From: Hyphomonadaceae bacterium TMED5 | GTDB taxonomy: Bacteria > Pseudomonadota > Alphaproteobacteria > Caulobacterales > Hyphomonadaceae | DNA: 64,000 bases | Direction: 5' to 3' | NCBI GenBank assembly: GCA_002173095.1 | Contig: NHBK01000009.1 | Span: 496,001-560,000 of the forward strand | Shown: one piece after another, positions 1-64,000 of the stretch | Numbering within the stretch: position 1 is the stretch's first letter | Layout: the number at the start of each line of letters is the position of its first letter | Translations under genes and position numbers: made by a program | The notes under the pieces: model-generated | Databases searched by the model: none | What the model saw: the letters and a program-made list of their open reading frames with translations, nothing else | Told to the model about the DNA's origin: nothing

Positions 1-1
1 T

Positions 2-805
2 TCCAGCCCTGATCCGTTCAAATTTCAGCGCGAATATACCTCCGGGCATTCACGGCTGAACACGTCTTACAATTTCGACTTTCTGTATCTGGATCATCTG
101 ACGGGCTGGTCTGTGTCCAACTCGCTATCCAGCTGGGAAGGGGACCCGGCTCATGGCTGGCCAAGCTGGGCCTTTTCAAACCATGATGCGCCTCGCGCAC
201 TCTCGCGCTGGTCGGAGGGCATGAATACCATTCTTCATGCCAAGCTTTATCTGATGCTGCTGCTCAGCATGCGTGGCACGGTGTTCATGTATCAGGGCGA
301 GGAATTAGGGCTGCCCACGGGCAATGTGCCATTTGAGTTTCTGCAAGACCCTGAAGCCATTGAGAACTGGCCGCATACGCTTGGCCGCGATGGTGCGCGT
401 ACGCCATTCCCATGGTCGTCGACCGAAGATTATGCAGGCTTCAGCAAGGTTGAGCCCTGGCTTCCAGTGGACCCGGCGCACGCAGCCCTGGCGCCTGATG
501 TGCAGGAAGCGGATGAGGATTCCACACTGGTCTTTGCCCGCGAGGCGATCCGTCTTCGCCGTGATGTGGCACCGATCCGGATTGGCGACCTGGCTTTCAT
601 CACGGCAGAAGAATACCTCATCGCCTATAAGCGCATTGAGGGTGATGAGACCATTTTGTGCGTCTACAATCTGTCGAACCGGCCATTGGAATATGACTTC
701 GACCTGCCGAAAGAGCGCGAACTCATTCTTTCCAATATCGGCTTCGAACCGGCCAATATCGAAAATGAGATACCGGCACTTACGGGCTATTGGTGGAAGA
801 TCTGA
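2..805 (+). CDS. Alpha-glucosidase, GH13 family (3' part only)
   Basis: The reading frame is open from the first bases of the window, so the gene begins upstream and only about the last 267 codons are present. The visible protein holds the end of the GH13 (alpha/beta)8 barrel and the C-terminal beta domain. The conserved region IV appears as FSNHDAPR, in which the His-Asp pair includes the transition-state-stabilising Asp. It is followed by the typical YQGEELGLP and DGARTPFPW stretches of alpha-glucosidases and oligo-1,6-glucosidases. The enzyme should release glucose from alpha-1,4 or alpha-1,6 oligosaccharides. Exact specificity cannot be told because the region around the nucleophile lies outside the window. 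No signal peptide can be assessed. Confidence 0.92.
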   Translation, partial: SSPDPFKFQREYTSGHSRLNTSYNFDFLYLDHLTGWSVSNSLSSWEGDPAHGWPSWAFSNHDAPRALSRWSEGMNTILHAKLYLMLLLSMRGTVFMYQGEELGLPTGNVPFEFLQDPEAIENWPHTLGRDGARTPFPWSSTEDYAGFSKVEPWLPVDPAHAALAPDVQEADEDSTLVFAREAIRLRRDVAPIRIGDLAFITAEEYLIAYKRIEGDETILCVYNLSNRPLEYDFDLPKERELILSNIGFEPANIENEIPALTGYWWKI

Positions 806-886
806 TTATCGCTTTCAGGCTGAGCTGCCCTTATCGTGCTCAAAGGTCGCGTTGACGTTTCACGGGCAAACCGTCATCTGAGCGCT

Positions 887-1261
887 ATGAGCAAAGTTTC
901 TCCTATCTCGGCAGGCCTTTCAGAGCGCTGCCCGAATTGCGGTCAGGGCCGGGTTTTTCGCGGCTATCTGAAGTTCAAAAATCGCTGTGAGGCCTGCGGG
1001 CAGGACTTCACGCAATCAGATACCGCAGACGGCCCGGCATTCTTCGTCGGTTTCATCGTTCTGATCTTCTTTGCGCCGTTCGGATTTATCATTCCGATGG
1101 CCGATCAGCCGCTCTGGTGGAAGATCCTTCTAATGTTCATCCTCGTCATAGTGACCATTGTGGCGAGCCTCATTCTGCTGCCGAAAGCCAAGTCCCTGAT
1201 GATGGCCTTACAGGTCGCTAATCAGGCCAAACAGGCAGAGCTGAAGGGTGATGAAGACTAG
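887..1261 (+). CDS. DUF983 family membrane protein
   Basis: A 124-residue protein starting at ATG 887. An in-frame GTG at 836 would add 17 residues with no family character, so the ATG is preferred although no strong ribosome site precedes either. The N-terminus carries a zinc-ribbon-like pair CPNCG (C15, C18) and CEACG (C34, C37). Two hydrophobic segments follow at about residues 52-72 and 79-100, then a short charged tail. This layout is that of DUF983, an alphaproteobacterial family of unknown function. It stands alone between the glucosidase and a cytochrome c gene. Confidence 0.8.
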   Translation: MSKVSPISAGLSERCPNCGQGRVFRGYLKFKNRCEACGQDFTQSDTADGPAFFVGFIVLIFFAPFGFIIPMADQPLWWKILLMFILVIVTIVASLILLPKAKSLMMALQVANQAKQAELKGDED

Positions 1262-1368
1262 TCGGTCATTCTGCGGACCTGCCGATAAGCTGACTAAAAT
1301 GGTTGACTATTCCCTGTTCTGATGAAGAGTGTACCTGACTATCATTAAATATAGATCGGGGAATCGTC

Positions 1369-1803
1369 GTGAAATTCAGACTAGCTCTTTCAGCCCTTGT
1401 TTTTGCGCTGGCGGGACCAGTTCATGCAGATGACTGGACGGGCGATGCAGACCTTGGCGCCACTGTTTTCAATACGCAGTGCCAGACCTGCCATTATGTG
1501 CAGACAGAAGACGGCACTTTGCTGGCCGGTCGTGTGAGCCCGATCGGGCCTAATCTGTTTGGCAGTGCGGGTGGTGTGGCTGGAAGCTCCGACTTTGCGC
1601 GCTATTCCACGCCTATTCAGGCCGCAAATACAGCGGGTCTTGTCTGGGATGAGGCCAATCTGGTGGCGTTTCTCGACTCGCCAACCGGGTTTCTAACCGA
1701 AGCAACGGGGGCTGCTGGCCGGTCCGGTATGCCAATGGGCGCGCGTACAGAGGCAGATGCACTGAATGTGGCGGCCTATCTGGCCTCGCTCACCGGCGAA
1801 TAG
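1369..1803 (+). CDS. Small periplasmic class I cytochrome c
   Basis: The GTG start at 1369 is preceded by a GGGGAA ribosome site. The 144-residue product has a signal peptide (cleavage after about A20, PVHA/DD), then a single c-type haem motif CQTCH (C38, C41, H42). A C-terminal GMPMGAR stretch near residue 125 probably supplies the distal Met ligand. It therefore looks like a mono-haem electron carrier exported to the periplasm. No partner oxidase or dehydrogenase is adjacent, so the redox partner cannot be named. Confidence 0.85.
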   Translation: MKFRLALSALVFALAGPVHADDWTGDADLGATVFNTQCQTCHYVQTEDGTLLAGRVSPIGPNLFGSAGGVAGSSDFARYSTPIQAANTAGLVWDEANLVAFLDSPTGFLTEATGAAGRSGMPMGARTEADALNVAAYLASLTGE

Positions 1804-1816
1804 GCCGAGCGCGAAA

Positions 1817-1839
1817 GGGCCGCCCGGATAGAGCGGCCC
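1817..1839. terminator. Hairpin between convergent genes
   Basis: Perfect 7-bp arms GGGCCGC (1817-1823) and GCGGCCC (1833-1839) enclose a 9-nt loop in the 43-bp gap between the convergent cytochrome c and thioesterase genes. The T-tract on either side is weak, so termination function is inferred from position. Confidence 0.5.
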
Positions 1840-1846
1840 AATAGCT

Positions 1847-2356
1847 TCAATTTGCTTTCACTTTGAATTCGCGATTGACCACCTGCCAGCTGCCCAGGAA
1901 GTGGCTGACAGGCTTGCCGTCCTCGCGATGGATTGTGGTTTCGATCAGCGCTGTTCTGCGGGTCTGTTCGGTGACGCGCGTTTCAACGCGATAGGTCTGG
2001 CCAGACTTCATCGGACGCAGAAAACGCGAAGACAGATCGACCGTAGAAAAGCCGCATGGGGCATCCAGCAGAGTTGAGAAGGCATGGCCCTGTGCAATGT
2101 CTGCGACGACCGTCTGCATGCCGCCATGTACAATGCCATCATAACTATCGAGTGGGGCTTCAGCCTGCCAGCTCAGATTGAGAAACCCTTTGCCGGTATC
2201 GATCAGGTGTAGCGTATCAGACAGACCTGCCGTACGCATAAAGGGCAAATCGCGTGTCCGCCCATCTGGTTGAAGCGCGGTGCGAACGGCAGTAAGTCCC
2301 CAGTTTTCAACGGGTTGGGTGCCACTCGGTTCGTGCAATGTTGCTGTGTCAGCCAT
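1847..2356 (-). CDS. PaaI-family hotdog thioesterase
   Basis: A 169-residue single-domain hotdog-fold protein. The segment YDGIVHGGMQTVVADIAQG (about residues 73-91) is the signature of the PaaI/YdiI acyl-CoA thioesterase family, with the HGG turn and the Asp of the long helix. Such enzymes hydrolyse acyl-CoA or aryl-CoA thioesters in the cytoplasm. The N-terminal 40 residues are an extra, family-variable stretch. No neighbouring gene indicates the substrate. Confidence 0.82.
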   Translation of the reverse strand: MADTATLHEPSGTQPVENWGLTAVRTALQPDGRTRDLPFMRTAGLSDTLHLIDTGKGFLNLSWQAEAPLDSYDGIVHGGMQTVVADIAQGHAFSTLLDAPCGFSTVDLSSRFLRPMKSGQTYRVETRVTEQTRRTALIETTIHREDGKPVSHFLGSWQVVNREFKVKAN

Positions 2357-2472
2357 CTATCCCTCCAAAATACAACTTTAAGTAGTATTCTGTGTTACTC
2401 CTATATCTCAGAGATTTCAACTGCCCCGGTTTTCGAATTGCGCTACAAGAAAGAAAAACAAGGGAGTGAGAT

Positions 2473-2919
2473 ATGCCAACAGTTATGGAGAGCCTGAACG
2501 GCGCGGCGCTTTTGCCCGTTCTGGCGATGATTACCTGGACACTGATTGTCTGGTTCTGGGTGCTTCTGACCCGTATTCCGGCCATGCAGAAAGCGAAAAT
2601 TCATCCGCAACAAGGACAGGATACGCGGCATTTGCGCAGCCTTCTTCCTGAGAAGACGGTCTGGATTTCGGACAATTATAACCATCTGCATGAGCAGCCG
2701 ACCCTATTTTATGCGCTGGCGTTTTTCCTGTCGCTTGGGGGTGGGCATGACACAATCAATGTCGCATTGCTTTGGGGGTATGTCATTCTGCGCGTCGTGC
2801 ATTCCATTATCCAGAACACGACGAATATTGTGGCGTTTCGTTTCTATGCGTTTGTTGCGTCATCGCTCTGTCTGGTGGTGATTGTGGTGCGCGAACTGAT
2901 AAGGGTGTTTTTCGGCTGA
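2473..2919 (+). CDS. MAPEG family membrane protein
   Basis: A 148-residue protein with about four hydrophobic segments (near residues 10-32, 74-90, 95-112 and 122-143). Between the first two lies DNYNHLHEQPTLFYAL, the polar loop and helix start typical of bacterial MAPEG proteins (membrane-associated proteins in eicosanoid and glutathione metabolism). Bacterial members are mostly of unknown activity, and some are glutathione transferases. A GGGAG ribosome site precedes ATG 2473. The stop codon overlaps the start of the next gene in an ATGA arrangement, so the two are probably translationally coupled. Confidence 0.82.
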   Translation: MPTVMESLNGAALLPVLAMITWTLIVWFWVLLTRIPAMQKAKIHPQQGQDTRHLRSLLPEKTVWISDNYNHLHEQPTLFYALAFFLSLGGGHDTINVALLWGYVILRVVHSIIQNTTNIVAFRFYAFVASSLCLVVIVVRELIRVFFG

Positions 2920-3572
2920 TGAATGATGCGCAGGATGATGACGAGGTATTTCTGGAACCGGTAGAGCGAGCGGCTACGGCCTCTGAGCTACGCTATTTGC
3001 GACTGATCCGGGAAATGTCGAAATCCAGCCTGCGCATGCATGTACAGCGCTTTACGCGCCTTCCCATTATTGTGGGGCTTATAGGCGCGATCTGCTGGCT
3101 GACGCTGGCCTTCTCTGAAGGCGCTGATTTCACCATTATCAGCGTGTTTGGTCTGGTCGGCCTTGGCCTTGTTTGTCTGGTTGTGCGCGATATTCGCGGC
3201 GAGACTGCGCGCACGCAGGCAAAGCTCAGCTCGGCCATCAATGGCGGCAGGGTGCATGCTTTTGTGGTGAATGCGGAAAGCGTTTGCGTGTATCCGGGCG
3301 GCAAAGACGCGTCAGATATTTATCTGTTCGGGCTGGAGGACGGGCAGACGCTCTTCCTGCTGGCTAAAGACTTCAGCGCAAAGAAGTTTCCCTGCATGTC
3401 TTTCACCCTGCTGCATTTTCTGGATGAGGATAGCGAGACCGTCTGGCACCATATCCGGTATCGCAGTTCACGTGTGGATGAGCTGGAAGAGGTTTCCCTC
3501 AATATCAGCCGGTACGACATTGAACCCATGGAGGTCATGCCGGGTAAGCCGTCGACCTATGTGAATAGCTGA
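2919..3572 (+). CDS. Hypothetical two-helix membrane protein
   Basis: Not recognised. The start at ATG 2919 overlaps the stop of the MAPEG gene (ATGA); an upstream in-frame start would run far into that gene and is rejected. The 217-residue product has an acidic N-terminal stretch, a basic amphipathic segment, two transmembrane helices at roughly residues 47-63 and 69-89, and then a soluble domain of about 125 residues. That part is rich in beta-type sequence, resembling a small PH-like or YcxB-like cytoplasmic domain, though this is only an impression. Coupling to the MAPEG gene suggests the two products are made together. Confidence 0.65.
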   Translation: MNDAQDDDEVFLEPVERAATASELRYLRLIREMSKSSLRMHVQRFTRLPIIVGLIGAICWLTLAFSEGADFTIISVFGLVGLGLVCLVVRDIRGETARTQAKLSSAINGGRVHAFVVNAESVCVYPGGKDASDIYLFGLEDGQTLFLLAKDFSAKKFPCMSFTLLHFLDEDSETVWHHIRYRSSRVDELEEVSLNISRYDIEPMEVMPGKPSTYVNS

Positions 3573-3644
3573 TTGTCTCATCTGCCCCCTGTTCATCAGG
3601 GCTGACTTCGATTATCTCAGGCGCCTCTAGGAGCTCATCATTTC

Positions 3645-4724
3645 ATGGCAAGTATACCGGCCCACCGCCTGGAACAGGTAATTGATCGTTTTGAAGAAGT
3701 CGAAGCCCGTATGGGGGCTGTGACGGATCCGGACGAAATCGTTGCGCTGTCCAAAGAGCATTCTGAACTGCGCCCGGTAGCTGAAAAGGCGCGCGAGCTG
3801 GCACAGGCCCGCGCTGACTTTGATGAAGCTGAAGCCATGATGGAGGGCGATGACCCGGACATGGCTGAACTGGCGCGCGAAGAATATTATTCGCTCAAAG
3901 AAACCATTCCTGAACTTGAAAACGAAGTTCAGCTTCTGCTTCTGCCAAAAGACCGTGATGATGACGCAAACGCGGTCATCGAGGTACGTGCCGGTACGGG
4001 CGGCGACGAAGCGGCACTGTTCGCGGGCGATCTGTTCCGCATGTATCAGCGCTATGCCCAGCTTCAGGGCTGGAAGATGAATATCATTTCGGCCTCTGAA
4101 GGTGATGCCGGCGGCTATAAAGAGATCATTGCCGACATTGAAGGCGATGGCGTGTTCGGTAAGCTGAAATTTGAGTCTGGCGTGCACCGCGTGCAGCGCG
4201 TGCCGAAAACCGAAAGCGGCGGACGTATTCACACCTCTGCGGCGACGGTGGCGGTTCTGCCCGCGCCTGAGAATGTCGACATTGATGTGAAACAGGAAGA
4301 TATCCGTATCGACACTATGCGTGCGTCCGGTGCGGGTGGTCAGCACGTTAACACGACGGACTCTGCGGTTCGTATTACCCACCTTCCGACGGGCATTGTT
4401 GTGACCTCTTCAGAGAAGTCCCAGCACGCCAACCGCGCCAAGGCTATGGAAGTTCTGAAGGTTCGCCTTTACGAGAAAGAGCGCGAAGAGAAAGATGCGG
4501 CCCGCGCTGAGGCGCGTAAATCGCAGGTCGGTTCTGGTGACCGTTCTGAGAAAATCCGCACCTATAACTTCCCGGAAAACCGTGTCTCAGATCACCGTAT
4601 CAAGCTGACCCTGCATAAAATGGATACGGTTCTTGCGGGCGATGATCTCAATGAAATGATTTCGGCTCTGCTGGCTGAAGATCAGGCGGCCAAGCTCGCC
4701 GATATGGAAGCGAGCGACAATTAA
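3645..4724 (+). CDS. prfA: Peptide chain release factor 1
   Basis: A 359-residue class I release factor, full length for RF1. The peptidyl-hydrolase motif GAGGQHVN is present, with GGQ at about residues 231-233. The stop-codon tripeptide is PKT at residues 187-189, the PxT motif that reads UAA and UAG and distinguishes RF1 from RF2 (SPF). AGGAG lies upstream of ATG 3645. The stop codon overlaps the start of the MOSC gene (TAATG), and prmC, whose product methylates the GGQ glutamine, follows, so this is a termination operon. Confidence 0.97.
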
Positions 4725-5491
4725 TGGCTGGCATCGTCTCCGCACTTTACCGGCACCCTGTGAAAGGGTTTACGCCGGAACGTGTGAGTGAGGCGAAGCT
4801 GGAGCTTGATCGCTGTTTTCCGGCGGACCGGATGTTTGCCGTTGAAAATGGCCCGTCCGGTTTTGATGCGGCCGACCCGCAACATATCAGCAAACAGAAA
4901 TTCACTGTCCTCGCGCGCAGCGCTGTCGTCGCCAACATTCGCACAGCCTTTGATGAGGCGAGCGGTGTGATGTCTGTTACCGGTGCAGGGGGCGAACACG
5001 CCGCGTTCAATCTTTTTGAAGATGAGGGCCGGGCGGGATTTGCTGATTTTCTGACGGCGCAGTTCGGTGATGCGTTTCAGGGGCCGCTTCGTGTCTGTGA
5101 AGCGCCGGGGTCCTATCGATTTATGGATGACCCGAGCGGGCATGTCTCTCTGCTCAATCTTGCCAGTGTGTCGGCTGTGGCCGGGCAATTGGGCGAGCCG
5201 GTTGATCCGCTCCGCTTTCGTATGAACCTTCATTTTGAAGGTCTGGGGGCCTGGGCTGAAGATGACTGGCAGGCGGGTGATAAACTGCGTCTGGGCGATG
5301 AGATTGAGCTGACGGTCGTTAAGCCGACCATTCGTTGCAAAGCGACCCATGCGAACCCGGAAACGGGCGTCTATGACCTTGATACGGTTCCTCTCTTGAA
5401 GCAGAATTTCGACCGTATCACCATGGGGCTTTATACGCAGGTGACCAGGTCGGGCACTGTCCGCGAGGGCGATCAGCTGGAGCGGGCATAG
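4724..5491 (+). CDS. MOSC domain protein inside the prfA-prmC operon
   Basis: A 255-residue protein with an N-terminal MOSC beta-barrel domain (opening with VSALYRHPVKGF) and a C-terminal MOSC domain from about residue 120. The signature stretch RCKATHANPETGVYD contains the conserved Cys at about residue 205. MOSC proteins such as YcbX, YiiM and mARC transfer sulfur or reduce N-hydroxylated compounds using a molybdenum cofactor on this Cys; the substrate here is unknown. Its start overlaps the prfA stop and its stop is 2 bp from prmC, so all three genes must be cotranscribed. No direct link to translation is known for this family. Confidence 0.88.
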   Translation: MAGIVSALYRHPVKGFTPERVSEAKLELDRCFPADRMFAVENGPSGFDAADPQHISKQKFTVLARSAVVANIRTAFDEASGVMSVTGAGGEHAAFNLFEDEGRAGFADFLTAQFGDAFQGPLRVCEAPGSYRFMDDPSGHVSLLNLASVSAVAGQLGEPVDPLRFRMNLHFEGLGAWAEDDWQAGDKLRLGDEIELTVVKPTIRCKATHANPETGVYDLDTVPLLKQNFDRITMGLYTQVTRSGTVREGDQLERA

Positions 5492-5493
5492 CA

Positions 5494-6345
5494 ATGTCTG
5501 AAACCTATGGCAGCGCGCTGCGTAAGGCGATTGCCCGCCTGAGTGCGGCAGGGCTGGATGAAGCGCGGGCCGAAGCAAAATTCCTGCTACTGGGGGCATG
5601 CGATATGTCGTCGTCGGACCTCATTCTAAATGAAGGTGAGCCCATTCCAGTGGAGAGCGCAGCACGTTTCGAAGACTTCCTGCAAAGACGCCTGCGCCAT
5701 GCGCCGGTTTCTCTCATTCTGGGTGTTACCGACTTTATGGGGCTCTCTTTTCTCACGGATGAGCGTGCGTTGGCCCCCCGTAGCGACAGTGAGCGACTGG
5801 TCGAGGCCGCGCTGGAGCGTGCGCCGCAAATGGCAGGTAAAGTCGTGGATCTTGGTACGGGAAGCGGGTGTCTCCTTCAGAGCTTTCTGCATGAACGCCA
5901 GACCTGGACAGGCACGGCGCTGGATTTAAGCCCGGATGCGCTGAGCCTTGCGAAAGAGAATGCGGCGCGACTGAAGCTTGAGGACAGGATTACCTTTTTA
6001 CAGGGCAGTTGGGCGACGGCCGCAAATGCCATTGCCGAAGCAGACATCGTAATCTCCAACCCGCCCTACATCCGGACAGAGGTGCTTGATGAGCTGGACC
6101 CGGAAGTGCGTGAGCATGATCCTATGCTTGCGCTTGATGGCGGGGCTGACGGACTTATTGCCTATCGGGACATTGTTTCTTTGTGTTCTGTAAAGATGAC
6201 ACCGGGTGCCTGGCTTCTGTTTGAGATTGGATTTGATCAGGCTGAAGAGGTTTCAACTATAGTTTCCGGGCATAGCTTTGCAGAATTAAGTAGATTGAAG
6301 GACTATTCGGGGCACAATCGTGTGGTTCTGGCTAGAAAACTGTGA
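5494..6345 (+). CDS. prmC: Release factor glutamine methyltransferase
   Basis: A 283-residue protein with an N-terminal helical substrate-binding domain and a Rossmann methyltransferase domain. The SAM-binding glycine loop is VVDLGTGSGCL. The active-site NPPY lies at about residues 189-192, the motif that places the target glutamine side chain. The enzyme N5-methylates the Gln of GGQ in RF1 and RF2. Gene order after prfA supports the call. Its stop is followed by 164 bp without a clear T-run terminator before the DUF4167 gene. Confidence 0.95.
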   Translation: MSETYGSALRKAIARLSAAGLDEARAEAKFLLLGACDMSSSDLILNEGEPIPVESAARFEDFLQRRLRHAPVSLILGVTDFMGLSFLTDERALAPRSDSERLVEAALERAPQMAGKVVDLGTGSGCLLQSFLHERQTWTGTALDLSPDALSLAKENAARLKLEDRITFLQGSWATAANAIAEADIVISNPPYIRTEVLDELDPEVREHDPMLALDGGADGLIAYRDIVSLCSVKMTPGAWLLFEIGFDQAEEVSTIVSGHSFAELSRLKDYSGHNRVVLARKL

Positions 6346-6389
6346 AAAAGGACTTGGCGGAATCGTTTTTCGACGCTAGGCAGAAGAGA

Positions 6390-6412
6390 ACGAACTTGTT
6401 TATTCAGTTCGT
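6390..6412. other. Inverted repeat in the prmC-DUF4167 gap
   Basis: Arms ACGAACT (6390-6396) and AGTTCGT (6406-6412) are perfect, with a 9-nt AT-rich loop, in the 164-bp gap downstream of prmC. There is no following T-run, so it may be an operator, a leader structure for the DUF4167 gene, or chance. Nothing else is recognisable in this gap. Confidence 0.3.
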
Positions 6413-6509
6413 GACTGGGGCACCCTTCACAAACACATCAAATGTGAGTTGAGAAAAAGGAAGCCTACCCCGCTAGCTAAATGGCTATCAGCAGACGCAG
6501 GATGGATAT

Positions 6510-7103
6510 ATGAAACGCCAAAGAGGGCGTGGGCGTAAGCCAAGCAATCCGAGCAACCGCTCGTATGAGAGCAATGGCCCGGACGTAAAAATTCGCGGTA
6601 ACGCCAACCAGATCTACGACAAGTATCTCCAGTATGCTCGCGATGCGCAGACTTCGGGTGACCGAATTGCCGCAGAAGCTTATTTTCAGCATGCTGAGCA
6701 TTACTTCCGCATTATGGCTGCAAACCAGCCTAAAGAGCGTCCTATGTCTAATGACGACCAGGATGGTCGTGACGAGGATGATCGCCAGAACGAAAATTCT
6801 TCCAACAATTCAAAATCGTCGCGCGACTCTCAGTTTGCTGACGGTTCAGATGCGATGGAAGTTGTGGACGGCAATGGCGAGCAGCCAGAAGACATTTCTG
6901 CAAATGAAACGTCTGACGCGTCTGATGAAGAGAAAAAGCCTGCTCCTCGTCGTCGCACACGCCGTCGTCGCCCTACAGAAGAGGCAAACTCAAGCTCTGA
7001 AGCGTCTGAAGACGCATCCGATGATGCTGGCCTTCGCGCTATGATGGCGCGCTCTGCGACGGATGATGTCGCTGATGGCAGTGTTGAAACGGTTGAAAGC
7101 TAA
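6510..7103 (+). CDS. DUF4167 domain protein
   Basis: A 197-residue protein. Residues 1-75 form the conserved DUF4167 unit: a basic Arg/Gly/Lys-rich start, then VKIRGNANQIYDKYLQYARD and AEAYFQHAEHYFRIM. The remainder is low-complexity, acidic and Ser-rich with a central Arg-rich patch (RRRTRRRRP at about 148-156), so probably disordered. The family is nearly restricted to alphaproteobacteria. Its composition suggests nucleic-acid binding, but function is not established. A bidirectional terminator follows 8 bp after the stop. Confidence 0.88.
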   Translation: MKRQRGRGRKPSNPSNRSYESNGPDVKIRGNANQIYDKYLQYARDAQTSGDRIAAEAYFQHAEHYFRIMAANQPKERPMSNDDQDGRDEDDRQNENSSNNSKSSRDSQFADGSDAMEVVDGNGEQPEDISANETSDASDEEKKPAPRRRTRRRRPTEEANSSSEASEDASDDAGLRAMMARSATDDVADGSVETVES

Positions 7104-7111
7104 CCGATTTG

Positions 7112-7138
7112 AAAAGGCGGCCTAAGCGGCCGCCTTTT
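7112..7138. terminator. Bidirectional intrinsic terminator
   Basis: An 11-bp perfect stem, AAAAGGCGGCC (7112-7122) and GGCCGCCTTTT (7128-7138), has a 5-nt loop. It ends the DUF4167 gene on the plus strand. It also overlaps the last codons of the MarR-type gene on the minus strand, where it gives the final Lys-Ala-Ala-Ala. Confidence 0.85.
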
Positions 7139-7505
7139 CTGTATCTTCTTCGCTGGTCACAAGACCGCAGCGATTTGCTTCCTTGATAAAAAGCTCCGAG
7201 AATTCGCTCAGAAAGACTGAACCCTTAACCGTGCGCTGAATGAGTACATTGCGCAGGTCGTCCGGGTCTTTCTTGCGTTTTACCAGATCAAGGCCGGACA
7301 GGGCGTCAATCGCGCGGGTGACCGCAGGTTTGGTGATATTCAGTGCATGTGCGAGACCGCGCACTGTATGCGGCTGAGGCTTCAGATACACCTGCATCAG
7401 GATGGCTTGCTGACGGAGCGTCAGATCCGGCCAGTCCCCGGCAACGATCTGAGATGTTACATCACACCAGATTTCGAGTGCATTTTGCGTGCTTATACGG
7501 GCCAT
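7122..7505 (-). CDS. MarR-type winged-helix regulator
   Basis: A 127-residue protein with a MarR-like winged helix. It has a dimer-helix start, LTLRQQAILMQVY, then HTVRGLAHALNITKPAVTRAIDALSGLDLV as helix-turn-helix (about residues 47-76), and a wing with KRKKDPDDLRN (about 77-87). Members repress or activate nearby promoters, often in response to small ligands. It is shorter than classical MarR (about 140-150). It is transcribed alone. Its upstream region holds a perfect CtrA-type palindrome and three GANTC sites (7536, 7553, 7578), so its expression may be tied to the cell cycle. Confidence 0.75.
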   Translation of the reverse strand: MARISTQNALEIWCDVTSQIVAGDWPDLTLRQQAILMQVYLKPQPHTVRGLAHALNITKPAVTRAIDALSGLDLVKRKKDPDDLRNVLIQRTVKGSVFLSEFSELFIKEANRCGLVTSEEDTEKAAA

Positions 7506-7572
7506 TGGGAGTGGTCCTTTTCTTGATTAAAGAAAGACTCGACGTATTCGCAGAATCGGGCAAGCCGCGGTT

Positions 7573-7587
7573 TTAACGATTCGTTAA
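7573..7587 (-). promoter_or_regulatory. CtrA-type box with embedded GANTC site
   Basis: TTAACGATTCGTTAA is a perfect 15-nt palindrome that fits TTAA-N7-TTAA, the CtrA recognition pattern. It contains GATTC, a CcrM-type methylation site. It lies 68 bp upstream of the MarR-type start codon at 7505, a distance suited to promoter control. Two further GANTC sites (7536-7540 and 7553-7557) lie between it and the gene. The sequence match is direct; regulation by CtrA is inferred. Confidence 0.6.
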
Positions 7588-7651
7588 TCACCTGTGGAAA
7601 TCCCAATTTTCCCTATTTTCAACTCAGAGAGAAAAGAATGGGTAAACGCGC

Positions 7652-8269
7652 TTATTGGCTCGCCCAGAGTATGCGCGCCATCCATCGCAACTCGTTACGC
7701 GCAGCTTTGCGGACAGGGTAGGCGGGGTTGGCTGAAATCAGTTCGACGGTTTCGTCCGTCATGCGTCCCAGCGTTTTGGCCAGGATTTCACCGTTCAGGG
7801 TTTTCGCAATGATCCGGTCACCGCGACGTATCTGGGCGCCGGGCGCGACGATAACCCGGTCACCCTCCCGGAAGATGGGCTCCATAGAGTCGCCGGTGAT
7901 TTCCAGCGCATAGACGGCTTCATCGCCAAGGCCAGGAAAGCGAATGGTTTCCCAGCCTGAACCCAGCGGAAAGCCGGCATCATCGAAATAGCCATCATTA
8001 CCAGCCTGTGCGAGGCCGATCAGCGGCACGGACCGCCCTGTGCGGCCCTCCACCAGATCGGCAAACTCTTCAAAGGTTGCGCCGACCGCATCAAGGGCGC
8101 GCGAAACAGACTCGGTTGAAGGCCAACGTGCCTTGCCATCGCGTGAGGTGCGTTTGGATTTATTGAAGGAGGTTGGATCAAGGCCCGCAGCGCGCGCAAG
8201 ACCGGATGGTGTTAGCCCGTGGCGGTTTGCCAGAAGATCCAGCCCTTTCCACATATCTGTATGACGCAT
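7652..8269 (-). CDS. HTH/S24 peptidase-type repressor (LexA/CI-like)
   Basis: Start chosen at ATG 8269, with AGGAG six bases upstream, giving 205 residues. The N-terminal helix-turn-helix includes GLTPSGLARAAGLDPTSF (about 18-35). The C-terminal S24 domain has the catalytic Ser in TGDSMEP (S128) and a Lys in ILAKTLGR (K165). An Ala-Gly pair at residues 89-90 could be the autocleavage site. Proteins of this alphaproteobacterial type are LexA/CI-like regulators but not LexA itself. The 146-bp region shared with divergent pyrD has an imperfect inverted repeat (TATGGGTAT/ATACCATA, 8280-8311) that could be its own operator. Confidence 0.85.
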   Translation of the reverse strand: MRHTDMWKGLDLLANRHGLTPSGLARAAGLDPTSFNKSKRTSRDGKARWPSTESVSRALDAVGATFEEFADLVEGRTGRSVPLIGLAQAGNDGYFDDAGFPLGSGWETIRFPGLGDEAVYALEITGDSMEPIFREGDRVIVAPGAQIRRGDRIIAKTLNGEILAKTLGRMTDETVELISANPAYPVRKAARNELRWMARILWASQ

Positions 8270-8415
8270 CCCCAACTCCTATGGGTATGTTTTCCGTTTG
8301 ATACCATAAAGAGTAGGAATATCAACCTATTTTAGGGTTTTCTGAAATGGCGGTTCCCACTGGCCCTGCAAAGGGGTAATTGTGCGCCATATCCGGTGAA
8401 TCGCAGGGGAAAGAG

Positions 8416-9438
8416 ATGTCATTGCTGAAGCTTGGTCAGTCCGTACTCATGCAGTTCGAGCCGGAAACGGCGCATAAGATGACCATCAAGGCACTGAAAA
8501 CGGGTCTTGCCCCTATTCCTGCGCCATTCGAACACGCATCATTGAAAACAGTTCTGCCGAAGTCCGGTATTGAGCTGTCATCGCCTGTCGGGCTGGCTGC
8601 AGGTTTTGACAAGAATGCCGATGTGCCGAGCATGATGTCCCGCTTCGGATTTGGTTTTGTGGAATGCGGAACAGTGACCCCGCTCCCGCAGGACGGAAAC
8701 CCACGCCCGCGCCTGTTCCGCCTGACTGAGGATCGTGCGGTCATCAACCGTATGGGCTTTAACAATGAAGGTCTTGATGTCTTCGTTGCCAATTTGAAGC
8801 GCTATCGCGGCAAAGCGAAACTCGGCGCAAATGTTGGCGCGAACAAAGTCAGCGAAGACAAAATCGCAGACTATGAGACCGGCATTGGCGCGGTCTTCCC
8901 GCATTGCGATTACATCACCATCAATATTTCTTCGCCGAATACGCCGGGCCTGCGCGGCTTGCAGGATAAATCTGCACTGACAGAACTGCTCACACGATGC
9001 GGCGCGTCTGTTGCGGCGGCGGAAAGCGCCAATGGCAAATCAAAGCCGGTCTTCCTGAAGCTTGCGCCTGATCTCGACAGCGTGGCGATTGATGACATTG
9101 TGGGCGTGGTTGAGGCGGCGGGCAGCTGGCTGTCCGGGCTCATTATTTCCAACACGACGCTGGCGCGCCCTGAAACGCTGAAAAGCGAATATAAGGGCGA
9201 AATGGGCGGTCTGTCCGGTGCACCTTTGCTGGCACCTTCGACGGACGTTCTGCGTGCATTTGCTGAGCGTCTGGAAGGGCGTTTCGACCTGATCGGGGCA
9301 GGCGGCATTGCCTGCGCGGCAGATGTGAAAGCCAAACTGGATGCGGGCGCGCACGCAGTTCAGCTATATTCTGCGCTTATCTATGAGGGTGCGGGAATGG
9401 TCGATCAGATCAACCGGGAACTCGCGGTCTCGGCCTGA
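8416..9438 (+). CDS. pyrD: Dihydroorotate dehydrogenase (quinone), class 2
   Basis: The start at ATG 8416 is preceded at 5 bp by AGGGGA; an upstream GTG at 8380 is less likely. The 340-residue FMN protein has the class 2 features: a membrane-associating N-terminal helical segment (LLKLGQSVLMQFEPETAHKM), LAAGFDKNA, NRMGFNNEG, and the catalytic loop with NISSPNTPGLRGLQ, whose first Ser is the class 2 base. GAGGI and the C-terminal VQLYSALIYEG complete the FMN site. It oxidises dihydroorotate to orotate in pyrimidine synthesis, passing electrons to quinone. It stands alone. Confidence 0.96.
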   Translation: MSLLKLGQSVLMQFEPETAHKMTIKALKTGLAPIPAPFEHASLKTVLPKSGIELSSPVGLAAGFDKNADVPSMMSRFGFGFVECGTVTPLPQDGNPRPRLFRLTEDRAVINRMGFNNEGLDVFVANLKRYRGKAKLGANVGANKVSEDKIADYETGIGAVFPHCDYITINISSPNTPGLRGLQDKSALTELLTRCGASVAAAESANGKSKPVFLKLAPDLDSVAIDDIVGVVEAAGSWLSGLIISNTTLARPETLKSEYKGEMGGLSGAPLLAPSTDVLRAFAERLEGRFDLIGAGGIACAADVKAKLDAGAHAVQLYSALIYEGAGMVDQINRELAVSA

Positions 9439-9636
9439 AACACCCCTAAAAACAGCGCCAAATCCGTAAGATGAACGCGATGTCAGATTCTGTTCAGCTT
9501 CAGTTTATGTTGAAATGAATAAGGTCTGCCCATCTTAGGGGCTGCGGACGAATTGGGCGGAACGCCTTAAAAGGGGCTAATAAATTCCGTCTCGGTCTGT
9601 TAACTCTGTTCAATGAACTCAGATCGAGGGGACGAA

Positions 9637-12465
9637 ATGTTCAAGCATAATTCACAATCCTGGATGACGCGCATCACAAGCCAGACAGCAGTAGCGGCAC
9701 TGCTGGCTTTCGGTGCTGCGGGTGTGGCCCAGGCTGAAACCATCACCGGTGCGTTGGAAGAAGGCGACACCGTTGTTGATGGCTATACCGACACGATCGA
9801 GATCGAAGCGAGCGAAGGCGATATGCTGCTCATTGATCTCATGTCAGATGATTTCGATGCCTATCTTTCCGTCGTCACGCCGAGCGGCGCTGAATATTTC
9901 GACGATGACTCAGGCGAGGGTCTGAACTCGCGCCTCATGGTCACAGCGGATGAGGCGGGCACGTTCCTGGTCACCATTTCCAGCTATTATGATGATAGCG
10001 AAGGCGCCTATGAGCTGAGCTATGAAACGCTCGAACTCAATGACGGCACGCCAACCACGATCAGTGCAGATGGTGAAACCCTGATTGGCGAGCTCGTCGC
10101 GGGTGATGGCTTTAATGAGCATGGCTCGTTCTTCGACCTTTATGAGGTCGAGATTGAAGAAGGCATGAACATTTTGTTCAGCCTGGAATCAGAAGAGTTT
10201 GACCCGCTGCTCGCGCTGATCACGCCATCGGGTGAGGAAATCACCAATGATGATTTCGGCGAAAGCTTCAATGCTGGCCTCGTCATGGAAACGGAAGAGA
10301 GCGGCACGTATTCTTTCTACGCGACCAGCTTTAACTCGGGTGAAACCGGCGGCTATACGCTGCGCTATGTCGTAAGCGAAGAGCCATTTGGCGGCGAAGC
10401 GCAGCCTCTGACTTCAGATGCAGATGTCATTGTCGGTGAGATCGCTGAAGGCGACGCCATTCTTCCGGGCGGCAAGCTGGTTGATGTGTTCGCGCTCGAA
10501 ATGGAGCCGGGCAATAGCGTGATGGTGCGTCTGGAATCTGATGATTTCGACACCTTCCTGCGCGTAACTTCTCCATCGGGCGAAGAGTTCACCAATGATG
10601 ATTATGGCGACTCTCTGAATTCCGGCCTCATGCTGACAGCGTCTGAAGCGGGCGCATATGAGATTGAGGTGTCCGGGTATTCTGCATCTGCGCGCGGCGC
10701 ATATATGCTGGATTATACGCTCAGCGAGGAACCGTTTGGTGGCCCGGTTGTCATGCTGGACCCATCAGAGATCAGCCTTGAAGGCGAGCTGGATCTGGGC
10801 GATGGCGCGCGCATTACCGGTGAGCTTTATGACGCCTATTCGCTGGAACTGAGCGAAGGTGACACGCTGGTTGTGTCGCTGGACTCTGACATGTTCGACG
10901 CTTTCCTGACCGTTGTCATGCCGGATGGCGCAGAGGTCATCAATGACGACTTTGGCGATGATCTGAACGCTGCCATCATTACGGATGCACCGGTGGATGG
11001 CACATATATCATTCAGGCCTCCAGCTATAGCGCCGGTGAAACTGGTCCTTACGTGCTGACCTATATGGTTTCTGATGAGGGGATGAGCGGTGAAACGGTC
11101 ACTCTGAATGAAGTGTCGGGTACGATTGAAGGCGAGCTGGATCTGGGCGACGGCTTTCAGTCTGACGACAATACGCTGTTCGATACCTATGAGATCGCCG
11201 TTGATGAGGGTGAAACCCTGATCGTGAGCCTGAGCTCAGATATGTTCGACTCTTATCTCACCCTGATTTCGCCAAGTGGCGAAGAGTTCTATAATGACGA
11301 TTTCGGTGCGTCTTATAACTCCCGGATTGCGCAAACAGCCACAGAGCGTGGTGTTTACACCATTCTGGCCTCTTCGTTTGGCCCAAATGAATCCGGTCCA
11401 TACGAGCTGACCTATTCCGTCAGCGATGAGCCATTGGGCGGCGCACCGGTCGAACTGACGTCAGATGGTGGTACGATTGCAGGTGAGCTGTCCTTTGAAG
11501 ATGGCATTGGCGAAGGCGGCGCGTTCGAGGATCGCTACACCCTCACGGTGGAAGCGGGCCAGCGTATCATTGTCGACATGGAATCTGAGGATTTTGACAC
11601 CTTCCTTCACCTGATCACGCCATCAGGCGATGAGCTTTCCAATGACGATTATGAGGGCAGCCTCGCCCATTCGCGCATTGAACGCACAGCGTTTGAAGCG
11701 GGCACTTACACCATTGTGACGACGGCGTATTCTGAAGGTGAATATGGCGACTATTTCCTGATCTATGACATCAGCGCCAACAACCCGAATGAAATCATTG
11801 AGGGCACGCTCGAAGACGGTGATGAACTTGGCGAAGGCGGTCAGTTCACAGACACTTTCGAAATCGAAGCTGTTGCCGGCGATGAGATCATTATCGACCT
11901 CTATTCTTCTGAGTTCGATACCTATCTAAGCCTGATCGCGCCGGATGGAACAGAGCTGGAAAATCACGATTATTCCGGTCTCGGTCACTCCCGTCTGGAA
12001 GATCGTGCACGTGTCGATGGCACTTATATCGTCACGGTCAGCAGCTATGATGCAGGCGAAACCGGCGGGTATTTCGTGGAATACAGCCAGGAAGAAGGCG
12101 AAGTCTGGGGTGGCCCGGTTACGCCAGTCTCTCCGGTGCCTTACGGCCAGGCGATTGCGGGCACGCTCGATGAACAGGATGACCTTCACATCGATGGCCA
12201 GTATCGCGATGCTTATGCGTTTGAAGCGAGCGAAGGCGAAGCACTGATTTTCGACCTCTTCTCATCTACGTTTGACTCCTATCTCACCGTCATCACGCCA
12301 TCTGGCGAAGAGGTCACAAATGACGACTTCAATGGATCAGTTGATCACTCCCATGTTGAGGTGATTGCTGAAGAAGCCGGTGAATATGTGGTTATCGTGA
12401 CCAGCTTCTCTCAGGATGAAACGGGCGATTACTATCTCGTCGCGGCTGATCGCGGGCTGTACTAA
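9637..12465 (+). CDS. Secreted protein of eight PPC domains
   Basis: Start at ATG 9637, with GAGGGG 5 bp upstream. The 942-residue product has a signal peptide cut after about residue 33 (AQA/ET), and the rest is eight tandem copies of a bacterial pre-peptidase C-terminal (PPC) domain. Each copy carries a variant of EGDxxxxxLxSxxFDxYLxxxxPSG, then NDDxG and a closing GxYxLxY. The protein is very acidic (Asp/Glu-rich), and no catalytic domain is visible. PPC domains usually flank secreted peptidases and may bind substrate or mediate secretion. It is followed by its own terminator and then the PPC-caspase gene, with which it shares domain type and orientation. Confidence 0.85.
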   Translation: MFKHNSQSWMTRITSQTAVAALLAFGAAGVAQAETITGALEEGDTVVDGYTDTIEIEASEGDMLLIDLMSDDFDAYLSVVTPSGAEYFDDDSGEGLNSRLMVTADEAGTFLVTISSYYDDSEGAYELSYETLELNDGTPTTISADGETLIGELVAGDGFNEHGSFFDLYEVEIEEGMNILFSLESEEFDPLLALITPSGEEITNDDFGESFNAGLVMETEESGTYSFYATSFNSGETGGYTLRYVVSEEPFGGEAQPLTSDADVIVGEIAEGDAILPGGKLVDVFALEMEPGNSVMVRLESDDFDTFLRVTSPSGEEFTNDDYGDSLNSGLMLTASEAGAYEIEVSGYSASARGAYMLDYTLSEEPFGGPVVMLDPSEISLEGELDLGDGARITGELYDAYSLELSEGDTLVVSLDSDMFDAFLTVVMPDGAEVINDDFGDDLNAAIITDAPVDGTYIIQASSYSAGETGPYVLTYMVSDEGMSGETVTLNEVSGTIEGELDLGDGFQSDDNTLFDTYEIAVDEGETLIVSLSSDMFDSYLTLISPSGEEFYNDDFGASYNSRIAQTATERGVYTILASSFGPNESGPYELTYSVSDEPLGGAPVELTSDGGTIAGELSFEDGIGEGGAFEDRYTLTVEAGQRIIVDMESEDFDTFLHLITPSGDELSNDDYEGSLAHSRIERTAFEAGTYTIVTTAYSEGEYGDYFLIYDISANNPNEIIEGTLEDGDELGEGGQFTDTFEIEAVAGDEIIIDLYSSEFDTYLSLIAPDGTELENHDYSGLGHSRLEDRARVDGTYIVTVSSYDAGETGGYFVEYSQEEGEVWGGPVTPVSPVPYGQAIAGTLDEQDDLHIDGQYRDAYAFEASEGEALIFDLFSSTFDSYLTVITPSGEEVTNDDFNGSVDHSHVEVIAEEAGEYVVIVTSFSQDETGDYYLVAADRGLY

Positions 12466-12502
12466 GTACAGCGCGGCACGATCGCAATCATATTGAACAA
12501 TC

Positions 12503-12535
12503 AGGCCCTGTTGCTTCGCGCAGCAGGGCCTTTTT
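12503..12535 (+). terminator. Intrinsic terminator after the PPC-repeat gene
   Basis: A 12-bp stem (12503-12514 with 12520-12531, one G-U pair), a 5-nt TTCGC loop and a five-T tract. The rest of the 263-bp gap before the caspase gene holds only AT-rich promoter-like sequence. Confidence 0.85.
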
Positions 12536-12728
12536 ATTTCGAAAATCGTCAGAAAACATCAAATATTAACGAGACTGAATGTGCCGTTCAGCTTTGGTTT
12601 AAGTACGTTTTTGTAATGTCAATCCACGTTGCGGGGGTTGGTAACGGGCGCGTATAAGGTTTCACTACAGGCCTTATCGGTTCGATTAACTTCTGGTAAT
12701 CAGGACGTTAATTCTCAAGGGGGTTCTT

Positions 12729-15383
12729 ATGTTGAATCAGAATACACTCTCCATGCTGAAACGCACGACTGGGACGGTCGGGCTTCTTGCAGGTCTTGCA
12801 ATGGGCATGGCGGGCGTGGCGCACGCACAATCAAATTCCGGTACGCTGTCACGCGGCGACGCGCAGCTTCAAAGCGGCGAATATGTTGACAGCTACACGT
12901 TTAACGTGGCCGCTGGTCAGCAAATCTCCGTTGATCTTACATCCAATGATTTCGACACTTACCTCATTGTGAAGCCGCCTCAGGGCGAGCAGATCGACAA
13001 TGATGACTGGGAAGGCAGCCTCTCGCATTCGCGTGTTGAAACAGTCGCGACGACCGGCGGTACCTATGACGTCCTGGTCACCAGCTTTGCGATTGGTGAA
13101 ACCGGCTCATATTCTCTGAACTTCAACACTGGCGGATATTCTGCGCCATCTGGTGGATATAGCTCTGCTGGCCCGGCGATCACAGGCACGCTGGCGAACG
13201 GCGATGAAACGCTCTCCTCTGGCGAATATATCGACACGTTCGACCTTGGCGCCAATGCTGGCGACACCGTCACCATCGACCTCACTGCAACCGATTTTGA
13301 TCCATATCTTCTGGTCATCGCGCCAGATGGGTCTCAGCTCGAGAACGATGACTGGGAAGGCAGCCTGACTCATTCGCGCATTGAAACTATTGCGCCTGTC
13401 TCTGGTACTTATTCAGTTGGCGTCACCAGCTTTGCGGCGGGTGAAACCGGCAATTACTCACTGGTCTATGATACCGGCGCTGGTGGCTTCCAGACATCAA
13501 CAGGCGGCTCAACGCCATCTTATGCAGGGCTCGCAAACACCTCTGGCTCGCTCGCGCCAGGAGATCAGCAGCTCCAGTCTGGTGAGTATCAGGACAGCTA
13601 TTTCTTCACCGCTCAGCCAGGTCAGTCGATCGTTGTTGATCTCACCTCTGACCAGTTTGATCCATACCTCATTCTGAAACCGCCTCAGGGCGAGCAGCTG
13701 GACAATGATGACTGGGAAGGCAGCCTTTCGCAGTCCCGCATTGAGACCACGGCGACGAGCGCTGGCGAATATGAAGTGGTCGTGACCAGCTTCGCGGTCG
13801 GTGAAACCGGGTCTTACAATCTGCAATATGGCGTTGAGGGTGGCTCTGGATATTCTGGCTATCCGAACCAGAACGCAGGCGGTTTTGGCGGCGCACGCAG
13901 CGAATCCGGCACGCTCGCACGCGGCGATGAGCAGCTCGACGATGGCGAATTCTATGACAGCTACACTTTTAGCGGTCAGGCCGGTCAGCGTATGTCCATC
14001 GAAATGGCCTCTAACGAGTTTGATACCTGGGTTGGCCTGATCGGCGACGACGGTGTGATTGATGCCAATGATGACGCGCCGAATATGGGCACAAACAGCT
14101 TGCTTGAGCTGAACCTGCCATACACGGGTGACTATACGGTCATCGCGACCAGCTATGCGCCGGGTGAAACGGGTGCCTACACGCTGAATATTGGTGGCTC
14201 TTCGTCTGCGCCAACCACGACGCGTCCAACCGCGCCGATCAGCAGCACGAACCAGCTTCAGGTTGGCAGCAGCGTAACAGCCAATCTGTCGTCAGAAGAC
14301 CGTACTTTGTCTGGCGGTGAATACGCGGATATCTACACTTTCACCGCAGAGGCAGGTCAGCCCATTCGCGTTGAGATGAACTCTGGTCCGATTGATACCT
14401 ATCTGGTGGTCAGCGGTCCTGCAGGCTTTGTGGAAGAAAATGACGATTTTGAGGGTAGCCTCGATAACTCTGTCGTTGAGTTCCGCGCGCCAGCAACGGG
14501 TACGTATTCCATCACGGCGACGTCTTACGATGCCGGTGAGACGGGCAATTACACGCTGTCCGTTCTGGATGAAGCAGGTGCACAGCCAACCACGCGCTAT
14601 AACAACAACTCTGCCGGCGGCACGGAAGTCTTTGGTATTTTCGTCGGCATTAGCGACTATCCAAGCTTCTATAACGACCTGCCATACACCGCGCAGGATG
14701 CCGTGCTCGCCCGTGACGCCGTTCGCGACTATGGCAGTATGAATGCGCAGAATTCTATCCTTCTGACCGATAGCCAGGCGACAATGGCGGGTCTGCAGCA
14801 GGCTTTTGCTCAGATTTCGCAACGCATGGACGACGATGACACGCTGGTCTTCTTCTTCTCCGGTCATGGCAGCCGTCAGGACCGTGCAAGCGGCCCGGAT
14901 GATGCGGATCTGGACGGTATTGATGAAACGCTCGTGCTTTATGATCAGGATATCACAGACGATCAGCTGAACGCGCTGTTTGACACTATGCCTTCGGCAC
15001 GCACGCTCATCATTCTGGACTCCTGCTATTCTGGTGGTTTCGCAAAAGACGTGATTTCATCACCGGGCCGGATGGGTCTGTTCTCTTCTGAGGAAGATGT
15101 GATTTCACTTGTTGCGTCGAAGTTTGAAGCTGGTGGCTATCTGGCTCACTTCTTCAATGCGGCTCTGGAAACCGGCGAAGCTGACCTGAATGGTGACATG
15201 CAGGTAGATGCGATCGAGCTCAGCCAGTATCTGCGCACCAGCTATATGCTTGAGCATAATGAGAGCAAACGTCCGCTGCAGCAGTTCGACTCTCTGGACG
15301 ATATCGACGTGACCTATCAGCACCTCGTCGTCGACCGCTCTGGTGTCTCTCCTTACGAGGTCTTCTTTGACCTGAGCCGCTAA
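12729..15383 (+). CDS. Secreted PPC-repeat caspase-like protease (C14, orthocaspase type)
   Basis: ATG 12729 has AAGGGGG 5 bp upstream. The 884-residue product has a signal peptide cut after about residue 33 (AHA/QS), then five PPC domains up to about residue 620 joined by Gly/Ser/Pro/Thr linkers. From about residue 631 there is a caspase-like p20 domain (GIFVGISDYPS). The catalytic dyad is His713 in SGHGS and Cys766 in DSCYSGG. An Asp-rich DADLDGIDE stretch lies between them. A perfect EF-hand-type loop follows the Cys at D819-E830 (DLNGDMQVDAIE), suggesting calcium control. Caspase-like enzymes of this kind cleave after basic residues. Natural substrates are unknown; the adjacent PPC protein is a candidate partner. 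Confidence 0.88.
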   Translation: MLNQNTLSMLKRTTGTVGLLAGLAMGMAGVAHAQSNSGTLSRGDAQLQSGEYVDSYTFNVAAGQQISVDLTSNDFDTYLIVKPPQGEQIDNDDWEGSLSHSRVETVATTGGTYDVLVTSFAIGETGSYSLNFNTGGYSAPSGGYSSAGPAITGTLANGDETLSSGEYIDTFDLGANAGDTVTIDLTATDFDPYLLVIAPDGSQLENDDWEGSLTHSRIETIAPVSGTYSVGVTSFAAGETGNYSLVYDTGAGGFQTSTGGSTPSYAGLANTSGSLAPGDQQLQSGEYQDSYFFTAQPGQSIVVDLTSDQFDPYLILKPPQGEQLDNDDWEGSLSQSRIETTATSAGEYEVVVTSFAVGETGSYNLQYGVEGGSGYSGYPNQNAGGFGGARSESGTLARGDEQLDDGEFYDSYTFSGQAGQRMSIEMASNEFDTWVGLIGDDGVIDANDDAPNMGTNSLLELNLPYTGDYTVIATSYAPGETGAYTLNIGGSSSAPTTTRPTAPISSTNQLQVGSSVTANLSSEDRTLSGGEYADIYTFTAEAGQPIRVEMNSGPIDTYLVVSGPAGFVEENDDFEGSLDNSVVEFRAPATGTYSITATSYDAGETGNYTLSVLDEAGAQPTTRYNNNSAGGTEVFGIFVGISDYPSFYNDLPYTAQDAVLARDAVRDYGSMNAQNSILLTDSQATMAGLQQAFAQISQRMDDDDTLVFFFSGHGSRQDRASGPDDADLDGIDETLVLYDQDITDDQLNALFDTMPSARTLIILDSCYSGGFAKDVISSPGRMGLFSSEEDVISLVASKFEAGGYLAHFFNAALETGEADLNGDMQVDAIELSQYLRTSYMLEHNESKRPLQQFDSLDDIDVTYQHLVVDRSGVSPYEVFFDLSR

Positions 15384-15402
15384 GCGACTGAAACTTCAAT
15401 TG

Positions 15403-15431
15403 AAAGCCCGCCTTCAAGGCGGGCTTTTTTT
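15403..15431 (+). terminator. Intrinsic terminator after the caspase gene
   Basis: Stem AAAGCCCGCC (15403-15412) and GGCGGGCTTT (15418-15427) with a 5-nt loop, running into a T-tract, 20 bp after the stop codon. Confidence 0.9.
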
Positions 15432-15482
15432 GTGGAGGCATTTTGATTTCAATCCCTGCCTGAAGGGGCTCGCCCTATCGTT

Positions 15483-15537
15483 GAATCGATTCGACGACCT
15501 GTGGATAACTTCGCTAGCCTGTTAACGGGACGTTAAC
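15483..15537 (+). promoter_or_regulatory. Composite GANTC, DnaA-box and CtrA-box region
   Basis: Within 55 bp there are three motif types. A 10-bp palindrome GAATCGATTC (15483-15492) is two abutting GANTC sites. A consensus DnaA box lies on the minus strand (TGTGGATAA, 15500-15508). A CtrA-type TTAA-N7-TTAA follows (15522-15525 and 15533-15536). The CtrA box ends 14 bp before the glycosyltransferase start, which fits repression better than activation unless the true start is further downstream. Motifs are seen directly; their function is inferred from Caulobacter cell-cycle control. Confidence 0.55.
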
Positions 15538-15550
15538 GAGGTGGGCAGTG

Positions 15551-17056
15551 ATGGCAGATGGCTGGGGGGCAGCTCCGCATTCAGGCGGTTTGAAATCTTA
15601 TTCCCGGAAGCATATTTCAGATCAGCGTGCGTTCTGGCGTGAGCATGCTGAAACCTATCTGCGTTGCGCCTTTCCAAAGGCATCCTGTGCGGGCGGGCTC
15701 AGTGCGGGACAGCTAAAATGGCTAGGTCGCACAGGAGCCATGTCAGGGCTGGCGGCACTCTACGCGCCGGACATTGCGCTTGGCACGGTTCAGTCGCTGG
15801 CATTTATCGCTTTTGCGCTCATCATTCTCTACCGTTTTTTGCTTGTCCTGATTGGTGCTGCGGGCCGGGGCAGACCGACGAGCCCGGATTTAAAGGGCAG
15901 GGACACCAGCGATAGGCTTTGGCCAAAATATACGCTTCTTGTGCCCGTTTTCAGAGAGCCAGCCGCCGTTTCAAACCTCATAACGGCGCTGGAGAGGATA
16001 GATTATCCCGTCTCACAGCTGGAAGTGTTCATCCTGCTTGAGGCATGTGACGGCGAGACATTGAATGCGCTGAATGCATGCGCGCTGAAACCGCATTTTC
16101 AAATTCTGCAAGTGCCGGAGGGCGAACTGCGGACAAAGCCACGCGCGCTGAATTACGGGCTTCAACAGGCGAGCGGGCAATATGTGGCCGTGTATGATGC
16201 CGAAGACGCCATGCATGCGAGCCAGTTGAAAGATGCGGTCCGGGCGTTTCAGGCCTCTGAAGAACTCAACCGCCAGCCACCGCTTGCCTGCGTGCAAGCG
16301 CCACTTATTCCGCATAATGGTGGGGAGAGCTGGATATCCGGCCAGTTCGAGGTGGAGTATCTGGTGCAATTCGGTCTGGTCGTGCCGGCGCTCTGTAAGC
16401 TCAAACTGCCCGTTCTTCTGGGGGGTACCAGCAATCATTTTCGTAAGTCTGTGCTCGAAGATGTTGGCGGGTGGGACCCGCACAATGTGACAGAGGATGC
16501 CGATCTTGGCCTGCGTCTGGCACGGCATGGCTATCGGGTCGGGGCGATTGCCCCGCCAACCTATGAAGAAGCGCCGATTGGCGTGATGCCATGGGTGAGA
16601 CAGCGCTCGCGCTGGATTAAAGGGTTTTTGCAGACAGCTTGTGTGTTCTTCAGAGTGTCGCCCGCGCGGGCCATGCAGGAAATGGGCGCGCTCAACTATG
16701 TGTCGGCCAGTCTGTTACTGCTTAGCGGCATCGTCTCAGCGCTTGTGCATGGCCCCCTTTGTCTGTGGCTTTTGGCGCAGATTATCGTACCGGGCTGGCA
16801 CGCGCCGGAAAGCGCCATCGCGCTCTGTGTTTCTGGTCTGTCCATGCATTTGCTCGCAGGCGCTTTGATCAGTTCTGGGGGTGGGGTGAGGCGATGGCTG
16901 AGCATACTCAGTGCGCCAGCCTATTGGCCGCTCCAGACAATCGCGGCCGGCAAGGCAATCTGGGAACTGAAATCAGCCCCTTATTTCTGGGATAAAACCG
17001 ACCATGGCGTCACCCGTGCCCACCTCGACCCGGATATGCTTGTTCGGGCTATGTGA
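15551..17056 (+). CDS. Membrane glycosyltransferase family 2 (BcsA/XagB-like)
   Basis: Start at ATG 15551, with GAGGTGG upstream. The 501-residue protein has an N-terminal soluble stretch, membrane helices around residues 76-100, and a GT-A domain with YTLLVPVFREP. The catalytic signature is complete: EACD, YDAEDA (DxD-like), TEDADLGLR (TED) and RQRSRWIKG (QxxRW). Two or three more membrane helices follow, then SAPYFWDKTDHG. This is the architecture of processive polysaccharide synthases of the cellulose-synthase or XagB type, so it likely makes a surface or exported glycan. No PilZ domain is seen. The composite cell-cycle motif cluster lies directly upstream. Confidence 0.85.
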   Translation: MADGWGAAPHSGGLKSYSRKHISDQRAFWREHAETYLRCAFPKASCAGGLSAGQLKWLGRTGAMSGLAALYAPDIALGTVQSLAFIAFALIILYRFLLVLIGAAGRGRPTSPDLKGRDTSDRLWPKYTLLVPVFREPAAVSNLITALERIDYPVSQLEVFILLEACDGETLNALNACALKPHFQILQVPEGELRTKPRALNYGLQQASGQYVAVYDAEDAMHASQLKDAVRAFQASEELNRQPPLACVQAPLIPHNGGESWISGQFEVEYLVQFGLVVPALCKLKLPVLLGGTSNHFRKSVLEDVGGWDPHNVTEDADLGLRLARHGYRVGAIAPPTYEEAPIGVMPWVRQRSRWIKGFLQTACVFFRVSPARAMQEMGALNYVSASLLLLSGIVSALVHGPLCLWLLAQIIVPGWHAPESAIALCVSGLSMHLLAGALISSGGGVRRWLSILSAPAYWPLQTIAAGKAIWELKSAPYFWDKTDHGVTRAHLDPDMLVRAM

Positions 17057-17063
17057 AGCCGGA

Positions 17064-18251
17064 TCAAACATCATCATCCGGATGGTCGATTTTCTCTGAC
17101 ATACCAGAATCTTGCTCGGGCGCAGGAGACTCCGTCGGCGTTGGTACGGCACTGGTCTCATCAATGTGCAGCAAGCCACGACGACGTGGCAGGGCGCCCG
17201 GATGATCAGACTGCAGCCAGGCAATCATCTTCTCGCGGATCTCACAGCGCAAATCCCACGCAATGGGTGAGTTCTTGGCGCTCATCAGCCCGCGCAGCGT
17301 CATGGTTTCTTCTGTGGTATCGATGACCTGCAGAACGGCCACATCACCATCCCAGCGTTCACTCTCCTTGAGCAGAGACTGAAGCTTTTCACGTATGTCG
17401 CCGACAGGTGCGGTGTAATCCAGATGCCAGGTCACACTGCCAATGATGGAGGAATTTTCGCGCGTCCAGTTCTGGAACGGCTTTTCGATCACCTGTGTGA
17501 GCGGCACAACAAGGCGTCGCCAGTCCCAGATTTTGACCACCACATAGGTGGAGGTGATTTCATCAATCCAGCCCCATTCCCCTTCCATAATGACAGCATC
17601 GCCAATGCGTATGGGCTGGGTGAGGGCGATCTGAATACCTGCCAGAAGATTGGACAGAACGGGTCGGGCCGCAAAGCCAATTACAATGCCCGCAACACCG
17701 GCAGAGGCAAACAGCGAGATGCCAATCGAGCGAACGCTTGGAAAGGTCATCAGCATGGCCGCCAGTGTGATGAGCAGGATGAGCATGGTCATCATACGGC
17801 TCAGCACATTCATGCGGGTGGAGATTTTGCGCGCCTCAAGATTGTCTTCTGCGGAAAGGTCATATTTCTGCAGCCGCGCATCTGTAACGGCGTTGACGAG
17901 TTGATTGAGCAGCCAGCCGCAAACACCGATCAGAACAATGATGATGACCCGGTCAATGATCACCCGCCATTCATCTGGCATGCTGACCATGGGCAGCACC
18001 ATTTCAGCCGCCAGAATGGCGATCCCAATGCGAGAGACCGTGCGGGTCTTTCTAAGCATGCGAAAGAACAAACGGTCTGAGGATTTGCCGCTCGCGCGCA
18101 TTAGCAGGGAGTAAATGATTGCATGAACTATAATCGCCACAATGACAGCGCCAGCCAGTGAAGCGAAGGCGATCAGGTTGTCACCATTGATCTCTTCGAC
18201 CATGTCGGTGACGGGTTCCATGAATTCTGCTGTGGGCGAAGGTTCTGCCAT
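17064..18251 (-). CDS. MscS-family mechanosensitive channel
   Basis: A 395-residue inner-membrane protein with four or five helices. The pore-lining TM3 region ASAGVAGIVIGFAARPVLSN (about residues 182-201) is followed by the MscS beta domain with QPIRIGDAVIMEGEWGWIDE and TQVIEKPFQNWTR. The C-terminal tail after residue 370 is a short Pro/Asp-rich extension. It should open under osmotic downshock, releasing solutes. The gene converges on the glycosyltransferase with only 7 bp between stops. Confidence 0.9.
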   Translation of the reverse strand: MAEPSPTAEFMEPVTDMVEEINGDNLIAFASLAGAVIVAIIVHAIIYSLLMRASGKSSDRLFFRMLRKTRTVSRIGIAILAAEMVLPMVSMPDEWRVIIDRVIIIVLIGVCGWLLNQLVNAVTDARLQKYDLSAEDNLEARKISTRMNVLSRMMTMLILLITLAAMLMTFPSVRSIGISLFASAGVAGIVIGFAARPVLSNLLAGIQIALTQPIRIGDAVIMEGEWGWIDEITSTYVVVKIWDWRRLVVPLTQVIEKPFQNWTRENSSIIGSVTWHLDYTAPVGDIREKLQSLLKESERWDGDVAVLQVIDTTEETMTLRGLMSAKNSPIAWDLRCEIREKMIAWLQSDHPGALPRRRGLLHIDETSAVPTPTESPAPEQDSGMSEKIDHPDDDV

Positions 18252-18308
18252 TTAGTTTTTCTCTCCGTGCGGGTTGCGAGCGGAGGGGCTGAACCAATAT
18301 TTCTCTCT

Positions 18309-18329
18309 ATTCTGTATGTCGTACAGAAT
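18309..18329. promoter_or_regulatory. Operator-like inverted repeat
   Basis: Perfect 8-bp arms ATTCTGTA (18309-18316) and TACAGAAT (18322-18329) around a 5-bp centre lie in the 159-bp divergent gap between the mscS-like gene and a small membrane protein gene. The spacing suits binding by a dimeric regulator. No regulator is encoded next to it. Confidence 0.45.
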
Positions 18330-18410
18330 GCCCGGTATGTTCGCCCCAAGTGTATATAAAGCGGCAGGCCGGTTCATGTTCCCGATTTTCTGAAGGAAAG
18401 TCTCTTAATA

Positions 18411-18644
18411 GTGCTTAGTGCTGAATTTATACTGACATTGATCGGTTTTCTGGCGGGAATTGCCTTCTGTGTTTTTGCCTCTCACCGGGCAGGCAAACCC
18501 TATGATGATATGAAGCCGAAACGTCTGCCCTGGCATTTGATTATGGTCTTGGCTGCGTTTTTTGCCGTGATCATGCTCGTCCATATGATCAATATTTTTG
18601 GCTATGAAACCGGCCCTGAAAACAGTCTTCTAGGTCGTCGCTGA
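18411..18644 (+). CDS. Small two-helix membrane protein
   Basis: Not recognised. GTG start at 18411 with GAAGGAAAG about 10 bp upstream; 77 residues. Two transmembrane segments (about residues 5-24 and 43-63) flank a short basic loop with KPYDDMKPKRLPW. This resembles small conserved alphaproteobacterial membrane proteins of unknown function. The gene is divergent from the MscS gene. Confidence 0.65.
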   Translation: MLSAEFILTLIGFLAGIAFCVFASHRAGKPYDDMKPKRLPWHLIMVLAAFFAVIMLVHMINIFGYETGPENSLLGRR

Positions 18645-18742
18645 CGCGTCTTTGACGGGGAAACACTGCTAAATTCAGCTCATGAATTGGAACCTCTTGC
18701 CTGCCGCATTCGTTTTCTGAGTGCACGTACAGGAGGTCTGTC

Positions 18743-19255
18743 ATGAAATATCTTGCACTTACTGCTCTGGCCGCTGGTCTTATCGCGGGCTCCGCGCAGG
18801 CTCGATCGGAACTGGCCGCGCCTCAAGTGAACACGCAGGCAGCAGAGGCCAATATTTCAGGACAGCTGAAAGCAACGCTCCGCCCCTATAATATCCGATA
18901 TTCCGGCGCCGCGCTCGCTCATCAGCTTGAGCGCGATGAACTGGCATTGATCCGGGAAGCGGAAATCGGCCGCGTTGTGCTGGCTCAGGCTATTGAGGCA
19001 AATCCGGGCGGCGCAGTTGCTGCGCCCGCACCGAAAGCTGACGAATTTTCCGTCTATTCGACTGACGGCGTGCGCCTTGGTCAGGTAGAAAGCGTCACAG
19101 ACACAGAGCTGTTTATCCGTACCGGCGATTCCCCGGCCTCCGAGCTGATGGTGATCCCAACTTCAAATGTCGAGTTTCACGAACGCTCGCAATCGGTTGT
19201 GGTTACGCAGTCTCAGGCCGAGTTTAACGCCGCATTGCAGATGGGCTCACGCTAA
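18743..19255 (+). CDS. Hypothetical periplasmic protein with PRC-barrel-like end
   Basis: Not firmly recognised. AGGAGG precedes ATG 18743. The 170-residue product has a signal peptide (cleavage near AQA/RS, residue 20), a helical Ala-rich middle, and a C-terminal part FSVYSTDGVRLGQVESVTD (about 98-116). That part resembles the first strands of a PRC-barrel. Its stop codon overlaps that of the convergent monooxygenase gene by 4 bp. Function unknown. Confidence 0.7.
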   Translation: MKYLALTALAAGLIAGSAQARSELAAPQVNTQAAEANISGQLKATLRPYNIRYSGAALAHQLERDELALIREAEIGRVVLAQAIEANPGGAVAAPAPKADEFSVYSTDGVRLGQVESVTDTELFIRTGDSPASELMVIPTSNVEFHERSQSVVVTQSQAEFNAALQMGSR

Positions 19256-20631
19256 ACCATTTCCCTCGTACGCGCGGGTACTGGCAGGGCATTGCCGATC
19301 AGATGCGCGCGCGCCTCGCCCGCCTTCATCTCTTTGACGAGATCCCGGCAATACGCATTGAAGTCGATCTGAATGGTATGGCGCGGCGAGCTGTAGAAAT
19401 GCCCGGTATGGAATTCATCATCCTTGCGCATCAACTCCGATAGCTCATCGTCTTCTGGCAAAGCGTATTGCCCAGTCAGATAGGCGGCGGCCAGTTTCGA
19501 CTGTTGTTCGGCCAGATTGACCAGCGTGGGCAGGGGCTGGGCGAGGCCCATAAAGATGAGATTGTCATAGCCGGGGCGGAACATACGCTTGAACAGGTCA
19601 AAGCGATTATCCTTGTCCGGTGTCAGGCCGGCTTCATTGAAAAACGGGAAACTGATTTTATAGCCGGTCGCCCAGATGATAGCGTCCAGCGGCTCGCGGG
19701 AGCCATCGGTATACACCACGCCATCACCGTCCAGGCGCTCAATCGCGCCTTTCACTTTGATGTCACCGCAGCCAACCCGCGTGAGGAATTCACCGGAGAC
19801 AGACGGGTGGCCTTCCAATGGCTCATGATCGGGTTTTGGCAGGCCGTAATCTTCCATATTGCCAATGGCTTTCTTGATGACCTTGCGCGCCAGTTTACGG
19901 CCCAGCCCGGCGGGCATCCATTTCGGCAGAACGGCTTTGTCAGCCGGTTTGCCATTCATGTATTTGGGCATGACCCAAATGCCCCGGCGCAGGGAAATGA
20001 ACAGGTCTTTTGCAATCGGCTTCTGGGAAAGCTCTGATGAGATATCCATGGCCGAATTGCCGCCGCCCACCACCATGACGCGCTTACCGCGAAAGTCATA
20101 TGGCTCAAACGGGTCGCGATAATGATGGCTGTGGGTCTGATAGCCATTGAACTCGCCCGGATACTCATCAGGAATGCGTGGGTCCCAATGATGGCCATTG
20201 GCGACAATCAGCACATCGTAAAGCCGTGTCTCACCGGTACTGAGTGTGACCTGCCAAAGCCCGTCTTCGCGCCGTGAGGTGGCGTCGACACCTGTGTTGA
20301 AGGTGATGGTCTCGCGCACACCAAAATGGTCTACATAATCGTGGAAATATTGCAGCAATTGGGCGTGGTGCGGAAAGTCCGGCCAGTCTTCCGGCACGGG
20401 ATAGTCCTCAAACGCCAGGCGCCATTTTGACGTGTCTATGTGCAGGCTTTCATAGCAGGAGGACATGCCATTCGGGTTGTTATAATACCAGTTCCCGCCA
20501 ATATTGTCGGACACTTCAAAACAGTCATAAGGAATGCCCGCATCCTTCAGGCGTTTTGCTGTTGTGAAGCCGGACGGCCCTGCACCGATAATGCAGGCTT
20601 TAGGCAGTTTTGGATGACCCTCATAAGCCAT
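19252..20631 (-). CDS. Flavin-containing monooxygenase
   Basis: A 459-residue protein with the FAD-binding GAGPSG at residues 16-21, DNIGGNWYYNN, the FMO-identifying pattern FxGxxxH-(x3)-Y as FNGYQTHSHHY (about 160-170), and an NADPH-binding glycine motif VVGGGNSAMDIS (about 186-197). It should oxygenate a soft nucleophile (N or S) or act as a Baeyer-Villiger enzyme; the substrate is not evident. GGAGGAG precedes the start. It is divergent from the acyl-CoA dehydrogenase operon across a 314-bp region, so the two could share control. Confidence 0.9.
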   Translation of the reverse strand: MAYEGHPKLPKACIIGAGPSGFTTAKRLKDAGIPYDCFEVSDNIGGNWYYNNPNGMSSCYESLHIDTSKWRLAFEDYPVPEDWPDFPHHAQLLQYFHDYVDHFGVRETITFNTGVDATSRREDGLWQVTLSTGETRLYDVLIVANGHHWDPRIPDEYPGEFNGYQTHSHHYRDPFEPYDFRGKRVMVVGGGNSAMDISSELSQKPIAKDLFISLRRGIWVMPKYMNGKPADKAVLPKWMPAGLGRKLARKVIKKAIGNMEDYGLPKPDHEPLEGHPSVSGEFLTRVGCGDIKVKGAIERLDGDGVVYTDGSREPLDAIIWATGYKISFPFFNEAGLTPDKDNRFDLFKRMFRPGYDNLIFMGLAQPLPTLVNLAEQQSKLAAAYLTGQYALPEDDELSELMRKDDEFHTGHFYSSPRHTIQIDFNAYCRDLVKEMKAGEARAHLIGNALPVPARTREMV

Positions 20632-20945
20632 TTTGTCTCTCCTCCCATGTGCGGCGGCTGCATTGGCCGCTCTGCTTTCAAATGAGTGTATGTGGCTTTA
20701 CGTGCGCGTCAACGCGTGACGTAACGGGAGGGCAAACCCGGCATACCCATGCATGGATAGTGAACGTGTTTGTTTGTGTGCGCTAACAAAATACTGGGTG
20801 AAAATGCGATTTCAGCGTGTGTTTTTAAGCTGAGTACGTCTGGATTTACCGGAATACTCTTAGTAGTCTAAAGCATATCAAGATAGTTTACTATCATAAC
20901 AAATGAAAAGAGCGGATACGCTCTGGCGTCTAGAGGGAGACAAAA
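20632..20945. promoter_or_regulatory. Divergent control region with GATAGT-TT-ACTATC palindrome
   Basis: This 314-bp gap separates the divergent monooxygenase and acyl-CoA dehydrogenase genes. No ORF or RNA gene is recognisable. The clearest element is a perfect 14-bp palindrome at 20882-20895 (arms GATAGT and ACTATC, 2-bp centre), 51 bp upstream of the dehydrogenase start, placed like a TetR-family operator. The dehydrogenase ribosome site is GAGGGAG at 20933-20939. Confidence 0.5.
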
Positions 20946-22160
20946 ATGGCAGACGGCATGGACCCAACTCTGGACCAATTCCGGGCGGAAACCCGGGAAT
21001 GGCTGGAAGAAAACTGTCCTCCGAGCATGCGAACACCACAGACAGAAGATGAAGTTGTCTGGGGCGGTCGCGGCGAGAAATTCAAAAACCCGGAATCAAA
21101 GCTCTGGCTTGAGCGCATGGCCTCTAAAGGCTGGACGGCGCCAACCTGGCCAAAAGCTTATGGCGGCGGCGGGCTGTCCAAGGAAGAAAACCAGATCCTG
21201 CAACAGGAATTGAAGCGCATTAAAGCACGTGTTGCGCTGAATTCCTTTGGTCTGTGGATGCTCGGCCCGGTTCTGCTTGAATACGCAAACGAAGAGCAGA
21301 AACAGAAATTCCTGCCAGATATCGTTCAAGGCAAAATCCGCTGGTGTCAGGGCTATTCTGAGCCGGGCGCAGGCTCTGACCTCGCCGGACTTCAGACCAA
21401 ATGTGAAGACAAGGGCGACCATTGGCTCGTAAACGGCCAGAAGGTCTGGACGTCTTATGCGGATCAGGCTGACTGGATTTTCTGTCTCGTCCGTACAGAT
21501 ACCTCTACCAAGCATGAAGGCATTTCATTCCTTCTGTTTGATATGCAGAGCGAAGGCGTAGAAGCCCGTCCGATCAAACTGATCTCTGGGTCTTCTCCAT
21601 TCTGCGAAACCTTCTTCAACGATGTGAAAGTGCCAAAAGACCAGCTTGTTGGTCGCCTGAATGGTGGTTGGGAAATTGCCAAACGCCTTCTCCAGTATGA
21701 GCGCTCCAACATTTCCGCGTCCGGTTTTGGTGGCGAGCGTACAGGCATTCCGCCAATCTATGAGATTGCGAAGAAATATGTCGGCACAGATGCAGAAGGT
21801 CACCTTCTGGACAATGATCTGCGCATGCGCCTTTCAGACCTCGTTATGTCTGAGAAAGCCTTCAAGCTGACGGTTGCTCGCATGGCTGAACAGTCCAAAG
21901 CGGGTGAAGAGGTCGGTCACACCGCCTCTATCATCAAATATGCGGCGGCCAAGTTTAACCAGTACAAGACAGAAATGACGGTCGAAACGCTCGGCTATCA
22001 GGGCCTTGGCTGGGAGGGCGAAGGCTTCTCTGAGATGGAGCTTCATGCGCCGAAAGCCATGCTGCGTGCGAAAGCGAACTCGATTGAAGGCGGCACCTCT
22101 GAGGTGAACCTCAACGTGATCGCGAAACGCGTACTCGGTCTCAAAGAGCATAAAGGCTAG
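20946..22160 (+). CDS. Acyl-CoA dehydrogenase (first of pair)
   Basis: A 404-residue ACAD-family flavoprotein. The FAD/substrate region GYSEPGAGSDLAGLQTK (about 137-153) and the C-terminal EGGTSEVNLNVIAKRVL are typical. The N-terminal part has an extended WGGRGEKFKNP loop. It should introduce a 2,3-double bond into an acyl-CoA and pass electrons to ETF. It forms an operon with a small membrane protein and a second, diverged ACAD. Paired ACADs often form heteromers, for example on sterol-derived or branched acyl-CoAs, so the two may work together. It is too short for methylsuccinyl-CoA dehydrogenase. Confidence 0.9.
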   Translation: MADGMDPTLDQFRAETREWLEENCPPSMRTPQTEDEVVWGGRGEKFKNPESKLWLERMASKGWTAPTWPKAYGGGGLSKEENQILQQELKRIKARVALNSFGLWMLGPVLLEYANEEQKQKFLPDIVQGKIRWCQGYSEPGAGSDLAGLQTKCEDKGDHWLVNGQKVWTSYADQADWIFCLVRTDTSTKHEGISFLLFDMQSEGVEARPIKLISGSSPFCETFFNDVKVPKDQLVGRLNGGWEIAKRLLQYERSNISASGFGGERTGIPPIYEIAKKYVGTDAEGHLLDNDLRMRLSDLVMSEKAFKLTVARMAEQSKAGEEVGHTASIIKYAAAKFNQYKTEMTVETLGYQGLGWEGEGFSEMELHAPKAMLRAKANSIEGGTSEVNLNVIAKRVLGLKEHKG

Positions 22161-22163
22161 AAA

Positions 22164-22433
22164 TTGAAGTACTCGGGAGCTTGGGCGCCGCCACTGATTA
22201 TGTGGATTTGTGCAGCCGGACTGTTTTGGGAAGTTGGTCGGCTCGAACGGGCACATCCTGACGGAAGCGGCCTTGGGCTAGTTCACTTTATGTGGGGTTC
22301 CGGTCTTCTTTTTGTCGGTACTGTATGGCTGGTGATCGGCTTGATTGTCGTCGCTATCCAGAAAAACAGCCGCCCGCGAGACGCTCAAAGCACCGAGACG
22401 ATTTCGATTTCAGATCAAACAGATCAGGAATAA
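22164..22433 (+). CDS. Small membrane protein between two ACAD genes
   Basis: Not recognised. The frame opens with TTG at 22164 only 3 bp after the first ACAD stop and ends 3 bp before the second ACAD start, so it is tightly embedded in the operon. ATG 22200 is an alternative start. The 89-residue product has two hydrophobic segments (about residues 8-23 and 41-65) and a polar tail. Its intact reading frame and snug fit argue that it is a real gene. Confidence 0.6.
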   Translation: MKYSGAWAPPLIMWICAAGLFWEVGRLERAHPDGSGLGLVHFMWGSGLLFVGTVWLVIGLIVVAIQKNSRPRDAQSTETISISDQTDQE

Positions 22434-22436
22434 CAG

Positions 22437-23573
22437 ATGACATTCGTACTTACTGAAGAGCAGGGAATGCTCAAAGACGCAGCTCGTGACTTTGTGTCAG
22501 AGCAGCTTTCACTCACACACTTCCGCGCACAGCGTAATGCGGGCGCCAATGGCAAAGACCCGGAAAGCTGGGCGGCTATGGCCGAAATGGGCTGGTATGG
22601 CGTTCTGATTCCGGAAAGCTATGGCGGCTCTGAATTCGGCTATGTCGGCCTGGGGCAGGTTCTGGAAGCACAGGGTCGCACACTGGCGGCATCTCCGCTT
22701 CTGCAAACGGCACTTGTCGGCGTTTCAGCGCTCGTGCTTGGCGGGTCTGACGCACAGAAAGAAACCGTTCTGCCGAAAATTGCTGAAGGCAAACTGACAA
22801 CCGCGCTCGCAGTTGATGAGCACGCCCATCATGCGCCAACTCAGATCGCGATGACGGCTGTTGCTGATGGCGGTGGCTTTAAGCTGAGCGGCAAGAAGAC
22901 CTTCGTATCCAACGGTCATTTTGCTGACCTGTTCATCGTTGCGGCGCGTACATCCGGCAAGCCGGGCGATACAAGCGGTATCACTCTGTTCATGGTGCCA
23001 CGCGATACCGACGGCCTGAAAGTGACTGAGCTGAATACGCTCGACTATCACGGCGCAGCAAACCTTGAGTTTGATGGCGTGGTTGTGCCGGCAGCAGACG
23101 TTCTGGGCTCTGTTGATGCGGGCTGGGATATTCTCGACCCGGTGATGGACCGTGCGCGTATTGGTCTTGCAGCTGAAATGCTGGGCCTGTGTGAAGCGGC
23201 CTTCGAAATGACGCATGAATATCTGCAAACGCGTAAGCAGTTCGGTCAGCTAATCGGCTCTTTCCAGTCTCTGCAGCACCGTGCGGCAATCATGTTCTCT
23301 GAAATGGAGCTCACCCGTTCATGTGTGGCAGCGGCGCTCGATGCGCTGGATGCTGGCCGTGACGATGTGGCTGAAATGGCCTCTCTGGCGAAGGCTAAAG
23401 CGTCTTCTCTGGCGCATCTCATGACCAATGAGACCATCCAGATACATGGCGGTATCGGCATGACGGACGAGCATGATGCAGGTTTCTTCATCAAGCGCGC
23501 ACGCGTTCTGGAATCACTTTTTGGCGGCGAAGGCTTCCACCGTGAGCGTTATGCGACGCTGATCGGCTTCTAG
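22437..23573 (+). CDS. Acyl-CoA dehydrogenase (second of pair)
   Basis: A 378-residue ACAD-family protein, shorter and diverged from the first. The middle domain lacks the standard EPGAGSD signature; the corresponding stretch reads AVDEHAHHAPTQIAMTAV. The C-terminal domain keeps RKQFGQLIGSFQSLQHRAA and IQIHGGIGMTDEHDAGFF. Such partners usually contribute FAD or the substrate site in an alpha2beta2 heterotetramer with the neighbouring ACAD. A strong terminator follows. Confidence 0.88.
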   Translation: MTFVLTEEQGMLKDAARDFVSEQLSLTHFRAQRNAGANGKDPESWAAMAEMGWYGVLIPESYGGSEFGYVGLGQVLEAQGRTLAASPLLQTALVGVSALVLGGSDAQKETVLPKIAEGKLTTALAVDEHAHHAPTQIAMTAVADGGGFKLSGKKTFVSNGHFADLFIVAARTSGKPGDTSGITLFMVPRDTDGLKVTELNTLDYHGAANLEFDGVVVPAADVLGSVDAGWDILDPVMDRARIGLAAEMLGLCEAAFEMTHEYLQTRKQFGQLIGSFQSLQHRAAIMFSEMELTRSCVAAALDALDAGRDDVAEMASLAKAKASSLAHLMTNETIQIHGGIGMTDEHDAGFFIKRARVLESLFGGEGFHRERYATLIGF

Positions 23574-23631
23574 AATGCACGCAAAACTGTCCTGAAAAGA
23601 GACATTTATAAAAAAATTCCCGATTTAGGAG

Positions 23632-23660
23632 AAAGGCCCGGCATTCCCGGGCCTTTTTCT
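23632..23660 (+). terminator. Intrinsic terminator after the ACAD operon
   Basis: A 10-bp perfect stem AAAGGCCCGG (23632-23641) and CCGGGCCTTT (23647-23656), a 5-nt loop and a T-tract. Confidence 0.9.
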
Positions 23661-23892
23661 GTATAAGGGTTAACGGTAGTGGGGGCTAACTTAAGACCCT
23701 TCTCTTGGTTCGAGCGGCACAAATTTGGGATTTGGTGAAGTAATCACAGGAAAATTTTGAAGAAGTGCGGCTCGCAATTGTGAGACTTAGGGTTAACGTT
23801 ACGCTCTGATAGAATCTGTTCCAGCTTGGTATGGTTGTTGCTGGGCTAGGCTGGAAACGCGCACAAGCGCGGTCTCAGATCAGGGAGACGTT
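23661..23892 (+). promoter_or_regulatory. Leader region of the ParA-like gene
   Basis: With the terminator, this completes the 319-bp gap before the ParA-like gene. It is AT-richer than the genes and contains several GTTAAC-type half-sites (near 23670 and 23791) and one GANTC site (GAATC near 23812), but no full TTAA-N7-TTAA. GGGAG at 23883-23887 is the ribosome site. No RNA gene or ORF is supported. Confidence 0.35.
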
Positions 23893-24684
23893 ATGAAGGT
23901 CGTGACGATTGGAAGCTTTAAGGGTGGTACGGGGAAAACCACGCTTGCAGCCGTTTTAGGAACTGCGCTGACACAGCGCGGTATCAAAACCCGTATTATT
24001 GAGCTGGAAAGCTCCACCAAGCCATTACAACGCTTTGAAGCCGTTCGTGAGTTCGCAGATCTGAACTCACCAAGCGTTCGTGACATTGTGCTTTCTGGTG
24101 GTCAGCCAGATGTGCAGGACTGGCAGATCGCGTTCCGTCAGACCTTTGCAGACGCTGCGCGCGAAGGCGTTGAGCTGGTCATTATCGACACGATTTCCAT
24201 GTGGAAGCCTGAAGTGATCGCCGCGCACCTGCTGGCAGATCTTGTCATCACCACGGTTACGGAAAGCCCGGTCGATCTCTATCAGATCATGCCATCCAAT
24301 GGCCCGAACATGCAGGCCAGCCGCCCATATTCCCAGCTGATCGACCTTGTGCGTCGCCATGCTGAAAAGGCCAATAAGGACAATTTCAACTGGTTCATGT
24401 GCCTGAACCGCAAATCCCATCTTCGCACGAAGATTGGCGAGAGCGTGCGTGATCGTCTGCAGGACTTCTGCGATGAGACCGAAATTCAGCTGATTGAAGG
24501 TCTGGTCGATCGTGTGGGGTATCGCATCATGATGGAAACCGGCATCACACCGATCGATGAACAGGAAGATCAACCGGTACAGCGCAGCCTTCTGGCAGCG
24601 CGTACTGAATCCCGCCGTCTGGCGAGCCAGGCTGTCGCAAGCCTTGGTATGTCCGTTCTCAATGACCAGATGGCATTCTCCTGA
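23893..24684 (+). CDS. Orphan ParA-family ATPase
   Basis: A 263-residue protein starting MKVVTIGSFKGGTGKTT, the deviant Walker A of ParA/MinD/VirC1 ATPases (both lysines present). The Walker A-prime and B region is VELVIIDTISMWKPE. No ParB-like gene or parS-like repeats lie nearby, and flanks are metabolic, so it is not a standard chromosome or plasmid partition locus. Orphan ParAs position cargoes such as chemoreceptor clusters or carboxysomes; three soluble chemoreceptors occur 24 kb away but no link is shown. VirC1 and RepA-like relatives are alternatives. Confidence 0.82.
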   Translation: MKVVTIGSFKGGTGKTTLAAVLGTALTQRGIKTRIIELESSTKPLQRFEAVREFADLNSPSVRDIVLSGGQPDVQDWQIAFRQTFADAAREGVELVIIDTISMWKPEVIAAHLLADLVITTVTESPVDLYQIMPSNGPNMQASRPYSQLIDLVRRHAEKANKDNFNWFMCLNRKSHLRTKIGESVRDRLQDFCDETEIQLIEGLVDRVGYRIMMETGITPIDEQEDQPVQRSLLAARTESRRLASQAVASLGMSVLNDQMAFS

Positions 24685-24707
24685 TCGATTTGCCATCTGA
24701 TCAAAGA

Positions 24708-24736
24708 AAAAGGCCTGAGCATTGCTCAGGCCTTTT
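24708..24736. terminator. Bidirectional intrinsic terminator
   Basis: A 13-bp perfect stem AAAAGGCCTGAGC (24708-24720) and GCTCAGGCCTTTT (24724-24736) with a 3-nt loop lies between the convergent ParA-like gene and ccr and can serve both strands. Confidence 0.92.
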
Positions 24737-24761
24737 CTGATTCTTCGGTGTCGCTTCGGCC

Positions 24762-26039
24762 TTAAGCAGGCTTGAGCGGACCATGTTCCAGAACTTCCTC
24801 AACCGTGCGCAGGCCCGGCTTAGGAGAGGTGACCAGAACGGCCATATTGCCCGGAAGGTGCTTGTTATCGAGCATTTTCTCGTGCGCTTCAGGAATATCT
24901 GACCAAGGGAAGACTTCTGACATGCACGGATCAATACGACGGTCGATCACCAGCTGGTTCGCCTGAGAGGCTTGCTTCAGGTTCGCAAAGTGAGAACCCT
25001 GAACACGCTTCTGACGCATCCAGAGGAAGCGTGCATCCATGGTCAGGTTGAAGCCGGTGGTACCCGCGCAGATCACAACCATGCCGCCACGTTTCACGAC
25101 GAAAACAGAGACTGGCATTGTGGACTCGCCAGGGTGCTCAAACACCATGTCGACGTCTTTCTTGCCGGTGATTTCCCAGATCGCCTTACCGAATTTGCGC
25201 GACTCTTTCATATAGTCGTTGAATTCAGGTCCGTTGACCTTTGGAAGCTGACCCCAGCAATTGAAGTCTTTCCGGTTGAGCACGGCTTTTGCGCCCATAC
25301 TCATCACAAAGTCACGTTTGGATTCGTCGGAGACGACGCCAATGGCGTGGGCGCCGGTCACAGCACAAAGCTGTGTCGCAAACGAACCAAGGCCGCCAGA
25401 CGCACCCCATACGAGGACGTGCTCACCCGGACGCAGAACGTGCGGACGGTGGCCGAAAAGCATACGGTAAGCAGTCGCGAGCGTCAGCGTGTAGCACGCG
25501 CTTTCTTCCCATGTGAGGTGCTTAGGGCGAGGCATACACTGACGGGCCTGAACGCGACAGAACTGCGCGAAAGAGCCGTCTGGTGTCTCATAGCCCCAGA
25601 TGCGCTGGCTTGGCGAGAACATTGGGTCGCCGCCATTACATTCCTCATCATCGCCATCATCCTGGTTGCAGTGAATGACGACTTCATCGCCCGGCTTTAC
25701 GCGGGTGACTTTGCGGCCAACAGCCCAGACAATGCCTGCGGCGTCGGAACCGGCGACGTGGAAGTCAGCTTTGTGAACGTCGAAAGGTGAGATCGGCTCA
25801 CCAAGACCTGCCCAGACGCCGTTATAGTTGACGCCAGCGGCCATAACGAGAACGAGAACCTCGTCAGAATCAATCTCAGGAACAGGCACCTGTTCCAGCT
25901 GCATAGCCTGATTAGGGCGACCATGGCGTTCACGACGAATCGCCCATGCATGCATAAATTTCGGCACGTGAAATTCCGGCGGAATCTCACCAACATCATA
26001 GATATCTTTCTGTTCACGTGCCTGCGTGGTCAAAGACAT
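24762..26039 (-). CDS. ccr: Crotonyl-CoA carboxylase/reductase
   Basis: A 425-residue member of the medium-chain dehydrogenase/reductase superfamily. The NADPH site is VWGASGGLGSFATQL (about 211-225). The family-specific segments IHCNQDDGDDEECNGGDPMF and FHVAGSDAAGIVWAVG identify Ccr rather than a simple enoyl reductase. It reductively carboxylates crotonyl-CoA to (2S)-ethylmalonyl-CoA, the defining step of the ethylmalonyl-CoA pathway for acetyl-CoA assimilation. It is divergent from ecm, the next-but-one pathway step, across a 275-bp region with an inverted repeat. Confidence 0.96.
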   Translation of the reverse strand: MSLTTQAREQKDIYDVGEIPPEFHVPKFMHAWAIRRERHGRPNQAMQLEQVPVPEIDSDEVLVLVMAAGVNYNGVWAGLGEPISPFDVHKADFHVAGSDAAGIVWAVGRKVTRVKPGDEVVIHCNQDDGDDEECNGGDPMFSPSQRIWGYETPDGSFAQFCRVQARQCMPRPKHLTWEESACYTLTLATAYRMLFGHRPHVLRPGEHVLVWGASGGLGSFATQLCAVTGAHAIGVVSDESKRDFVMSMGAKAVLNRKDFNCWGQLPKVNGPEFNDYMKESRKFGKAIWEITGKKDVDMVFEHPGESTMPVSVFVVKRGGMVVICAGTTGFNLTMDARFLWMRQKRVQGSHFANLKQASQANQLVIDRRIDPCMSEVFPWSDIPEAHEKMLDNKHLPGNMAVLVTSPKPGLRTVEEVLEHGPLKPA

Positions 26040-26098
26040 TAAGTTCTCCCCAAGAACGATACAAATTAGTCCGTCGTCGATTTTTTTTAACGTACGGC

Positions 26099-26116
26099 TC
26101 AGGTGAGGTAACCTGA
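26099..26116. promoter_or_regulatory. Inverted repeat TCAGGT-N6-ACCTGA in the ccr-ecm region
   Basis: Perfect 6-bp arms at 26099-26104 and 26111-26116 lie 60 bp upstream of the ccr start in the region shared with ecm. A second pair, GCAATA (26154-26159) and TATTGC (26175-26180), sits nearer the middle. Either could be an operator coordinating the two pathway genes; no regulator gene is adjacent. Confidence 0.45.
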
Positions 26117-26314
26117 CCGATGAAGGGAAAGAGTCAAGAGGCTTTGCTGCGCCGCAATATTTTTTCCGGAGGGCTATTGCTCAAATCCCCGTAATAACGG
26201 CGCATTAAGCATAAATATTTCAGTTCTTGGCCGAAAGTACGAGCCTTCAACCCCTCAGATTGTGTTGCATTGCACACATTGGTGAGGTTATCTGGCGGGC
26301 GGGAGAAACAAAAA

Positions 26315-28309
26315 ATGACTGAGACGCCATACCAACACGCGCCGGACAGGCCGTGGATTTTCCGTACTTATGCAGGCCATTCAACGGCTGCAGAATCGAA
26401 TGTGCTGTATCGTAAAAACCTGGCTAAGGGACAGACCGGGCTTTCGATTGCGTTCGACCTTCCAACCCAGACTGCCTATGACGCCGACCACGTGCTTTCA
26501 CGTGGTGAAGTGGGCAAAGTGGGTGTGCCGATTGGCCATCTGGGCGATATGCGTACGCTGTTCGACCAGATTCCGGTCGCGGAAATGAACACATCCATGA
26601 CGATTAACGCGCCGGCCGCCTGGCTGCTCGCGCTTTACGTCGCTCTTGCTGATGAGCAGGGCGCTGACCGTAAGGCACTGCGCGGTACGACGCAGAACGA
26701 CATTATCAAGGAATATTTGTCGCGCGGCACCTATGTGTTCCCGCCAAAACCAAGCATGCGCCTGATCGCAGATATGGTGAGCTGGTGTTACACCGAGACG
26801 CCGAAATGGAACCCGCTGAATGTGTGTTCCTACCACCTTCAGGAAGCCGGTGCGACGCCGGAACAGGAACTGGCCTATGCGCTGGCCACGGCTTGTGCAG
26901 TGCTCGACGCCACCAAGGAAGGCGGGCAGGTGCCGGATGAAGATTTCGCCATTGTATATGGCCGTATTTCTTTCTTCGTGAATGCGGGCGTGAAGTTCGT
27001 CACCGAGCTTTGTAAAATGCGCGCCTTTGTGGATTTGTGGGAAGAAATCGGGCGCACGCGTTATGGCGTGACGGACGAGAAATCCCTGCGCTTCCGCTAT
27101 GGCGTTCAGGTGAACTCACTCGGCCTGACAGAGCCTCAGCCAGAAAACAACGTCTATCGTATTCTCATCGAGGCATTGGCCGTGACGCTGTCCAAGCGCG
27201 CGCGATGCCGTGCGCTTCAGCTTCCAGCATGGAACGAAGCGATGGGCCTGCCGCGTCCATGGGACCAGCAATGGTCACTGCGCCTGCAGCAAATTCTCGC
27301 TTATGAGACTGACCTTCTCGAGTTTGAAGACCTGTTTGACGGCAGCCATGTCATCGAAGGCAAGACAAATGAGCTGGCCGAAAAAGCCCGCAAAGAGCTT
27401 GCAAAGATCGACGATATGGGCGGAGCTGTTGATGCTGTAGAGTATATGAAAGCTCAGCTGGTTGAGAGCCAGCGTCAACGCGTTGCTGGCATTGAAAGCG
27501 GCGATCACATGGTGGTGGGTGTCAATGCGTATAAGGAGACAGAGGAGAGCCCGCTCTCTGCTGGCGAGAAGAGTATTCAGAAAGTTGACCCGCTTCTGGA
27601 GGCGGAGACGGTTGCGAAACTTAAGGCGTGGCGCTCGGCGCGCGAATCAAAGGCGGCCGACTCAGCGCTAGAAGATCTGCGCTCTGCGGCCGTTGAAGGT
27701 CGCAATATGATGGAGCCTAGCATTGCCGCGGCGAAAGCCGGTGTCACCACGGGTGAGTGGGGCGGCGTTCTGCGTGAGGTCTTTGACCAGTATCGCGGTC
27801 CGACGGGTGTTTCACTGGTTCTGTCTGCTGATCCTGAATCCAAGGAAGCCGAAATCAAAGCCGAGGTTGAGCGCGTGTCTGAGATTCTCGGTCGCACACT
27901 GACCTATGTTCTGGGCAAGCCGGGCCTTGATGGCCACTCAAACGGCGCAGAACAGATCGCTTCCAAAGCCCGCGAAGTCGGTATGAATGTCCGCTATGAC
28001 GGTATCCGCTTCACGCCGGAAGAGATTGTCCGCCAGGCTGTAGAGGAAAAAGCGCACGTTGTGGGCTTGTCCATTCTGTCTGGTAGCCATGTCGATCTGG
28101 TGCGTGATGTTGCAGCCCGTATGCGTGAGGCTGGCATTGGCCATATCCCTCTCGTTGTGGGCGGCATTATTCCCCCGGAAGACGAGCTTGTATTAAAACA
28201 AGTTGGTGTTACACGTGTTTATACGCCAAAGGATTACAAGCTTAACGAAATCATGGCAGATGTCGTGTCTATCGTTGAGAAGAATGCAGGCGAGCTTGAA
28301 AACGCCTGA
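26315..28309 (+). CDS. ecm: Ethylmalonyl-CoA mutase
   Basis: Start at ATG 26315, with GGGAGA 8 bp upstream; an earlier in-frame ATG adds an unrelated leader. The 664-residue protein has the mutase TIM barrel (FRTYAGHSTAAESN, FDLPTQTAYDAD, NTSMTINAPAAW) and a C-terminal B12 domain with DGHSNG (His541, lower axial ligand). Length and the absence of the N-terminal extension of methylmalonyl-CoA mutase, together with adjacency to ccr, indicate the ethylmalonyl-CoA mutase (MeaA) branch. It converts (2R)-ethylmalonyl-CoA to (2S)-methylsuccinyl-CoA. An intrinsic terminator follows. Confidence 0.94.
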   Translation: MTETPYQHAPDRPWIFRTYAGHSTAAESNVLYRKNLAKGQTGLSIAFDLPTQTAYDADHVLSRGEVGKVGVPIGHLGDMRTLFDQIPVAEMNTSMTINAPAAWLLALYVALADEQGADRKALRGTTQNDIIKEYLSRGTYVFPPKPSMRLIADMVSWCYTETPKWNPLNVCSYHLQEAGATPEQELAYALATACAVLDATKEGGQVPDEDFAIVYGRISFFVNAGVKFVTELCKMRAFVDLWEEIGRTRYGVTDEKSLRFRYGVQVNSLGLTEPQPENNVYRILIEALAVTLSKRARCRALQLPAWNEAMGLPRPWDQQWSLRLQQILAYETDLLEFEDLFDGSHVIEGKTNELAEKARKELAKIDDMGGAVDAVEYMKAQLVESQRQRVAGIESGDHMVVGVNAYKETEESPLSAGEKSIQKVDPLLEAETVAKLKAWRSARESKAADSALEDLRSAAVEGRNMMEPSIAAAKAGVTTGEWGGVLREVFDQYRGPTGVSLVLSADPESKEAEIKAEVERVSEILGRTLTYVLGKPGLDGHSNGAEQIASKAREVGMNVRYDGIRFTPEEIVRQAVEEKAHVVGLSILSGSHVDLVRDVAARMREAGIGHIPLVVGGIIPPEDELVLKQVGVTRVYTPKDYKLNEIMADVVSIVEKNAGELENA

Positions 28310-28353
28310 TTGAGCATACGGTTTCCGGGGAGGAAACGTCCGGAAAGCATAAG

Positions 28354-28384
28354 AAGCCCACCCAATGTAGGTGGGCTTTTTTAT
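28354..28384 (+). terminator. Intrinsic terminator after ecm
   Basis: Stem AAGCCCACC (28354-28362) and GGTGGGCTT (28370-28378) with a 7-nt loop and a six-T tract that runs to the stop of the convergent SDR gene. Confidence 0.9.
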
Positions 28385-29130
28385 TAGCTGTTTACCGCAT
28401 CAAAAGTCTGCGCATAACGCCCTTCAGCTTCCGCAAATCGTTGGAAGTGGACGCGCTTAACGAGAATTTCGTCGGGCACTGTTTCGGCCGACATAATCTC
28501 CACGACTTCTTCTGTGAAGTCGGCCAACGGCATCGCCATTTCCCGTTCTGACTGGCCGGGTGTCAGTTCTGTTGCCACCATTGGAGGTGCCAGTTCGTGA
28601 ACCCGGACATGGGTGTTTCGAAGCTGATAGCGCCAGGACTGGCTGAGCGAATGGATCGCTGCCTTGGTTGCCGAATAGACTGGATTTGAGGCCTTGGGAA
28701 CAAACGCCAGACCTGAGGATACAGTCACAAGTGCGGCTTCGGGTCTGGATCGCAGTTGAGGAATAAAAGCTGCAGCCAGATCAATCACAGCGCTCAGGTT
28801 TGTGGAGATCGTGCGCTTCGCGCTGTCGAGAGATACCGGATCGGCGGTGTAATCTTCGTCTTCCATAATCCCTGCATTCAGAATGACAGCATCAAGGTCT
28901 GGATGGTCGTTCAGAACGCGCTCGATAAACGCCTTTAACGATGTCTGGTCGGCCACATCGAGACTGTAGCCATGCATTTCAGGATTGCGGTCGAGTGTAT
29001 CTTTCAGCGATTCTGGCTTGCGGCCGGTAATGAGCAGTTGATTGCCTTTAGCTTGAAGGGCTTCAGCGAGCGCTTCGCCAATGCCCGAATTGCCTCCAGT
29101 GATCAGAATTTTTTTGTTGGTGAAGTTCAT
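28384..29130 (-). CDS. SDR-family oxidoreductase (DltE-like)
   Basis: Start placed at ATG 29130 with an AAAGGTG site; longer in-frame extensions are unsupported. The 248-residue protein is a classical short-chain dehydrogenase: TGGNSGIG cofactor loop (about 11-18), NAGI at the fourth strand, and the catalytic Tyr-x-x-x-Lys as YSATK preceded by Ser residues in TVSSGLAF. It should be an NAD(P)-dependent oxidoreductase; the substrate is unknown. It is divergent from an HxlR regulator gene, a common pairing in which the regulator senses a reactive or toxic compound the enzyme removes. Confidence 0.88.
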   Translation of the reverse strand: MNFTNKKILITGGNSGIGEALAEALQAKGNQLLITGRKPESLKDTLDRNPEMHGYSLDVADQTSLKAFIERVLNDHPDLDAVILNAGIMEDEDYTADPVSLDSAKRTISTNLSAVIDLAAAFIPQLRSRPEAALVTVSSGLAFVPKASNPVYSATKAAIHSLSQSWRYQLRNTHVRVHELAPPMVATELTPGQSEREMAMPLADFTEEVVEIMSAETVPDEILVKRVHFQRFAEAEGRYAQTFDAVNS

Positions 29131-29173
29131 GAGTGACACCTTTCGATAACTCTGGCGACACATGAGTTTCTTG

Positions 29174-29222
29174 GTATAATTTAGAAAGTAGGCACCCAAA
29201 AGAATTATACTTACCCAAAAGA
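29174..29222. promoter_or_regulatory. Candidate HxlR operator region
   Basis: Perfect 8-bp arms GTATAATT (29174-29181) and AATTATAC (29203-29210) are 21 bp apart in the 104-bp divergent gap. A direct repeat ACCCAAAAGA occurs at 29194-29203 and 29213-29222. These flank the likely promoters of the SDR and HxlR genes and are the obvious place for the regulator to bind. Confidence 0.55.
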
Positions 29223-29234
29223 GAGTGTATTGAA

Positions 29235-29633
29235 TTGTCTAAGGAAAAACTTCGAGCAGAATTGAAGGCAATTCCGAATCCGGACCCTGAACTGGATCGG
29301 CTGGTCACGGAAATCATTGGTCGCGTGGCTGACAAATGGACAATGCTGCTGATCGAAATTCTGACAGAAAAGGGGGAATGCAGGTTCGGTGAACTTGGCC
29401 GTGCCTGTGAAGGAATCAGTCAGAAAATGCTGACCCAGACGCTTCGGGCAATGGAGCGTGACGGGCTGGTGACGCGGACCGTGTTTCCTGTTGTCCCGCC
29501 CAAAGTGGTCTATGAACTCACTGAGTTGGGGCTTGGGCTCAGCAAGGCGTTTTGCAGTGTCTGGATCTGGGCCGAGGAGAATCGGGAGGCAATCACGCGC
29601 GCCCGTAGCGATTACGAAACGCGCGAGACCTGA
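29235..29633 (+). CDS. HxlR-family regulator
   Basis: A 132-residue winged-helix protein. TTG at 29235 is the best start: no ATG or GTG is in frame nearby and AAAGAGAG lies 10 bp upstream. The family core is seen as GRVADKWTMLLIEIL, RFGELGRACEGISQKMLTQTLRAMERDGLVTR and YELTELGLGL. HxlR/MarR-like proteins respond to formaldehyde, quinones or disulfide stress. It probably controls the divergent SDR gene and itself. It converges on the MFS gene with a 9-bp gap. Confidence 0.88.
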   Translation: MSKEKLRAELKAIPNPDPELDRLVTEIIGRVADKWTMLLIEILTEKGECRFGELGRACEGISQKMLTQTLRAMERDGLVTRTVFPVVPPKVVYELTELGLGLSKAFCSVWIWAEENREAITRARSDYETRET

Positions 29634-29642
29634 TCACTCACT

Positions 29643-30887
29643 TTATGCCTTGTCTGGTGTCTCGTCTTCGCCAGAAGAGAACAGCTTACCCTTCTCCGTG
29701 AGGAGAACGATGATCAGCGTCATCAGACCAAGCCCGACATAGCCGGTGACAACAGGGATAAGCGTGCCGTCAAACTGGTGCGCGATGAACCCGCCAATAG
29801 AGGCGGCCATGGTAGTGGTCGCAAAGCCCAACAGGCCAGATGCCACGCCTGCGATTCGGCCCAGAGGCTCCATCGCCATGGAATTGAAGTTCGGGCCGAT
29901 AAAGCCGAAATTCATGAAAATCAGGGCGAACAGGATCATGAAGACGATCAGATTCGGTCCAAAGAAATGAACCGCTCCGAGCAGCAAAATGCTGAAGAAG
30001 GAGAAGCCAAACACGGCTGCATGCGAGATGCGTCTCTGCCCCAGTCTCTCAACCATGCGGGAGTTGGTGAAATTCGCAAGGCTGAGGGCCGCTGCGGGGA
30101 TCGCAAAGCAATAGACGAAAATGTCCGGACGCTCGAACACATCGTTGAAGATCTGTTCTGAGGACGACACAAACGCAAACAGCGCACCGAAAATAATGCC
30201 GCTGGCCAGAACATAGCCAAGTGCAATACGCGTCTGGAACACGGTTTTATAAGCGTTCAGAACAGAAGCCGGGTCGATCGGCGTACATTTCTCTGGTGGT
30301 CGTGTTTCCGGCAAGCGGAAGAAGGACCAGACGAGCATGATAAAGCCGCCCGCAGCCAGAACGCTGAACGTGCTCTGCCAGACATGGAAGATATAGAGGA
30401 TTTGCTGGCCCAGCATAGGCGCCAGGATCGGCACAACCATGAAGACCGTCATGACCAGAGACATGATGCGCGCCATGCCGCGCCCCACATAAAGGTCGCG
30501 CACAACACTGGTCGCAATCACGCGCGTACCGCCGGAGGCAATGCCGTGGCAGAAGCGCCAGATCAGGAATGAAGTGAAGTCCTGCGCCAGAGTACAGCCA
30601 ATGCTGAAAAGGACGTAGGCAATGAGAACGCCGGTAAGAACGCGCTTTCGGCCAAATCTGTCGGTTACAGGCCCCCAGACGAGCTGGGACAGCCCGAAGC
30701 CGAACATATAGACCACAACGATCAGCTGCGCGTCATTGGCAGACGGTGCCCGAAGCGCCGTTCCGATTTCTGACATAGCCGGCAGCATGACATCGATGGC
30801 CAGCGCGTTCAGCGCCATCAGGCAGGCCGTCATTGCTACGAATTCTGGGGTGGAAATTTTAAGCGAAGGAGGTGACGCAGTAGACAT
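29643..30887 (-). CDS. MFS drug exporter, Bcr/CflA type
   Basis: A 414-residue, 12-helix major facilitator. The loop 2-3 signature is present as GPVTDRFGRKRV (about 72-83), and the stretches DVMLPAM and RVIATSVVRDLYVGR match the Bcr/CflA drug-proton antiporter family. It should export toxic small molecules such as bicyclomycin, chloramphenicol or others; actual specificity is unknown. It is separated from the divergent trhO by 207 bp with no other recognisable feature. Confidence 0.88.
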   Translation of the reverse strand: MSTASPPSLKISTPEFVAMTACLMALNALAIDVMLPAMSEIGTALRAPSANDAQLIVVVYMFGFGLSQLVWGPVTDRFGRKRVLTGVLIAYVLFSIGCTLAQDFTSFLIWRFCHGIASGGTRVIATSVVRDLYVGRGMARIMSLVMTVFMVVPILAPMLGQQILYIFHVWQSTFSVLAAGGFIMLVWSFFRLPETRPPEKCTPIDPASVLNAYKTVFQTRIALGYVLASGIIFGALFAFVSSSEQIFNDVFERPDIFVYCFAIPAAALSLANFTNSRMVERLGQRRISHAAVFGFSFFSILLLGAVHFFGPNLIVFMILFALIFMNFGFIGPNFNSMAMEPLGRIAGVASGLLGFATTTMAASIGGFIAHQFDGTLIPVVTGYVGLGLMTLIIVLLTEKGKLFSSGEDETPDKA

Positions 30888-31094
30888 GCGGTTTCGCTAT
30901 TCCTTTTTCCGCCAATAGGGAACCAAAAAGAGTACGCTAGCACGTATTTGGAAAACTCTTCTGACAAGCCGGTAATTTTGATCGCCTGACGAAAAATAAT
31001 ACCTTTGCGAAACACGTAATTCTTCGCCTTGGAGCTGCGATGGCCCAATTTGTCGCCTTGCCGAGATAGCCCTGTTTGAGATATTGCGCAGCTC

Positions 31095-32081
31095 ATGGCC
31101 CATTATACCGTTGCAGCACTCTATAAATTCACCCCGTTTCCTGACTTTGAAAGCTGGCAGGAAAAGATCCGCGCGCGCGCTGATGAGCTTAAAGCCTGTG
31201 GGTCTCTGCTGATCGCCAGCGAAGGCATTAACGGCACGATTGCCTGCCCGACTGAGGCGGCGATGGGGGAGATGATTGCCTATCTTCAGGCCATCCCGGC
31301 TATTGGTCAGCTGGAAGTGAAATACTCCCACGCGGATGCGCAGCCTTTCAAGCGCATGAAAGTGCGTCTGAAAGAAGAGATTGTGCGCATGGGCGTGCCG
31401 GGCATCGACCCGAACAAAACGGTTGGCACCTATGTAGAGCCGGAAGACTGGAATAAGCTGATTTCAGATCCGGATACGCTGGTCATCGATACACGCAACG
31501 ATTTCGAATTCGACATGGGTACGTTCAAGGGCGCGGTGGATCCGGAAACGAAAACCTTCCGCGAATTCCCTGCATGGGTGGATGAGCATGTTGGTCGTCC
31601 GGGCGAGCGAAACGCCAAGAAAATCGCTATGTTCTGCACGGGTGGCATTCGCTGTGAAAAGGCGACGGCCTATGTGAAAGAGCTCGGCCATGAGAATGTC
31701 TTCCACCTTAAAGGTGGCATTCTGAAATATCTGGAAGTCGTACCAGAAGAGGAAAGCCTGTGGCAGGGTGAATGCTTTGTCTTTGACGAACGCGTGGGCA
31801 TTAAGCACGGTCTCGAAATCGGCGAATATATCAGCTGCCATGCCTGTGGCCGGGGCGTCAGCCCTGAAGGTCAGAAGTCTGAGCATTATGTGCCGGGCGT
31901 CTCTTGCGATTATTGTCACGACAAATTTACCGAGAATGACAAAGAGCGCTTCCGTCAGCGCCAGCTTCAGCTGGAACTGGCGCGCAAGCGCGGTGAAGTG
32001 GCTATGGGCCCATCTGCGCAGCCAAAGGCAAAGCGTTTAGAGCGCGAACGCGCTGAACCACGGGATATAGAGGACATCTAG
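31095..32081 (+). CDS. trhO: tRNA uridine(34) hydroxylase, rhodanese fold
   Basis: A 328-residue protein of the YceA/TrhO family. It has an N-terminal acylphosphatase-like domain ([10 protein letters not shown]), then a rhodanese domain with the active-site Cys181 in [11 protein letters not shown], and a C-terminal zinc-binding-type segment with CHACG and CDYCH. TrhO uses oxygen to hydroxylate U34 of tRNAs, giving 5-hydroxyuridine for wobble decoding. The GST-like gene follows after 3 bp, so the two are cotranscribed. Confidence 0.93.
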
Positions 32082-32084
32082 TCC

Positions 32085-32741
32085 ATGTCCCGTCCTGTCC
32101 TTTATAGCTTTCGTCGCTGCCCTTATGCCATGCGGGCGCGGCTGGCCCTGCAGGCAAGCGGGCTTGAGGTGGAGCTTCGGGAAATTCACTTAAAGCATAA
32201 ACCGGCTGCCATGTTGGAAGCCTCCCCAAAGGGGACTGTTCCAGTTCTGGTGTTACCCGACAAAGTGCTGGAAGAGAGCCTTGATGTGGCCTTTTGGGCT
32301 TTGCGGGCGGCTGACCCGGAAGGCTGGCTGTCGCCCTGGCAGGAAAACCGTGACGCGGCGGATGCTTTGCTTGCCCGCAATGACGGTCCGTTCAAACACC
32401 ATCTGGACCGGTATAAATACGCCTCGCGCTATGAAGATGTGGATGCGAGCGAGCATCGCGCTGAAGGTCTGAAAGTGCTGGAAGACCTGAATGCCCGGCT
32501 TGAGAAGACTGGTTATCTGGGCGGTGAGTATTTCACTTTTCTGGATGCCGGTATCGCGCCTTTTGTGCGTCAGTTCCGCATTCCGGACAAAGACTGGTTT
32601 GATGATCTGCCCCTGCCTTCGCTGCTTAAATGGCTGCACGATTTCATGGAAAGTGAGCGGTTTGCAGGTGTGATGGCGAAATACAAGCTCTGGGAAAGTG
32701 GCTCTGAAGGCGTGACTTTCCCAAAGCCCGATCAGGTCTAG
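32085..32741 (+). CDS. Glutathione S-transferase-like protein
   Basis: A 218-residue protein with an N-terminal thioredoxin fold (LYSFRRCPYAMRARLAL, Cys12 at the active-site position) and the cis-Pro in KGTVPVLVLPD. The C-terminal helical GST domain has FTFLDAGIAPFVRQF. Substrate unknown. It is cotranscribed with trhO. Its stop overlaps that of the convergent DUF4198-like gene through a shared CTAG (32738-32741). Confidence 0.85.
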   Translation: MSRPVLYSFRRCPYAMRARLALQASGLEVELREIHLKHKPAAMLEASPKGTVPVLVLPDKVLEESLDVAFWALRAADPEGWLSPWQENRDAADALLARNDGPFKHHLDRYKYASRYEDVDASEHRAEGLKVLEDLNARLEKTGYLGGEYFTFLDAGIAPFVRQFRIPDKDWFDDLPLPSLLKWLHDFMESERFAGVMAKYKLWESGSEGVTFPKPDQV

Positions 32742-33538
32742 TCCAAGGCAAAGCTGAGGCTTGCAAAGCTGGTGGCGAAATCGGCGTTGTAGGCCGTTTC
32801 ATTCACCGACATGGCCCATGCGGCATGGATATACCAGTCGCCTGCGTCTGGCCGCTCCATCTCGATCATGCCTTGCTCATTGGTCCGGAGCTTTACTGGC
32901 TCCATCATTTCATCCGTTCTGTTGATGTGGAGTGTTGCGCCCTCAACAGGCAGTCCAAAATACAGCAGTTGAAACTGAAGGGTCTCGGAACATCCCGCGC
33001 CCGGGCTGGTCAGCGGCAGAATTTCCAGCACATGGCCCACCGGCTGGCTGATCGTTTCGACCCCACATGCCTCATCACCTTCTGGCAGGATGAGGGCTTT
33101 CAGAAACCGCGAATATACTTCGGTGCCAGGCGCCGCCAGATCGCCGTTTTCCAGACGTGAATCGAGTATGGGGGTGATGCCTTCCTCTGCTGCATAGGCA
33201 TTGAATGGCTCTGATGCGAGTTCGCTTCGGGACCGGAACGTCGTGAGAGACAAAATGGCAGGGCCTGTCAGCTCTGCGGGCAGGGGCAGGGGCTCACCCT
33301 GACGTGCAGACATCATCTCCGGTAAAAGAAAGCGTGTCCCATGAGCGGTGTGGAGGTTCAGAGATGAAAGTCTCGCCGCATCCAGCGCATAGTCGCCCAC
33401 ATCAGGGGCATGGCCCACAAATACGGATGCGGTCATCGCATGTGTTGTGTCATCCACTTCGATCCAGGCATCGTGTGCCTGTGCGGCGAGCTGCATGCAG
33501 GTGAGAGACAGGGCGGTCATGAGAGCTGTTCTGAACAT
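32738..33538 (-). CDS. Periplasmic DUF4198-like protein
   Basis: Start set at ATG 33538, giving 266 residues with a signal peptide (LAAQAHDAWIEV, cleavage near residue 20). The mature start HDAWIEV and the C-terminal beta domain with EGATLHINR, RTNEQGMIEMERPDAGDWYIHA fit the DUF4198 family, often annotated as nickel- or metal-uptake-associated. No metal transporter is adjacent. It is divergent from the DUF4331 gene over 142 bp, and the pair may respond to the same signal. Confidence 0.75.
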   Translation of the reverse strand: MFRTALMTALSLTCMQLAAQAHDAWIEVDDTTHAMTASVFVGHAPDVGDYALDAARLSSLNLHTAHGTRFLLPEMMSARQGEPLPLPAELTGPAILSLTTFRSRSELASEPFNAYAAEEGITPILDSRLENGDLAAPGTEVYSRFLKALILPEGDEACGVETISQPVGHVLEILPLTSPGAGCSETLQFQLLYFGLPVEGATLHINRTDEMMEPVKLRTNEQGMIEMERPDAGDWYIHAAWAMSVNETAYNADFATSFASLSFALD

Positions 33539-33680
33539 TCTGATTGGCCTTTTTGTTCGCAAATCTTCAGGAGTTACGTCGCCAATCAGAAAAAAGGTGC
33601 AGTTTTTTATAAACATGTGCACCCGATCCCGGAAACGGAACGTAACCGGAGTCTCACGATCTTTTTTACGGGAGCTCCAG

Positions 33681-35219
33681 ATGAGACTTAAACTTCTACT
33701 TATTACGGGCGCGGCGATGGCTGCGGGCATCACAGCTTACGCGTCCAGTCACCGCGAAGCGCCGGGTATTACCGAGCAGCCAAAGGTGGATGGCACCGAT
33801 TTTTATATGTTCCGCAGCTATGAGCCGGGGCGTGAGGACTATGTGACCTTCATTGCCAATTACCAGCCGCTTCAGGCGCCATATGGCGGGCCGAACTATT
33901 TCACCATGGACCCGGATGCGCTATATGAGATCCACATTGATACCGATGCGGATGCTGTTGAAGACCTGACCTTCCAGTTTGATTTCGACAATAATCTTTC
34001 CGACGGTACTGGCATTGCGCTGACCGTGGGCGGGGAAAGCGTTCCTGTTCCACTGCGCGCGATTGGTAATCCGGGATCGCAGGGCACGCTGAACGAGACC
34101 GAGAGCTATGAGTTGTTCATGGTGACGGGCGACCGCCGTACTGGCGAGCGCGTTTCGCTCGGCACATTCTCCAAGCCGTTTGACAATGCAGGCAATAAAA
34201 CCATTCCGGACTATCCGGGCTATGCCTCGCAATTTGTCTATCCGGTCTCTATTCCGGGCTGTTCCTCACAAGGTCAGGTGTTTGTAGGCCAGCGCGCCGA
34301 GGCATTCGCCGTTAATCTGGGCGCGATTTTCGACCTGGTGAACCTGGTGCCGATTGATGGCGACGTGCCGCTAAATGACAATGGCGATACCTTCCCGGGT
34401 GGCATTACGCAGGACCGGGCCAATGATGATCTGGTCGGTCAGGCCAATGTCACATCTCTGGCGATTGAAATTCCAATCGACTGTATTGATGACCCGGACA
34501 GTGACAGCATTATCGGTGGATGGACGACAGCGAGCCTGCCACAGGCTGAAATCGAAGATCCATCGCCAACCTATGAGCAGACCTCTTCTTATGGCGGGGC
34601 ATATGTTCAGCAGTCCCGTCTGTCAGCGCCATTGGTGAATGAAGTGGTGATCGGCCTTCCGGACAAGGATTTGTTCAACGCCGCCGAACCGACGCAGGAT
34701 AGTGCGCTGGCCACTTATGTGACCAACCCAACGCTTCCAGCCCTGCTCGATATTCTGTTCCGCGACGCTGTGAATGCTTCGCTCGGAACGAATATTGAAG
34801 ACCTGGCGCCAAGCAATTTCCCGCGCAATGACCTCGTCGCAGCCTTCCTTACGGGCATTGATGGGCTGAACCAGCCAGCCAATGTGGTCGGGTCTGAAAT
34901 GATGCGCCTCAATATGGCTATCCCGCCAACGGCGCGCGACGCGCAAAGCACGTTCGGCGTTGCAGGCGATGACCTTGCAGGCTTCCCGAATGGCAGACGT
35001 CCGGGAGATGACACGGTCGATATTGCGCTGCGTGTGGTGATGGGGGCGCTTTGCTATCCTGTACCAATTCAGGGTGAACCAACGGATCTGGGCCTGTGTA
35101 CACCGGAAGATGCACCTGTCGGAAATGTACCATTCACAGATGGTGCCCCGATCAGTGCCAGCGAGTTGCAGAACAGCTTCCCATACCTGAACGACCCTAT
35201 TCCGGGTGAAACAGGCTAG
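33681..35219 (+). CDS. DUF4331 secreted protein
   Basis: Start at ATG 33681, with GGGAG 6 bp upstream. The 512-residue product has a signal peptide ending near residue 21 and the DUF4331 hallmark SSHREAP right at the mature N-terminus, followed by GTDFYMFRSYEPGR and a long beta-rich domain. The family is widespread in secreted proteins of marine bacteria; its role is unknown. A small Pro/Thr-linker lipoprotein gene follows after 12 bp, so the two should be made together. Confidence 0.88.
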   Translation: MRLKLLLITGAAMAAGITAYASSHREAPGITEQPKVDGTDFYMFRSYEPGREDYVTFIANYQPLQAPYGGPNYFTMDPDALYEIHIDTDADAVEDLTFQFDFDNNLSDGTGIALTVGGESVPVPLRAIGNPGSQGTLNETESYELFMVTGDRRTGERVSLGTFSKPFDNAGNKTIPDYPGYASQFVYPVSIPGCSSQGQVFVGQRAEAFAVNLGAIFDLVNLVPIDGDVPLNDNGDTFPGGITQDRANDDLVGQANVTSLAIEIPIDCIDDPDSDSIIGGWTTASLPQAEIEDPSPTYEQTSSYGGAYVQQSRLSAPLVNEVVIGLPDKDLFNAAEPTQDSALATYVTNPTLPALLDILFRDAVNASLGTNIEDLAPSNFPRNDLVAAFLTGIDGLNQPANVVGSEMMRLNMAIPPTARDAQSTFGVAGDDLAGFPNGRRPGDDTVDIALRVVMGALCYPVPIQGEPTDLGLCTPEDAPVGNVPFTDGAPISASELQNSFPYLNDPIPGETG

Positions 35220-35231
35220 GAGGCGCACACC

Positions 35232-35576
35232 ATGACACACTCGCGAACACTTTTGCAGGTTTCAAAGGCGGCGCTGCTGACAGGTCTTCTGGGCGTTTCG
35301 CTGGCGGCCTGTTCCGGAGGCGGGTCTGACAACTCGCCATTCCCGACACCAACGCCGGGGCCGACAGCCACGCCGACCCCTACGCCTACGCCGACGCCAA
35401 CATCGCCGCCGCCTCCGCCGCCACCCGTGCCGGCAAGTCAGGCTGCATCACAGCTCGGCTCCGGGTTCAATATGGCTTACACCGAGCCCCCGCTCGGAAC
35501 GCCGTATGACGCAGATCAGCTTAGCATTGCGGAGCTGACGGCGCAGGTCGATCCAATCGACATTACAAACCCATAG
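35232..35576 (+). CDS. Small lipoprotein with Pro-Thr linker
   Basis: A 114-residue protein with a lipobox SLAAC (Cys27), Ser/Gly-rich start, then a Pro-Thr tract and a Pro run (about residues 38-66), ending in a 45-residue segment TEPPLGTPYDADQL. AGGAGG lies upstream of ATG 35232. It is coupled to the DUF4331 gene. The same Cys-Gly/Ser-(Pro-Thr)n design occurs at the N-terminus of the DUF1800 protein encoded at 39-41 kb. Function unknown; it may anchor or accompany the DUF4331 protein at the outer membrane. Confidence 0.75.
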   Translation: MTHSRTLLQVSKAALLTGLLGVSLAACSGGGSDNSPFPTPTPGPTATPTPTPTPTPTSPPPPPPPVPASQAASQLGSGFNMAYTEPPLGTPYDADQLSIAELTAQVDPIDITNP

Positions 35577-35616
35577 CCAGAGTGAGGGGCGGGCCCAGCC
35601 TCTCAATCCGGCAAAG

Positions 35617-35644
35617 AAAAAGCCCGCTCGAAAGCGGGCTTTTT
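35617..35644. terminator. Bidirectional intrinsic terminator
   Basis: A 12-bp perfect stem AAAAAGCCCGCT (35617-35628) and AGCGGGCTTTTT (35633-35644) with a 4-nt CGAA loop lies between the convergent lipoprotein and sdhB genes. Confidence 0.93.
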
Positions 35645-35667
35645 TGATTTCTGAATGGGTGCGAAGC

Positions 35668-36447
35668 TTAAGCCACGCGCTCGACGAGCATTTTCTTGAT
35701 CTCGCCAATCGCTTTTGCAGGGTTGAGGCCTTTCGGGCAAACCTGCGCACAGTTCATGATTGTGTGGCAGCGATAAAGTTTGAACGGATCTTCCAGATCG
35801 TCCAGACGCTCGCCAGCAGCTTCGTCGCGGCTATCGATCAGCCAACGGTAAGCGTGAAGCAGCGCTGCAGGGCCGAGATATTTGTCGCCATTCCACCAGT
35901 AAGACGGGCAGGAGGTAGAGCAGCAAGCGCAGAGAATGCACTCATAAAGGCCATCGATCTTGTCGCGGTCTTCAGGTGTCTGCTTCCACTCTTTCTCAGG
36001 TTCCGGCGTATCGGTTTTAAGGAAGGGCTGCACATAAGCGTGCTGTGCGTAGAAATTGGTGAGGTCCGGCACGAGGTCTTTGACGACCGGCATGTGCGGC
36101 AGAGGTGCAATCGTGATGCTGGAGCCAGCAATCTCATCCCAGCCTTTGGTGCAGGCGATGGTGTTGCGGCCGCCGATGAGCATGGCGCAAGAGCCACAAA
36201 TACCTTCACGGCAAGAGCGGCGGAAGGTCAGCGTCGCATCGACATTGTTCTTGATGTAGATCAGGACGTCCAGAACCATCGGGCCACATTTGTCCATGTC
36301 GACAAAATAAGTGTCCCAGCGTGGGTTGCCGTCAGCTTCCGGGTCGTAACGATAAATCTTGAACTTCTTGACGTTCTTTCCGTCAGGCTTTGGCCAGGTT
36401 TTGCCTGTCTGTACCTGAGAGTTTTTTGGAAGCGTCAGCTGAACCAT
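35668..36447 (-). CDS. sdhB: Succinate dehydrogenase iron-sulfur subunit
   Basis: A 259-residue protein with all three Fe-S centres: the 2Fe-2S cysteines C79, C84, C87 and C99 ([11 protein letters not shown]), the 4Fe-4[16 protein letters not shown], and the 3Fe-4[15 protein letters not shown]. It relays electrons from SdhA to quinone in complex II. It is separated from sdhA by three unrelated genes and has its own upstream gap of 136 bp, so it is probably expressed from its own promoter or from the gene upstream. Confidence 0.97.
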
Positions 36448-36583
36448 AATGATCCGTCCTTAATTCATCATATCGCGCAGCACTCTGCGCCAGCCCTAAC
36501 ATTAAGTCGTGTGAGAGACTTATGACAGATTTAGTCTGATGACGAGATGTGTCGACCGATTTTTTGACGAAAGTCTGCCCTGA

Positions 36584-37507
36584 TTAATCAAAAACTTCGG
36601 CAGTCGAGGAAACATTCCCATCCCAGTCCGGGTCTGTGATCACCGTGCGCGATGCAATTCCCATAAAAATGAACTGAGTCAGGGCCATCTGCAGGACATA
36701 GGCCAGCAAAATTACACCAAATCCAGCGAACGCGACAGGCGATTCAAGGATGTCGCTCACGTTGACTGTGCTGAAATCTCCGCTCGCGGCAAGTGCGCTG
36801 CCAAACAGTATCGCGAAAGCTGCGATCTGAAGAATAGAGGTCACCAGATACATCGCCAGATAGACGATAATATAGGCTCCAAATAGCTTCCAGAACCGGC
36901 CTTTTGTCACTTTAAAGGCGCTTGAAAATTTGACCTTGCCATCGCGCAGCGTGAGCGCCGCCGCAGGGGCAAGCCGTATGCCGAAATAGACCAGCGGTGC
37001 ATAGATCAGAAGCTGGATAATCATGGCGACGACAAAGGCCGATTCCGGTGAGGCAGCCGTTGCCACAATCGTAACTGCGCTCAGAACAATCATGGCAATC
37101 ACCATGATGATGAATGCCAGGATGAAAGTGCCAATCCAGAGGAAATAGACGCCAATCGTACGCCATTCTTCCTTGCCGAATTTCAGCGAGAACCCTTCAT
37201 TGCGCACATACCGGCGCAGCGCCGACGTTTCGAACATGGCCATAAGCGCCATCGTCACGGGCATGGCAAGTATGCCCATGCCGAAGATTGGCCCCATAAT
37301 AGACAAGGCTTCTTCGGGCGTGGGCTCTGCGCCTGTTGCAGCCATACCAAGGAATGGCGCCAGGGCATCGAAATAGAAGTACAGGAATATGATGGTCGCG
37401 CCGCCGACAATGACAGCATTGGCCAGAAGCCATTTCCACACAAAGCCGCCTGGGCCTTTCGTGTTCACAAAATGCAAAAGCGCTGAACTAAAGCTGAAGC
37501 GTTCCAT
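36584..37507 (-). CDS. Hypothetical polytopic membrane protein
   Basis: Not recognised beyond being an integral membrane protein of about 307 residues with six or so helices. Start at ATG 37507, preceded by GGGGGAG; a GTG one codon earlier is possible. The sequence resembles alphaproteobacterial inner-membrane proteins of the DUF975/glycerophosphoryl-like permease group (KVTKGRFWKLFGAYI), but this is only an impression. It lies between the DUF1501 gene and sdhB on the same strand. Confidence 0.65.
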   Translation of the reverse strand: MERFSFSSALLHFVNTKGPGGFVWKWLLANAVIVGGATIIFLYFYFDALAPFLGMAATGAEPTPEEALSIMGPIFGMGILAMPVTMALMAMFETSALRRYVRNEGFSLKFGKEEWRTIGVYFLWIGTFILAFIIMVIAMIVLSAVTIVATAASPESAFVVAMIIQLLIYAPLVYFGIRLAPAAALTLRDGKVKFSSAFKVTKGRFWKLFGAYIIVYLAMYLVTSILQIAAFAILFGSALAASGDFSTVNVSDILESPVAFAGFGVILLAYVLQMALTQFIFMGIASRTVITDPDWDGNVSSTAEVFD

Positions 37508-37625
37508 CACACTCCCCCCAAACTATACCTGCCCTAAAGGAAGGCTTAGCTCAGAGGTGCGTGATTTGAAAGTACCCGTTTCAGGCGAAATTCGCGCCGC
37601 CGTGTTTTGCAGGTTTATCAGGCGT

Positions 37626-39074
37626 TCAAAGCGTCAGCAGGTTCAGTTTGCTTTGCGCGCTGAAATTAGGAAGGTCAGGCAGCGCGACGGCAAGTTCGGC
37701 ATCGCTTAGCCCGAACCAGCGCCCCAAGGGCTCGGCAAATTGAGAGACAGAAACCGACGGGATGAGGCGACCGCTGCCGACATCGGCGTCATGGTCGAAA
37801 TCATAAGGCGGAATATCGCCGAAAATGGTCTGGCCCTGTACCGCATCACCCACCACGAAATGGTGTCCGCCCCAGCCATGATCTGTCCCGTCGCCATTAA
37901 TGGCGAGCGTGCGCCCGAAGTCGGAGGCTGTGAACAGCGTGACGCTGTCGCCAAGGCCGAAGGCATCCATGACCTGCATGAAACTGGTAATGCCATTATC
38001 GAGGCGCTGATGTAGAACGGGCAGGGTAGAGGCTTGTCCGGAATGGGTGTCAAACCCGCCCATGCCGACGAAGAAAACCTGGCGGCGCATGCCTAGGTCA
38101 TCGCGGGATTGGATCGTTCTGGCGACCGCGGCGAGTTGCTGACCCAGTCGGTCTGATCCGAATACGACCGGCAGTTCTGCCGCATTCTGTGTCGCCTCAT
38201 TATAGGCTTCATTGACATGCAACGCATTGCTCATGGAATTGGCCACATCGCGACCAATCAAATGGCTGTCTCGATAATCGCCCGCCTCGAGGAATGTGCG
38301 CAGGCGTTGGTAGGCGGCTTCGCCTTCCTGCGAGTTTCGCAAATAGGCGAGCTGGTTCAGAATATCGAATTCCGCCGCGCCATCCGTGCCGAGTTGATAG
38401 GGCTGCACGTCACTACCTGTCAGAAAGACCGAGTTTCCATTGGTGGAAATGGCTGTGAACTCTTCGTTCGAATTGGCAAGTGCGGCCTGTGCCGCGTCGG
38501 CAAATCGACCGCCCCATCCAAATTGGGCCCCCTCTGGCCGGTTGGCCATCCAGGTGGACTGCTGGTCATTGTGAGAGAAAAGCCGTTTGGGCCGCAGCGC
38601 CGACCCGGCATAATATTCGTCCCTGGTGAGCGGCGCGATCAATGGGCCAACATTGCCCACAATGGATGCGCGCCCCTGTTCAAACAGGCCGTGAATACCG
38701 CTTAGTTCCTCTGGCAGGGCAAATTGGCGCGTGCCGAAATCAGCGCCGTTTAAAGGGTTTAGCGCCAGCAGTCTGTCACGGCTGCGCGTCGACCCGCCCG
38801 CCATGTATTCATACTGGTTCAGAAGCGAGCCACGTATCTCTGCATACCGGTCATAGCTCGTCTGGTCATAGGGCAGGACGGTGTCGTTACAATCCATCCC
38901 GCCGAACAGGAAGATGCAGACCAGCGCCTTATACCCATCCGTTTCGGCGGCACTGGCTTGCTGAAAGGAAGAGAGCGCCCCAACAAAGCCGGAAGCCGAG
39001 GCAGCGGACAATCCTGCGGCGCCTGCATAGCGAAGCATGTCACGGCGAGAGAGTTTCATCGGATTTTTCCTCAT
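37626..39074 (-). CDS. DUF1501 family exported protein
   Basis: A 482-residue protein with a twin-arginine signal (SRRDMLRYAGAAGLSAASA) and the DUF1501 sulfatase-like fold: LVCIFLFGGMDCNDTVLPYD near the start, VFFVGMGGFDTHSGQ in the middle, and FGRTLAINGDGTDHGWGGHHFVVG with the DHGWGGH metal-site-like motif. Its ATG overlaps the stop of the DUF1800 gene (ATGA), so the two are translationally coupled, as usual for this pair. Enzyme activity has not been established for the family. Confidence 0.9.
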   Translation of the reverse strand: MRKNPMKLSRRDMLRYAGAAGLSAASASGFVGALSSFQQASAAETDGYKALVCIFLFGGMDCNDTVLPYDQTSYDRYAEIRGSLLNQYEYMAGGSTRSRDRLLALNPLNGADFGTRQFALPEELSGIHGLFEQGRASIVGNVGPLIAPLTRDEYYAGSALRPKRLFSHNDQQSTWMANRPEGAQFGWGGRFADAAQAALANSNEEFTAISTNGNSVFLTGSDVQPYQLGTDGAAEFDILNQLAYLRNSQEGEAAYQRLRTFLEAGDYRDSHLIGRDVANSMSNALHVNEAYNEATQNAAELPVVFGSDRLGQQLAAVARTIQSRDDLGMRRQVFFVGMGGFDTHSGQASTLPVLHQRLDNGITSFMQVMDAFGLGDSVTLFTASDFGRTLAINGDGTDHGWGGHHFVVGDAVQGQTIFGDIPPYDFDHDADVGSGRLIPSVSVSQFAEPLGRWFGLSDAELAVALPDLPNFSAQSKLNLLTL

Positions 39075-40915
39075 CGCTGCACCAGATAGTCTGGTGAAGT
39101 CATGATCAGCAGGACAGCGGCTTTAACACGGTCCAGCCTTCCATTGTCTTCCGGGTCGGTATCGCCTGAGACATAAATCGCAGAGACCAGATCAGCGATA
39201 TTCTGGCGGGTTTCCGGGCTGAGCGTGTCATAGGTCATAAAGGTGGAAAGGTGGTCGAGCAGGGCATCCACATCATCGGCCAGCTCAATCTCGGTGGAAT
39301 AATCCGGCAGGAAAGTGTGATCCTCTACATTGGAGGAATAGCCCGAATAGCCATGTGTGAAATAGGTCATGAAATTGGCATAGCCGGGGATGGTGCCCGC
39401 ATTCATGATCTGCAATTCCGGAACCGTCAGTCCCGCTTCGCCGGACAGCGTGCCGGGAGCGATATAGCCGGGCCGGTAAAAGTTGAACACACTTGGCGAC
39501 CCATAAGGCGACTGAGAGAGAAGATCGCCAGAATGGCTGATCATCAAATAATAGGCATTTTCAGGCGCCAGCGGGGCGGCGTTGAAGGCGCGGGCCCAGT
39601 GAACAAAGCGAATGACCGGTTCTCTGATCTTGCCAAACGTGTTTCCGGTGAGGCCTGCATCGCCAATGGCATCCTCATCCATCAGAACAGCGGCAATGGT
39701 CGCGGCAAGGTCGCCGCGCTGGCCGGTGCCAACCACATCCCCATTCGGCAGGGTATAGCTGCCGGAATTGAAGGCGGTTGCGACACGGCTCACATAGTCC
39801 GGGGCAGGCGAACTGGTTGTGAAACGCTGGATCAGCTGGCGCCCGATAAACGGGCCGACATTTGGATGGTTGAACAGGGTGTCGAGGGCGATATCGATGG
39901 ACTCTTCTGGCCCGGTGCCAGCCGGTATCGTGGTGCCAAGGAAGGTCTTTTCGAGGCTGGAGTGCTGGTCTGGATAAGCGACCATGGGCGAGGTCCATGC
40001 ATCGTCGGGAAGGTCTGTGTACCAGAAGGCATCAGCGTTCAGGCTGAGCCCGGTAAAGACGCGCGCCAGGCCGGTAATGTCGTCATTGGTATAGGTTTCG
40101 ATCGCCGCGCCTGTGCCATCCGTGCGCTCGCTGCCATCGAGGTTCAACTCGCTTAGTCCGATGGTGAAGAGCTGCATCACCTCGCGGGCATAGTTCTCAT
40201 CTGGCATGCGGCCGGTGTTTTCATTGCCCTTCCGGTTTTGAAGAAAGGTCAGATACTCACCCATGGCCGGGATATAGGTGACTGCCTCCAGAAGATCGCG
40301 GAAATTGCCGAGTGCGTGAGTGGCCAGCACATCCTGATAATAGGCAACGGCTTCGGGCTTACCTGATAAATCATCATCGGAAATATTGGAGATGACCATG
40401 ATTTGCGAGAAGGCGAAGGCCATGCGCTGGCGCAGCTGATCCTGGCCCTGAATGGCATTCAGATAGAAGGACGCGCGCGGGGAATTGGTGGCCGGAAAGG
40501 TTGGATACCCATTTTCATGTCGGCCATCCGGTGAGGCCAGGAAAGCCGTCACATAGGGCAGGTTCTGGCTGATCGGCGCAAGTAGCTGGGCCTGAAACCA
40601 GTCTGAAGCGTTGGTGCCTGTCAGCGTCTCAATTTCAGAAGGCGTCGGGCCGAATGTTGCCTGTGTCAGAAACCGCGCCGTTTTCTCTGCGGTCGAAAAG
40701 ACATCATCTGACGCAACGGGCTGGGTTGGCGTCGGTGTGGGCGTAGGCGTTGGTGAGACAGTCGGCGTTGGTGTCGGCGTTGGTGTCGGCGTGTTGCCGC
40801 TCGGAGGGTTGGAGTTTCCGCCGCCGCCACCACCGCCGCTACACGCTGCGAGGACAGTGAGCGATGCTGCCGAGAATATTACAAATTTACGGAAACGACC
40901 GCCGCGGTTCGCCAT
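39071..40915 (-). CDS. DUF1800 family lipoprotein
   Basis: A 614-residue protein with a lipobox VLAAC (Cys25), a Gly run, a Pro-Thr linker (about residues 42-65) and then the DUF1800 domain: ARFLTQATFGPTPSEI, RQRMAFAFSQIMVIS, and NYAREVMQLFTIGLSELN. DUF1800 and DUF1501 proteins are nearly always encoded together and exported, but their substrate is unknown. The Cys plus Pro-Thr start matches the small lipoprotein next to the DUF4331 gene. Upstream lies 242 bp to the sdhA stop, including the sdhA terminator. Confidence 0.9.
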   Translation of the reverse strand: MANRGGRFRKFVIFSAASLTVLAACSGGGGGGGNSNPPSGNTPTPTPTPTPTVSPTPTPTPTPTQPVASDDVFSTAEKTARFLTQATFGPTPSEIETLTGTNASDWFQAQLLAPISQNLPYVTAFLASPDGRHENGYPTFPATNSPRASFYLNAIQGQDQLRQRMAFAFSQIMVISNISDDDLSGKPEAVAYYQDVLATHALGNFRDLLEAVTYIPAMGEYLTFLQNRKGNENTGRMPDENYAREVMQLFTIGLSELNLDGSERTDGTGAAIETYTNDDITGLARVFTGLSLNADAFWYTDLPDDAWTSPMVAYPDQHSSLEKTFLGTTIPAGTGPEESIDIALDTLFNHPNVGPFIGRQLIQRFTTSSPAPDYVSRVATAFNSGSYTLPNGDVVGTGQRGDLAATIAAVLMDEDAIGDAGLTGNTFGKIREPVIRFVHWARAFNAAPLAPENAYYLMISHSGDLLSQSPYGSPSVFNFYRPGYIAPGTLSGEAGLTVPELQIMNAGTIPGYANFMTYFTHGYSGYSSNVEDHTFLPDYSTEIELADDVDALLDHLSTFMTYDTLSPETRQNIADLVSAIYVSGDTDPEDNGRLDRVKAAVLLIMTSPDYLVQR

Positions 40916-41102
40916 GTTCCACCACCCAAAATCACAACCTTGTGTGCGATTAAGGGCGGCAAAGTTTTAAGAAATCTTACGCAGCTGTTTACGATTTGAG
41001 GTAAACCGAAAACGTGATCGCCTAGTCAAACACACTGGCCGTTTGCGGGTCTGACCAGTTCGGGTCGGTCAGCGCAGCCCGTATGTCGCAATGGGTGAGC
41101 CA

Positions 41103-41131
41103 TTAAAAAAGCCGGGCATGTGCCCGGCTTT
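41103..41131 (-). terminator. Intrinsic terminator after sdhA
   Basis: Arms AAAGCCGGGCA (41108-41118) and TGCCCGGCTTT (41121-41131) form the stem, and on the minus strand it is followed by a T-tract at 41108-41103. It closes the sdhC-D-A transcript before the DUF1800 gene. Confidence 0.88.
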
Positions 41132-41158
41132 CTTTGGATTTCGAACTGTCGAACGCGC

Positions 41159-42946
41159 TTAGTACACGCGGGCCTTCGGCTTGATGTACTCAATGTCGTT
41201 AGACATGGTGTAGGAGTGAACCGGACGGTAATCGATGGTGACATTACCCAGTTCATCACACCATGCGAGCGTGTGCTTCATCCAGTTATCGTCATCACGA
41301 TCAGAGAAGTCCTCACGGGCGTGTGCGCCGCGGCTCTCCGTACGGTTGACCGCGCCGTTCACGGTGACAGCTGCCTGTGCGATCAGATTGTCGAACTCAA
41401 GGGTTTCCATGAGGTCGGTGTTCCAGATCATGCCACGGTCAGACACTGCGATATCCGGAATGCCTTTATAGACTTCTTTGATCGCTTCAACGCCTTCAGA
41501 CAGGATCTCACCGGTACGGAAGACCGCACAGTTTGCCTGCATGGCTTTCTGCATCTGAAGACGCAGGTCAGCCGTTGGCGTGCCGCCGGACGCGTTACGG
41601 TATTTGTCGAGACGTGTAAGCGTATTCTCGCCCGTGCTCTCGGTGAATTCTGGCTGAGATGCGCCAGCTTCGGTGGTTGCACCAAGGCGAAGGCCCGTTG
41701 CACGACCAAAGACCACGAGGTCGATAAGAGAGTTAGAACCCAGACGGTTCGCGCCGTGTACGGATACACAAGCCGCTTCACCCACAGCGTAGAGACCTTC
41801 AACGATCGCATCCGGATCGCCGTCTTTCAGGGTCAGAACTTCGCCGTGATAATTGGTCGGAATACCGCCCATATTGTAGTGAACCGTTGGCAGAACCGGA
41901 ATTGGTTCTTTGGTTACGTCCACACCCGCGAAGATTTTCGCAGACTCAGAAATACCTGGCAGACGCTGATGCAGAACAGCCGGATCAAGGTGGTCGAGGT
42001 GCAGATAGATATGGTCTTTATGCTCGCCAACGCCGCGACCTTCACGGATTTCCATCGCCATACAGCGGGAAACAACGTCACGTGAGGCAAGGTCTTTCGC
42101 ATTCGGCGCATAGCGTTCCATGAAACGCTCGCCCTCAGAGTTACGAAGAATACCGCCTTCACCGCGTGCACCCTCAGTGATGAGGCAGCCCGCGCCGTAA
42201 ATGCCGGTTGGGTGGAACTGAACGAATTCCATGTCCTGAAGCGGAAGACCTGCACGCAGAACCATTGCGTTGCCGTCACCCGTACAGGTGTGGGCAGATG
42301 TACACGAGAAGAAGGCACGGCCATAACCGCCGGTCGCCAGAACCACTTTCTGAGCGCGGAAACGGTGCAGTGTACCGTCATCCATTTTCAGAGCCGTGAT
42401 ACCGCGACATACGCCATCATCATCCATGATGAGGTCGAGCGCGAAATACTCGATGAAGAACTCAGTGTCCTGTTTTACGCACTGACCATAAAGCGTGTGA
42501 AGGATAGCGTGACCGGTACGGTCAGCTGCGGCACAGGTACGCTGTACCGGTGGGCCTTCACCAAAGTTCTGCATATGGCCGCCAAACGGGCGCTGATAGA
42601 TTTTGCCTTCTTCTGTCCGGCTGAACGGCACACCATAGTGCTCCAGCTCGTAAACAGCGGCAGGTGCTTCACGCACCAGATATTCAATCGCGTCCTGGTC
42701 GCCCAGCCAGTCAGACCCCTTAACGGTGTCATACATGTGCCAGCGCCAGTCATCCGGGCCCATATTCTTAAGGGAGGCAGCAATGCCGCCCTGAGCCGCA
42801 ACGGTGTGCGAACGCGTTGGGAAAACCTTGGTCACACATGCCGTTTTCAGGCCGGCTTCGGCGCTGCCGAGAGCGGCGCGAAGGCCAGAGCCACCAGCAC
42901 CAACGACGACAACGTCATAAGTGTGATCAATCCAGGTATAAGTCAT
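41159..42946 (-). CDS. sdhA: Succinate dehydrogenase flavoprotein subunit
   Basis: A 595-residue protein with the FAD-binding [13 protein letters not shown] and the His that binds FAD covalently at residue 47 ([12 protein letters not shown]). [21 protein letters not shown] and the substrate-site Arg region [20 protein letters not shown] complete the active site. It oxidises succinate to fumarate. It is cotranscribed after sdhC and sdhD (28-bp gap to sdhD) and ends at a strong terminator, leaving sdhB elsewhere. Confidence 0.97.
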
Positions 42947-42974
42947 CTGTTCAGCCTCTTATCGGTTGTTCTGC

Positions 42975-43364
42975 TTAAGCGCCCAGTCCGATCCGGACGA
43001 TGGAATAGGCCGCAGCAGCGAACAAAGCGATGGATACAAATGTGTTCAGCATGAGCAGAACAGCGCGGGTGGTGTGCTTGGCGATATAGTCTTCAATCAC
43101 GACCTGCATACCAAGACGCATGTGATAGAAAGCTGCGCCGGTGGTCAGCAGAAAAAGGATCGCCACGAGTGGGTTGGACACATAGTCCACTGCGCCCTCA
43201 TAACCGCCCTGAATGGCGCACATCAGCGTCAGAAGGGAGAGAGGGACGAGAACGATCAGCGCAATTGCGGTGACACGTTGTTTGATGAAGTGACCAGCGC
43301 CTTCTTTGGCAGAGCCAAGGCCACGAACGCTGCTCAGCGGTGTACGGATAGATTTCCCAGCCAT
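42975..43364 (-). CDS. sdhD: Succinate dehydrogenase membrane anchor SdhD
   Basis: A 129-residue three-helix protein starting MAGKSIRTPLSSVRGLGSAKEG, which is typical of alphaproteobacterial SdhD. FYHMRLGMQVVIEDYI holds the haem-ligand His and the quinone-site Asp/Tyr. It begins 1 bp after the sdhC stop. Confidence 0.93.
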   Translation of the reverse strand: MAGKSIRTPLSSVRGLGSAKEGAGHFIKQRVTAIALIVLVPLSLLTLMCAIQGGYEGAVDYVSNPLVAILFLLTTGAAFYHMRLGMQVVIEDYIAKHTTRAVLLMLNTFVSIALFAAAAYSIVRIGLGA

Positions 43365-43365
43365 T

Positions 43366-43770
43366 TTAGAACTCCACCACGCTAGTCAGAATGTAAGCCC
43401 ATACGACAGCCGTTGCGACAGCGGCGAAAATAATGGTCATCCATGCGGTGACATTCGCAAAGCCCGGCGCATAGCCTTTGCCAGCGTCCCAGAACAGGTG
43501 ACGAATGCCATTTGCGAGGTGGTACATCACAGCAGCGGTGAAGCCGATCTGGACAAGCAGGCCGATTGGTGAGCCAATAATACCCGCATAAGTTTCGTAC
43601 GCGCTTTCGCCCATGGTGATTGCGATCAGCCATCCGACGATCACAAAGGTTCCGAGATACAATGCGATGCCCGAAGCACGGTGGAAAATGGAAGTTGCCA
43701 TGGTGACATGCCACTTCCAGTTCATGATGTGCGGTGACAACGGACGTGTGTCGTTCCAGTCGTTTGCCAA
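43366..43770 (-). CDS. sdhC: Succinate dehydrogenase cytochrome b556 subunit SdhC
   Basis: A 134-residue three-helix protein. RPLSPHIMNW and SIFHRASGIALYLG give the HRxSG quinone-site motif, and MYHLANGIRHLFWD carries the haem-ligand His. It anchors complex II with SdhD. It heads the sdhC-D-A operon and is divergent from the DUF885 gene with a 79-bp shared promoter region. Confidence 0.95.
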   Translation of the reverse strand: MANDWNDTRPLSPHIMNWKWHVTMATSIFHRASGIALYLGTFVIVGWLIAITMGESAYETYAGIIGSPIGLLVQIGFTAAVMYHLANGIRHLFWDAGKGYAPGFANVTAWMTIIFAAVATAVVWAYILTSVVEF

Positions 43771-43849
43771 TTCGGCCCCCTTGAGATCCGGTATGTGTGT
43801 GGTTCAGGTTCTAGAATTCAAATCAATATAGTCAATGTCTTGGTGAAAT

Positions 43850-45607
43850 ATGTCTCTTCGTGAAATCACATTTTCTTCGTTTTGTCTCGTTGTGTCCGTG
43901 TTCAGTGCGGCCTCAGCGACGGCGCAGACCTCAATCATGGACATTGTCGAAGAGTATGAGGCCTTAGTTCTGGAGTATTCTCCGGACGCGCGTGCCCGTG
44001 AAACCGGGGTTGCAGCATCTGAATGGCCGGATTTGACACCTCAGGGCGCGCTTGAAGCACAGCGCGAACTCACCAGACTTTATGACCTCCTCAATAGCAT
44101 GGATAGCGAGGCATTATCCGAACAGGACAGTCTTAATCGCGCAATTCTCGCTACGCAGATATCAGACTATTTGACGACATTCGTACTGGATGAAGAACGC
44201 ATGCGCATTGGCGGGCATACCGGGTTCCAGCTGGAAGTGACCTATGGCATTTCGCGCACCGTGATTCGAAACGAAGCTGATGTTGTTGCCACCATTGCGC
44301 GCCTGAATGCCGTGCCAGCCTATCTTGATGATGTGCGCGCCAATTTAGAGCGCGGCCTTGTCGAGGGCTTTGTGGCGTATGAAGACCCGCTGAAAGACAG
44401 CACGGATCAGCTCCGCGCGCAGGTGGATGCCCCGATTGAAGAGACGCATTTCTTTGCGCCCTTCCTCAGCCTGCCGGACAATATCTCTGAGGACCGACAG
44501 GCTGAACTCACCGAAGAGGCGCGCGCAGCCACGCAGATAGCTCAGGGCGCCTTTGCCGACATTCTGACCTTCCTTGAAGAGGATTATGCCCCGCATACGC
44601 GAGAGTTGCCGGGCATTGGCACGGTTCCGGGCGGGGAAGCGTATTATCAGACGGTGCTTGTCCTTCACACAACGCGCGAAGACCTCACCCCGCAAGCCGT
44701 CCATGAGATTGGCCTTTCAGAAGTGGCCCGTATTCGTGGCCAGATGGATGAGATCATCGAAGAGGTCGGCTTTGAGGGCAGTTTTGAAGAGTTTCTCGCC
44801 TTTCTGCGCACAGACCCGCAATTCTATGCGCAGACCCCAGAAGAGCTGATGATGCGTGCTGCACGCATCGCCAAGGATCTCGACTATTATATGCCCGGCT
44901 ATTTCGGCGTGCTGCCGCGCCAGCCTTATGGCGTTGTGCCAGTGCCAGAGGCCATCGCCCCTGGCTTTTCAACCGGGCTCTATTTTCCGGCCGATATGGA
45001 TCAGGGCCAGGCCGGCGAATACTGGGTGAACACCTATGCGATGGACCAGCGCCCGCTCTATGAACTGCCCGCACTTACTGCGCATGAGGCTGTGCCGGGC
45101 CACCATCATCAGATTGCCCTCATGCAGGAATTAGAGGGCGTGCCGGAATTCCGCCGTAACTTCTTCTCCACTGCCTTTATTGAAGGCTGGGGGCTGTATT
45201 CTGAAACACTGGCCGGTGAAATGGGGCTTTATAAAACGCCTTATGAGCGCTTCGGTAAGCTGTCTTACGAGATGTGGCGCGCCTGCCGTCTGGTCGCCGA
45301 TACAGGCATGCATGCCATGGGCTGGACGCGGGAAGAGGCCGAAGCCTGCTTCCTTGAAAATACCGCGCTTGCGCCGCTCAATATCGAAACCGAAGTCACC
45401 CGCTATATCAGCTGGCCAGGCCAGGCGCTTGCCTATAAAATTGGTGAGCTGACCATACTGGGCCTGCGTGATGAAGCGCGTGAAGCACTTGGACATGATT
45501 TCGATATCCGCGCATTCCATGACGAAGTTCTGGGGCAGGGCACTTTGCCGCTTGGCCTTCTGGAAACCCGCATCCGCGCCTGGATTGAAGAACAGGCGGG
45601 GGAGTAA
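43850..45607 (+). CDS. DUF885 secreted metallopeptidase-like protein
   Basis: A 585-residue protein with a signal peptide (cleavage near ATAQ, residue 26). The family zinc site HEAVPGHHH begins at His412 (HExxPGHH), with FIEGWGLYSE 30 residues on supplying a further Glu. The rest is helical, as in M3/M32-like gluzincins. It is probably a periplasmic zinc peptidase; substrate not known. The gene after it is 34 bp away on the same strand. Confidence 0.88.
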   Translation: MSLREITFSSFCLVVSVFSAASATAQTSIMDIVEEYEALVLEYSPDARARETGVAASEWPDLTPQGALEAQRELTRLYDLLNSMDSEALSEQDSLNRAILATQISDYLTTFVLDEERMRIGGHTGFQLEVTYGISRTVIRNEADVVATIARLNAVPAYLDDVRANLERGLVEGFVAYEDPLKDSTDQLRAQVDAPIEETHFFAPFLSLPDNISEDRQAELTEEARAATQIAQGAFADILTFLEEDYAPHTRELPGIGTVPGGEAYYQTVLVLHTTREDLTPQAVHEIGLSEVARIRGQMDEIIEEVGFEGSFEEFLAFLRTDPQFYAQTPEELMMRAARIAKDLDYYMPGYFGVLPRQPYGVVPVPEAIAPGFSTGLYFPADMDQGQAGEYWVNTYAMDQRPLYELPALTAHEAVPGHHHQIALMQELEGVPEFRRNFFSTAFIEGWGLYSETLAGEMGLYKTPYERFGKLSYEMWRACRLVADTGMHAMGWTREEAEACFLENTALAPLNIETEVTRYISWPGQALAYKIGELTILGLRDEAREALGHDFDIRAFHDEVLGQGTLPLGLLETRIRAWIEEQAGE

Positions 45608-45641
45608 TCCCACGCCTGCGGTATGACCTTATACTTTCGGT

Positions 45642-46499
45642 ATGAACGCGCCGGGTTTTCCTCTTCCTCCAGATTTTGCCGAGTATAAAACCCGGACAGA
45701 ACGCTATATCGAACAGGCCAGCTGGTTTCCGTTTCAATGGGGGCGGCCCCTTGGCGCGAAAACGCCAGAGGGCATGCCGACAGATTTCTTCAGGTATGAT
45801 GCGCGCCGCTTTACGCGAATGATTGAGCGCGCCGAGCATATGCTCCGATGCCTCATCATCTGGCTGGCTTATCTGACCCTTCATCGCGTCGAGACAGAAC
45901 GCCTTTCAGACTTTGCCTGCCCCTGCAGATTGCCTTTTGGCGGAGGCGGTTCCGGGGCCGCTTCAGCGCCCAATCATCCGGATATGATCGCCCGCGGTAT
46001 TCCGGTATATGAGCCGCGCCTTCCTGCCTTTCGCATCAGCCTGCCAGATGGCGAAGTCGTTCGCCCCTTTGGGGTAGAGGGCGGTAGGGCGGTGGGGGAT
46101 GGGCGTTCTGTGCGCACGCCGAGGCCTCGGAATGACGCCATATTGTCGTCCGGCCTGTTGATTATGCGGCTTGAACGGCTGGGGGATATTCTGGACAGCA
46201 TTGAGCCCCGCGCCATGCGCTTGGCGCAGGTCTGGGTCGGGCGTCTGGTGTCAGGCGAGACACCGTCTGTCGACCCCGCAAGCGACATCAAAGTCCCGGC
46301 GCAGTGTTGGGGCACATCTTCGAAAAACCAAAGGCCAGACGTTCTTAGCGATGACAGGTACGAAATTCTGCCGCTGAAAACGCATGACCCACCGGATGCA
46401 CTTTTGAAAAATGCATCGAAAGAGGTCTGTGACGACTTAACCGCCTTACATGATGTCGCCCTGCGCGCCGCAGCCGCTTTCAATGCGCACTGTGGTTAG
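45642..46499 (+). CDS. Hypothetical protein with palindrome-derived segments
   Basis: Not recognised. A 285-residue protein, helix-rich with no signal peptide and several Arg/Asp-rich stretches. The middle (about residues 140-170) is low in predicted structure and includes the DNA palindrome at 46119-46130. The stretch SKNQRPDVLSDDRY (about 227-240) also looks inserted and resembles translated interspersed repeats. It is followed by a repeat-like hairpin. Either a lineage-specific gene or one carrying repeat insertions in frame. Confidence 0.5.
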   Translation: MNAPGFPLPPDFAEYKTRTERYIEQASWFPFQWGRPLGAKTPEGMPTDFFRYDARRFTRMIERAEHMLRCLIIWLAYLTLHRVETERLSDFACPCRLPFGGGGSGAASAPNHPDMIARGIPVYEPRLPAFRISLPDGEVVRPFGVEGGRAVGDGRSVRTPRPRNDAILSSGLLIMRLERLGDILDSIEPRAMRLAQVWVGRLVSGETPSVDPASDIKVPAQCWGTSSKNQRPDVLSDDRYEILPLKTHDPPDALLKNASKEVCDDLTALHDVALRAAAAFNAHCG

Positions 46500-46528
46500 C
46501 AGTGCACGACAATTTCCCTCATCCCAAT

Positions 46529-46555
46529 CCTTCTCCCTCTGGAGAAGGGTTTTTC
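46529..46555. repeat. REP-like palindrome or terminator
   Basis: CCTTCTCC (46529-46536) and GGAGAAGG (46541-46548) form an 8-bp stem with a CTCT loop, followed by GTTTTT. Together with the preceding CCCTCATCCCAA it looks like the interspersed CCTTCTCCC-type palindromic elements common in proteobacterial genomes. It can also act as a terminator for the preceding gene. Confidence 0.5.
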
Positions 46556-46642
46556 CGCATTCAGGCGGGCCTGTTTTTCATATTCCTCGCTTAACCATTC
46601 TGTGGCAGATTGCGCCTGAACGCGGTCAGGGGAGGGGCAACC

Positions 46643-47050
46643 ATGATCACAACGGGTTCAGTTCTAACACTGTTTCTGGCCAAGGCCTTTGGCGGGTATA
46701 TGCTTGCAGCGGGGCTTTCCGGCCTGACAATGCGCAAGCGCTGGGTAAAAATCATTGACGAGATGAAGGCGAGCGCCGCCATCTCTTATCTTGCGGGCAT
46801 AGTTGTTTTCGCCATTGGGTGCTGTGTGGTTGGTTTTCACAGCTTTTGGACCGACCCGCTGGCTGTGCTGATCACGCTGATCGGCTGGGGCGCTATACTG
46901 GAAGGCGTTCTGTTTTTGGTGATGCCCGGGCTGATCCTGCAATACAGCGCGTCTTTGCTGCGTCCTGCGGCGGTCCCGTTTATCGCCGGGCTGGCCGGTG
47001 GTGCAGGGCTGGCACTTTTCATTGTCGGCCTGTTCGGTCGTGTGAGCTGA
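46643..47050 (+). CDS. Hypothetical four-helix membrane protein
   Basis: Not recognised by name. Start at ATG 46643, with GGGGAGGGG upstream. The 135-residue product has about four hydrophobic helices and resembles small alphaproteobacterial inner-membrane proteins (GSVLTLFLAKAFGGYMLAAGLSGL). The next small membrane protein gene starts 4 bp later, and both are followed by the GATase gene, so the three form an operon. Confidence 0.65.
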   Translation: MITTGSVLTLFLAKAFGGYMLAAGLSGLTMRKRWVKIIDEMKASAAISYLAGIVVFAIGCCVVGFHSFWTDPLAVLITLIGWGAILEGVLFLVMPGLILQYSASLLRPAAVPFIAGLAGGAGLALFIVGLFGRVS

Positions 47051-47054
47051 AGCC

Positions 47055-47333
47055 ATGGGATTGGTAATTCTCACAATGGCCGTTATTTTACCGGCCATTC
47101 TTCTGACGGGCTGGTTCATTTTCCGCAACTGGCCATGGTTCATGATCTGGGCGGTCTTATGTTTTGCGATCACCCAGTTCTGGTTCTCTTCGGCCGATAG
47201 TGCGAAAAGCCTGGCCGCGATCATATTCTATGTGCAGGCCGGGGCTTCGGTGCTCGGCGGGGCGGCGCAGGGCATTAGATTGGTACTGATGGGGGAGGTG
47301 CCCTTCTCCTTTCTGGATGATGACATTAAGTGA
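47055..47333 (+). CDS. Hypothetical small membrane protein
   Basis: Not recognised. A 92-residue protein with about three hydrophobic segments, rich in Trp and Phe near the middle (FRNWPWFMIWAVLCF). Cotranscribed with its neighbours on both sides. No family assigned. Confidence 0.6.
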   Translation: MGLVILTMAVILPAILLTGWFIFRNWPWFMIWAVLCFAITQFWFSSADSAKSLAAIIFYVQAGASVLGGAAQGIRLVLMGEVPFSFLDDDIK

Positions 47334-47359
47334 GGGAGCCCTGACAGGAGACCCGTTTC

Positions 47360-48076
47360 ATGCGCCTCACTATTGTTGAAACCGGATTGCCACCAGAAGA
47401 CATTCGGGACGATTATCCGGGCGGATATCCGGTCATGTTTGAGGCGTTGTTTGCGAAGTCTGACCCGGAGATGACGTTTGAAACGGTCTCTGTGGTGAAG
47501 GGCGATGCGCTGCCTGATCCGGAAGGTCTGGAGGCTATTCTGATCACCGGGTCTGCCTTTGGCGTTTATGATGAAACGCCATGGATGCGCCCGCTAAAGG
47601 AATGGATTGGCTTTGCGGCTGAACAGAAAGTGCCGATGATTGGCATTTGTTTCGGTCATCAGGTCATCGCAGATGCGCTGGGCGGCGATGTGCGCAAGTC
47701 AGACAAGGGGTGGGGGCTTGGCCGCCATACCTATCAGGTGGAAACCCAGCCTGCATGGATGGGCCCAGACGCACGAGACACCTTCTCCGTCGGCGTGAGC
47801 CATCAGGATCAGGTGCTCGCTCCGCCAGCAGATGCGACAATACTGGCGGGAAATGAGTTCGCACCGCATGCGGCGCTCATCTATTCACGCGGACCTATTT
47901 TGAGTTTTCAGGGACATCCCGAGTTTGATGATAAATTCCTGACCGACCTTTATGAGGCCCGCAAGGGCAGGCCATTGTCTCAGGCGCAGGTGGATGACGC
48001 GCTTTCGAGCTTCAAAACGCCCGATGACAATGACCTGATGGCTCGCTGGATGGTGAGTTTCCTCAAATCATCCTAG
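47360..48076 (+). CDS. Class I glutamine amidotransferase-like protein
   Basis: A 238-residue protein with the GATase1 triad: Cys97 in GICFGHQ, His186 and Glu188 in QGHPEF. It stands alone rather than fused to a synthase and resembles the GMP-synthase-like or YfeJ-type family ([16 protein letters not shown]). It likely releases ammonia from glutamine or acts on a gamma-glutamyl compound. AGGAG precedes the start. Its stop overlaps the convergent chemoreceptor gene by 4 bp (CTAG). Confidence 0.85.
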
Positions 48077-49560
48077 GCGGCCAGTTCACCTGACATGATC
48101 TTCACCTGTTCGGTGGAGTCCTTGATCAGGTTTGTGGCCTGCGCAATGCCGTCCACACCTTGGGAGATATTGGTGATGGCGGTCGTGGCATCACGCATAT
48201 TGTCAGAAATATCGCGTGTGACGCAGGCCTGCTCTTCTACCGCGCCAGAGATGGACACGGCGATGCTGTTCACCTGGGCGATCACGTCAGCAATTGCTGA
48301 TATAGCGGCGACAGCATTGTCGGTGGAGGTTTGAACGGCCAGAATCTGACCGGAAATTTCCTCCGTGGCACGCGCGGACTGACCCGCCAATGCCTTAACT
48401 TCGCCGGCGACAACGGCGAAGCCGCGGCCCGCATCACCTGCGCGGGCTGCCTCGATGGTGGCGTTTAACGCCAGCAGATTGGTCTGTTCTGCAATATCGG
48501 AGATCAGTTTGATGACCTGTCCGATTTCGCGTGCAGAACCAGAAAGAGAAGAGATTGCCTCATTGGCCGTGTTGACCTTGTCGACCGCTTCGCTCGACAC
48601 AGACCCTGCGCGGGCAACCTGTTGCGAAATCTCTTCAACAGAGGTTGCAAGCTGGCTGCTGCCTGCGGCGACATTCTCGACATTGTTCGAGGTTTCGCGC
48701 GCTGCGGCAGAGGCTTCGGTGATCTGAGCGGCCGCGTTTGTCACGGCTTCGAGGATTTTGGCGAGGTCGGTATCGACATGCTGTGAGGTCTCGGCGCGCT
48801 TGCGGCGAGCCAGAACCTGCGCAGTAATGTCTGTTGCGAATTTGACGACTTTGAACGGGCGACCATTCATGTCGAAAATCGGATTGTATGTCGCCTGAAT
48901 GAAGATCTCTTTATTGCCTTTGCCGAGGCGGCGATATTCAGCCGACTGGAATTGACCGGCCTTCAGCTGACGCCAGAAATCGGTATAGGCCGTGCCCTGA
49001 TCTTCGGGTGCAACGAACATGGAGTGGTGGCGGCCCACAATCTCATCGAGGGCGTAGCCAACGGCATTGCAGAAATTCTCGTTCGCATCGAGGATTTTGC
49101 CATCCAGGTCGAAATGGATCACCGCCATGGAACGGTCAATCGCGTTCACCTGGCCCTGGTCGCCAGCGCTTTTGAGCTTTTGAGCGGTGATATCGGTCGC
49201 GATTTTGATCGCGCCGGTAACCTGCCCATCGGAATTGATGAGTGGGTTATAGCTGGCCTGAATCCAGATTTCCTTGCCCGCTTTGGTGAAGCGGCGGAAT
49301 TCTGAGGCGAAGAATTCGCCCTGGGCGATCCGTTGCCAGAAGTTTTTGTAATCGGAAGATGAGCGGTCTTCCTGAGAGAGGAACATTGAGTGGTGCTGAC
49401 CCACTATTTCGGATAGCTCATATCCCACAGCATCAAGAAAATTTTGGTTGGCATCCACAATGGTGCCGTCTGGTTTGAATTCGATGATTGCCTGTGAACG
49501 GTGAAGTGCTTTCAGCCGCGTGGCGTTCTGGTCTGTTTGTTTAAAAGTTAATCGCATCAT
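48073..49560 (-). CDS. Soluble PAS-PAS methyl-accepting chemotaxis protein (copy 1)
   Basis: A 495-residue chemoreceptor with no transmembrane helix. Two PAS domains (about 25-125 and 147-246), each with [24 protein letters not shown]-like starts, precede the MCP signalling hairpin, whose tip is [28 protein letters not shown] (split here: [16 protein letters not shown] then [12 protein letters not shown]). It should form cytoplasmic signalling arrays with CheA and CheW, sensing an internal or redox signal through PAS. First of three paralogues in a row on this strand; the middle copy has its own terminator. Confidence 0.9.
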
Positions 49561-49683
49561 TTAGCCCTTTTATTTTGTATTTTCTCAAAGAGCGCTCCGA
49601 CGAAGAGCTGAGGAGTGTTTACAGTGTAAAGGATTGCCTGAGGCTTTTTGCGCCTTCCGGAATTTTTAAAGGCCGATTAACGG

Positions 49684-49710
49684 AAAATGGCGGCTCACAA
49701 GGAGCCGCCA
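49684..49710 (-). terminator. Intrinsic terminator of the second chemoreceptor gene
   Basis: A 9-bp perfect stem (49688-49696 with 49702-49710), 5-nt loop, and a TTTT tract on the minus strand. It separates copy 2 from copy 1, so each has its own promoter. Confidence 0.8.
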
Positions 49711-49797
49711 AATGGAAAGTTTCTGATTTTCAGATCGTTAGGCAATCTAAGATGGTAAATCCCCTAACGTGCCCGTCATTTACGACCTTGGTCGATT

Positions 49798-51282
49798 TTA
49801 ACCAGCTAAAGATGCAGATCGTGACTTCACTTTCTGCGTGGAGGTCTGAATTTCACGGGTCGCATCTGCAATAGAATTGATGCCGCGATTGATGTTGGTG
49901 ACCGCATTGGTCGCCTCAGACATGTTCGCAGAGATATTGCGTGTGACCACGGCCTGTTCTTCAACCGCGCCAGAGATGGAGACGGAGATTGAGCTCACGT
50001 CTTCAATGACTTTTGCAATCGCAGAGATCGATTCAACGGCTTCTCTCGTCATATCCTGAATGGAGGAAATCTGTTGGCCGATCTCTTCACTCGCGCGGGA
50101 AGATTGAGTCGCCAGCTGTTTGACTTCGCTGGCAACGACCGCAAAGCCGCGCCCCGCATCGCCTGCACGAGCGGCCTCAATTGTGGCATTCAGGGCGAGC
50201 AGGTTTGTCTGTTCTGCGATGTCAGAGATCAGATTGATGATTTCGCCAATCTGATCAGCCGATTTTGCGAGCATGTCGAAACGTGCACCAGCCTGGCTGG
50301 CTTCGTTCACGGCATGTCGGGAGATGTCCAGCGCCTTGGTGGCTTCAGTTGAGATCTGCTCAACCGAAGAGGCCAGCTGGGCAGAACCATGAGCGACGTT
50401 CTCAACGCTGGAAGCAGTTTCAGAAGATGCCATTGCGGCTTCTTCTGCCTGTCCTGCGGCGTTGCGAACGATTTGTTCGATCTCAGAAAGCTCGCGGTCG
50501 ATTTCTTTGGAGGTTTCGCCACGCGCCAGGCGCGCTTCGACCTGAGACGTCACATCGGTCGCAAACTTGATGACCTTGTACACCTTGCCGGCATAATTCT
50601 GGATGGGCGTGTAAGTCGCCTGAATATAGACGGCCTTGCCAGACTTCGACATGCGTTTGTACTCGCCGATTTGAGGAATACCGGCGCGAAGATCGTCCCA
50701 GAATTTCTCATAGCTGGCATTCTGATCTGCTTTGTCGATGAACATAGCATGTTTTTTGCCTATAATCTCGCTCACGGGATAGCCGACGGTTTTGCAGAAA
50801 TTCTCGTTTGCTTCTAGAATGTTTCCGTCACGGTCAAAGTGGATCACAGCTTGTGATTCATTGATCGCCATCAGCGTGCCGGCGTCGATAGAGGTTTTGC
50901 GCTTACGCTCGGAAATGTCTGACGCGACTTTGATAATGCCGGTGACATTGCCGTCTTTATCTTTGATCGAGTTATAGCTCGCCTGAATCCAGACGGACTT
51001 GCCATCCTTTGTGATCCGACGAAACTCTTCTGACAGGAATACGCCCTCGCGAAGTGAACGCCAGAAGTCTCGATATTCGTCAGTTTTTGCTTCATCCGGA
51101 TCCACGAACATTCGGTGATGCTGACCAACAACCTGAGATAGCTCATATCCCATAAGCTTCAGGAAGTTCTCATTGGCATCTACAATCGTGCCATCTGGAT
51201 TAAATTCAATAACAGCTTGTGAAAGCGAAATGGCTTTCAGCTTTGCGTCGGCGGAATTTGAACTGCGCAGAGATTTGAACAT
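49798..51282 (-). CDS. Soluble PAS-PAS methyl-accepting chemotaxis protein (copy 2)
   Basis: A 494-residue paralogue with the same plan: two PAS domains (about 22-122 and 143-243), linker, then the MCP hairpin with the [16 protein letters not shown] tip. It lacks transmembrane helices. PAS domains differ in detail from copies 1 and 3 (for example [13 protein letters not shown]), suggesting different ligands or redox states. The 113-bp gap to copy 3 contains no clear terminator, so copies 3 and 2 may be cotranscribed. Confidence 0.9.
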
Positions 51283-51395
51283 TCTGTCACCCGTCTAAGG
51301 TTTGTTTTATGGCCCGTACGGTAACTGAAAAGGTTTACGATGAAGTTGACTTGATTAAATAATTAGGCGTTCATCCGTGACGGTTTTGAAACTGA

Positions 51396-52871
51396 TCAGG
51401 CAGCAATAGAGGCGGACATTTGTTTGAGCTTGTTTGCCGTTTCCTGAATGTCCTGAATGGATATCGAAATGGCCTCAAAACTGTCAGTAATGTCTGTTAC
51501 CGCTTTGCTGGCGTGTGACATGTTTCCGGAAATGTCACTCGTCACAGCGGCTTGCTCTTCCATAGTGCCAGCAATGGACATGGAAATGTCGTTCACACCG
51601 CGAATGACCTCTTCAATAGAAAGAATTGCTTCTGAAGCTTCTCGCGTCGCGTTCTGAACAGTTTGAATTTGACTGGTTATTTCGCCGGTAGCATTTGCGG
51701 ATTGTGAGGCAAGTTGTTTCACTTCGCTGGCCACGACAGCAAATCCTTTTCCCGCTTCGCCCGCACGTGCGGCCTCAATTGTCGCATTTAGCGCGAGTAG
51801 GTTGGTTTGTGCGGCAATGTCTGAAATCAGCTTCACGACGCTGTTGATCTGTTCGGCGCTGTTTGTGAGGCTGTTTATGAATTCAGTTGCCGTCCGGGAT
51901 TTGGAAACCGCCTCTCCGGACACCTTTTCTGCCTGGCTCAGTTGTTGAGATATATCCTGAACCGAGGCTGCAAGCTGGCTGCTGCCGGAGGCGACATTCT
52001 CAACGCCGCTGGCGGTGTCGCGGGATGACGCCAGAGAGGTTTTGATCTGATCGCTCACCTGATCAATAGCCTCCTGGATGCGAGACAGATCACCATCAAT
52101 TTCGCGAAGGGCAAGGCGGCGTTTGACGCGCTCAGTTTCGTCAGTCGCGAATTTGACGACTTTGAAGACTTTGCCGTCTTGGTCGAAAATCGGATTATAC
52201 GTCGCGTTGATGTAAATATCACGGTCGCCTTTGGCTTTACGCTTATATTCAGCAGATTGGAATTCGCCGTGTCTTAGCGCCTGCCAGAACTTTTCGTATT
52301 CAGCACCCTGATCATCTTCATAGACCAACATGGAGTGGTGGCGACCTTTTATCTCCTCCAGTGTGTAGCCAACCGCATGAAGGAAGTTGTCATTCGCGAA
52401 AAGAATTTCACCCTCGGGTGTGAAGTGGATAACGGCCTGAGAGCGGTTCAACGCTGCGATCTGGCCAGCATTTTCTGCAGAGATAATTTTTTCCGCAGTT
52501 GTGTCGGAGGCGATTTTCATGACGCCGACAACCTGACCATCATTATTGAGGATTGGGTTGTAGGATGCCTGGATCCAGACATCTTTACCACCTTTGCCAA
52601 TGCGTCGGTATTCAGCTGACTGAAATTTGCCCGCTTTCAATGACGCCCAGAAAGCTTTGTATTCCGGAGCTTCGCGTTCTTGCGGCGTGACGAAAAGTGA
52701 GTGATGTTTTCCTAAGATTTCGTCAAGCGAATATCCAACCGTTTGAAGGAAATTACTATTCGCGTATCGGATCACCCCATCCGGTGAAAACTCAATAATT
52801 GCCTGCGACTGATCAAGCGCCGCCATACGGGCGGAGTCGTCTAGTCCCTTTGACGTTTTTTTTCCTAGCAT
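51396..52871 (-). CDS. Soluble PAS-PAS methyl-accepting chemotaxis protein (copy 3)
   Basis: A 491-residue paralogue, first in transcription order. Two PAS domains (about 25-125 and 145-245, with [15 protein letters not shown]), then the signalling hairpin [17 protein letters not shown] (Ala in place of the Glu before Gln in copies 1 and 2). No transmembrane helix. Upstream, 190 bp to the next gene has AT-rich promoter-like sequence with a TTAAG-N6-TATAAC stretch near 52920. Confidence 0.9.
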
Positions 52872-53061
52872 CCCCTTGGATCTCCCAGCTCTGTTTGGAC
52901 AAGTTGTCGCAGACCTGAGTTAAGAATACGTATAACTTAGCGTTTTTTAAACGAGTTCATAAAAACTCAGAGGTGTATTATTTCGTATAAGAAGCCGAAA
53001 GTGCTTCAGTTACACGTCCCAATCTGGTCGCGATTTCGATGCAATGAAGTGGAATGTTGGT

Positions 53062-53463
53062 CTATTTTTGTTTAGGCAGGCGGTTCGAAACTACCCATCC
53101 GGCGAGCTGATAGCCTGCCGACAGAAGAACAAATAGCCCCGTTAGCTGATGGGAAATGACAAAACTGACGACTGCGATGGCGATGCAGGCAAGGTCCAGC
53201 CGGTCTTCGCTCATTAGAAGCCCCATGGGTTGGCGGACCTCTGAAACGCGTTTGAGTGTGGTTTGATAGAGCCCATTCATGGTGGGCGGGCCAAACACAT
53301 CCTGTAAGGCCCGCGGTTCCATAATGCCCGTCAGCTCACACAAATCAGATGCGCGGGCACGGCCTTCAGTGACGGCCTGCTTGCGCGCACCTGTGCCGAT
53401 GAGGCTGACAATCGCCGACAGGGCGACGGCGATGGCAAAAATGGGTTCAGCAGATCCGAGCAT
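53062..53463 (-). CDS. Hypothetical membrane protein after mch
   Basis: Not recognised. A 133-residue protein with an N-terminal helix (about 8-22), a helical soluble middle and two C-terminal helices (about 92-108 and 111-125). Its start codon overlaps the stop of mch (TAATG), so it is coupled to mch. No known role for it in the ethylmalonyl-CoA pathway. Confidence 0.65.
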   Translation of the reverse strand: MLGSAEPIFAIAVALSAIVSLIGTGARKQAVTEGRARASDLCELTGIMEPRALQDVFGPPTMNGLYQTTLKRVSEVRQPMGLLMSEDRLDLACIAIAVVSFVISHQLTGLFVLLSAGYQLAGWVVSNRLPKQK

Positions 53464-54503
53464 TACCGGGATTTGGGGACGGCAGCCCAGTAATCAAAGT
53501 CCAGAAGCACGTCTGGAAGATATTTTCCGTCTTCGCCTTTGTACGGATAGTCGGCGCATGGCTTGTCTTTGGTTGCCACAAGTCGAAGGCGCAGCGCACC
53601 AACCGTGTCAGACAGGTCTGCCTTATCCAGCACTTCTGACCAGGCATGTATGGTATCACCTGAGAAGAGCGGGTTGCAGTGTGTGCCGCCATTGATGGCG
53701 ATCATCTGACCGGCATTTGCAAGGCCATTAAAGGCGAGGCTGCGTGCGGTGGAAATGACGACCCCGCCATAGATGAGGCGTTTGCCGAAACGACCTTTTG
53801 CCTGTTCGAACTGGTTGAAATGCACTTTAGCCGTATTCTGATAAAGACGTGTTGCCGTCTGGTGTTCAGATTCTTCAATCGTCATGCCATCGACATGGTC
53901 GATTTGCTCGCCAATCTCATAGTCCTCGAAGAGGTGAGGGCTGCCAGCGAGTTCGGTATCATAGCTGGCATAGTCTGCGCCGGCGCTGAGTTGGTCGGCA
54001 GGAACCACTTTCGGAAGGTCCGGAAGGACGGCTTCAGGCGCAGGGTTGGAGGCGTCTTTCTTATTGACCATCACCCAGCGCACATAGGTCAGAACGGTTT
54101 CGCCATTTTGGTTTGTGCCGGTGGTGCGCACATAAACCACACCGGTTTTTCCGTTGGAGTTTTCTTTGCGGCCAATCACTTCAGACGTCGCAAAAAGTGT
54201 GTCACCCGGGAAGACGGGGGCCAGAAACTTGCCATCGGCATAGCCAAGGTTTGCCACAGCATTCAGTGAGATATCCGGAACCGTTTTGCCGAACACCACA
54301 TGGAAGACGATAAGCGGATCGATAGGTTGGCGGTCGAAACCGGCAGCTTCAGCAAACGGTGTTGAAGAATAAAGCGCATAGCGCGAGCCGGTGAGGGAGC
54401 GATAAATCGCGAGATCGGCTTCGTTTACCGTCAGAGGCGTTGCGTGTTTCAGGACACGGCCAATGGTGAAGTCTTCAAAGTAATTGCCGGAAAATGATTT
54501 CAT
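53463..54503 (-). CDS. mch: Mesaconyl-CoA hydratase
   Basis: A 346-residue double-hotdog MaoC-family protein, full length for Mch. The N-terminal half has FHVVFGKTVPDISLNAVANLGYA and VFPGDTL, ENSNGKTGVVYVRT, and YVRWVMVNKK; the C-terminal half has DHVDGMTIEESEHQTATRLYQNTAKVHFN. These stretches match the mesaconyl-CoA hydratase of the ethylmalonyl-CoA pathway rather than a generic enoyl-CoA hydratase. It interconverts mesaconyl-CoA and beta-methylmalyl-CoA. Its distance from ccr and ecm shows the pathway genes are dispersed. Confidence 0.92.
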   Translation of the reverse strand: MKSFSGNYFEDFTIGRVLKHATPLTVNEADLAIYRSLTGSRYALYSSTPFAEAAGFDRQPIDPLIVFHVVFGKTVPDISLNAVANLGYADGKFLAPVFPGDTLFATSEVIGRKENSNGKTGVVYVRTTGTNQNGETVLTYVRWVMVNKKDASNPAPEAVLPDLPKVVPADQLSAGADYASYDTELAGSPHLFEDYEIGEQIDHVDGMTIEESEHQTATRLYQNTAKVHFNQFEQAKGRFGKRLIYGGVVISTARSLAFNGLANAGQMIAINGGTHCNPLFSGDTIHAWSEVLDKADLSDTVGALRLRLVATKDKPCADYPYKGEDGKYLPDVLLDFDYWAAVPKSR

Positions 54504-54583
54504 GTCGCTGACCCCGATACGCGTTTGTTTGTCTTTCTTTAAAGACGTTCAACAAGGAAAGCGTACGGGCTGTCAATCAGGTG

Positions 54584-54856
54584 TCAGGTCAGCATGAACA
54601 ATATTTGATTATATACACTGGTCGCGGTTTCGGATCGGGAAATGAGATCAAGCGCATTGTCACGAATGGAAGGGGCGTGCGTTTCTGCGAGTGGCGCAAT
54701 CACGGCGCCAAAAATCATCACGGCCACGAGCTTCATCTGAAAGCTCTGGAATAATCCACGCCCGAAAGAGAAGAGTTTGGCTAATGGCCATGCCAGGACA
54801 AAATAGAGTAGCGCGCTCGCCATCCCCGCTGCCCAGGCAGTTGCGGTGATTTCCAT
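54584..54856 (-). CDS. Hypothetical small membrane protein
   Basis: Not recognised. A 90-residue protein with about two hydrophobic helices (4-28 and 41-58). Upstream of mch on the same strand with an 80-bp gap, so it may be cotranscribed. Confidence 0.6.
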   Translation of the reverse strand: MEITATAWAAGMASALLYFVLAWPLAKLFSFGRGLFQSFQMKLVAVMIFGAVIAPLAETHAPSIRDNALDLISRSETATSVYNQILFMLT

Positions 54857-55215
54857 GGGTTGGTCTCCCTAGTGAGACTTGTCTACAGCGAAGTTGTTAA
54901 CAGATGGCTCGAAAAAATTATTACATTTTCATCGAGTTCGAGATCAGAACCGCAAAAAAACGCTTTATCCACAGGCAAGGCGGGACAAAATTCCATAATT
55001 CTACCGGTGTCATGAAAAAAGCTGCTCAAACTTCTTTTCGGGCATAGTAGGTGCGAATTCTATTCCAAAACGTGCGGTTGCCTTCGTTGAAGCTGCGAGT
55101 TTCGCTGATCACGAGCGCGTGAGGGCGTACAATTTTCTCAAAAAAACGGCCCGGACTCTACTTGTTAGGAAATAACATCCGTGCAATGTGACGCTATAAC
55201 CTAACGGGGTATTGG
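54857..55215. promoter_or_regulatory. 359-bp gap with a DnaA box before the TonB receptor
   Basis: This AT-rich divergent gap has no supported ORF or RNA. A consensus DnaA box TTATCCACA lies at 54965-54973. Near the receptor start, TGTTA-GGAAA-TAACA (55163-55177) is a palindrome, and GTTAGG (55164-55169) pairs with CCTAAC (55200-55205). These are candidate operators, possibly for Zur if the receptor imports zinc, though they do not match the usual Zur box closely. No second DnaA box was seen, so this is not argued to be an origin. Confidence 0.4.
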
Positions 55216-57354
55216 ATGAAATATATTAGCTGGCTACCACTCGTGTGCGCATTCGCCGGAACGGCTGTCGCACAGGCGCCTGATGAAGAGCTGCGAGAGA
55301 ATACAATTATTGTCACCACGCCGGGCGCAGAGCGCACCGCAGGTGAGCTGATCTCTAATGTGACGGCGGTTGGCCGCGATGAGCTGGTTGCCGATTTGCA
55401 GGGCACGCTGGGCGATACGCTAGACAAACAGCCAGGTGTGTCGACGACGTTTTTCGGTGCGGGCTCTAGTCGCCCAATCTTGCGCGGGCTTGGTTCGGAG
55501 CGCGTACTTGTTCTGACAAACGGGCTCGGCGTGATTGATGCGTCAGCGGCGTCTCCTGATCATCAGGTCAGTTCTGACGGTATCGATGCTGAGCGCGTTG
55601 AGATTCTGCGTGGCCCTGCTGCGCTGGCGTATGGCGGTCAGGCCATTGGCGGCGTCGTCAATGTGATTGATGGGCTGATTGTTGAAGATCTGCCGGAAGA
55701 GGCGGTCAGTGGACAGCTCTATTCAGCTTATAACAGCGTGAATGACGGCAGCGAAATCGCAGGCCGTGGCCAGTTCACTTTTGGCGATTTCGTACTGACC
55801 CTGTCTGCGTCTCAGCGCGATTTTGATGATTACGACATTCCGGGGTTTGCCGAGTCTGAGGCTTTCCATGAAGCCGAAGGTCATGAAGACCATGACGAGG
55901 AAGACCATGAAGACGAAGAAGATCATGAGGAAGAAGAGGAAATTCGCGACACGCTGACGAACTCCTTCCTGTCGACGAACACTTATTCTGCGGGTCTGTC
56001 TTACATCTTTGAAAATGGCTATGTGGGCCTCGCCGTGCGTCGTCAGGAGTCTGAATATGGCTTGCCGGGTCACAGCCATGATCATGAGCACGAAGAAGAT
56101 CACGAAGACGAGGAAGATCATGATCACGAGGAAGAAGAGCATGCTGACGAGAATGCTTTCATCGACCTCGAACAGACCCGCATTGATCTGCAGGCTGGTC
56201 TTCGTTTCCAGGATGGTATCGTCCGCGCGATTGATGCTCGCTTTTCAGCATCCGATTATGAGCACGCTGAATATGAAGCACCGGGTGAAATCGGAACGCA
56301 GTATTTCAGTGAAGGCTATGAAGGCCGCGTAGAGCTGGATCATGCTTTTGGCGAAGTCTTCGGTACGGCAGGTCTTCAATTCTCCAGCACGGAATTCCGC
56401 GCTGATGGTGAAGAGGCCTTCATCACGCCGACAGATTCAGAAGAGCTGAGCCTGTTTGTTTATGAAACCCGCGAATGGGAAAACGGCTTCGGTGTTGAGG
56501 GCGGTGCGCGTCTGGAAAACGTCTCGCGTGACAATGAGGTCTATGGCGAGCGGTCGTTTGACCTGCTCAGCGGGTCCATTGGTGTTCACCAGCACTGGGA
56601 GAACGGCTTCTTTATTGGGGCGCAAATCTCACTGACAGAACGTGCGCCAAACCAGAGCGAGTTGTTTGCGGATGGCGCACACCTTGCGACGGATCAGTAT
56701 CAGGTGGGTAATCCAGACTTCGATGCCGAGCAGGGGCTCAACTATGAGGGCACAGTGCGCTGGCAGGATGACAATCTGAGCCTTGGTCTGAACCTGTTCC
56801 ATACTGAGTTTGATGGCTTTATCTTCCTGACGCCGGGCGAAACACTGGTCGACGGTGTGCTGGTTGATGAAATCGATGAAGTCGCTGTTTATCTGTTCGC
56901 GCAGGAAGATGCGGACTTCAATGGTGGTGAGATTTACGGCTCCTACCATCTCGAAGAGGGGCCTTTGGGTGCGCATTGGGATGTGAAGGCCAGCGTGGAC
57001 TTTGTGAATGCAGAGCTCGCAAGCGGAGACAATGTTCCGTATCTGCCGCCTGTCACCATCAATACGGATATCAGCGCTGACTGGGGCGCATTCGATGCCG
57101 GTATTGGCCTTGTACATGCGGCTGCTCAAAATCAGACGGGCGAAGGCCTTCTGGATACCGATGGCTATACGACGGTCGACCTGACTGCGGGTTATGATCT
57201 GGCTGGTTGGGTTCCAAATCTCGATACCGCACGTGTCTTCCTGCAGGCCCGCAATCTGACAGATGAAGAGGTGCGTTATTCGACCTCTGTGCTGAAAGAC
57301 GCGCTTCCAGCACCGGGACAGAATATCCGCGTAGGTTTCTCTGCGGAGTTTTGA
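55216..57354 (+). CDS. TonB-dependent receptor with metal-binding-type loops (ZnuD-like)
   Basis: A 712-residue outer-membrane receptor. Signal peptide cleaved near residue 20 (VAQ/AP); TonB box NTIIVTTPG (about 29-37); plug domain to about residue 155 with RPILRGLGSERVLVL and RVEILRGPAALAYGG; then the 22-strand barrel ending in a C-terminal Phe (FSAEF). Two extracellular-type loops are packed with His, Asp and Glu at about residues 216-243 and 286-312. This is the hallmark of ZnuD-type zinc receptors, although other divalent metals are possible. No inner-membrane metal transporter is in the window. Confidence 0.88.
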   Translation: MKYISWLPLVCAFAGTAVAQAPDEELRENTIIVTTPGAERTAGELISNVTAVGRDELVADLQGTLGDTLDKQPGVSTTFFGAGSSRPILRGLGSERVLVLTNGLGVIDASAASPDHQVSSDGIDAERVEILRGPAALAYGGQAIGGVVNVIDGLIVEDLPEEAVSGQLYSAYNSVNDGSEIAGRGQFTFGDFVLTLSASQRDFDDYDIPGFAESEAFHEAEGHEDHDEEDHEDEEDHEEEEEIRDTLTNSFLSTNTYSAGLSYIFENGYVGLAVRRQESEYGLPGHSHDHEHEEDHEDEEDHDHEEEEHADENAFIDLEQTRIDLQAGLRFQDGIVRAIDARFSASDYEHAEYEAPGEIGTQYFSEGYEGRVELDHAFGEVFGTAGLQFSSTEFRADGEEAFITPTDSEELSLFVYETREWENGFGVEGGARLENVSRDNEVYGERSFDLLSGSIGVHQHWENGFFIGAQISLTERAPNQSELFADGAHLATDQYQVGNPDFDAEQGLNYEGTVRWQDDNLSLGLNLFHTEFDGFIFLTPGETLVDGVLVDEIDEVAVYLFAQEDADFNGGEIYGSYHLEEGPLGAHWDVKASVDFVNAELASGDNVPYLPPVTINTDISADWGAFDAGIGLVHAAAQNQTGEGLLDTDGYTTVDLTAGYDLAGWVPNLDTARVFLQARNLTDEEVRYSTSVLKDALPAPGQNIRVGFSAEF

Positions 57355-57357
57355 GGC

Positions 57358-58650
57358 CTATTCGGAAAAGTGATGGTCCAGCCATTCGAGGAATGGCGAC
57401 CAGTCTTCCGGCGTGATGCCATGCGTTCCCGGCCTGAATTGAAAGGCTAGCGTGGCATCGGGCTGGAAATCATTGAGGTTGCGAGCTGAAAAGGGTTCAG
57501 CACCCAGCAGCTCGTAAACTTCTCCGGCAGCACGTGCCGCTGAGAATGTGCCGCGCGGGTCTGCCCAGCGATCTCGTGCTGAATTCCCCAGCAGAAGCGG
57601 GCGAGGCGCCATGAGTGACACAAGCGCGTGCTGGTCAAACGGCATGTCCGCTTCACGTCCGGCATAAAGCGCATAAGTGGGTGTGAACCAGTGCGGGAAG
57701 GTTTCTGTGATCTCTTCTATGCTTTCGCCGACATTATTCTTCTGAAGCGCTGCACCGCCCGTTCCGGACTGGTGAGAAATGACGCCAGCAATACGTTCAT
57801 CCAGCGCGCCTGCCAGAAGTGAGGACTTCGCTGTACGCGAATGGCCAAACAGAATCACCCGTTCGGCATCCAGCGTATCGCTGGTTTCCACATAATCCAT
57901 GATGCGGGACGCCACCCAGGACCAGACGCCAATCGCAGCATATGGGCCGTGTTCCATAGTGCCCTGACGGATAGAGCCTAAGGCTTCCATGCCTGTAATG
58001 GTGGAGTCCGGAACGACCATGCCCGGATAATATGCGCCAAAGGCAAAGCCGTGGTCGATAATCTCTTCAAGCGGCGGTGTTTCTATATACCGGCCGAAGA
58101 TGAAATGGGCGAGCGAGGACATGACCGGATTGCTCATTTCGCAATAGTCCGGATAGCTGACGCCTTCATCCACTGTGACGCCTTCAAACGGCAGGGTCAT
58201 TGTGTTCGGGCATGAGCCTGCGCCCAGAATGACGGGGTGCGGGCCGGGCGTGTTCGGAATGACAAAGTGCACATCCTGCACAAACTCATGAGCGCCAATT
58301 GTCAGTTTGAGCCGAACGGCTGTAAGCGTCGCTCGGCCGTCCAGAAGATCAGTTGTGATGACACCGTCAGAGAGGAGTTCGGCCTGAACCGGCTCAGGAA
58401 TAGTGCCATAGACCTGACTGAGCAGCATATTGCGCCAGAAGGGGGCGCGTTCGTCCGTCCAGTCCTCTGCAGTGCGCACCTGATCCATAACGCCCATGGG
58501 TTCGAGAAGGTCGGGCTGAGGGCGTGTAGTCTCGGGCGTTGCGCTGACCTTGGGCAGCCCAACCGTGGAACAGCCCACCACCGCCAGAATGATGATGGTG
58601 GCGAGTATTCCTGCGATCCATTTTAGAATGCGCATGCCCGTTTTCCGCAT
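57358..58650 (-). CDS. CE15-like glucuronoyl esterase lipoprotein
   Basis: A 430-residue alpha/beta hydrolase with an N-terminal membrane helix and lipobox VVGC (Cys27). The nucleophile Ser271 is in GHSRTAKSSLL (compare the GCSRxGKGA of CE15). The block WFTPTYALYAGREADMP then FDQHALVSLMAPRPLLLGN matches CE15 enzymes, with His410 in GTHGITPEDW as catalytic base. CE15 enzymes cleave glucuronate-lignin or related esters in hemicellulose or algal glycans. The AGDMPFDQH-like region here is AGREADMPFDQH. It converges on the TonB receptor with a 3-bp gap. Confidence 0.82.
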   Translation of the reverse strand: MRKTGMRILKWIAGILATIIILAVVGCSTVGLPKVSATPETTRPQPDLLEPMGVMDQVRTAEDWTDERAPFWRNMLLSQVYGTIPEPVQAELLSDGVITTDLLDGRATLTAVRLKLTIGAHEFVQDVHFVIPNTPGPHPVILGAGSCPNTMTLPFEGVTVDEGVSYPDYCEMSNPVMSSLAHFIFGRYIETPPLEEIIDHGFAFGAYYPGMVVPDSTITGMEALGSIRQGTMEHGPYAAIGVWSWVASRIMDYVETSDTLDAERVILFGHSRTAKSSLLAGALDERIAGVISHQSGTGGAALQKNNVGESIEEITETFPHWFTPTYALYAGREADMPFDQHALVSLMAPRPLLLGNSARDRWADPRGTFSAARAAGEVYELLGAEPFSARNLNDFQPDATLAFQFRPGTHGITPEDWSPFLEWLDHHFSE

Positions 58651-58738
58651 TGTCTGATCCTCGTATGTTGGCTTTGCCTAACACACGTCTCTGCACAACT
58701 GCTTATCACAAACCTGCGCGCCCTATGTGAGCGCCGGA

Positions 58739-59086
58739 TCAGACGATATCCAACAGGTTTTCGATTGGACGACCGAGCGCTGCCTTGTCGCCATTTATGC
58801 CGATCGGGCGCTGGATAAGGCGCGGATTTTCGGCCATGGCCGCATAGACTTCATCGTCGCTTGCCGTGTCTGGCAGCTCGAATTTTTTCGCATCCTTGTC
58901 GCGCAGGAAGGCACGCGGGCTGTCGGCGCCGAGCTTTTTAGCGATGTCGCGCAATTCATCCACGCTCAGCGCTTCGCTGACATTCATGTATTTGCGGACG
59001 TCATAGCTGATCCCTTTTTCGTCCAGCAGGACGAGGCCATTACGCGAGGTAGAACAGCTTGGGTTGTGAAGCACGGTATAGGTCAT
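58739..59086 (-). CDS. ArsC-family arsenate reductase
   Basis: A 115-residue thioredoxin-fold protein. The catalytic Cys11 lies in NPSCSTSRN with Arg15 in the ArsC position, and RKYMNVSEALSVDELRDIAKKLG plus RPIGINGDKAALGRP complete the glutaredoxin-dependent ArsC signature. It could reduce arsenate to arsenite or act as an unspecialised YffB-like protein. No arsenite pump or ArsR gene is adjacent, so a dedicated resistance operon is not seen. Confidence 0.85.
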   Translation of the reverse strand: MTYTVLHNPSCSTSRNGLVLLDEKGISYDVRKYMNVSEALSVDELRDIAKKLGADSPRAFLRDKDAKKFELPDTASDDEVYAAMAENPRLIQRPIGINGDKAALGRPIENLLDIV

Positions 59087-59142
59087 ATCGGATGTCCGTT
59101 TGTCTTGATCGGTCAGCGGTGTGAATGGCGCGAATTGCGCGC

Positions 59143-59850
59143 CTATTCAAGGTCTGAGGCGATACCGTATCCGGTCATGCTCCAATAGACGATGCCGGGG
59201 ACGTTCATTGCTTCGCTGAACAGAACCCATGCGCGCGTTGCAGTATCGTCGTCGCATGTGATGAGTGCCCAGAGATGCTCTTCCAATGGCGTCTCATCTA
59301 CTTCCAGATATGTGTACAGGTCTGTCAGGTCGACCGCATAGCGGACACCGTCTACCGCCATTTCCCCGAAGCCTTCGCCATAATATCGCAGGACGGTGAC
59401 AGTATCGCCCGGCGTCAAATCCAGTATTTCATCCTGCTCAGGATCATCCACAAGCCAGACCTGAATGCTGGTTTCGGTATTCACGCGCTGAGGCAGGGTC
59501 TGATTGGCGACGATAAAATAAAGGTCGTCGGTTTCTACGCGGTCATGATTCCATTGATGAATGGTCGCGCTCTGGTCCAGCGGGCAGGACAGATCTGGCG
59601 GGCCGGAGGGATCAGGCTCAAAGCGTGCGGGAAGAATGACATTGGCGCCTTCGACGGAGAAACCATCCGGATATTCGCCGGGCCATAGCTCATCCACATT
59701 CCAGTTTTCACCGTAATACCCAGAGACGACCTCAAGCGGAGGAATATCGGCGGGTGGAGAGCCTGCGGGACGAGAAGCTGTCGGGGCGTCTGTTGTTGGC
59801 TGGCAGGCGCAAAGCGTGAGTGCGAAAAGTGAGGCGTAAACTTGTTTCAA
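59143..59850 (-). CDS. Hypothetical lipoprotein
   Basis: Not recognised. TTG 59850 is chosen as start: GGGGGA lies 5 bp upstream and it gives a compact lipoprotein signal (LFALTLCACQ, Cys16), whereas the longer ATG frame adds an uncharacteristic leader. The 235-residue product is acidic, Trp-containing and beta-rich after a Pro-rich linker (about residues 23-40). Function unknown. Confidence 0.65.
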   Translation of the reverse strand: MKQVYASLFALTLCACQPTTDAPTASRPAGSPPADIPPLEVVSGYYGENWNVDELWPGEYPDGFSVEGANVILPARFEPDPSGPPDLSCPLDQSATIHQWNHDRVETDDLYFIVANQTLPQRVNTETSIQVWLVDDPEQDEILDLTPGDTVTVLRYYGEGFGEMAVDGVRYAVDLTDLYTYLEVDETPLEEHLWALITCDDDTATRAWVLFSEAMNVPGIVYWSMTGYGIASDLE

Positions 59851-60018
59851 TGTCGTCCCCCATAGACTTTCTGAACCAGACAGGCCTTCCATTCTGGTCG
59901 CGCCAGATAAGCCCTGCTAAACCAGCCATAAATCAGTTCGCAGGGAACTGAAATGACTGATAAACTGTTGGTCTGACAGACCTGTTTCAAAATCAAAACA
60001 CTAAGGCTCAAAACCTGT

Positions 60019-61566
60019 ATGTCTCAAGAACGCCGTAAATCCTCCGTCACAGTCCGTAATGCTGAGCTCGCCGACATTCCTGGCATCGTCGCTCTCACGG
60101 GCCGGATCTATAAGGATGAGCCACCCTACACACCGGGCATGATTCAGGGGCAGATCACCAAGTTTCCAAGCGGGCAGTTTGTTGTCGAATATGATGGCGA
60201 TATTGTCGGCTATGCTGCCAGCTTCCGAATTTCCGAGCGCCTTTGTATGGGCGCTCACACCTGGGATTCCATCACCGGCGGTGGGTATGGCGCGCGGCAC
60301 AGCCCGAAAGGGTCATGGCTCTATGGAATGGAAGTGTGCGTGGACCCGGATCGCCGGCGTCTGCGCATTGGTCAGCGCCTTTATGATGCGCGCCAGAGCC
60401 TGTGTGAATCCAGGGATATTAAAGGCATTGTCTTTGGTGGCCGCCTGCCGGGCTGGGCGCGTCGCAAACGCAAATATCCTGACCCTGTCGATTACGTAAA
60501 AGCGGTCGAAGAGAAGAAAATCACCGACCCGACTGTCAGCTTCCATCTGAAGCAGGGCTTTGAATGTATCGGCGTTCTGAAAGGCTATGCCCCGGATGAT
60601 ACGCCGTCGGGCGGTTTTGCGACCCATATGGTCTGGCGCAATCCGTATTACACCGATGATGCCAATCAGAAAAAGCCAAAGCACTTCCAGACAGAATCTG
60701 TGCGCATTTGTACGGTTCAGTTCCAGCAGCGCATGGTGAAGGACTTTGAAGAGTTCATGGGCAATGTGGAATACTTCACAGATGTCGCGGCGGATTATCG
60801 CTGTGACTTTGTGGTCTTCCCGGAGCTGTTCACGCTTCAGCTTCTGGCCTTTGAGGAAAAACGCCTGTCAGCTGTTGAGGCGATTGAAAGCCTCACCCAA
60901 TACACGCCGCGTTTCGTGGATGAAATGCGCCAGCTCGCCATCAGCTATAATATCAACATTATTGGCGGGTCTCACCCGACCCGTACCGATGATGGCGATA
61001 TTCAGAACGTGGCCTATGTCTTCCTGCGTGATGGCTCTGTCCATGCGCAGGAGAAAATCCATCCAACGCCGGATGAGCGCAGCTGGTGGGGCATTAAAGG
61101 CGGCGATGAGCTTCAGACCATTCTGACAGATTGCGGCCCGATTGGCGTTCTGATCTGCTACGATTCAGAATTCCCTGAACTGGCGCGTAAACTGGCCGAT
61201 GAGGGTGCGCGAATTCTCTTCGTGCCATATTGTACAGACAGCCGTCCGGGCCATTTGCGCGTGCGCTATTGCTGTCAGGCGCGGGCGATTGAAAACCAGT
61301 GCTATGTCGTGACCTCTGGCAATGTGGGCAACCTGCCGAACGTTGAGAATATGGACGTGCAATATGCCCAGTCCGCCATTTTGACGCCGTGCGATCTGCC
61401 ATTCGCGCGCGATGGTATCGCCGCGGAGGCCAGTGAGAATGTTGAGACGGTGATCATGTCTGATCTCGACCTTCAGGACCTGAACTGGGCACGGGCGGAA
61501 GGCAGCGTCCAAAACCTGCGCGATCGCCGCTTTGACCTTTACAAAACCCAATGGAAGGGCAGCTAG
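60019..61566 (+). CDS. GNAT acetyltransferase fused to nitrilase-family hydrolase
   Basis: A 515-residue two-domain fusion. Residues 1 to about 220 form a GNAT domain (ELADIPGIVALTGRIY, then GMEVCVDPDRRRLRIGQRLYDAR). From about residue 230 comes a carbon-nitrogen hydrolase domain with the full Glu-Lys-Cys triad: Glu269 in VFPELF, Lys346 in EKIHPTPDE, Cys380 in LICYDSEFPE. Fusions of this kind are known in proteobacteria but their substrate is not settled. The nitrilase half should hydrolyse an amide or nitrile, perhaps linked to what the GNAT half acetylates. An inositol phosphatase-family gene follows 3 bp later. Confidence 0.9.
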   Translation: MSQERRKSSVTVRNAELADIPGIVALTGRIYKDEPPYTPGMIQGQITKFPSGQFVVEYDGDIVGYAASFRISERLCMGAHTWDSITGGGYGARHSPKGSWLYGMEVCVDPDRRRLRIGQRLYDARQSLCESRDIKGIVFGGRLPGWARRKRKYPDPVDYVKAVEEKKITDPTVSFHLKQGFECIGVLKGYAPDDTPSGGFATHMVWRNPYYTDDANQKKPKHFQTESVRICTVQFQQRMVKDFEEFMGNVEYFTDVAADYRCDFVVFPELFTLQLLAFEEKRLSAVEAIESLTQYTPRFVDEMRQLAISYNINIIGGSHPTRTDDGDIQNVAYVFLRDGSVHAQEKIHPTPDERSWWGIKGGDELQTILTDCGPIGVLICYDSEFPELARKLADEGARILFVPYCTDSRPGHLRVRYCCQARAIENQCYVVTSGNVGNLPNVENMDVQYAQSAILTPCDLPFARDGIAAEASENVETVIMSDLDLQDLNWARAEGSVQNLRDRRFDLYKTQWKGS

Positions 61567-61569
61567 AGC

Positions 61570-62403
61570 ATGCGCTTTTCGGGGAGTGATCTCGACTATC
61601 TCATTGCGACCGCCAAAGAGGCCGCAGCGAGCGAAATTCTCCCCCGTTTCCATGCCATTGCCGCAGCAGACATATCGGTGAAAGACCGGTCCATTGATGT
61701 GGTGACCGAGGCCGATACGCGCGCAGAAGCACTCATCAAGAAACAGCTCGCCGCTAAATTTCCCGGCGCGCTGATTGTCGGTGAAGAAAGCTATGAGGCC
61801 GATAAATCCATTATGGATGGTTTGGCTGAGGCAGACCTTGCTTTCGTGATCGACCCGGTAGACGGCACGATGAACTTTATTGATGGCCTTGCCATGTTTG
61901 GCACGATTATCGCCGTGGTCGCAAAGGGGGAAACCATTGCGGGCGTGCTGCATGACCCGGTTCAGAAGCAGCAGCTTCTGGCCGTGAAGGGCAGCGGCGC
62001 GTTTCAGCGTAGCGCGGATGGGGCTGAGGTGCGGGCTAAAACTCTGCCTGCTGCGCCAATCTCTGAGATGAAAGGGCTCTTTTCATGGAGCTTCTTTCCA
62101 GAACCTTTGCGTACCGAAATGCCGGGGCGTTTCTCTAAATTCCGGCATGGCCTTTCGACGAATTGTTCGGTGTTTGACTATTGGCTGCTGGCCATGGGCA
62201 AATATCATGTCATGGGCAATGCGGCCGGGCAGTTATGGGACCATCTGGCTGGCGTTCTGATCCATCAGGAAGCAGGCGGCTATGTCGTCCGATTTGGTGG
62301 CTCGCCTTATGATGCGACGTGCCGGGGCGGCAATGTTTTGTGCGCGCCGGACAAAGACAGCTGGGACGCGGTTATGCGCGAAGTTGTTGAACCACCGCGC
62401 TGA
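61570..62403 (+). CDS. Inositol monophosphatase-family phosphatase
   Basis: A 277-residue member of the Mg-dependent IMPase family. The metal-binding motifs are GEES (first Glu) and DPVDGTMNFIDG (the DPxDGT motif), with WDHLAGVLIHQEAGG as the C-terminal motif. It hydrolyses a small sugar or nucleotide phosphate (inositol phosphate, histidinol phosphate or 3-phosphoadenosine type); which is not resolved. Its 3' end overlaps the convergent mdaB-like gene by 32 bp. Confidence 0.88.
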   Translation: MRFSGSDLDYLIATAKEAAASEILPRFHAIAAADISVKDRSIDVVTEADTRAEALIKKQLAAKFPGALIVGEESYEADKSIMDGLAEADLAFVIDPVDGTMNFIDGLAMFGTIIAVVAKGETIAGVLHDPVQKQQLLAVKGSGAFQRSADGAEVRAKTLPAAPISEMKGLFSWSFFPEPLRTEMPGRFSKFRHGLSTNCSVFDYWLLAMGKYHVMGNAAGQLWDHLAGVLIHQEAGGYVVRFGGSPYDATCRGGNVLCAPDKDSWDAVMREVVEPPR

Positions 62404-62971
62404 TCGCCTCGTCAAACCGGCTCAAATCTTCTTCAAAAGTCGGGTTTTTATTCACGTCGAAGGCGGCAAAAGTCGGCAGCGGCTGCAGGTCGAAAAAGGC
62501 GAAATTGATGTGAAGCGGGGCGAGCAGATCATCAATTGAACGACCTGCGAACAGGCGCTGGGATGTGTCATCAAAGGCGGTTCGCGGTGCGTTCAGCGTG
62601 GCCGACAGCATATATCGGGTATCGCCCATCAGGCCGCCGGAGCCGTATTGCTTTGTCGGGTCTTTGCGCGACCGGCCATCGCCTTTGGCAAGGCGGCCAT
62701 CCATGCCAGCGGTATACACCTCATCGAGGTATTTCTTGAGCGACCAGGGCGGCCCCATAGAATTGACCGGAAACTGAAGGAAGATCAGGTCGGCCCAAAG
62801 CTGGCTCTCTACCTCTTTTTCCAGATCATAGGCGTAGCATGTTTTGACGAGCCGTGTGGCAAAGCCTTCGCTTTCAAACGCCGCCCGGGCGCGAGAGAGA
62901 TACATCTCATTCAGCTTGCCGGGTGAGGTCGGGAAAGGCTGGTGCCCATTGATGAGGAGGATGTTCTTCAT
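62372..62971 (-). CDS. NAD(P)H quinone reductase, MdaB-like
   Basis: A 199-residue flavodoxin-fold protein. NILLINGHQPFPTSPGKLNE, LQFPVNSMGPPWSLKKYLDEV and TFAAFDVNKNP identify the MdaB (modulator of drug activity B) family, which reduces quinones by two electrons at FAD. Its 3' end reads through 32 bp of the inositol phosphatase-family gene on the other strand. Confidence 0.88.
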   Translation of the reverse strand: MKNILLINGHQPFPTSPGKLNEMYLSRARAAFESEGFATRLVKTCYAYDLEKEVESQLWADLIFLQFPVNSMGPPWSLKKYLDEVYTAGMDGRLAKGDGRSRKDPTKQYGSGGLMGDTRYMLSATLNAPRTAFDDTSQRLFAGRSIDDLLAPLHINFAFFDLQPLPTFAAFDVNKNPTFEEDLSRFDEAISAVVQQLRA

Positions 62972-63025
62972 GCGAGCAGCCGAACATGGCTGGCGTCTAC
63001 ATGCAACCGCGCAGGGGCGATGCGT

Positions 63026-64000
63026 TTAGAACGGGAGCGTTCCGGCAGTTTGCGCGGCAGACATGATCAGATCCTGCAGCCTGGCCGACTGCGTATTCAA
63101 ATTGAAATGGTCCATTGCGCGGGCGCGGCCTGCTTCGCCCATTTGGCGGGTCCGGTCTGGATTGGCCATTAAACCGCTCAGCCGTTCTGCCAGCGCGTCA
63201 GCGTCGCGCTCTTCGACCAGATAACCAGTTTCGCCATTTACGACGCATTCGGGGATACCAGCATGGGCCGTCGCGGCGAGGGCGCAGCCCGCAAACATGG
63301 CCTCCATACAGACCATGGGCAGGCCTTCGGCGTCACCGGAGGCAGCGCGATTGGACGGTACGCAGACGATTGCGGCCTCTTCGAAATAGCGCGGCATGTC
63401 ATCGGCCGGAATCCAGCCCGGAAGCTCGGCGTTTACGCCAGCCTCATTCAGAAGCGGAAGGAGTTTTGACTTCAGATCGCCATCACCCAGCAGGCGAATG
63501 CGCCAGTCCGACACGATGGCCCGGTCGATTTTGGTGAGCGCACGGATCAGGGTTTCAATACCTTTTTTCTCCGTCCAGCGGCCTGCAAACAGAAGCACAT
63601 TCTGCTTCTCTCCGGGCGTGAATTTTGCCGGGTCGACGCCATTATGCTGCACCACCATTTTCTCACCCGGCGCGCCGTGCGTGAGCAGTTCGCGGCGAAT
63701 AAAGTCAGAGACGGGCAGAAGCAGCGCAGCCTCATCCCAGAGCGCTTTCCGTCTGCGATTATAAATGCGCAAACGGCTGTCTTTGGTGTTGGAATGCTTG
63801 GTCGCGTCGCCGCCATGATAGGTGACGATGAGCGGCAGGTTCAGCTTGTGCGCAAGGGGCAGGGCATAGGCCCCGGATTTGCCGAAATTGGCGTGAATGG
63901 CCACAGGGTCCAACCGGCGCAGCGTGGCCTCCAATTCAGCCGAAATCAGACCAAATTGTTTAAAGCCCGTCGCACCGAGCGGCCCGTGAAAGGCATCCAG
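63026..64000 (-). CDS. Glycosyltransferase family 4 (5' end cut off)
   Basis: The frame is open to the window edge, so the N-terminal part and the start lie beyond it; 324 residues are visible. It has the GT-B fold of GT4: LIVTYHGGDATKHS in the acceptor side, HNGVDPAKFTPGEKQNVLLFAGR at the domain junction, and the donor site EGLPMVCMEAMFAGCA (E-x7-E motif). It transfers a nucleotide-sugar donor onto a glycan or lipid in the cytoplasm, probably for surface polysaccharide. Confidence 0.9.
   Translation of the reverse strand: MDAFHGPLGATGFKQFGLISAELEATLRRLDPVAIHANFGKSGAYALPLAHKLNLPLIVTYHGGDATKHSNTKDSRLRIYNRRRKALWDEAALLLPVSDFIRRELLTHGAPGEKMVVQHNGVDPAKFTPGEKQNVLLFAGRWTEKKGIETLIRALTKIDRAIVSDWRIRLLGDGDLKSKLLPLLNEAGVNAELPGWIPADDMPRYFEEAAIVCVPSNRAASGDAEGLPMVCMEAMFAGCALAATAHAGIPECVVNGETGYLVEERDADALAERLSGLMANPDRTRQMGEAGRARAMDHFNLNTQSARLQDLIMSAAQTAGTLPF

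Follow-up and report, generated by a model that had tools for sequence, protein, structure and literature searches.

The window, a 64,000-nucleotide stretch of contig NHBK01000009.1 from Hyphomonadaceae bacterium TMED5, belongs to the genus of Ponticaulis koreensis and carries at this locus three ORFs, all on the + strand (9613-12465, 12729-15383 and 15548-17056 by ORF calling), whose Pfam matches confirm the three consecutive same-strand genes of the initial annotation. The start at 9637 that it gave for gene 1 is also preferred over the ORF start at 9613, because GAGGGG lies just 5' of it and a conserved block precedes it in three relatives. The features are:

9492..9510, + strand: 19-bp box GTTCAGCTTCAGTTTATGT, 145 bp upstream of gene 1 (moderate evidence)
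9637..12465, + strand: gene 1, secreted acidic PPC-only protein of 942 aa, with signal peptide and eight PPC domains (residues 38-130, 151-245, 267-361, 383-477, 499-594, 616-711, 723-817 and 842-937)
12503..12531, + strand: intrinsic terminator-like hairpin after gene 1, listed by the terminator scan
12586..12604, + strand: matching box GTTCAGCTTTGGTTTAAGT, 143 bp upstream of gene 2
12729..15383, + strand: gene 2, secreted PPC-caspase of 884 aa, with signal peptide, five PPC domains (residues 38-133, 153-248, 273-368, 394-489 and 518-613) and Peptidase_C14 (about 631-884)
14865..14867, + strand: codon of catalytic His713 of gene 2
15024..15026, + strand: codon of catalytic Cys766 of gene 2
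15183..15218, + strand: EF-hand-like loop of gene 2, residues 819-830, DLNGDMQVDAIE, between two caspase-domain helices
15404..15431, + strand: hairpin and T-run after gene 2, seen by eye, unlisted in the terminator scan
15548..17056, + strand: gene 3, GT2 membrane glycosyltransferase, a neighbour judged outside the unit

PPC domains (PF04151) were identified in both of the first two genes by profile matches above the Pfam cut-off of 25.9 bits (gene 1, E 1.7e-36, 6 stretches, 125.3 bits; gene 2, 1e-30, 5 stretches, 106.8 bits), and a profile constructed from the window's own PPC sequences located eight domains in gene 1 and five in gene 2. Models of gene 1 domains matched the collagenase PPC domain 5sv5 (Z 13.1, 101 aligned, 2.2 A) and the ColG collagen-binding domain 1nqj (Z 12.7, 95 aligned, 2.0 A); searching solved structures with the gene 1 sequence returned nothing useful, and the two full-length models both had low pTM (0.38 and 0.34). 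With signal-peptide-like starts assigned by eye in both genes, the earlier description of gene 1 as a secreted, non-enzymatic eight-PPC protein is upheld.

Gene 2 matches Peptidase_C14 (2.3e-11, 44.3 bits, cut-off 21.4) and retains an intact His-Cys dyad, with His713 and Cys766 each invariant in 56/56 PPC-caspases examined, the window included; it thus qualifies as a prokaryotic caspase homologue, and its reading as a secreted five-PPC caspase-like protease proved sound. A model of about residues 629-884 aligns to metacaspases with Z 18-20, including Arabidopsis metacaspase 4 (6w8r; Z 20.3, 214 aligned, 2.9 A) and bacterial GSU0716 (3bij; Z 19.2, 203 aligned, 3.0 A), with pLDDT below 50 at residues 788-802 and 844-865. 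As to the p10 question that separates orthocaspases from metacaspases, the Pfam C14 match covers only positions 6-139 of the 233 in the profile, and the model also aligns to metacaspase C-terminal parts. Asp657 and Asp764, likewise invariant in 56/56, form a predicted acidic S1 pocket and were equated by motif with Asp95 and Asp211 of T. brucei; in the available part of PMC6426788, an acidic S1 Asp pair is the rule for Arg/Lys specificity of metacaspases. By this pair, gene 2 should cut after Arg or Lys. No conserved self-cleavage site was seen before the caspase domain, Arg623 of the window being Pro in three relatives. The EF-hand-like loop follows the catalytic Cys, forms a helix-loop-helix in the model and keeps the strict pattern in 46 of the 56 PPC-caspases; as a hallmark of the subfamily it was rejected, being found in three of the six further bacterial C14 proteins retrieved by motif search in 11 loci.

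Most discussion of bacterial caspase homologues treats them as intracellular proteases of stress or death. Gene 2 shares with orthocaspases and metacaspases (Peptidase_C14; AtMC4 6w8r/6w8s, GSU0716 3bij) the His-Cys dyad, the acidic S1 Asp pair and the caspase fold, but differs from the known ones in its N-terminal PPC array and signal peptide. An intracellular role in programmed death or anti-phage defence would accord with its match to a generic PADLOC caspase model (1.8e-14) and with the connection to cell death discussed for bacterial homologues in the available part of PMC3501461; however, signal-peptide-like starts in four orthologues (by eye), three Rhodothermota relatives with lipobox-like starts, the absence of sensor domains from the Pfam matches and a score of 46.3 of 140 bits against the EACC1-associated caspase model (NF047832) make such a role highly improbable.

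The PPC proteases E495 of Pseudoalteromonas (available part of PMC3327674), Lap of Vibrio cholerae (PMC10709122) and the clostridial collagenases share the Pfam PPC family and fold with genes 1 and 2, and a DxDx(aromatic)-like stretch in window PPC appears by eye to correspond to the protein-binding D26/D28/Y30 of E495. In those proteases PPC follows the peptidase, whereas gene 1 has eight domains alone and all five of gene 2 lie N-terminal to C14 in place of the classical C-terminal tail, the same order being kept in all 56 members. The available portions of the two reports further indicate that maturation removes PPC from some or all forms of E495 and Lap, and, for E495, that the PPC domains bind protein substrate (PMC3327674, PMC10709122). 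The term PPC is absent from the main text of four surveys, and no description of a PPC plus caspase homologue architecture was found in the literature covered, which comprised main texts and a minority of subscription journals.

Gene 3 matches GT2 families in Pfam, down to 9e-23, like the processive GT2 synthases CelA, PgaC/IcaA and EpsU, and carries DAED and QRSRW, which we take to mark processive GT2 enzymes. The membrane glycosyltransferase assignment is thus supported by family and motifs, its processive type presumptively so, but the gene falls far under the curated cut-offs of the named synthases (CelA, 63.2 of 699.1 bits; PgaC/IcaA, 56.6 of 422.3; EpsU-type, 42.2 of 700) and so did not qualify as a cellulose or PNAG synthase. 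The initial annotation had placed all three genes in one block. One reading of such a block is that the glycosyltransferase might make a polysaccharide decorated by the two PPC proteins. All three genes stand in a row in the window and lie in close succession in P. koreensis (G001) and UBA1849 (G004) too, and the glycosyltransferase is preceded by TTAA-N7-TTAA, presumably the CtrA consensus, which hints at cell-cycle control. However, the glycosyltransferase is present in 7/7 genomes of the genus, whether or not they have the PPC pair, which is found in 4/7, and in one carrier (G006) it is split by an IS1595-type insertion and the pair is still open. Because of this distribution and this break, the three-gene block was rejected, a shared matrix being very unlikely, and gene 3 was placed outside the unit; the pattern suggests that the glycosyltransferase is an older, unrelated neighbour of the pair.

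Whether the two PPC genes belong together, or are an independent surface protein and an independent protease placed side by side by one acquisition or local shuffling, with PPC a common export and binding module, was evaluated from several directions. Terminator-like hairpins separate the three genes, which bears on whether the block is one operon and suits independence, and those after genes 1 and 2 recur by eye in three relatives. The initial annotation gave each gene its own terminator or promoter; the scans showed no excess in the window of terminators (4 vs 6.2 in shuffles) or of promoters (3 vs 5.5). Against independence, a similar box lies at the same distance upstream of both genes. 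The two boxes agree at 16/19 bases, tied best among 990 window gene pairs, and as proof of co-regulation this was tempered by two other pairs that are equal. The box before gene 2 is kept in three relatives with one mismatch to the pattern, and that before gene 1 is found there by eye only with three mismatches, inside the pyrD end. Genome-wide, the pattern, which was derived from the two sites themselves so that a match is no independent test, occurs only at these sites at 0-1 mismatches, at one further site with 2, and at 11 sites with up to 3 vs 4 for a reversed control.

The proposal that the PPC genes would be neighbours in related genomes was borne out in the genus, where they are adjacent in 4/4 carriers. 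Both were undetected in the other three genomes, a joint absence that again speaks against mere neighbourhood; there, pyrD lies next to the glycosyltransferase gene in two, the matched pyrD and GT2 stretches being 280 and 274 bp apart, and in one an unrelated gene lies between them. Because the carriers are more closely related to one another than to the rest (pyrD 77-78% vs 68-73%), this pattern may reflect one event. In a caspase tree, Ponticaulis falls with a gammaproteobacterial MAG (UFBoot 100), then with Rhodothermota (96), apart from 32 other sequences of its order, and because these are the nearest relatives of gene 2, its horizontal acquisition is likely. GC is ordinary for the window (gene 1, 53.6%; gene 2, 55.2%; window, 54.6%), and a recent transfer judged by composition was rejected. 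By presence, absence and tree, the two genes probably arrived together in a sublineage of Ponticaulis, at a site between pyrD and gene 3. Across 61 related genomes, a PPC-only protein occurs in 7/7 PPC-caspase carriers vs 3/54 others (Fisher 2.8e-7, kinship ignored), which suggests that genes 1 and 2 came and stay together. Some genomes have PPC-only proteins but no such protease (G038, G046 and G054), in keeping with independence, and in others the two lie apart (G037, G041 and G057).

The protease subfamily of gene 2, with PPC domains in all 56 examined members, was surveyed for such companions. A separate secreted PPC-only gene lies directly upstream of 8/56 PPC-caspases, in three lineages; for the other 48 none was found directly beside, some contigs ending nearby, and this favours two unconnected genes. 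The recurrence of upstream same-strand PPC-only companions in three Rhodothermota genomes (G782, G783 and G961) and in one other genome of the order to which Ponticaulis belongs (G632) argues the opposite. The Rhodothermota companions likewise have signal-like starts and lie directly upstream of the PPC-caspase, but they come as two short genes of 2 PPC domains each, with a lipobox-like signal in one, and show no clear orthology with gene 1 in a domain tree. In G632, locus L153 was counted as one companion, its second PPC piece looking degenerate. Planctomycete PPC-only fragments (L053) were rejected as companions, since they correspond to the N-terminal region of a PPC6-C14 protein whose frame is uninterrupted in L054; L150 was left uncounted because, compared with L151, it looks like a frame-broken PPC5-C14 gene. 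Also uncounted was L045, where an ORF with one weak PPC match (8.7e-5) lies some 3 kb downstream. Outside the 56-member set lay partial matches in G605 and G687 and weaker C14 matches (5e-26 to 6e-16). No conserved third partner was found beside PPC-caspases, with only the protease itself in more than seven loci among the 25 largest neighbour-ORF clusters of 43 loci.

The domains themselves bear on the same question. In a pairwise search, the C-terminal third of gene 1 shares 44-45% identity with PPC domains 1-3 of gene 2. An origin of gene 1 by plain tandem duplication of gene 2 was unsupported, the gene 1 domains not being nested in those of gene 2 in a domain tree of 93 columns with many weak nodes. 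Domains 1-5 group, with weak support, with PPC-only proteins of other genomes and not with gene 2, as two independent genes would lead one to expect. Weighing these points, the independent reading is a serious but doubtful alternative, and we tentatively favour, at somewhat under even chances, a two-gene module in which a protease and a non-catalytic partner are both exported, and the joint function of which we infer.

Such a module might operate as follows. Gene 2, by its domains, dyad, predicted fold and signal-like start, would act as a Sec-exported cysteine endopeptidase of metacaspase/orthocaspase fold, its five PPC domains possibly holding it on protein or surface ligands by analogy with other PPC proteases. 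Gene 1, with its own signal peptide, would be exported in parallel; by binding ligands of the same type, it could provide the protease with a scaffold or anchor or compete with it. The initial annotation had suggested that the protease is perhaps tethered to the repeat protein or processes it; such cutting would release PPC units or mature a surface layer. Signal-like starts and adjacency would allow this, and gene 1 of three relatives has Arg in two or three linkers, depending on where domain ends are placed. However, Lys and Arg are absent from all seven inter-domain linkers of the window protein, none is conserved in the linkers across four orthologues, and of eight conserved Args one lies in the signal peptide and seven within predicted PPC domains. 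Because the predicted pocket wants Arg or Lys and the linkers offer none, cleavage of gene 1 is unsupported and considered unlikely; within the favoured two-gene module, the Lys/Arg-poor gene 1 protein would largely be spared.

An exported PPC-fused caspase subfamily, partner-associated in some lineages, would place caspase-fold proteases at the cell surface, and the PPC pair would offer a simple two-gene test system in a marine bacterium available from a culture collection, Ponticaulis koreensis DSM 19734. A bolder and improbable extension is a self-sparing module, in which an exported Arg/Lys-specific caspase, calcium-switched via the EF-hand-like loop, sits on a Lys/Arg-stripped PPC scaffold and cuts other proteins, the same solution having arisen in Ponticaulis and Rhodothermota. 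K+R makes up 1.9% of the gene 1 PPC array vs 8.1-9.1% in six PPC-only proteins elsewhere, a contrast that also counts for the favoured two-gene module, and averages 4.1% (range 2.6-6.6) in the PPC domains of six Rhodothermota companion proteins. Low values are also seen in other window ORFs (3.2% in an unassigned one, 4.6% in a TonB receptor), and the composition of gene 1 may merely reflect export in a marine species. The companion pieces of G632 have K+R within 6.1-8.4%, are not Lys/Arg-poor and do not fit a self-sparing arrangement.

Between pyrD and a gene for an MscS-type channel lie three ORFs, all on the plus strand, and the initial annotation correctly described them as encoding an eight-PPC secreted protein, a PPC-caspase and a GT2 glycosyltransferase, with ORFs and domains as stated there.

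Genes at the locus (window coordinates)
8380-9438, pyrD (Pfam DHO_dh), bordering the three ORFs on one side
9637-12465 (+), gene 1, PPC-only protein
12729-15383 (+), gene 2, PPC-caspase
15548-17056 (+), gene 3, GT2 membrane glycosyltransferase
17064-18251 (-), MscS-type channel gene, bordering on the other side

The start of gene 1 at 9637, rather than 9613, is upheld by the preceding GAGGGG and surrounding sequence, which are kept in three relatives. Its 942-residue product has a signal peptide (by eye) and then eight PPC domains, and from residue 36 onward contains 18 Lys+Arg against 202 Asp+Glu; the 884-residue gene 2 product is ordered as signal peptide (by eye), five PPC domains and Peptidase_C14. 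Ten of the eleven PPC matches in the genome fall inside these two genes, and the genome has one C14 match. A marginal Calpain_III Pfam match (21.6 bits, cut-off 21) at about residues 912-934 of gene 1 (920-942 in the longer ORF from 9613) overlaps the last PPC domain and perhaps reflects a related beta-sandwich fold. Hairpins lie 3' of genes 1 and 2. Gene 3 falls far short of the curated thresholds for cellulose, PNAG and EpsU synthases. A Peptidase_S24 (LexA/CI-like) repressor gene adjoins pyrD at 7652-8275 (-), and a clearly similar ORF is also beside pyrD in loci L088 and L089.

A search of 61 related genomes with gene 2, own genome included, gave matches in 13: seven genomes hold a PPC-caspase, three a C14 protein whose locus shows no PPC match, and the remaining three PPC-only proteins. 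Both PPC genes are adjacent in four of the seven genomes of the genus (Ponticaulis MAG locus L044 is from this genus) and neither was detected in the other three, so that their proposed neighbourhood is borne out in relatives; the family's 30 other genomes yielded no PPC-caspase. In two non-carriers, 280 and 274 bp separate the matched portions of pyrD and of the glycosyltransferase gene, and in the third (G002) a histone-deacetylase-like gene lies between them (L088:1983-2948). This distribution, with pyrD and the glycosyltransferase as direct neighbours in two non-carriers, marks the pair as a discrete and probably real unit. The three-gene block does not hold: the glycosyltransferase is present in 7/7 genomes of the genus, with or without the pair, and in carrier G006 (Ponticaulis MAG SP186) it is interrupted by an insertion that contains an IS1595-type transposase and other ORFs (L089:2863-7986), while the pair is open. 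It is part of an older neighbourhood, outside the pair. Judged by pyrD, the carriers are moreover the closest relatives (77-78%, versus 68-73% for non-carriers), and the pattern within the genus may therefore represent a single gain or loss. The histone-deacetylase-like gene shifts place, from the pyrD/GT2 interval in G002 to the GT2/mscS interval in G006 (L089:1892-2866); the 7-bp GT2-mscS gap of the window has no room for it.

A search profile built from 17 caspase domains (cut-offs 1e-25 or 1e-50) detected the subfamily in 38/398 genomes from the order, which we take to be Caulobacterales, in 7/398 of a phylum sample, in 7/244 of the class around G783, presumably Rhodothermota after the Rhodothermaceae and Rubricoccaceae loci L046 and L048, and in 1/397 of the class around Planctomycete G785, the centre itself; these counts include centre genomes and already known carriers, and in some genomes only part of the first-look candidates was scored. 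The 56 domains examined, two partial hits being left out, comprised 4 from Ponticaulis, 32 others of the order, 1 further alphaproteobacterium, 1 gammaproteobacterial MAG, 4 Myxococcales/Deltaproteobacteria MAG proteins, 10 Rhodothermota and 4 Planctomycetes. In all 56, one or more PPC domains lie N-terminal to the C14 domain; the profile having been made from PPC-caspases, this shows coherence rather than absence of PPC-less members. The His, Cys and two S1 aspartates are likewise present in 56/56. A strict EF-hand-like loop pattern occurs in 46 members, and similar loops in 3/6 other C14 proteins indicate that the feature extends to bacterial C14 proteins at large; in gene 2 the loop is predicted to connect two helices. 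No description of the N-terminal-PPC caspase architecture was found in the searchable literature on PPC with caspase homologues. Planctomycete MAG loci L053 and L054 each have two PPC-caspase genes close together, on one strand and head to head, respectively.

Eight of the 56 PPC-caspases have, directly upstream and on the same strand, a separate gene for a PPC-only protein whose start is signal-like: the four of Ponticaulis, three of Rhodothermota (G782, G783 and G961, with two 2-PPC genes each, one having a lipobox-like signal), and G632 of the order, whose companion looks partly degenerate. None was found directly beside the protease in the other 48, several of whose contigs end nearby (e.g., L144, L148, L155); at L045 a weak single-PPC ORF lies about 3 kb downstream. 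Among the 61 related genomes a PPC-only protein occurs in 7/7 PPC-caspase carriers versus 3/54 others (Fisher 2.8e-7, a test that ignores phylogeny, the carriers coming from two genera). In G037, G041 and G057 the PPC-only gene is elsewhere in the genome, away from the PPC-caspase.

In the midpoint-rooted caspase tree, Ponticaulis and the gammaproteobacterial MAG form a group (UFBoot 100) that is joined next by Rhodothermota (96), apart from the 32 other sequences of the order, within which deep nodes have supports of 49-71. Horizontal acquisition is the simplest reading of this tree, caution being due because the closest sequence comes from a MAG; no trace of such acquisition shows in the base composition of the genes.

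The PPC domains of metalloprotease E495 bind protein substrates, one raising catalytic efficiency on proteins (PMC3327674); the PPC domain of Vibrio cholerae Lap is inhibitory and removed (PMC10709122). In the structural models of both gene 1 and gene 2, low-confidence linkers join the domains and overall pTM is low. The gene 1 model is similar to collagenase PPC/collagen-binding domains as well as to PliG lysozyme inhibitors, likenesses from which protein binding by its PPC domains is the safest inference. The initial annotation further suggested that the protease might process the repeat protein. Published work ties the two S1 aspartates to basic residues in substrates (PMC6426788), and such residues are scarce in the gene 1 protein: the seven linkers of gene 1 contain no Lys or Arg (three relatives have Arg in two or three linkers, not conserved in the window protein), and K+R in the array is 1.9%, compared with 2.3% for the PPC region of gene 2 and 5.5% for its caspase region. 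Six PPC-only proteins elsewhere have 8.1-9.1%; the G632 companion pieces, within 6.1-8.4%, are not poor in basic residues either. With its signal peptide gene 1 has 2.2%, the lowest of 42 window ORFs (median 9.9%); a TonB receptor (4.6%) and a 249-aa ORF (3.2%) are also low, so the value may partly reflect export or marine life. The 249-aa ORF (59143-59892, minus strand) has no Pfam match at 0.001. Together the linkers and low K+R argue against linker processing and fit a spared partner; judged from sequence, cleavage of the gene 1 protein by the gene 2 protease appears unlikely, and any joint function of the two is putative.

A 19-bp box, identical at 16/19 positions, lies 145 bp before gene 1 and 143 bp before gene 2, and no further sites were found in 3.55 Mb at 0-1 mismatches to a pattern derived from these two. 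Three closely similar relatives have the box before gene 2 with a single mismatch (by eye); before their gene 1 the only likeness, at three mismatches, falls within the end of pyrD. Since two others of the 990 gene pairs of the window share as much, the box is a lead toward regulation, not proof. Just before the glycosyltransferase, at 15522-15536, is TTAA-N7-TTAA, a candidate CtrA site by its resemblance to that motif.
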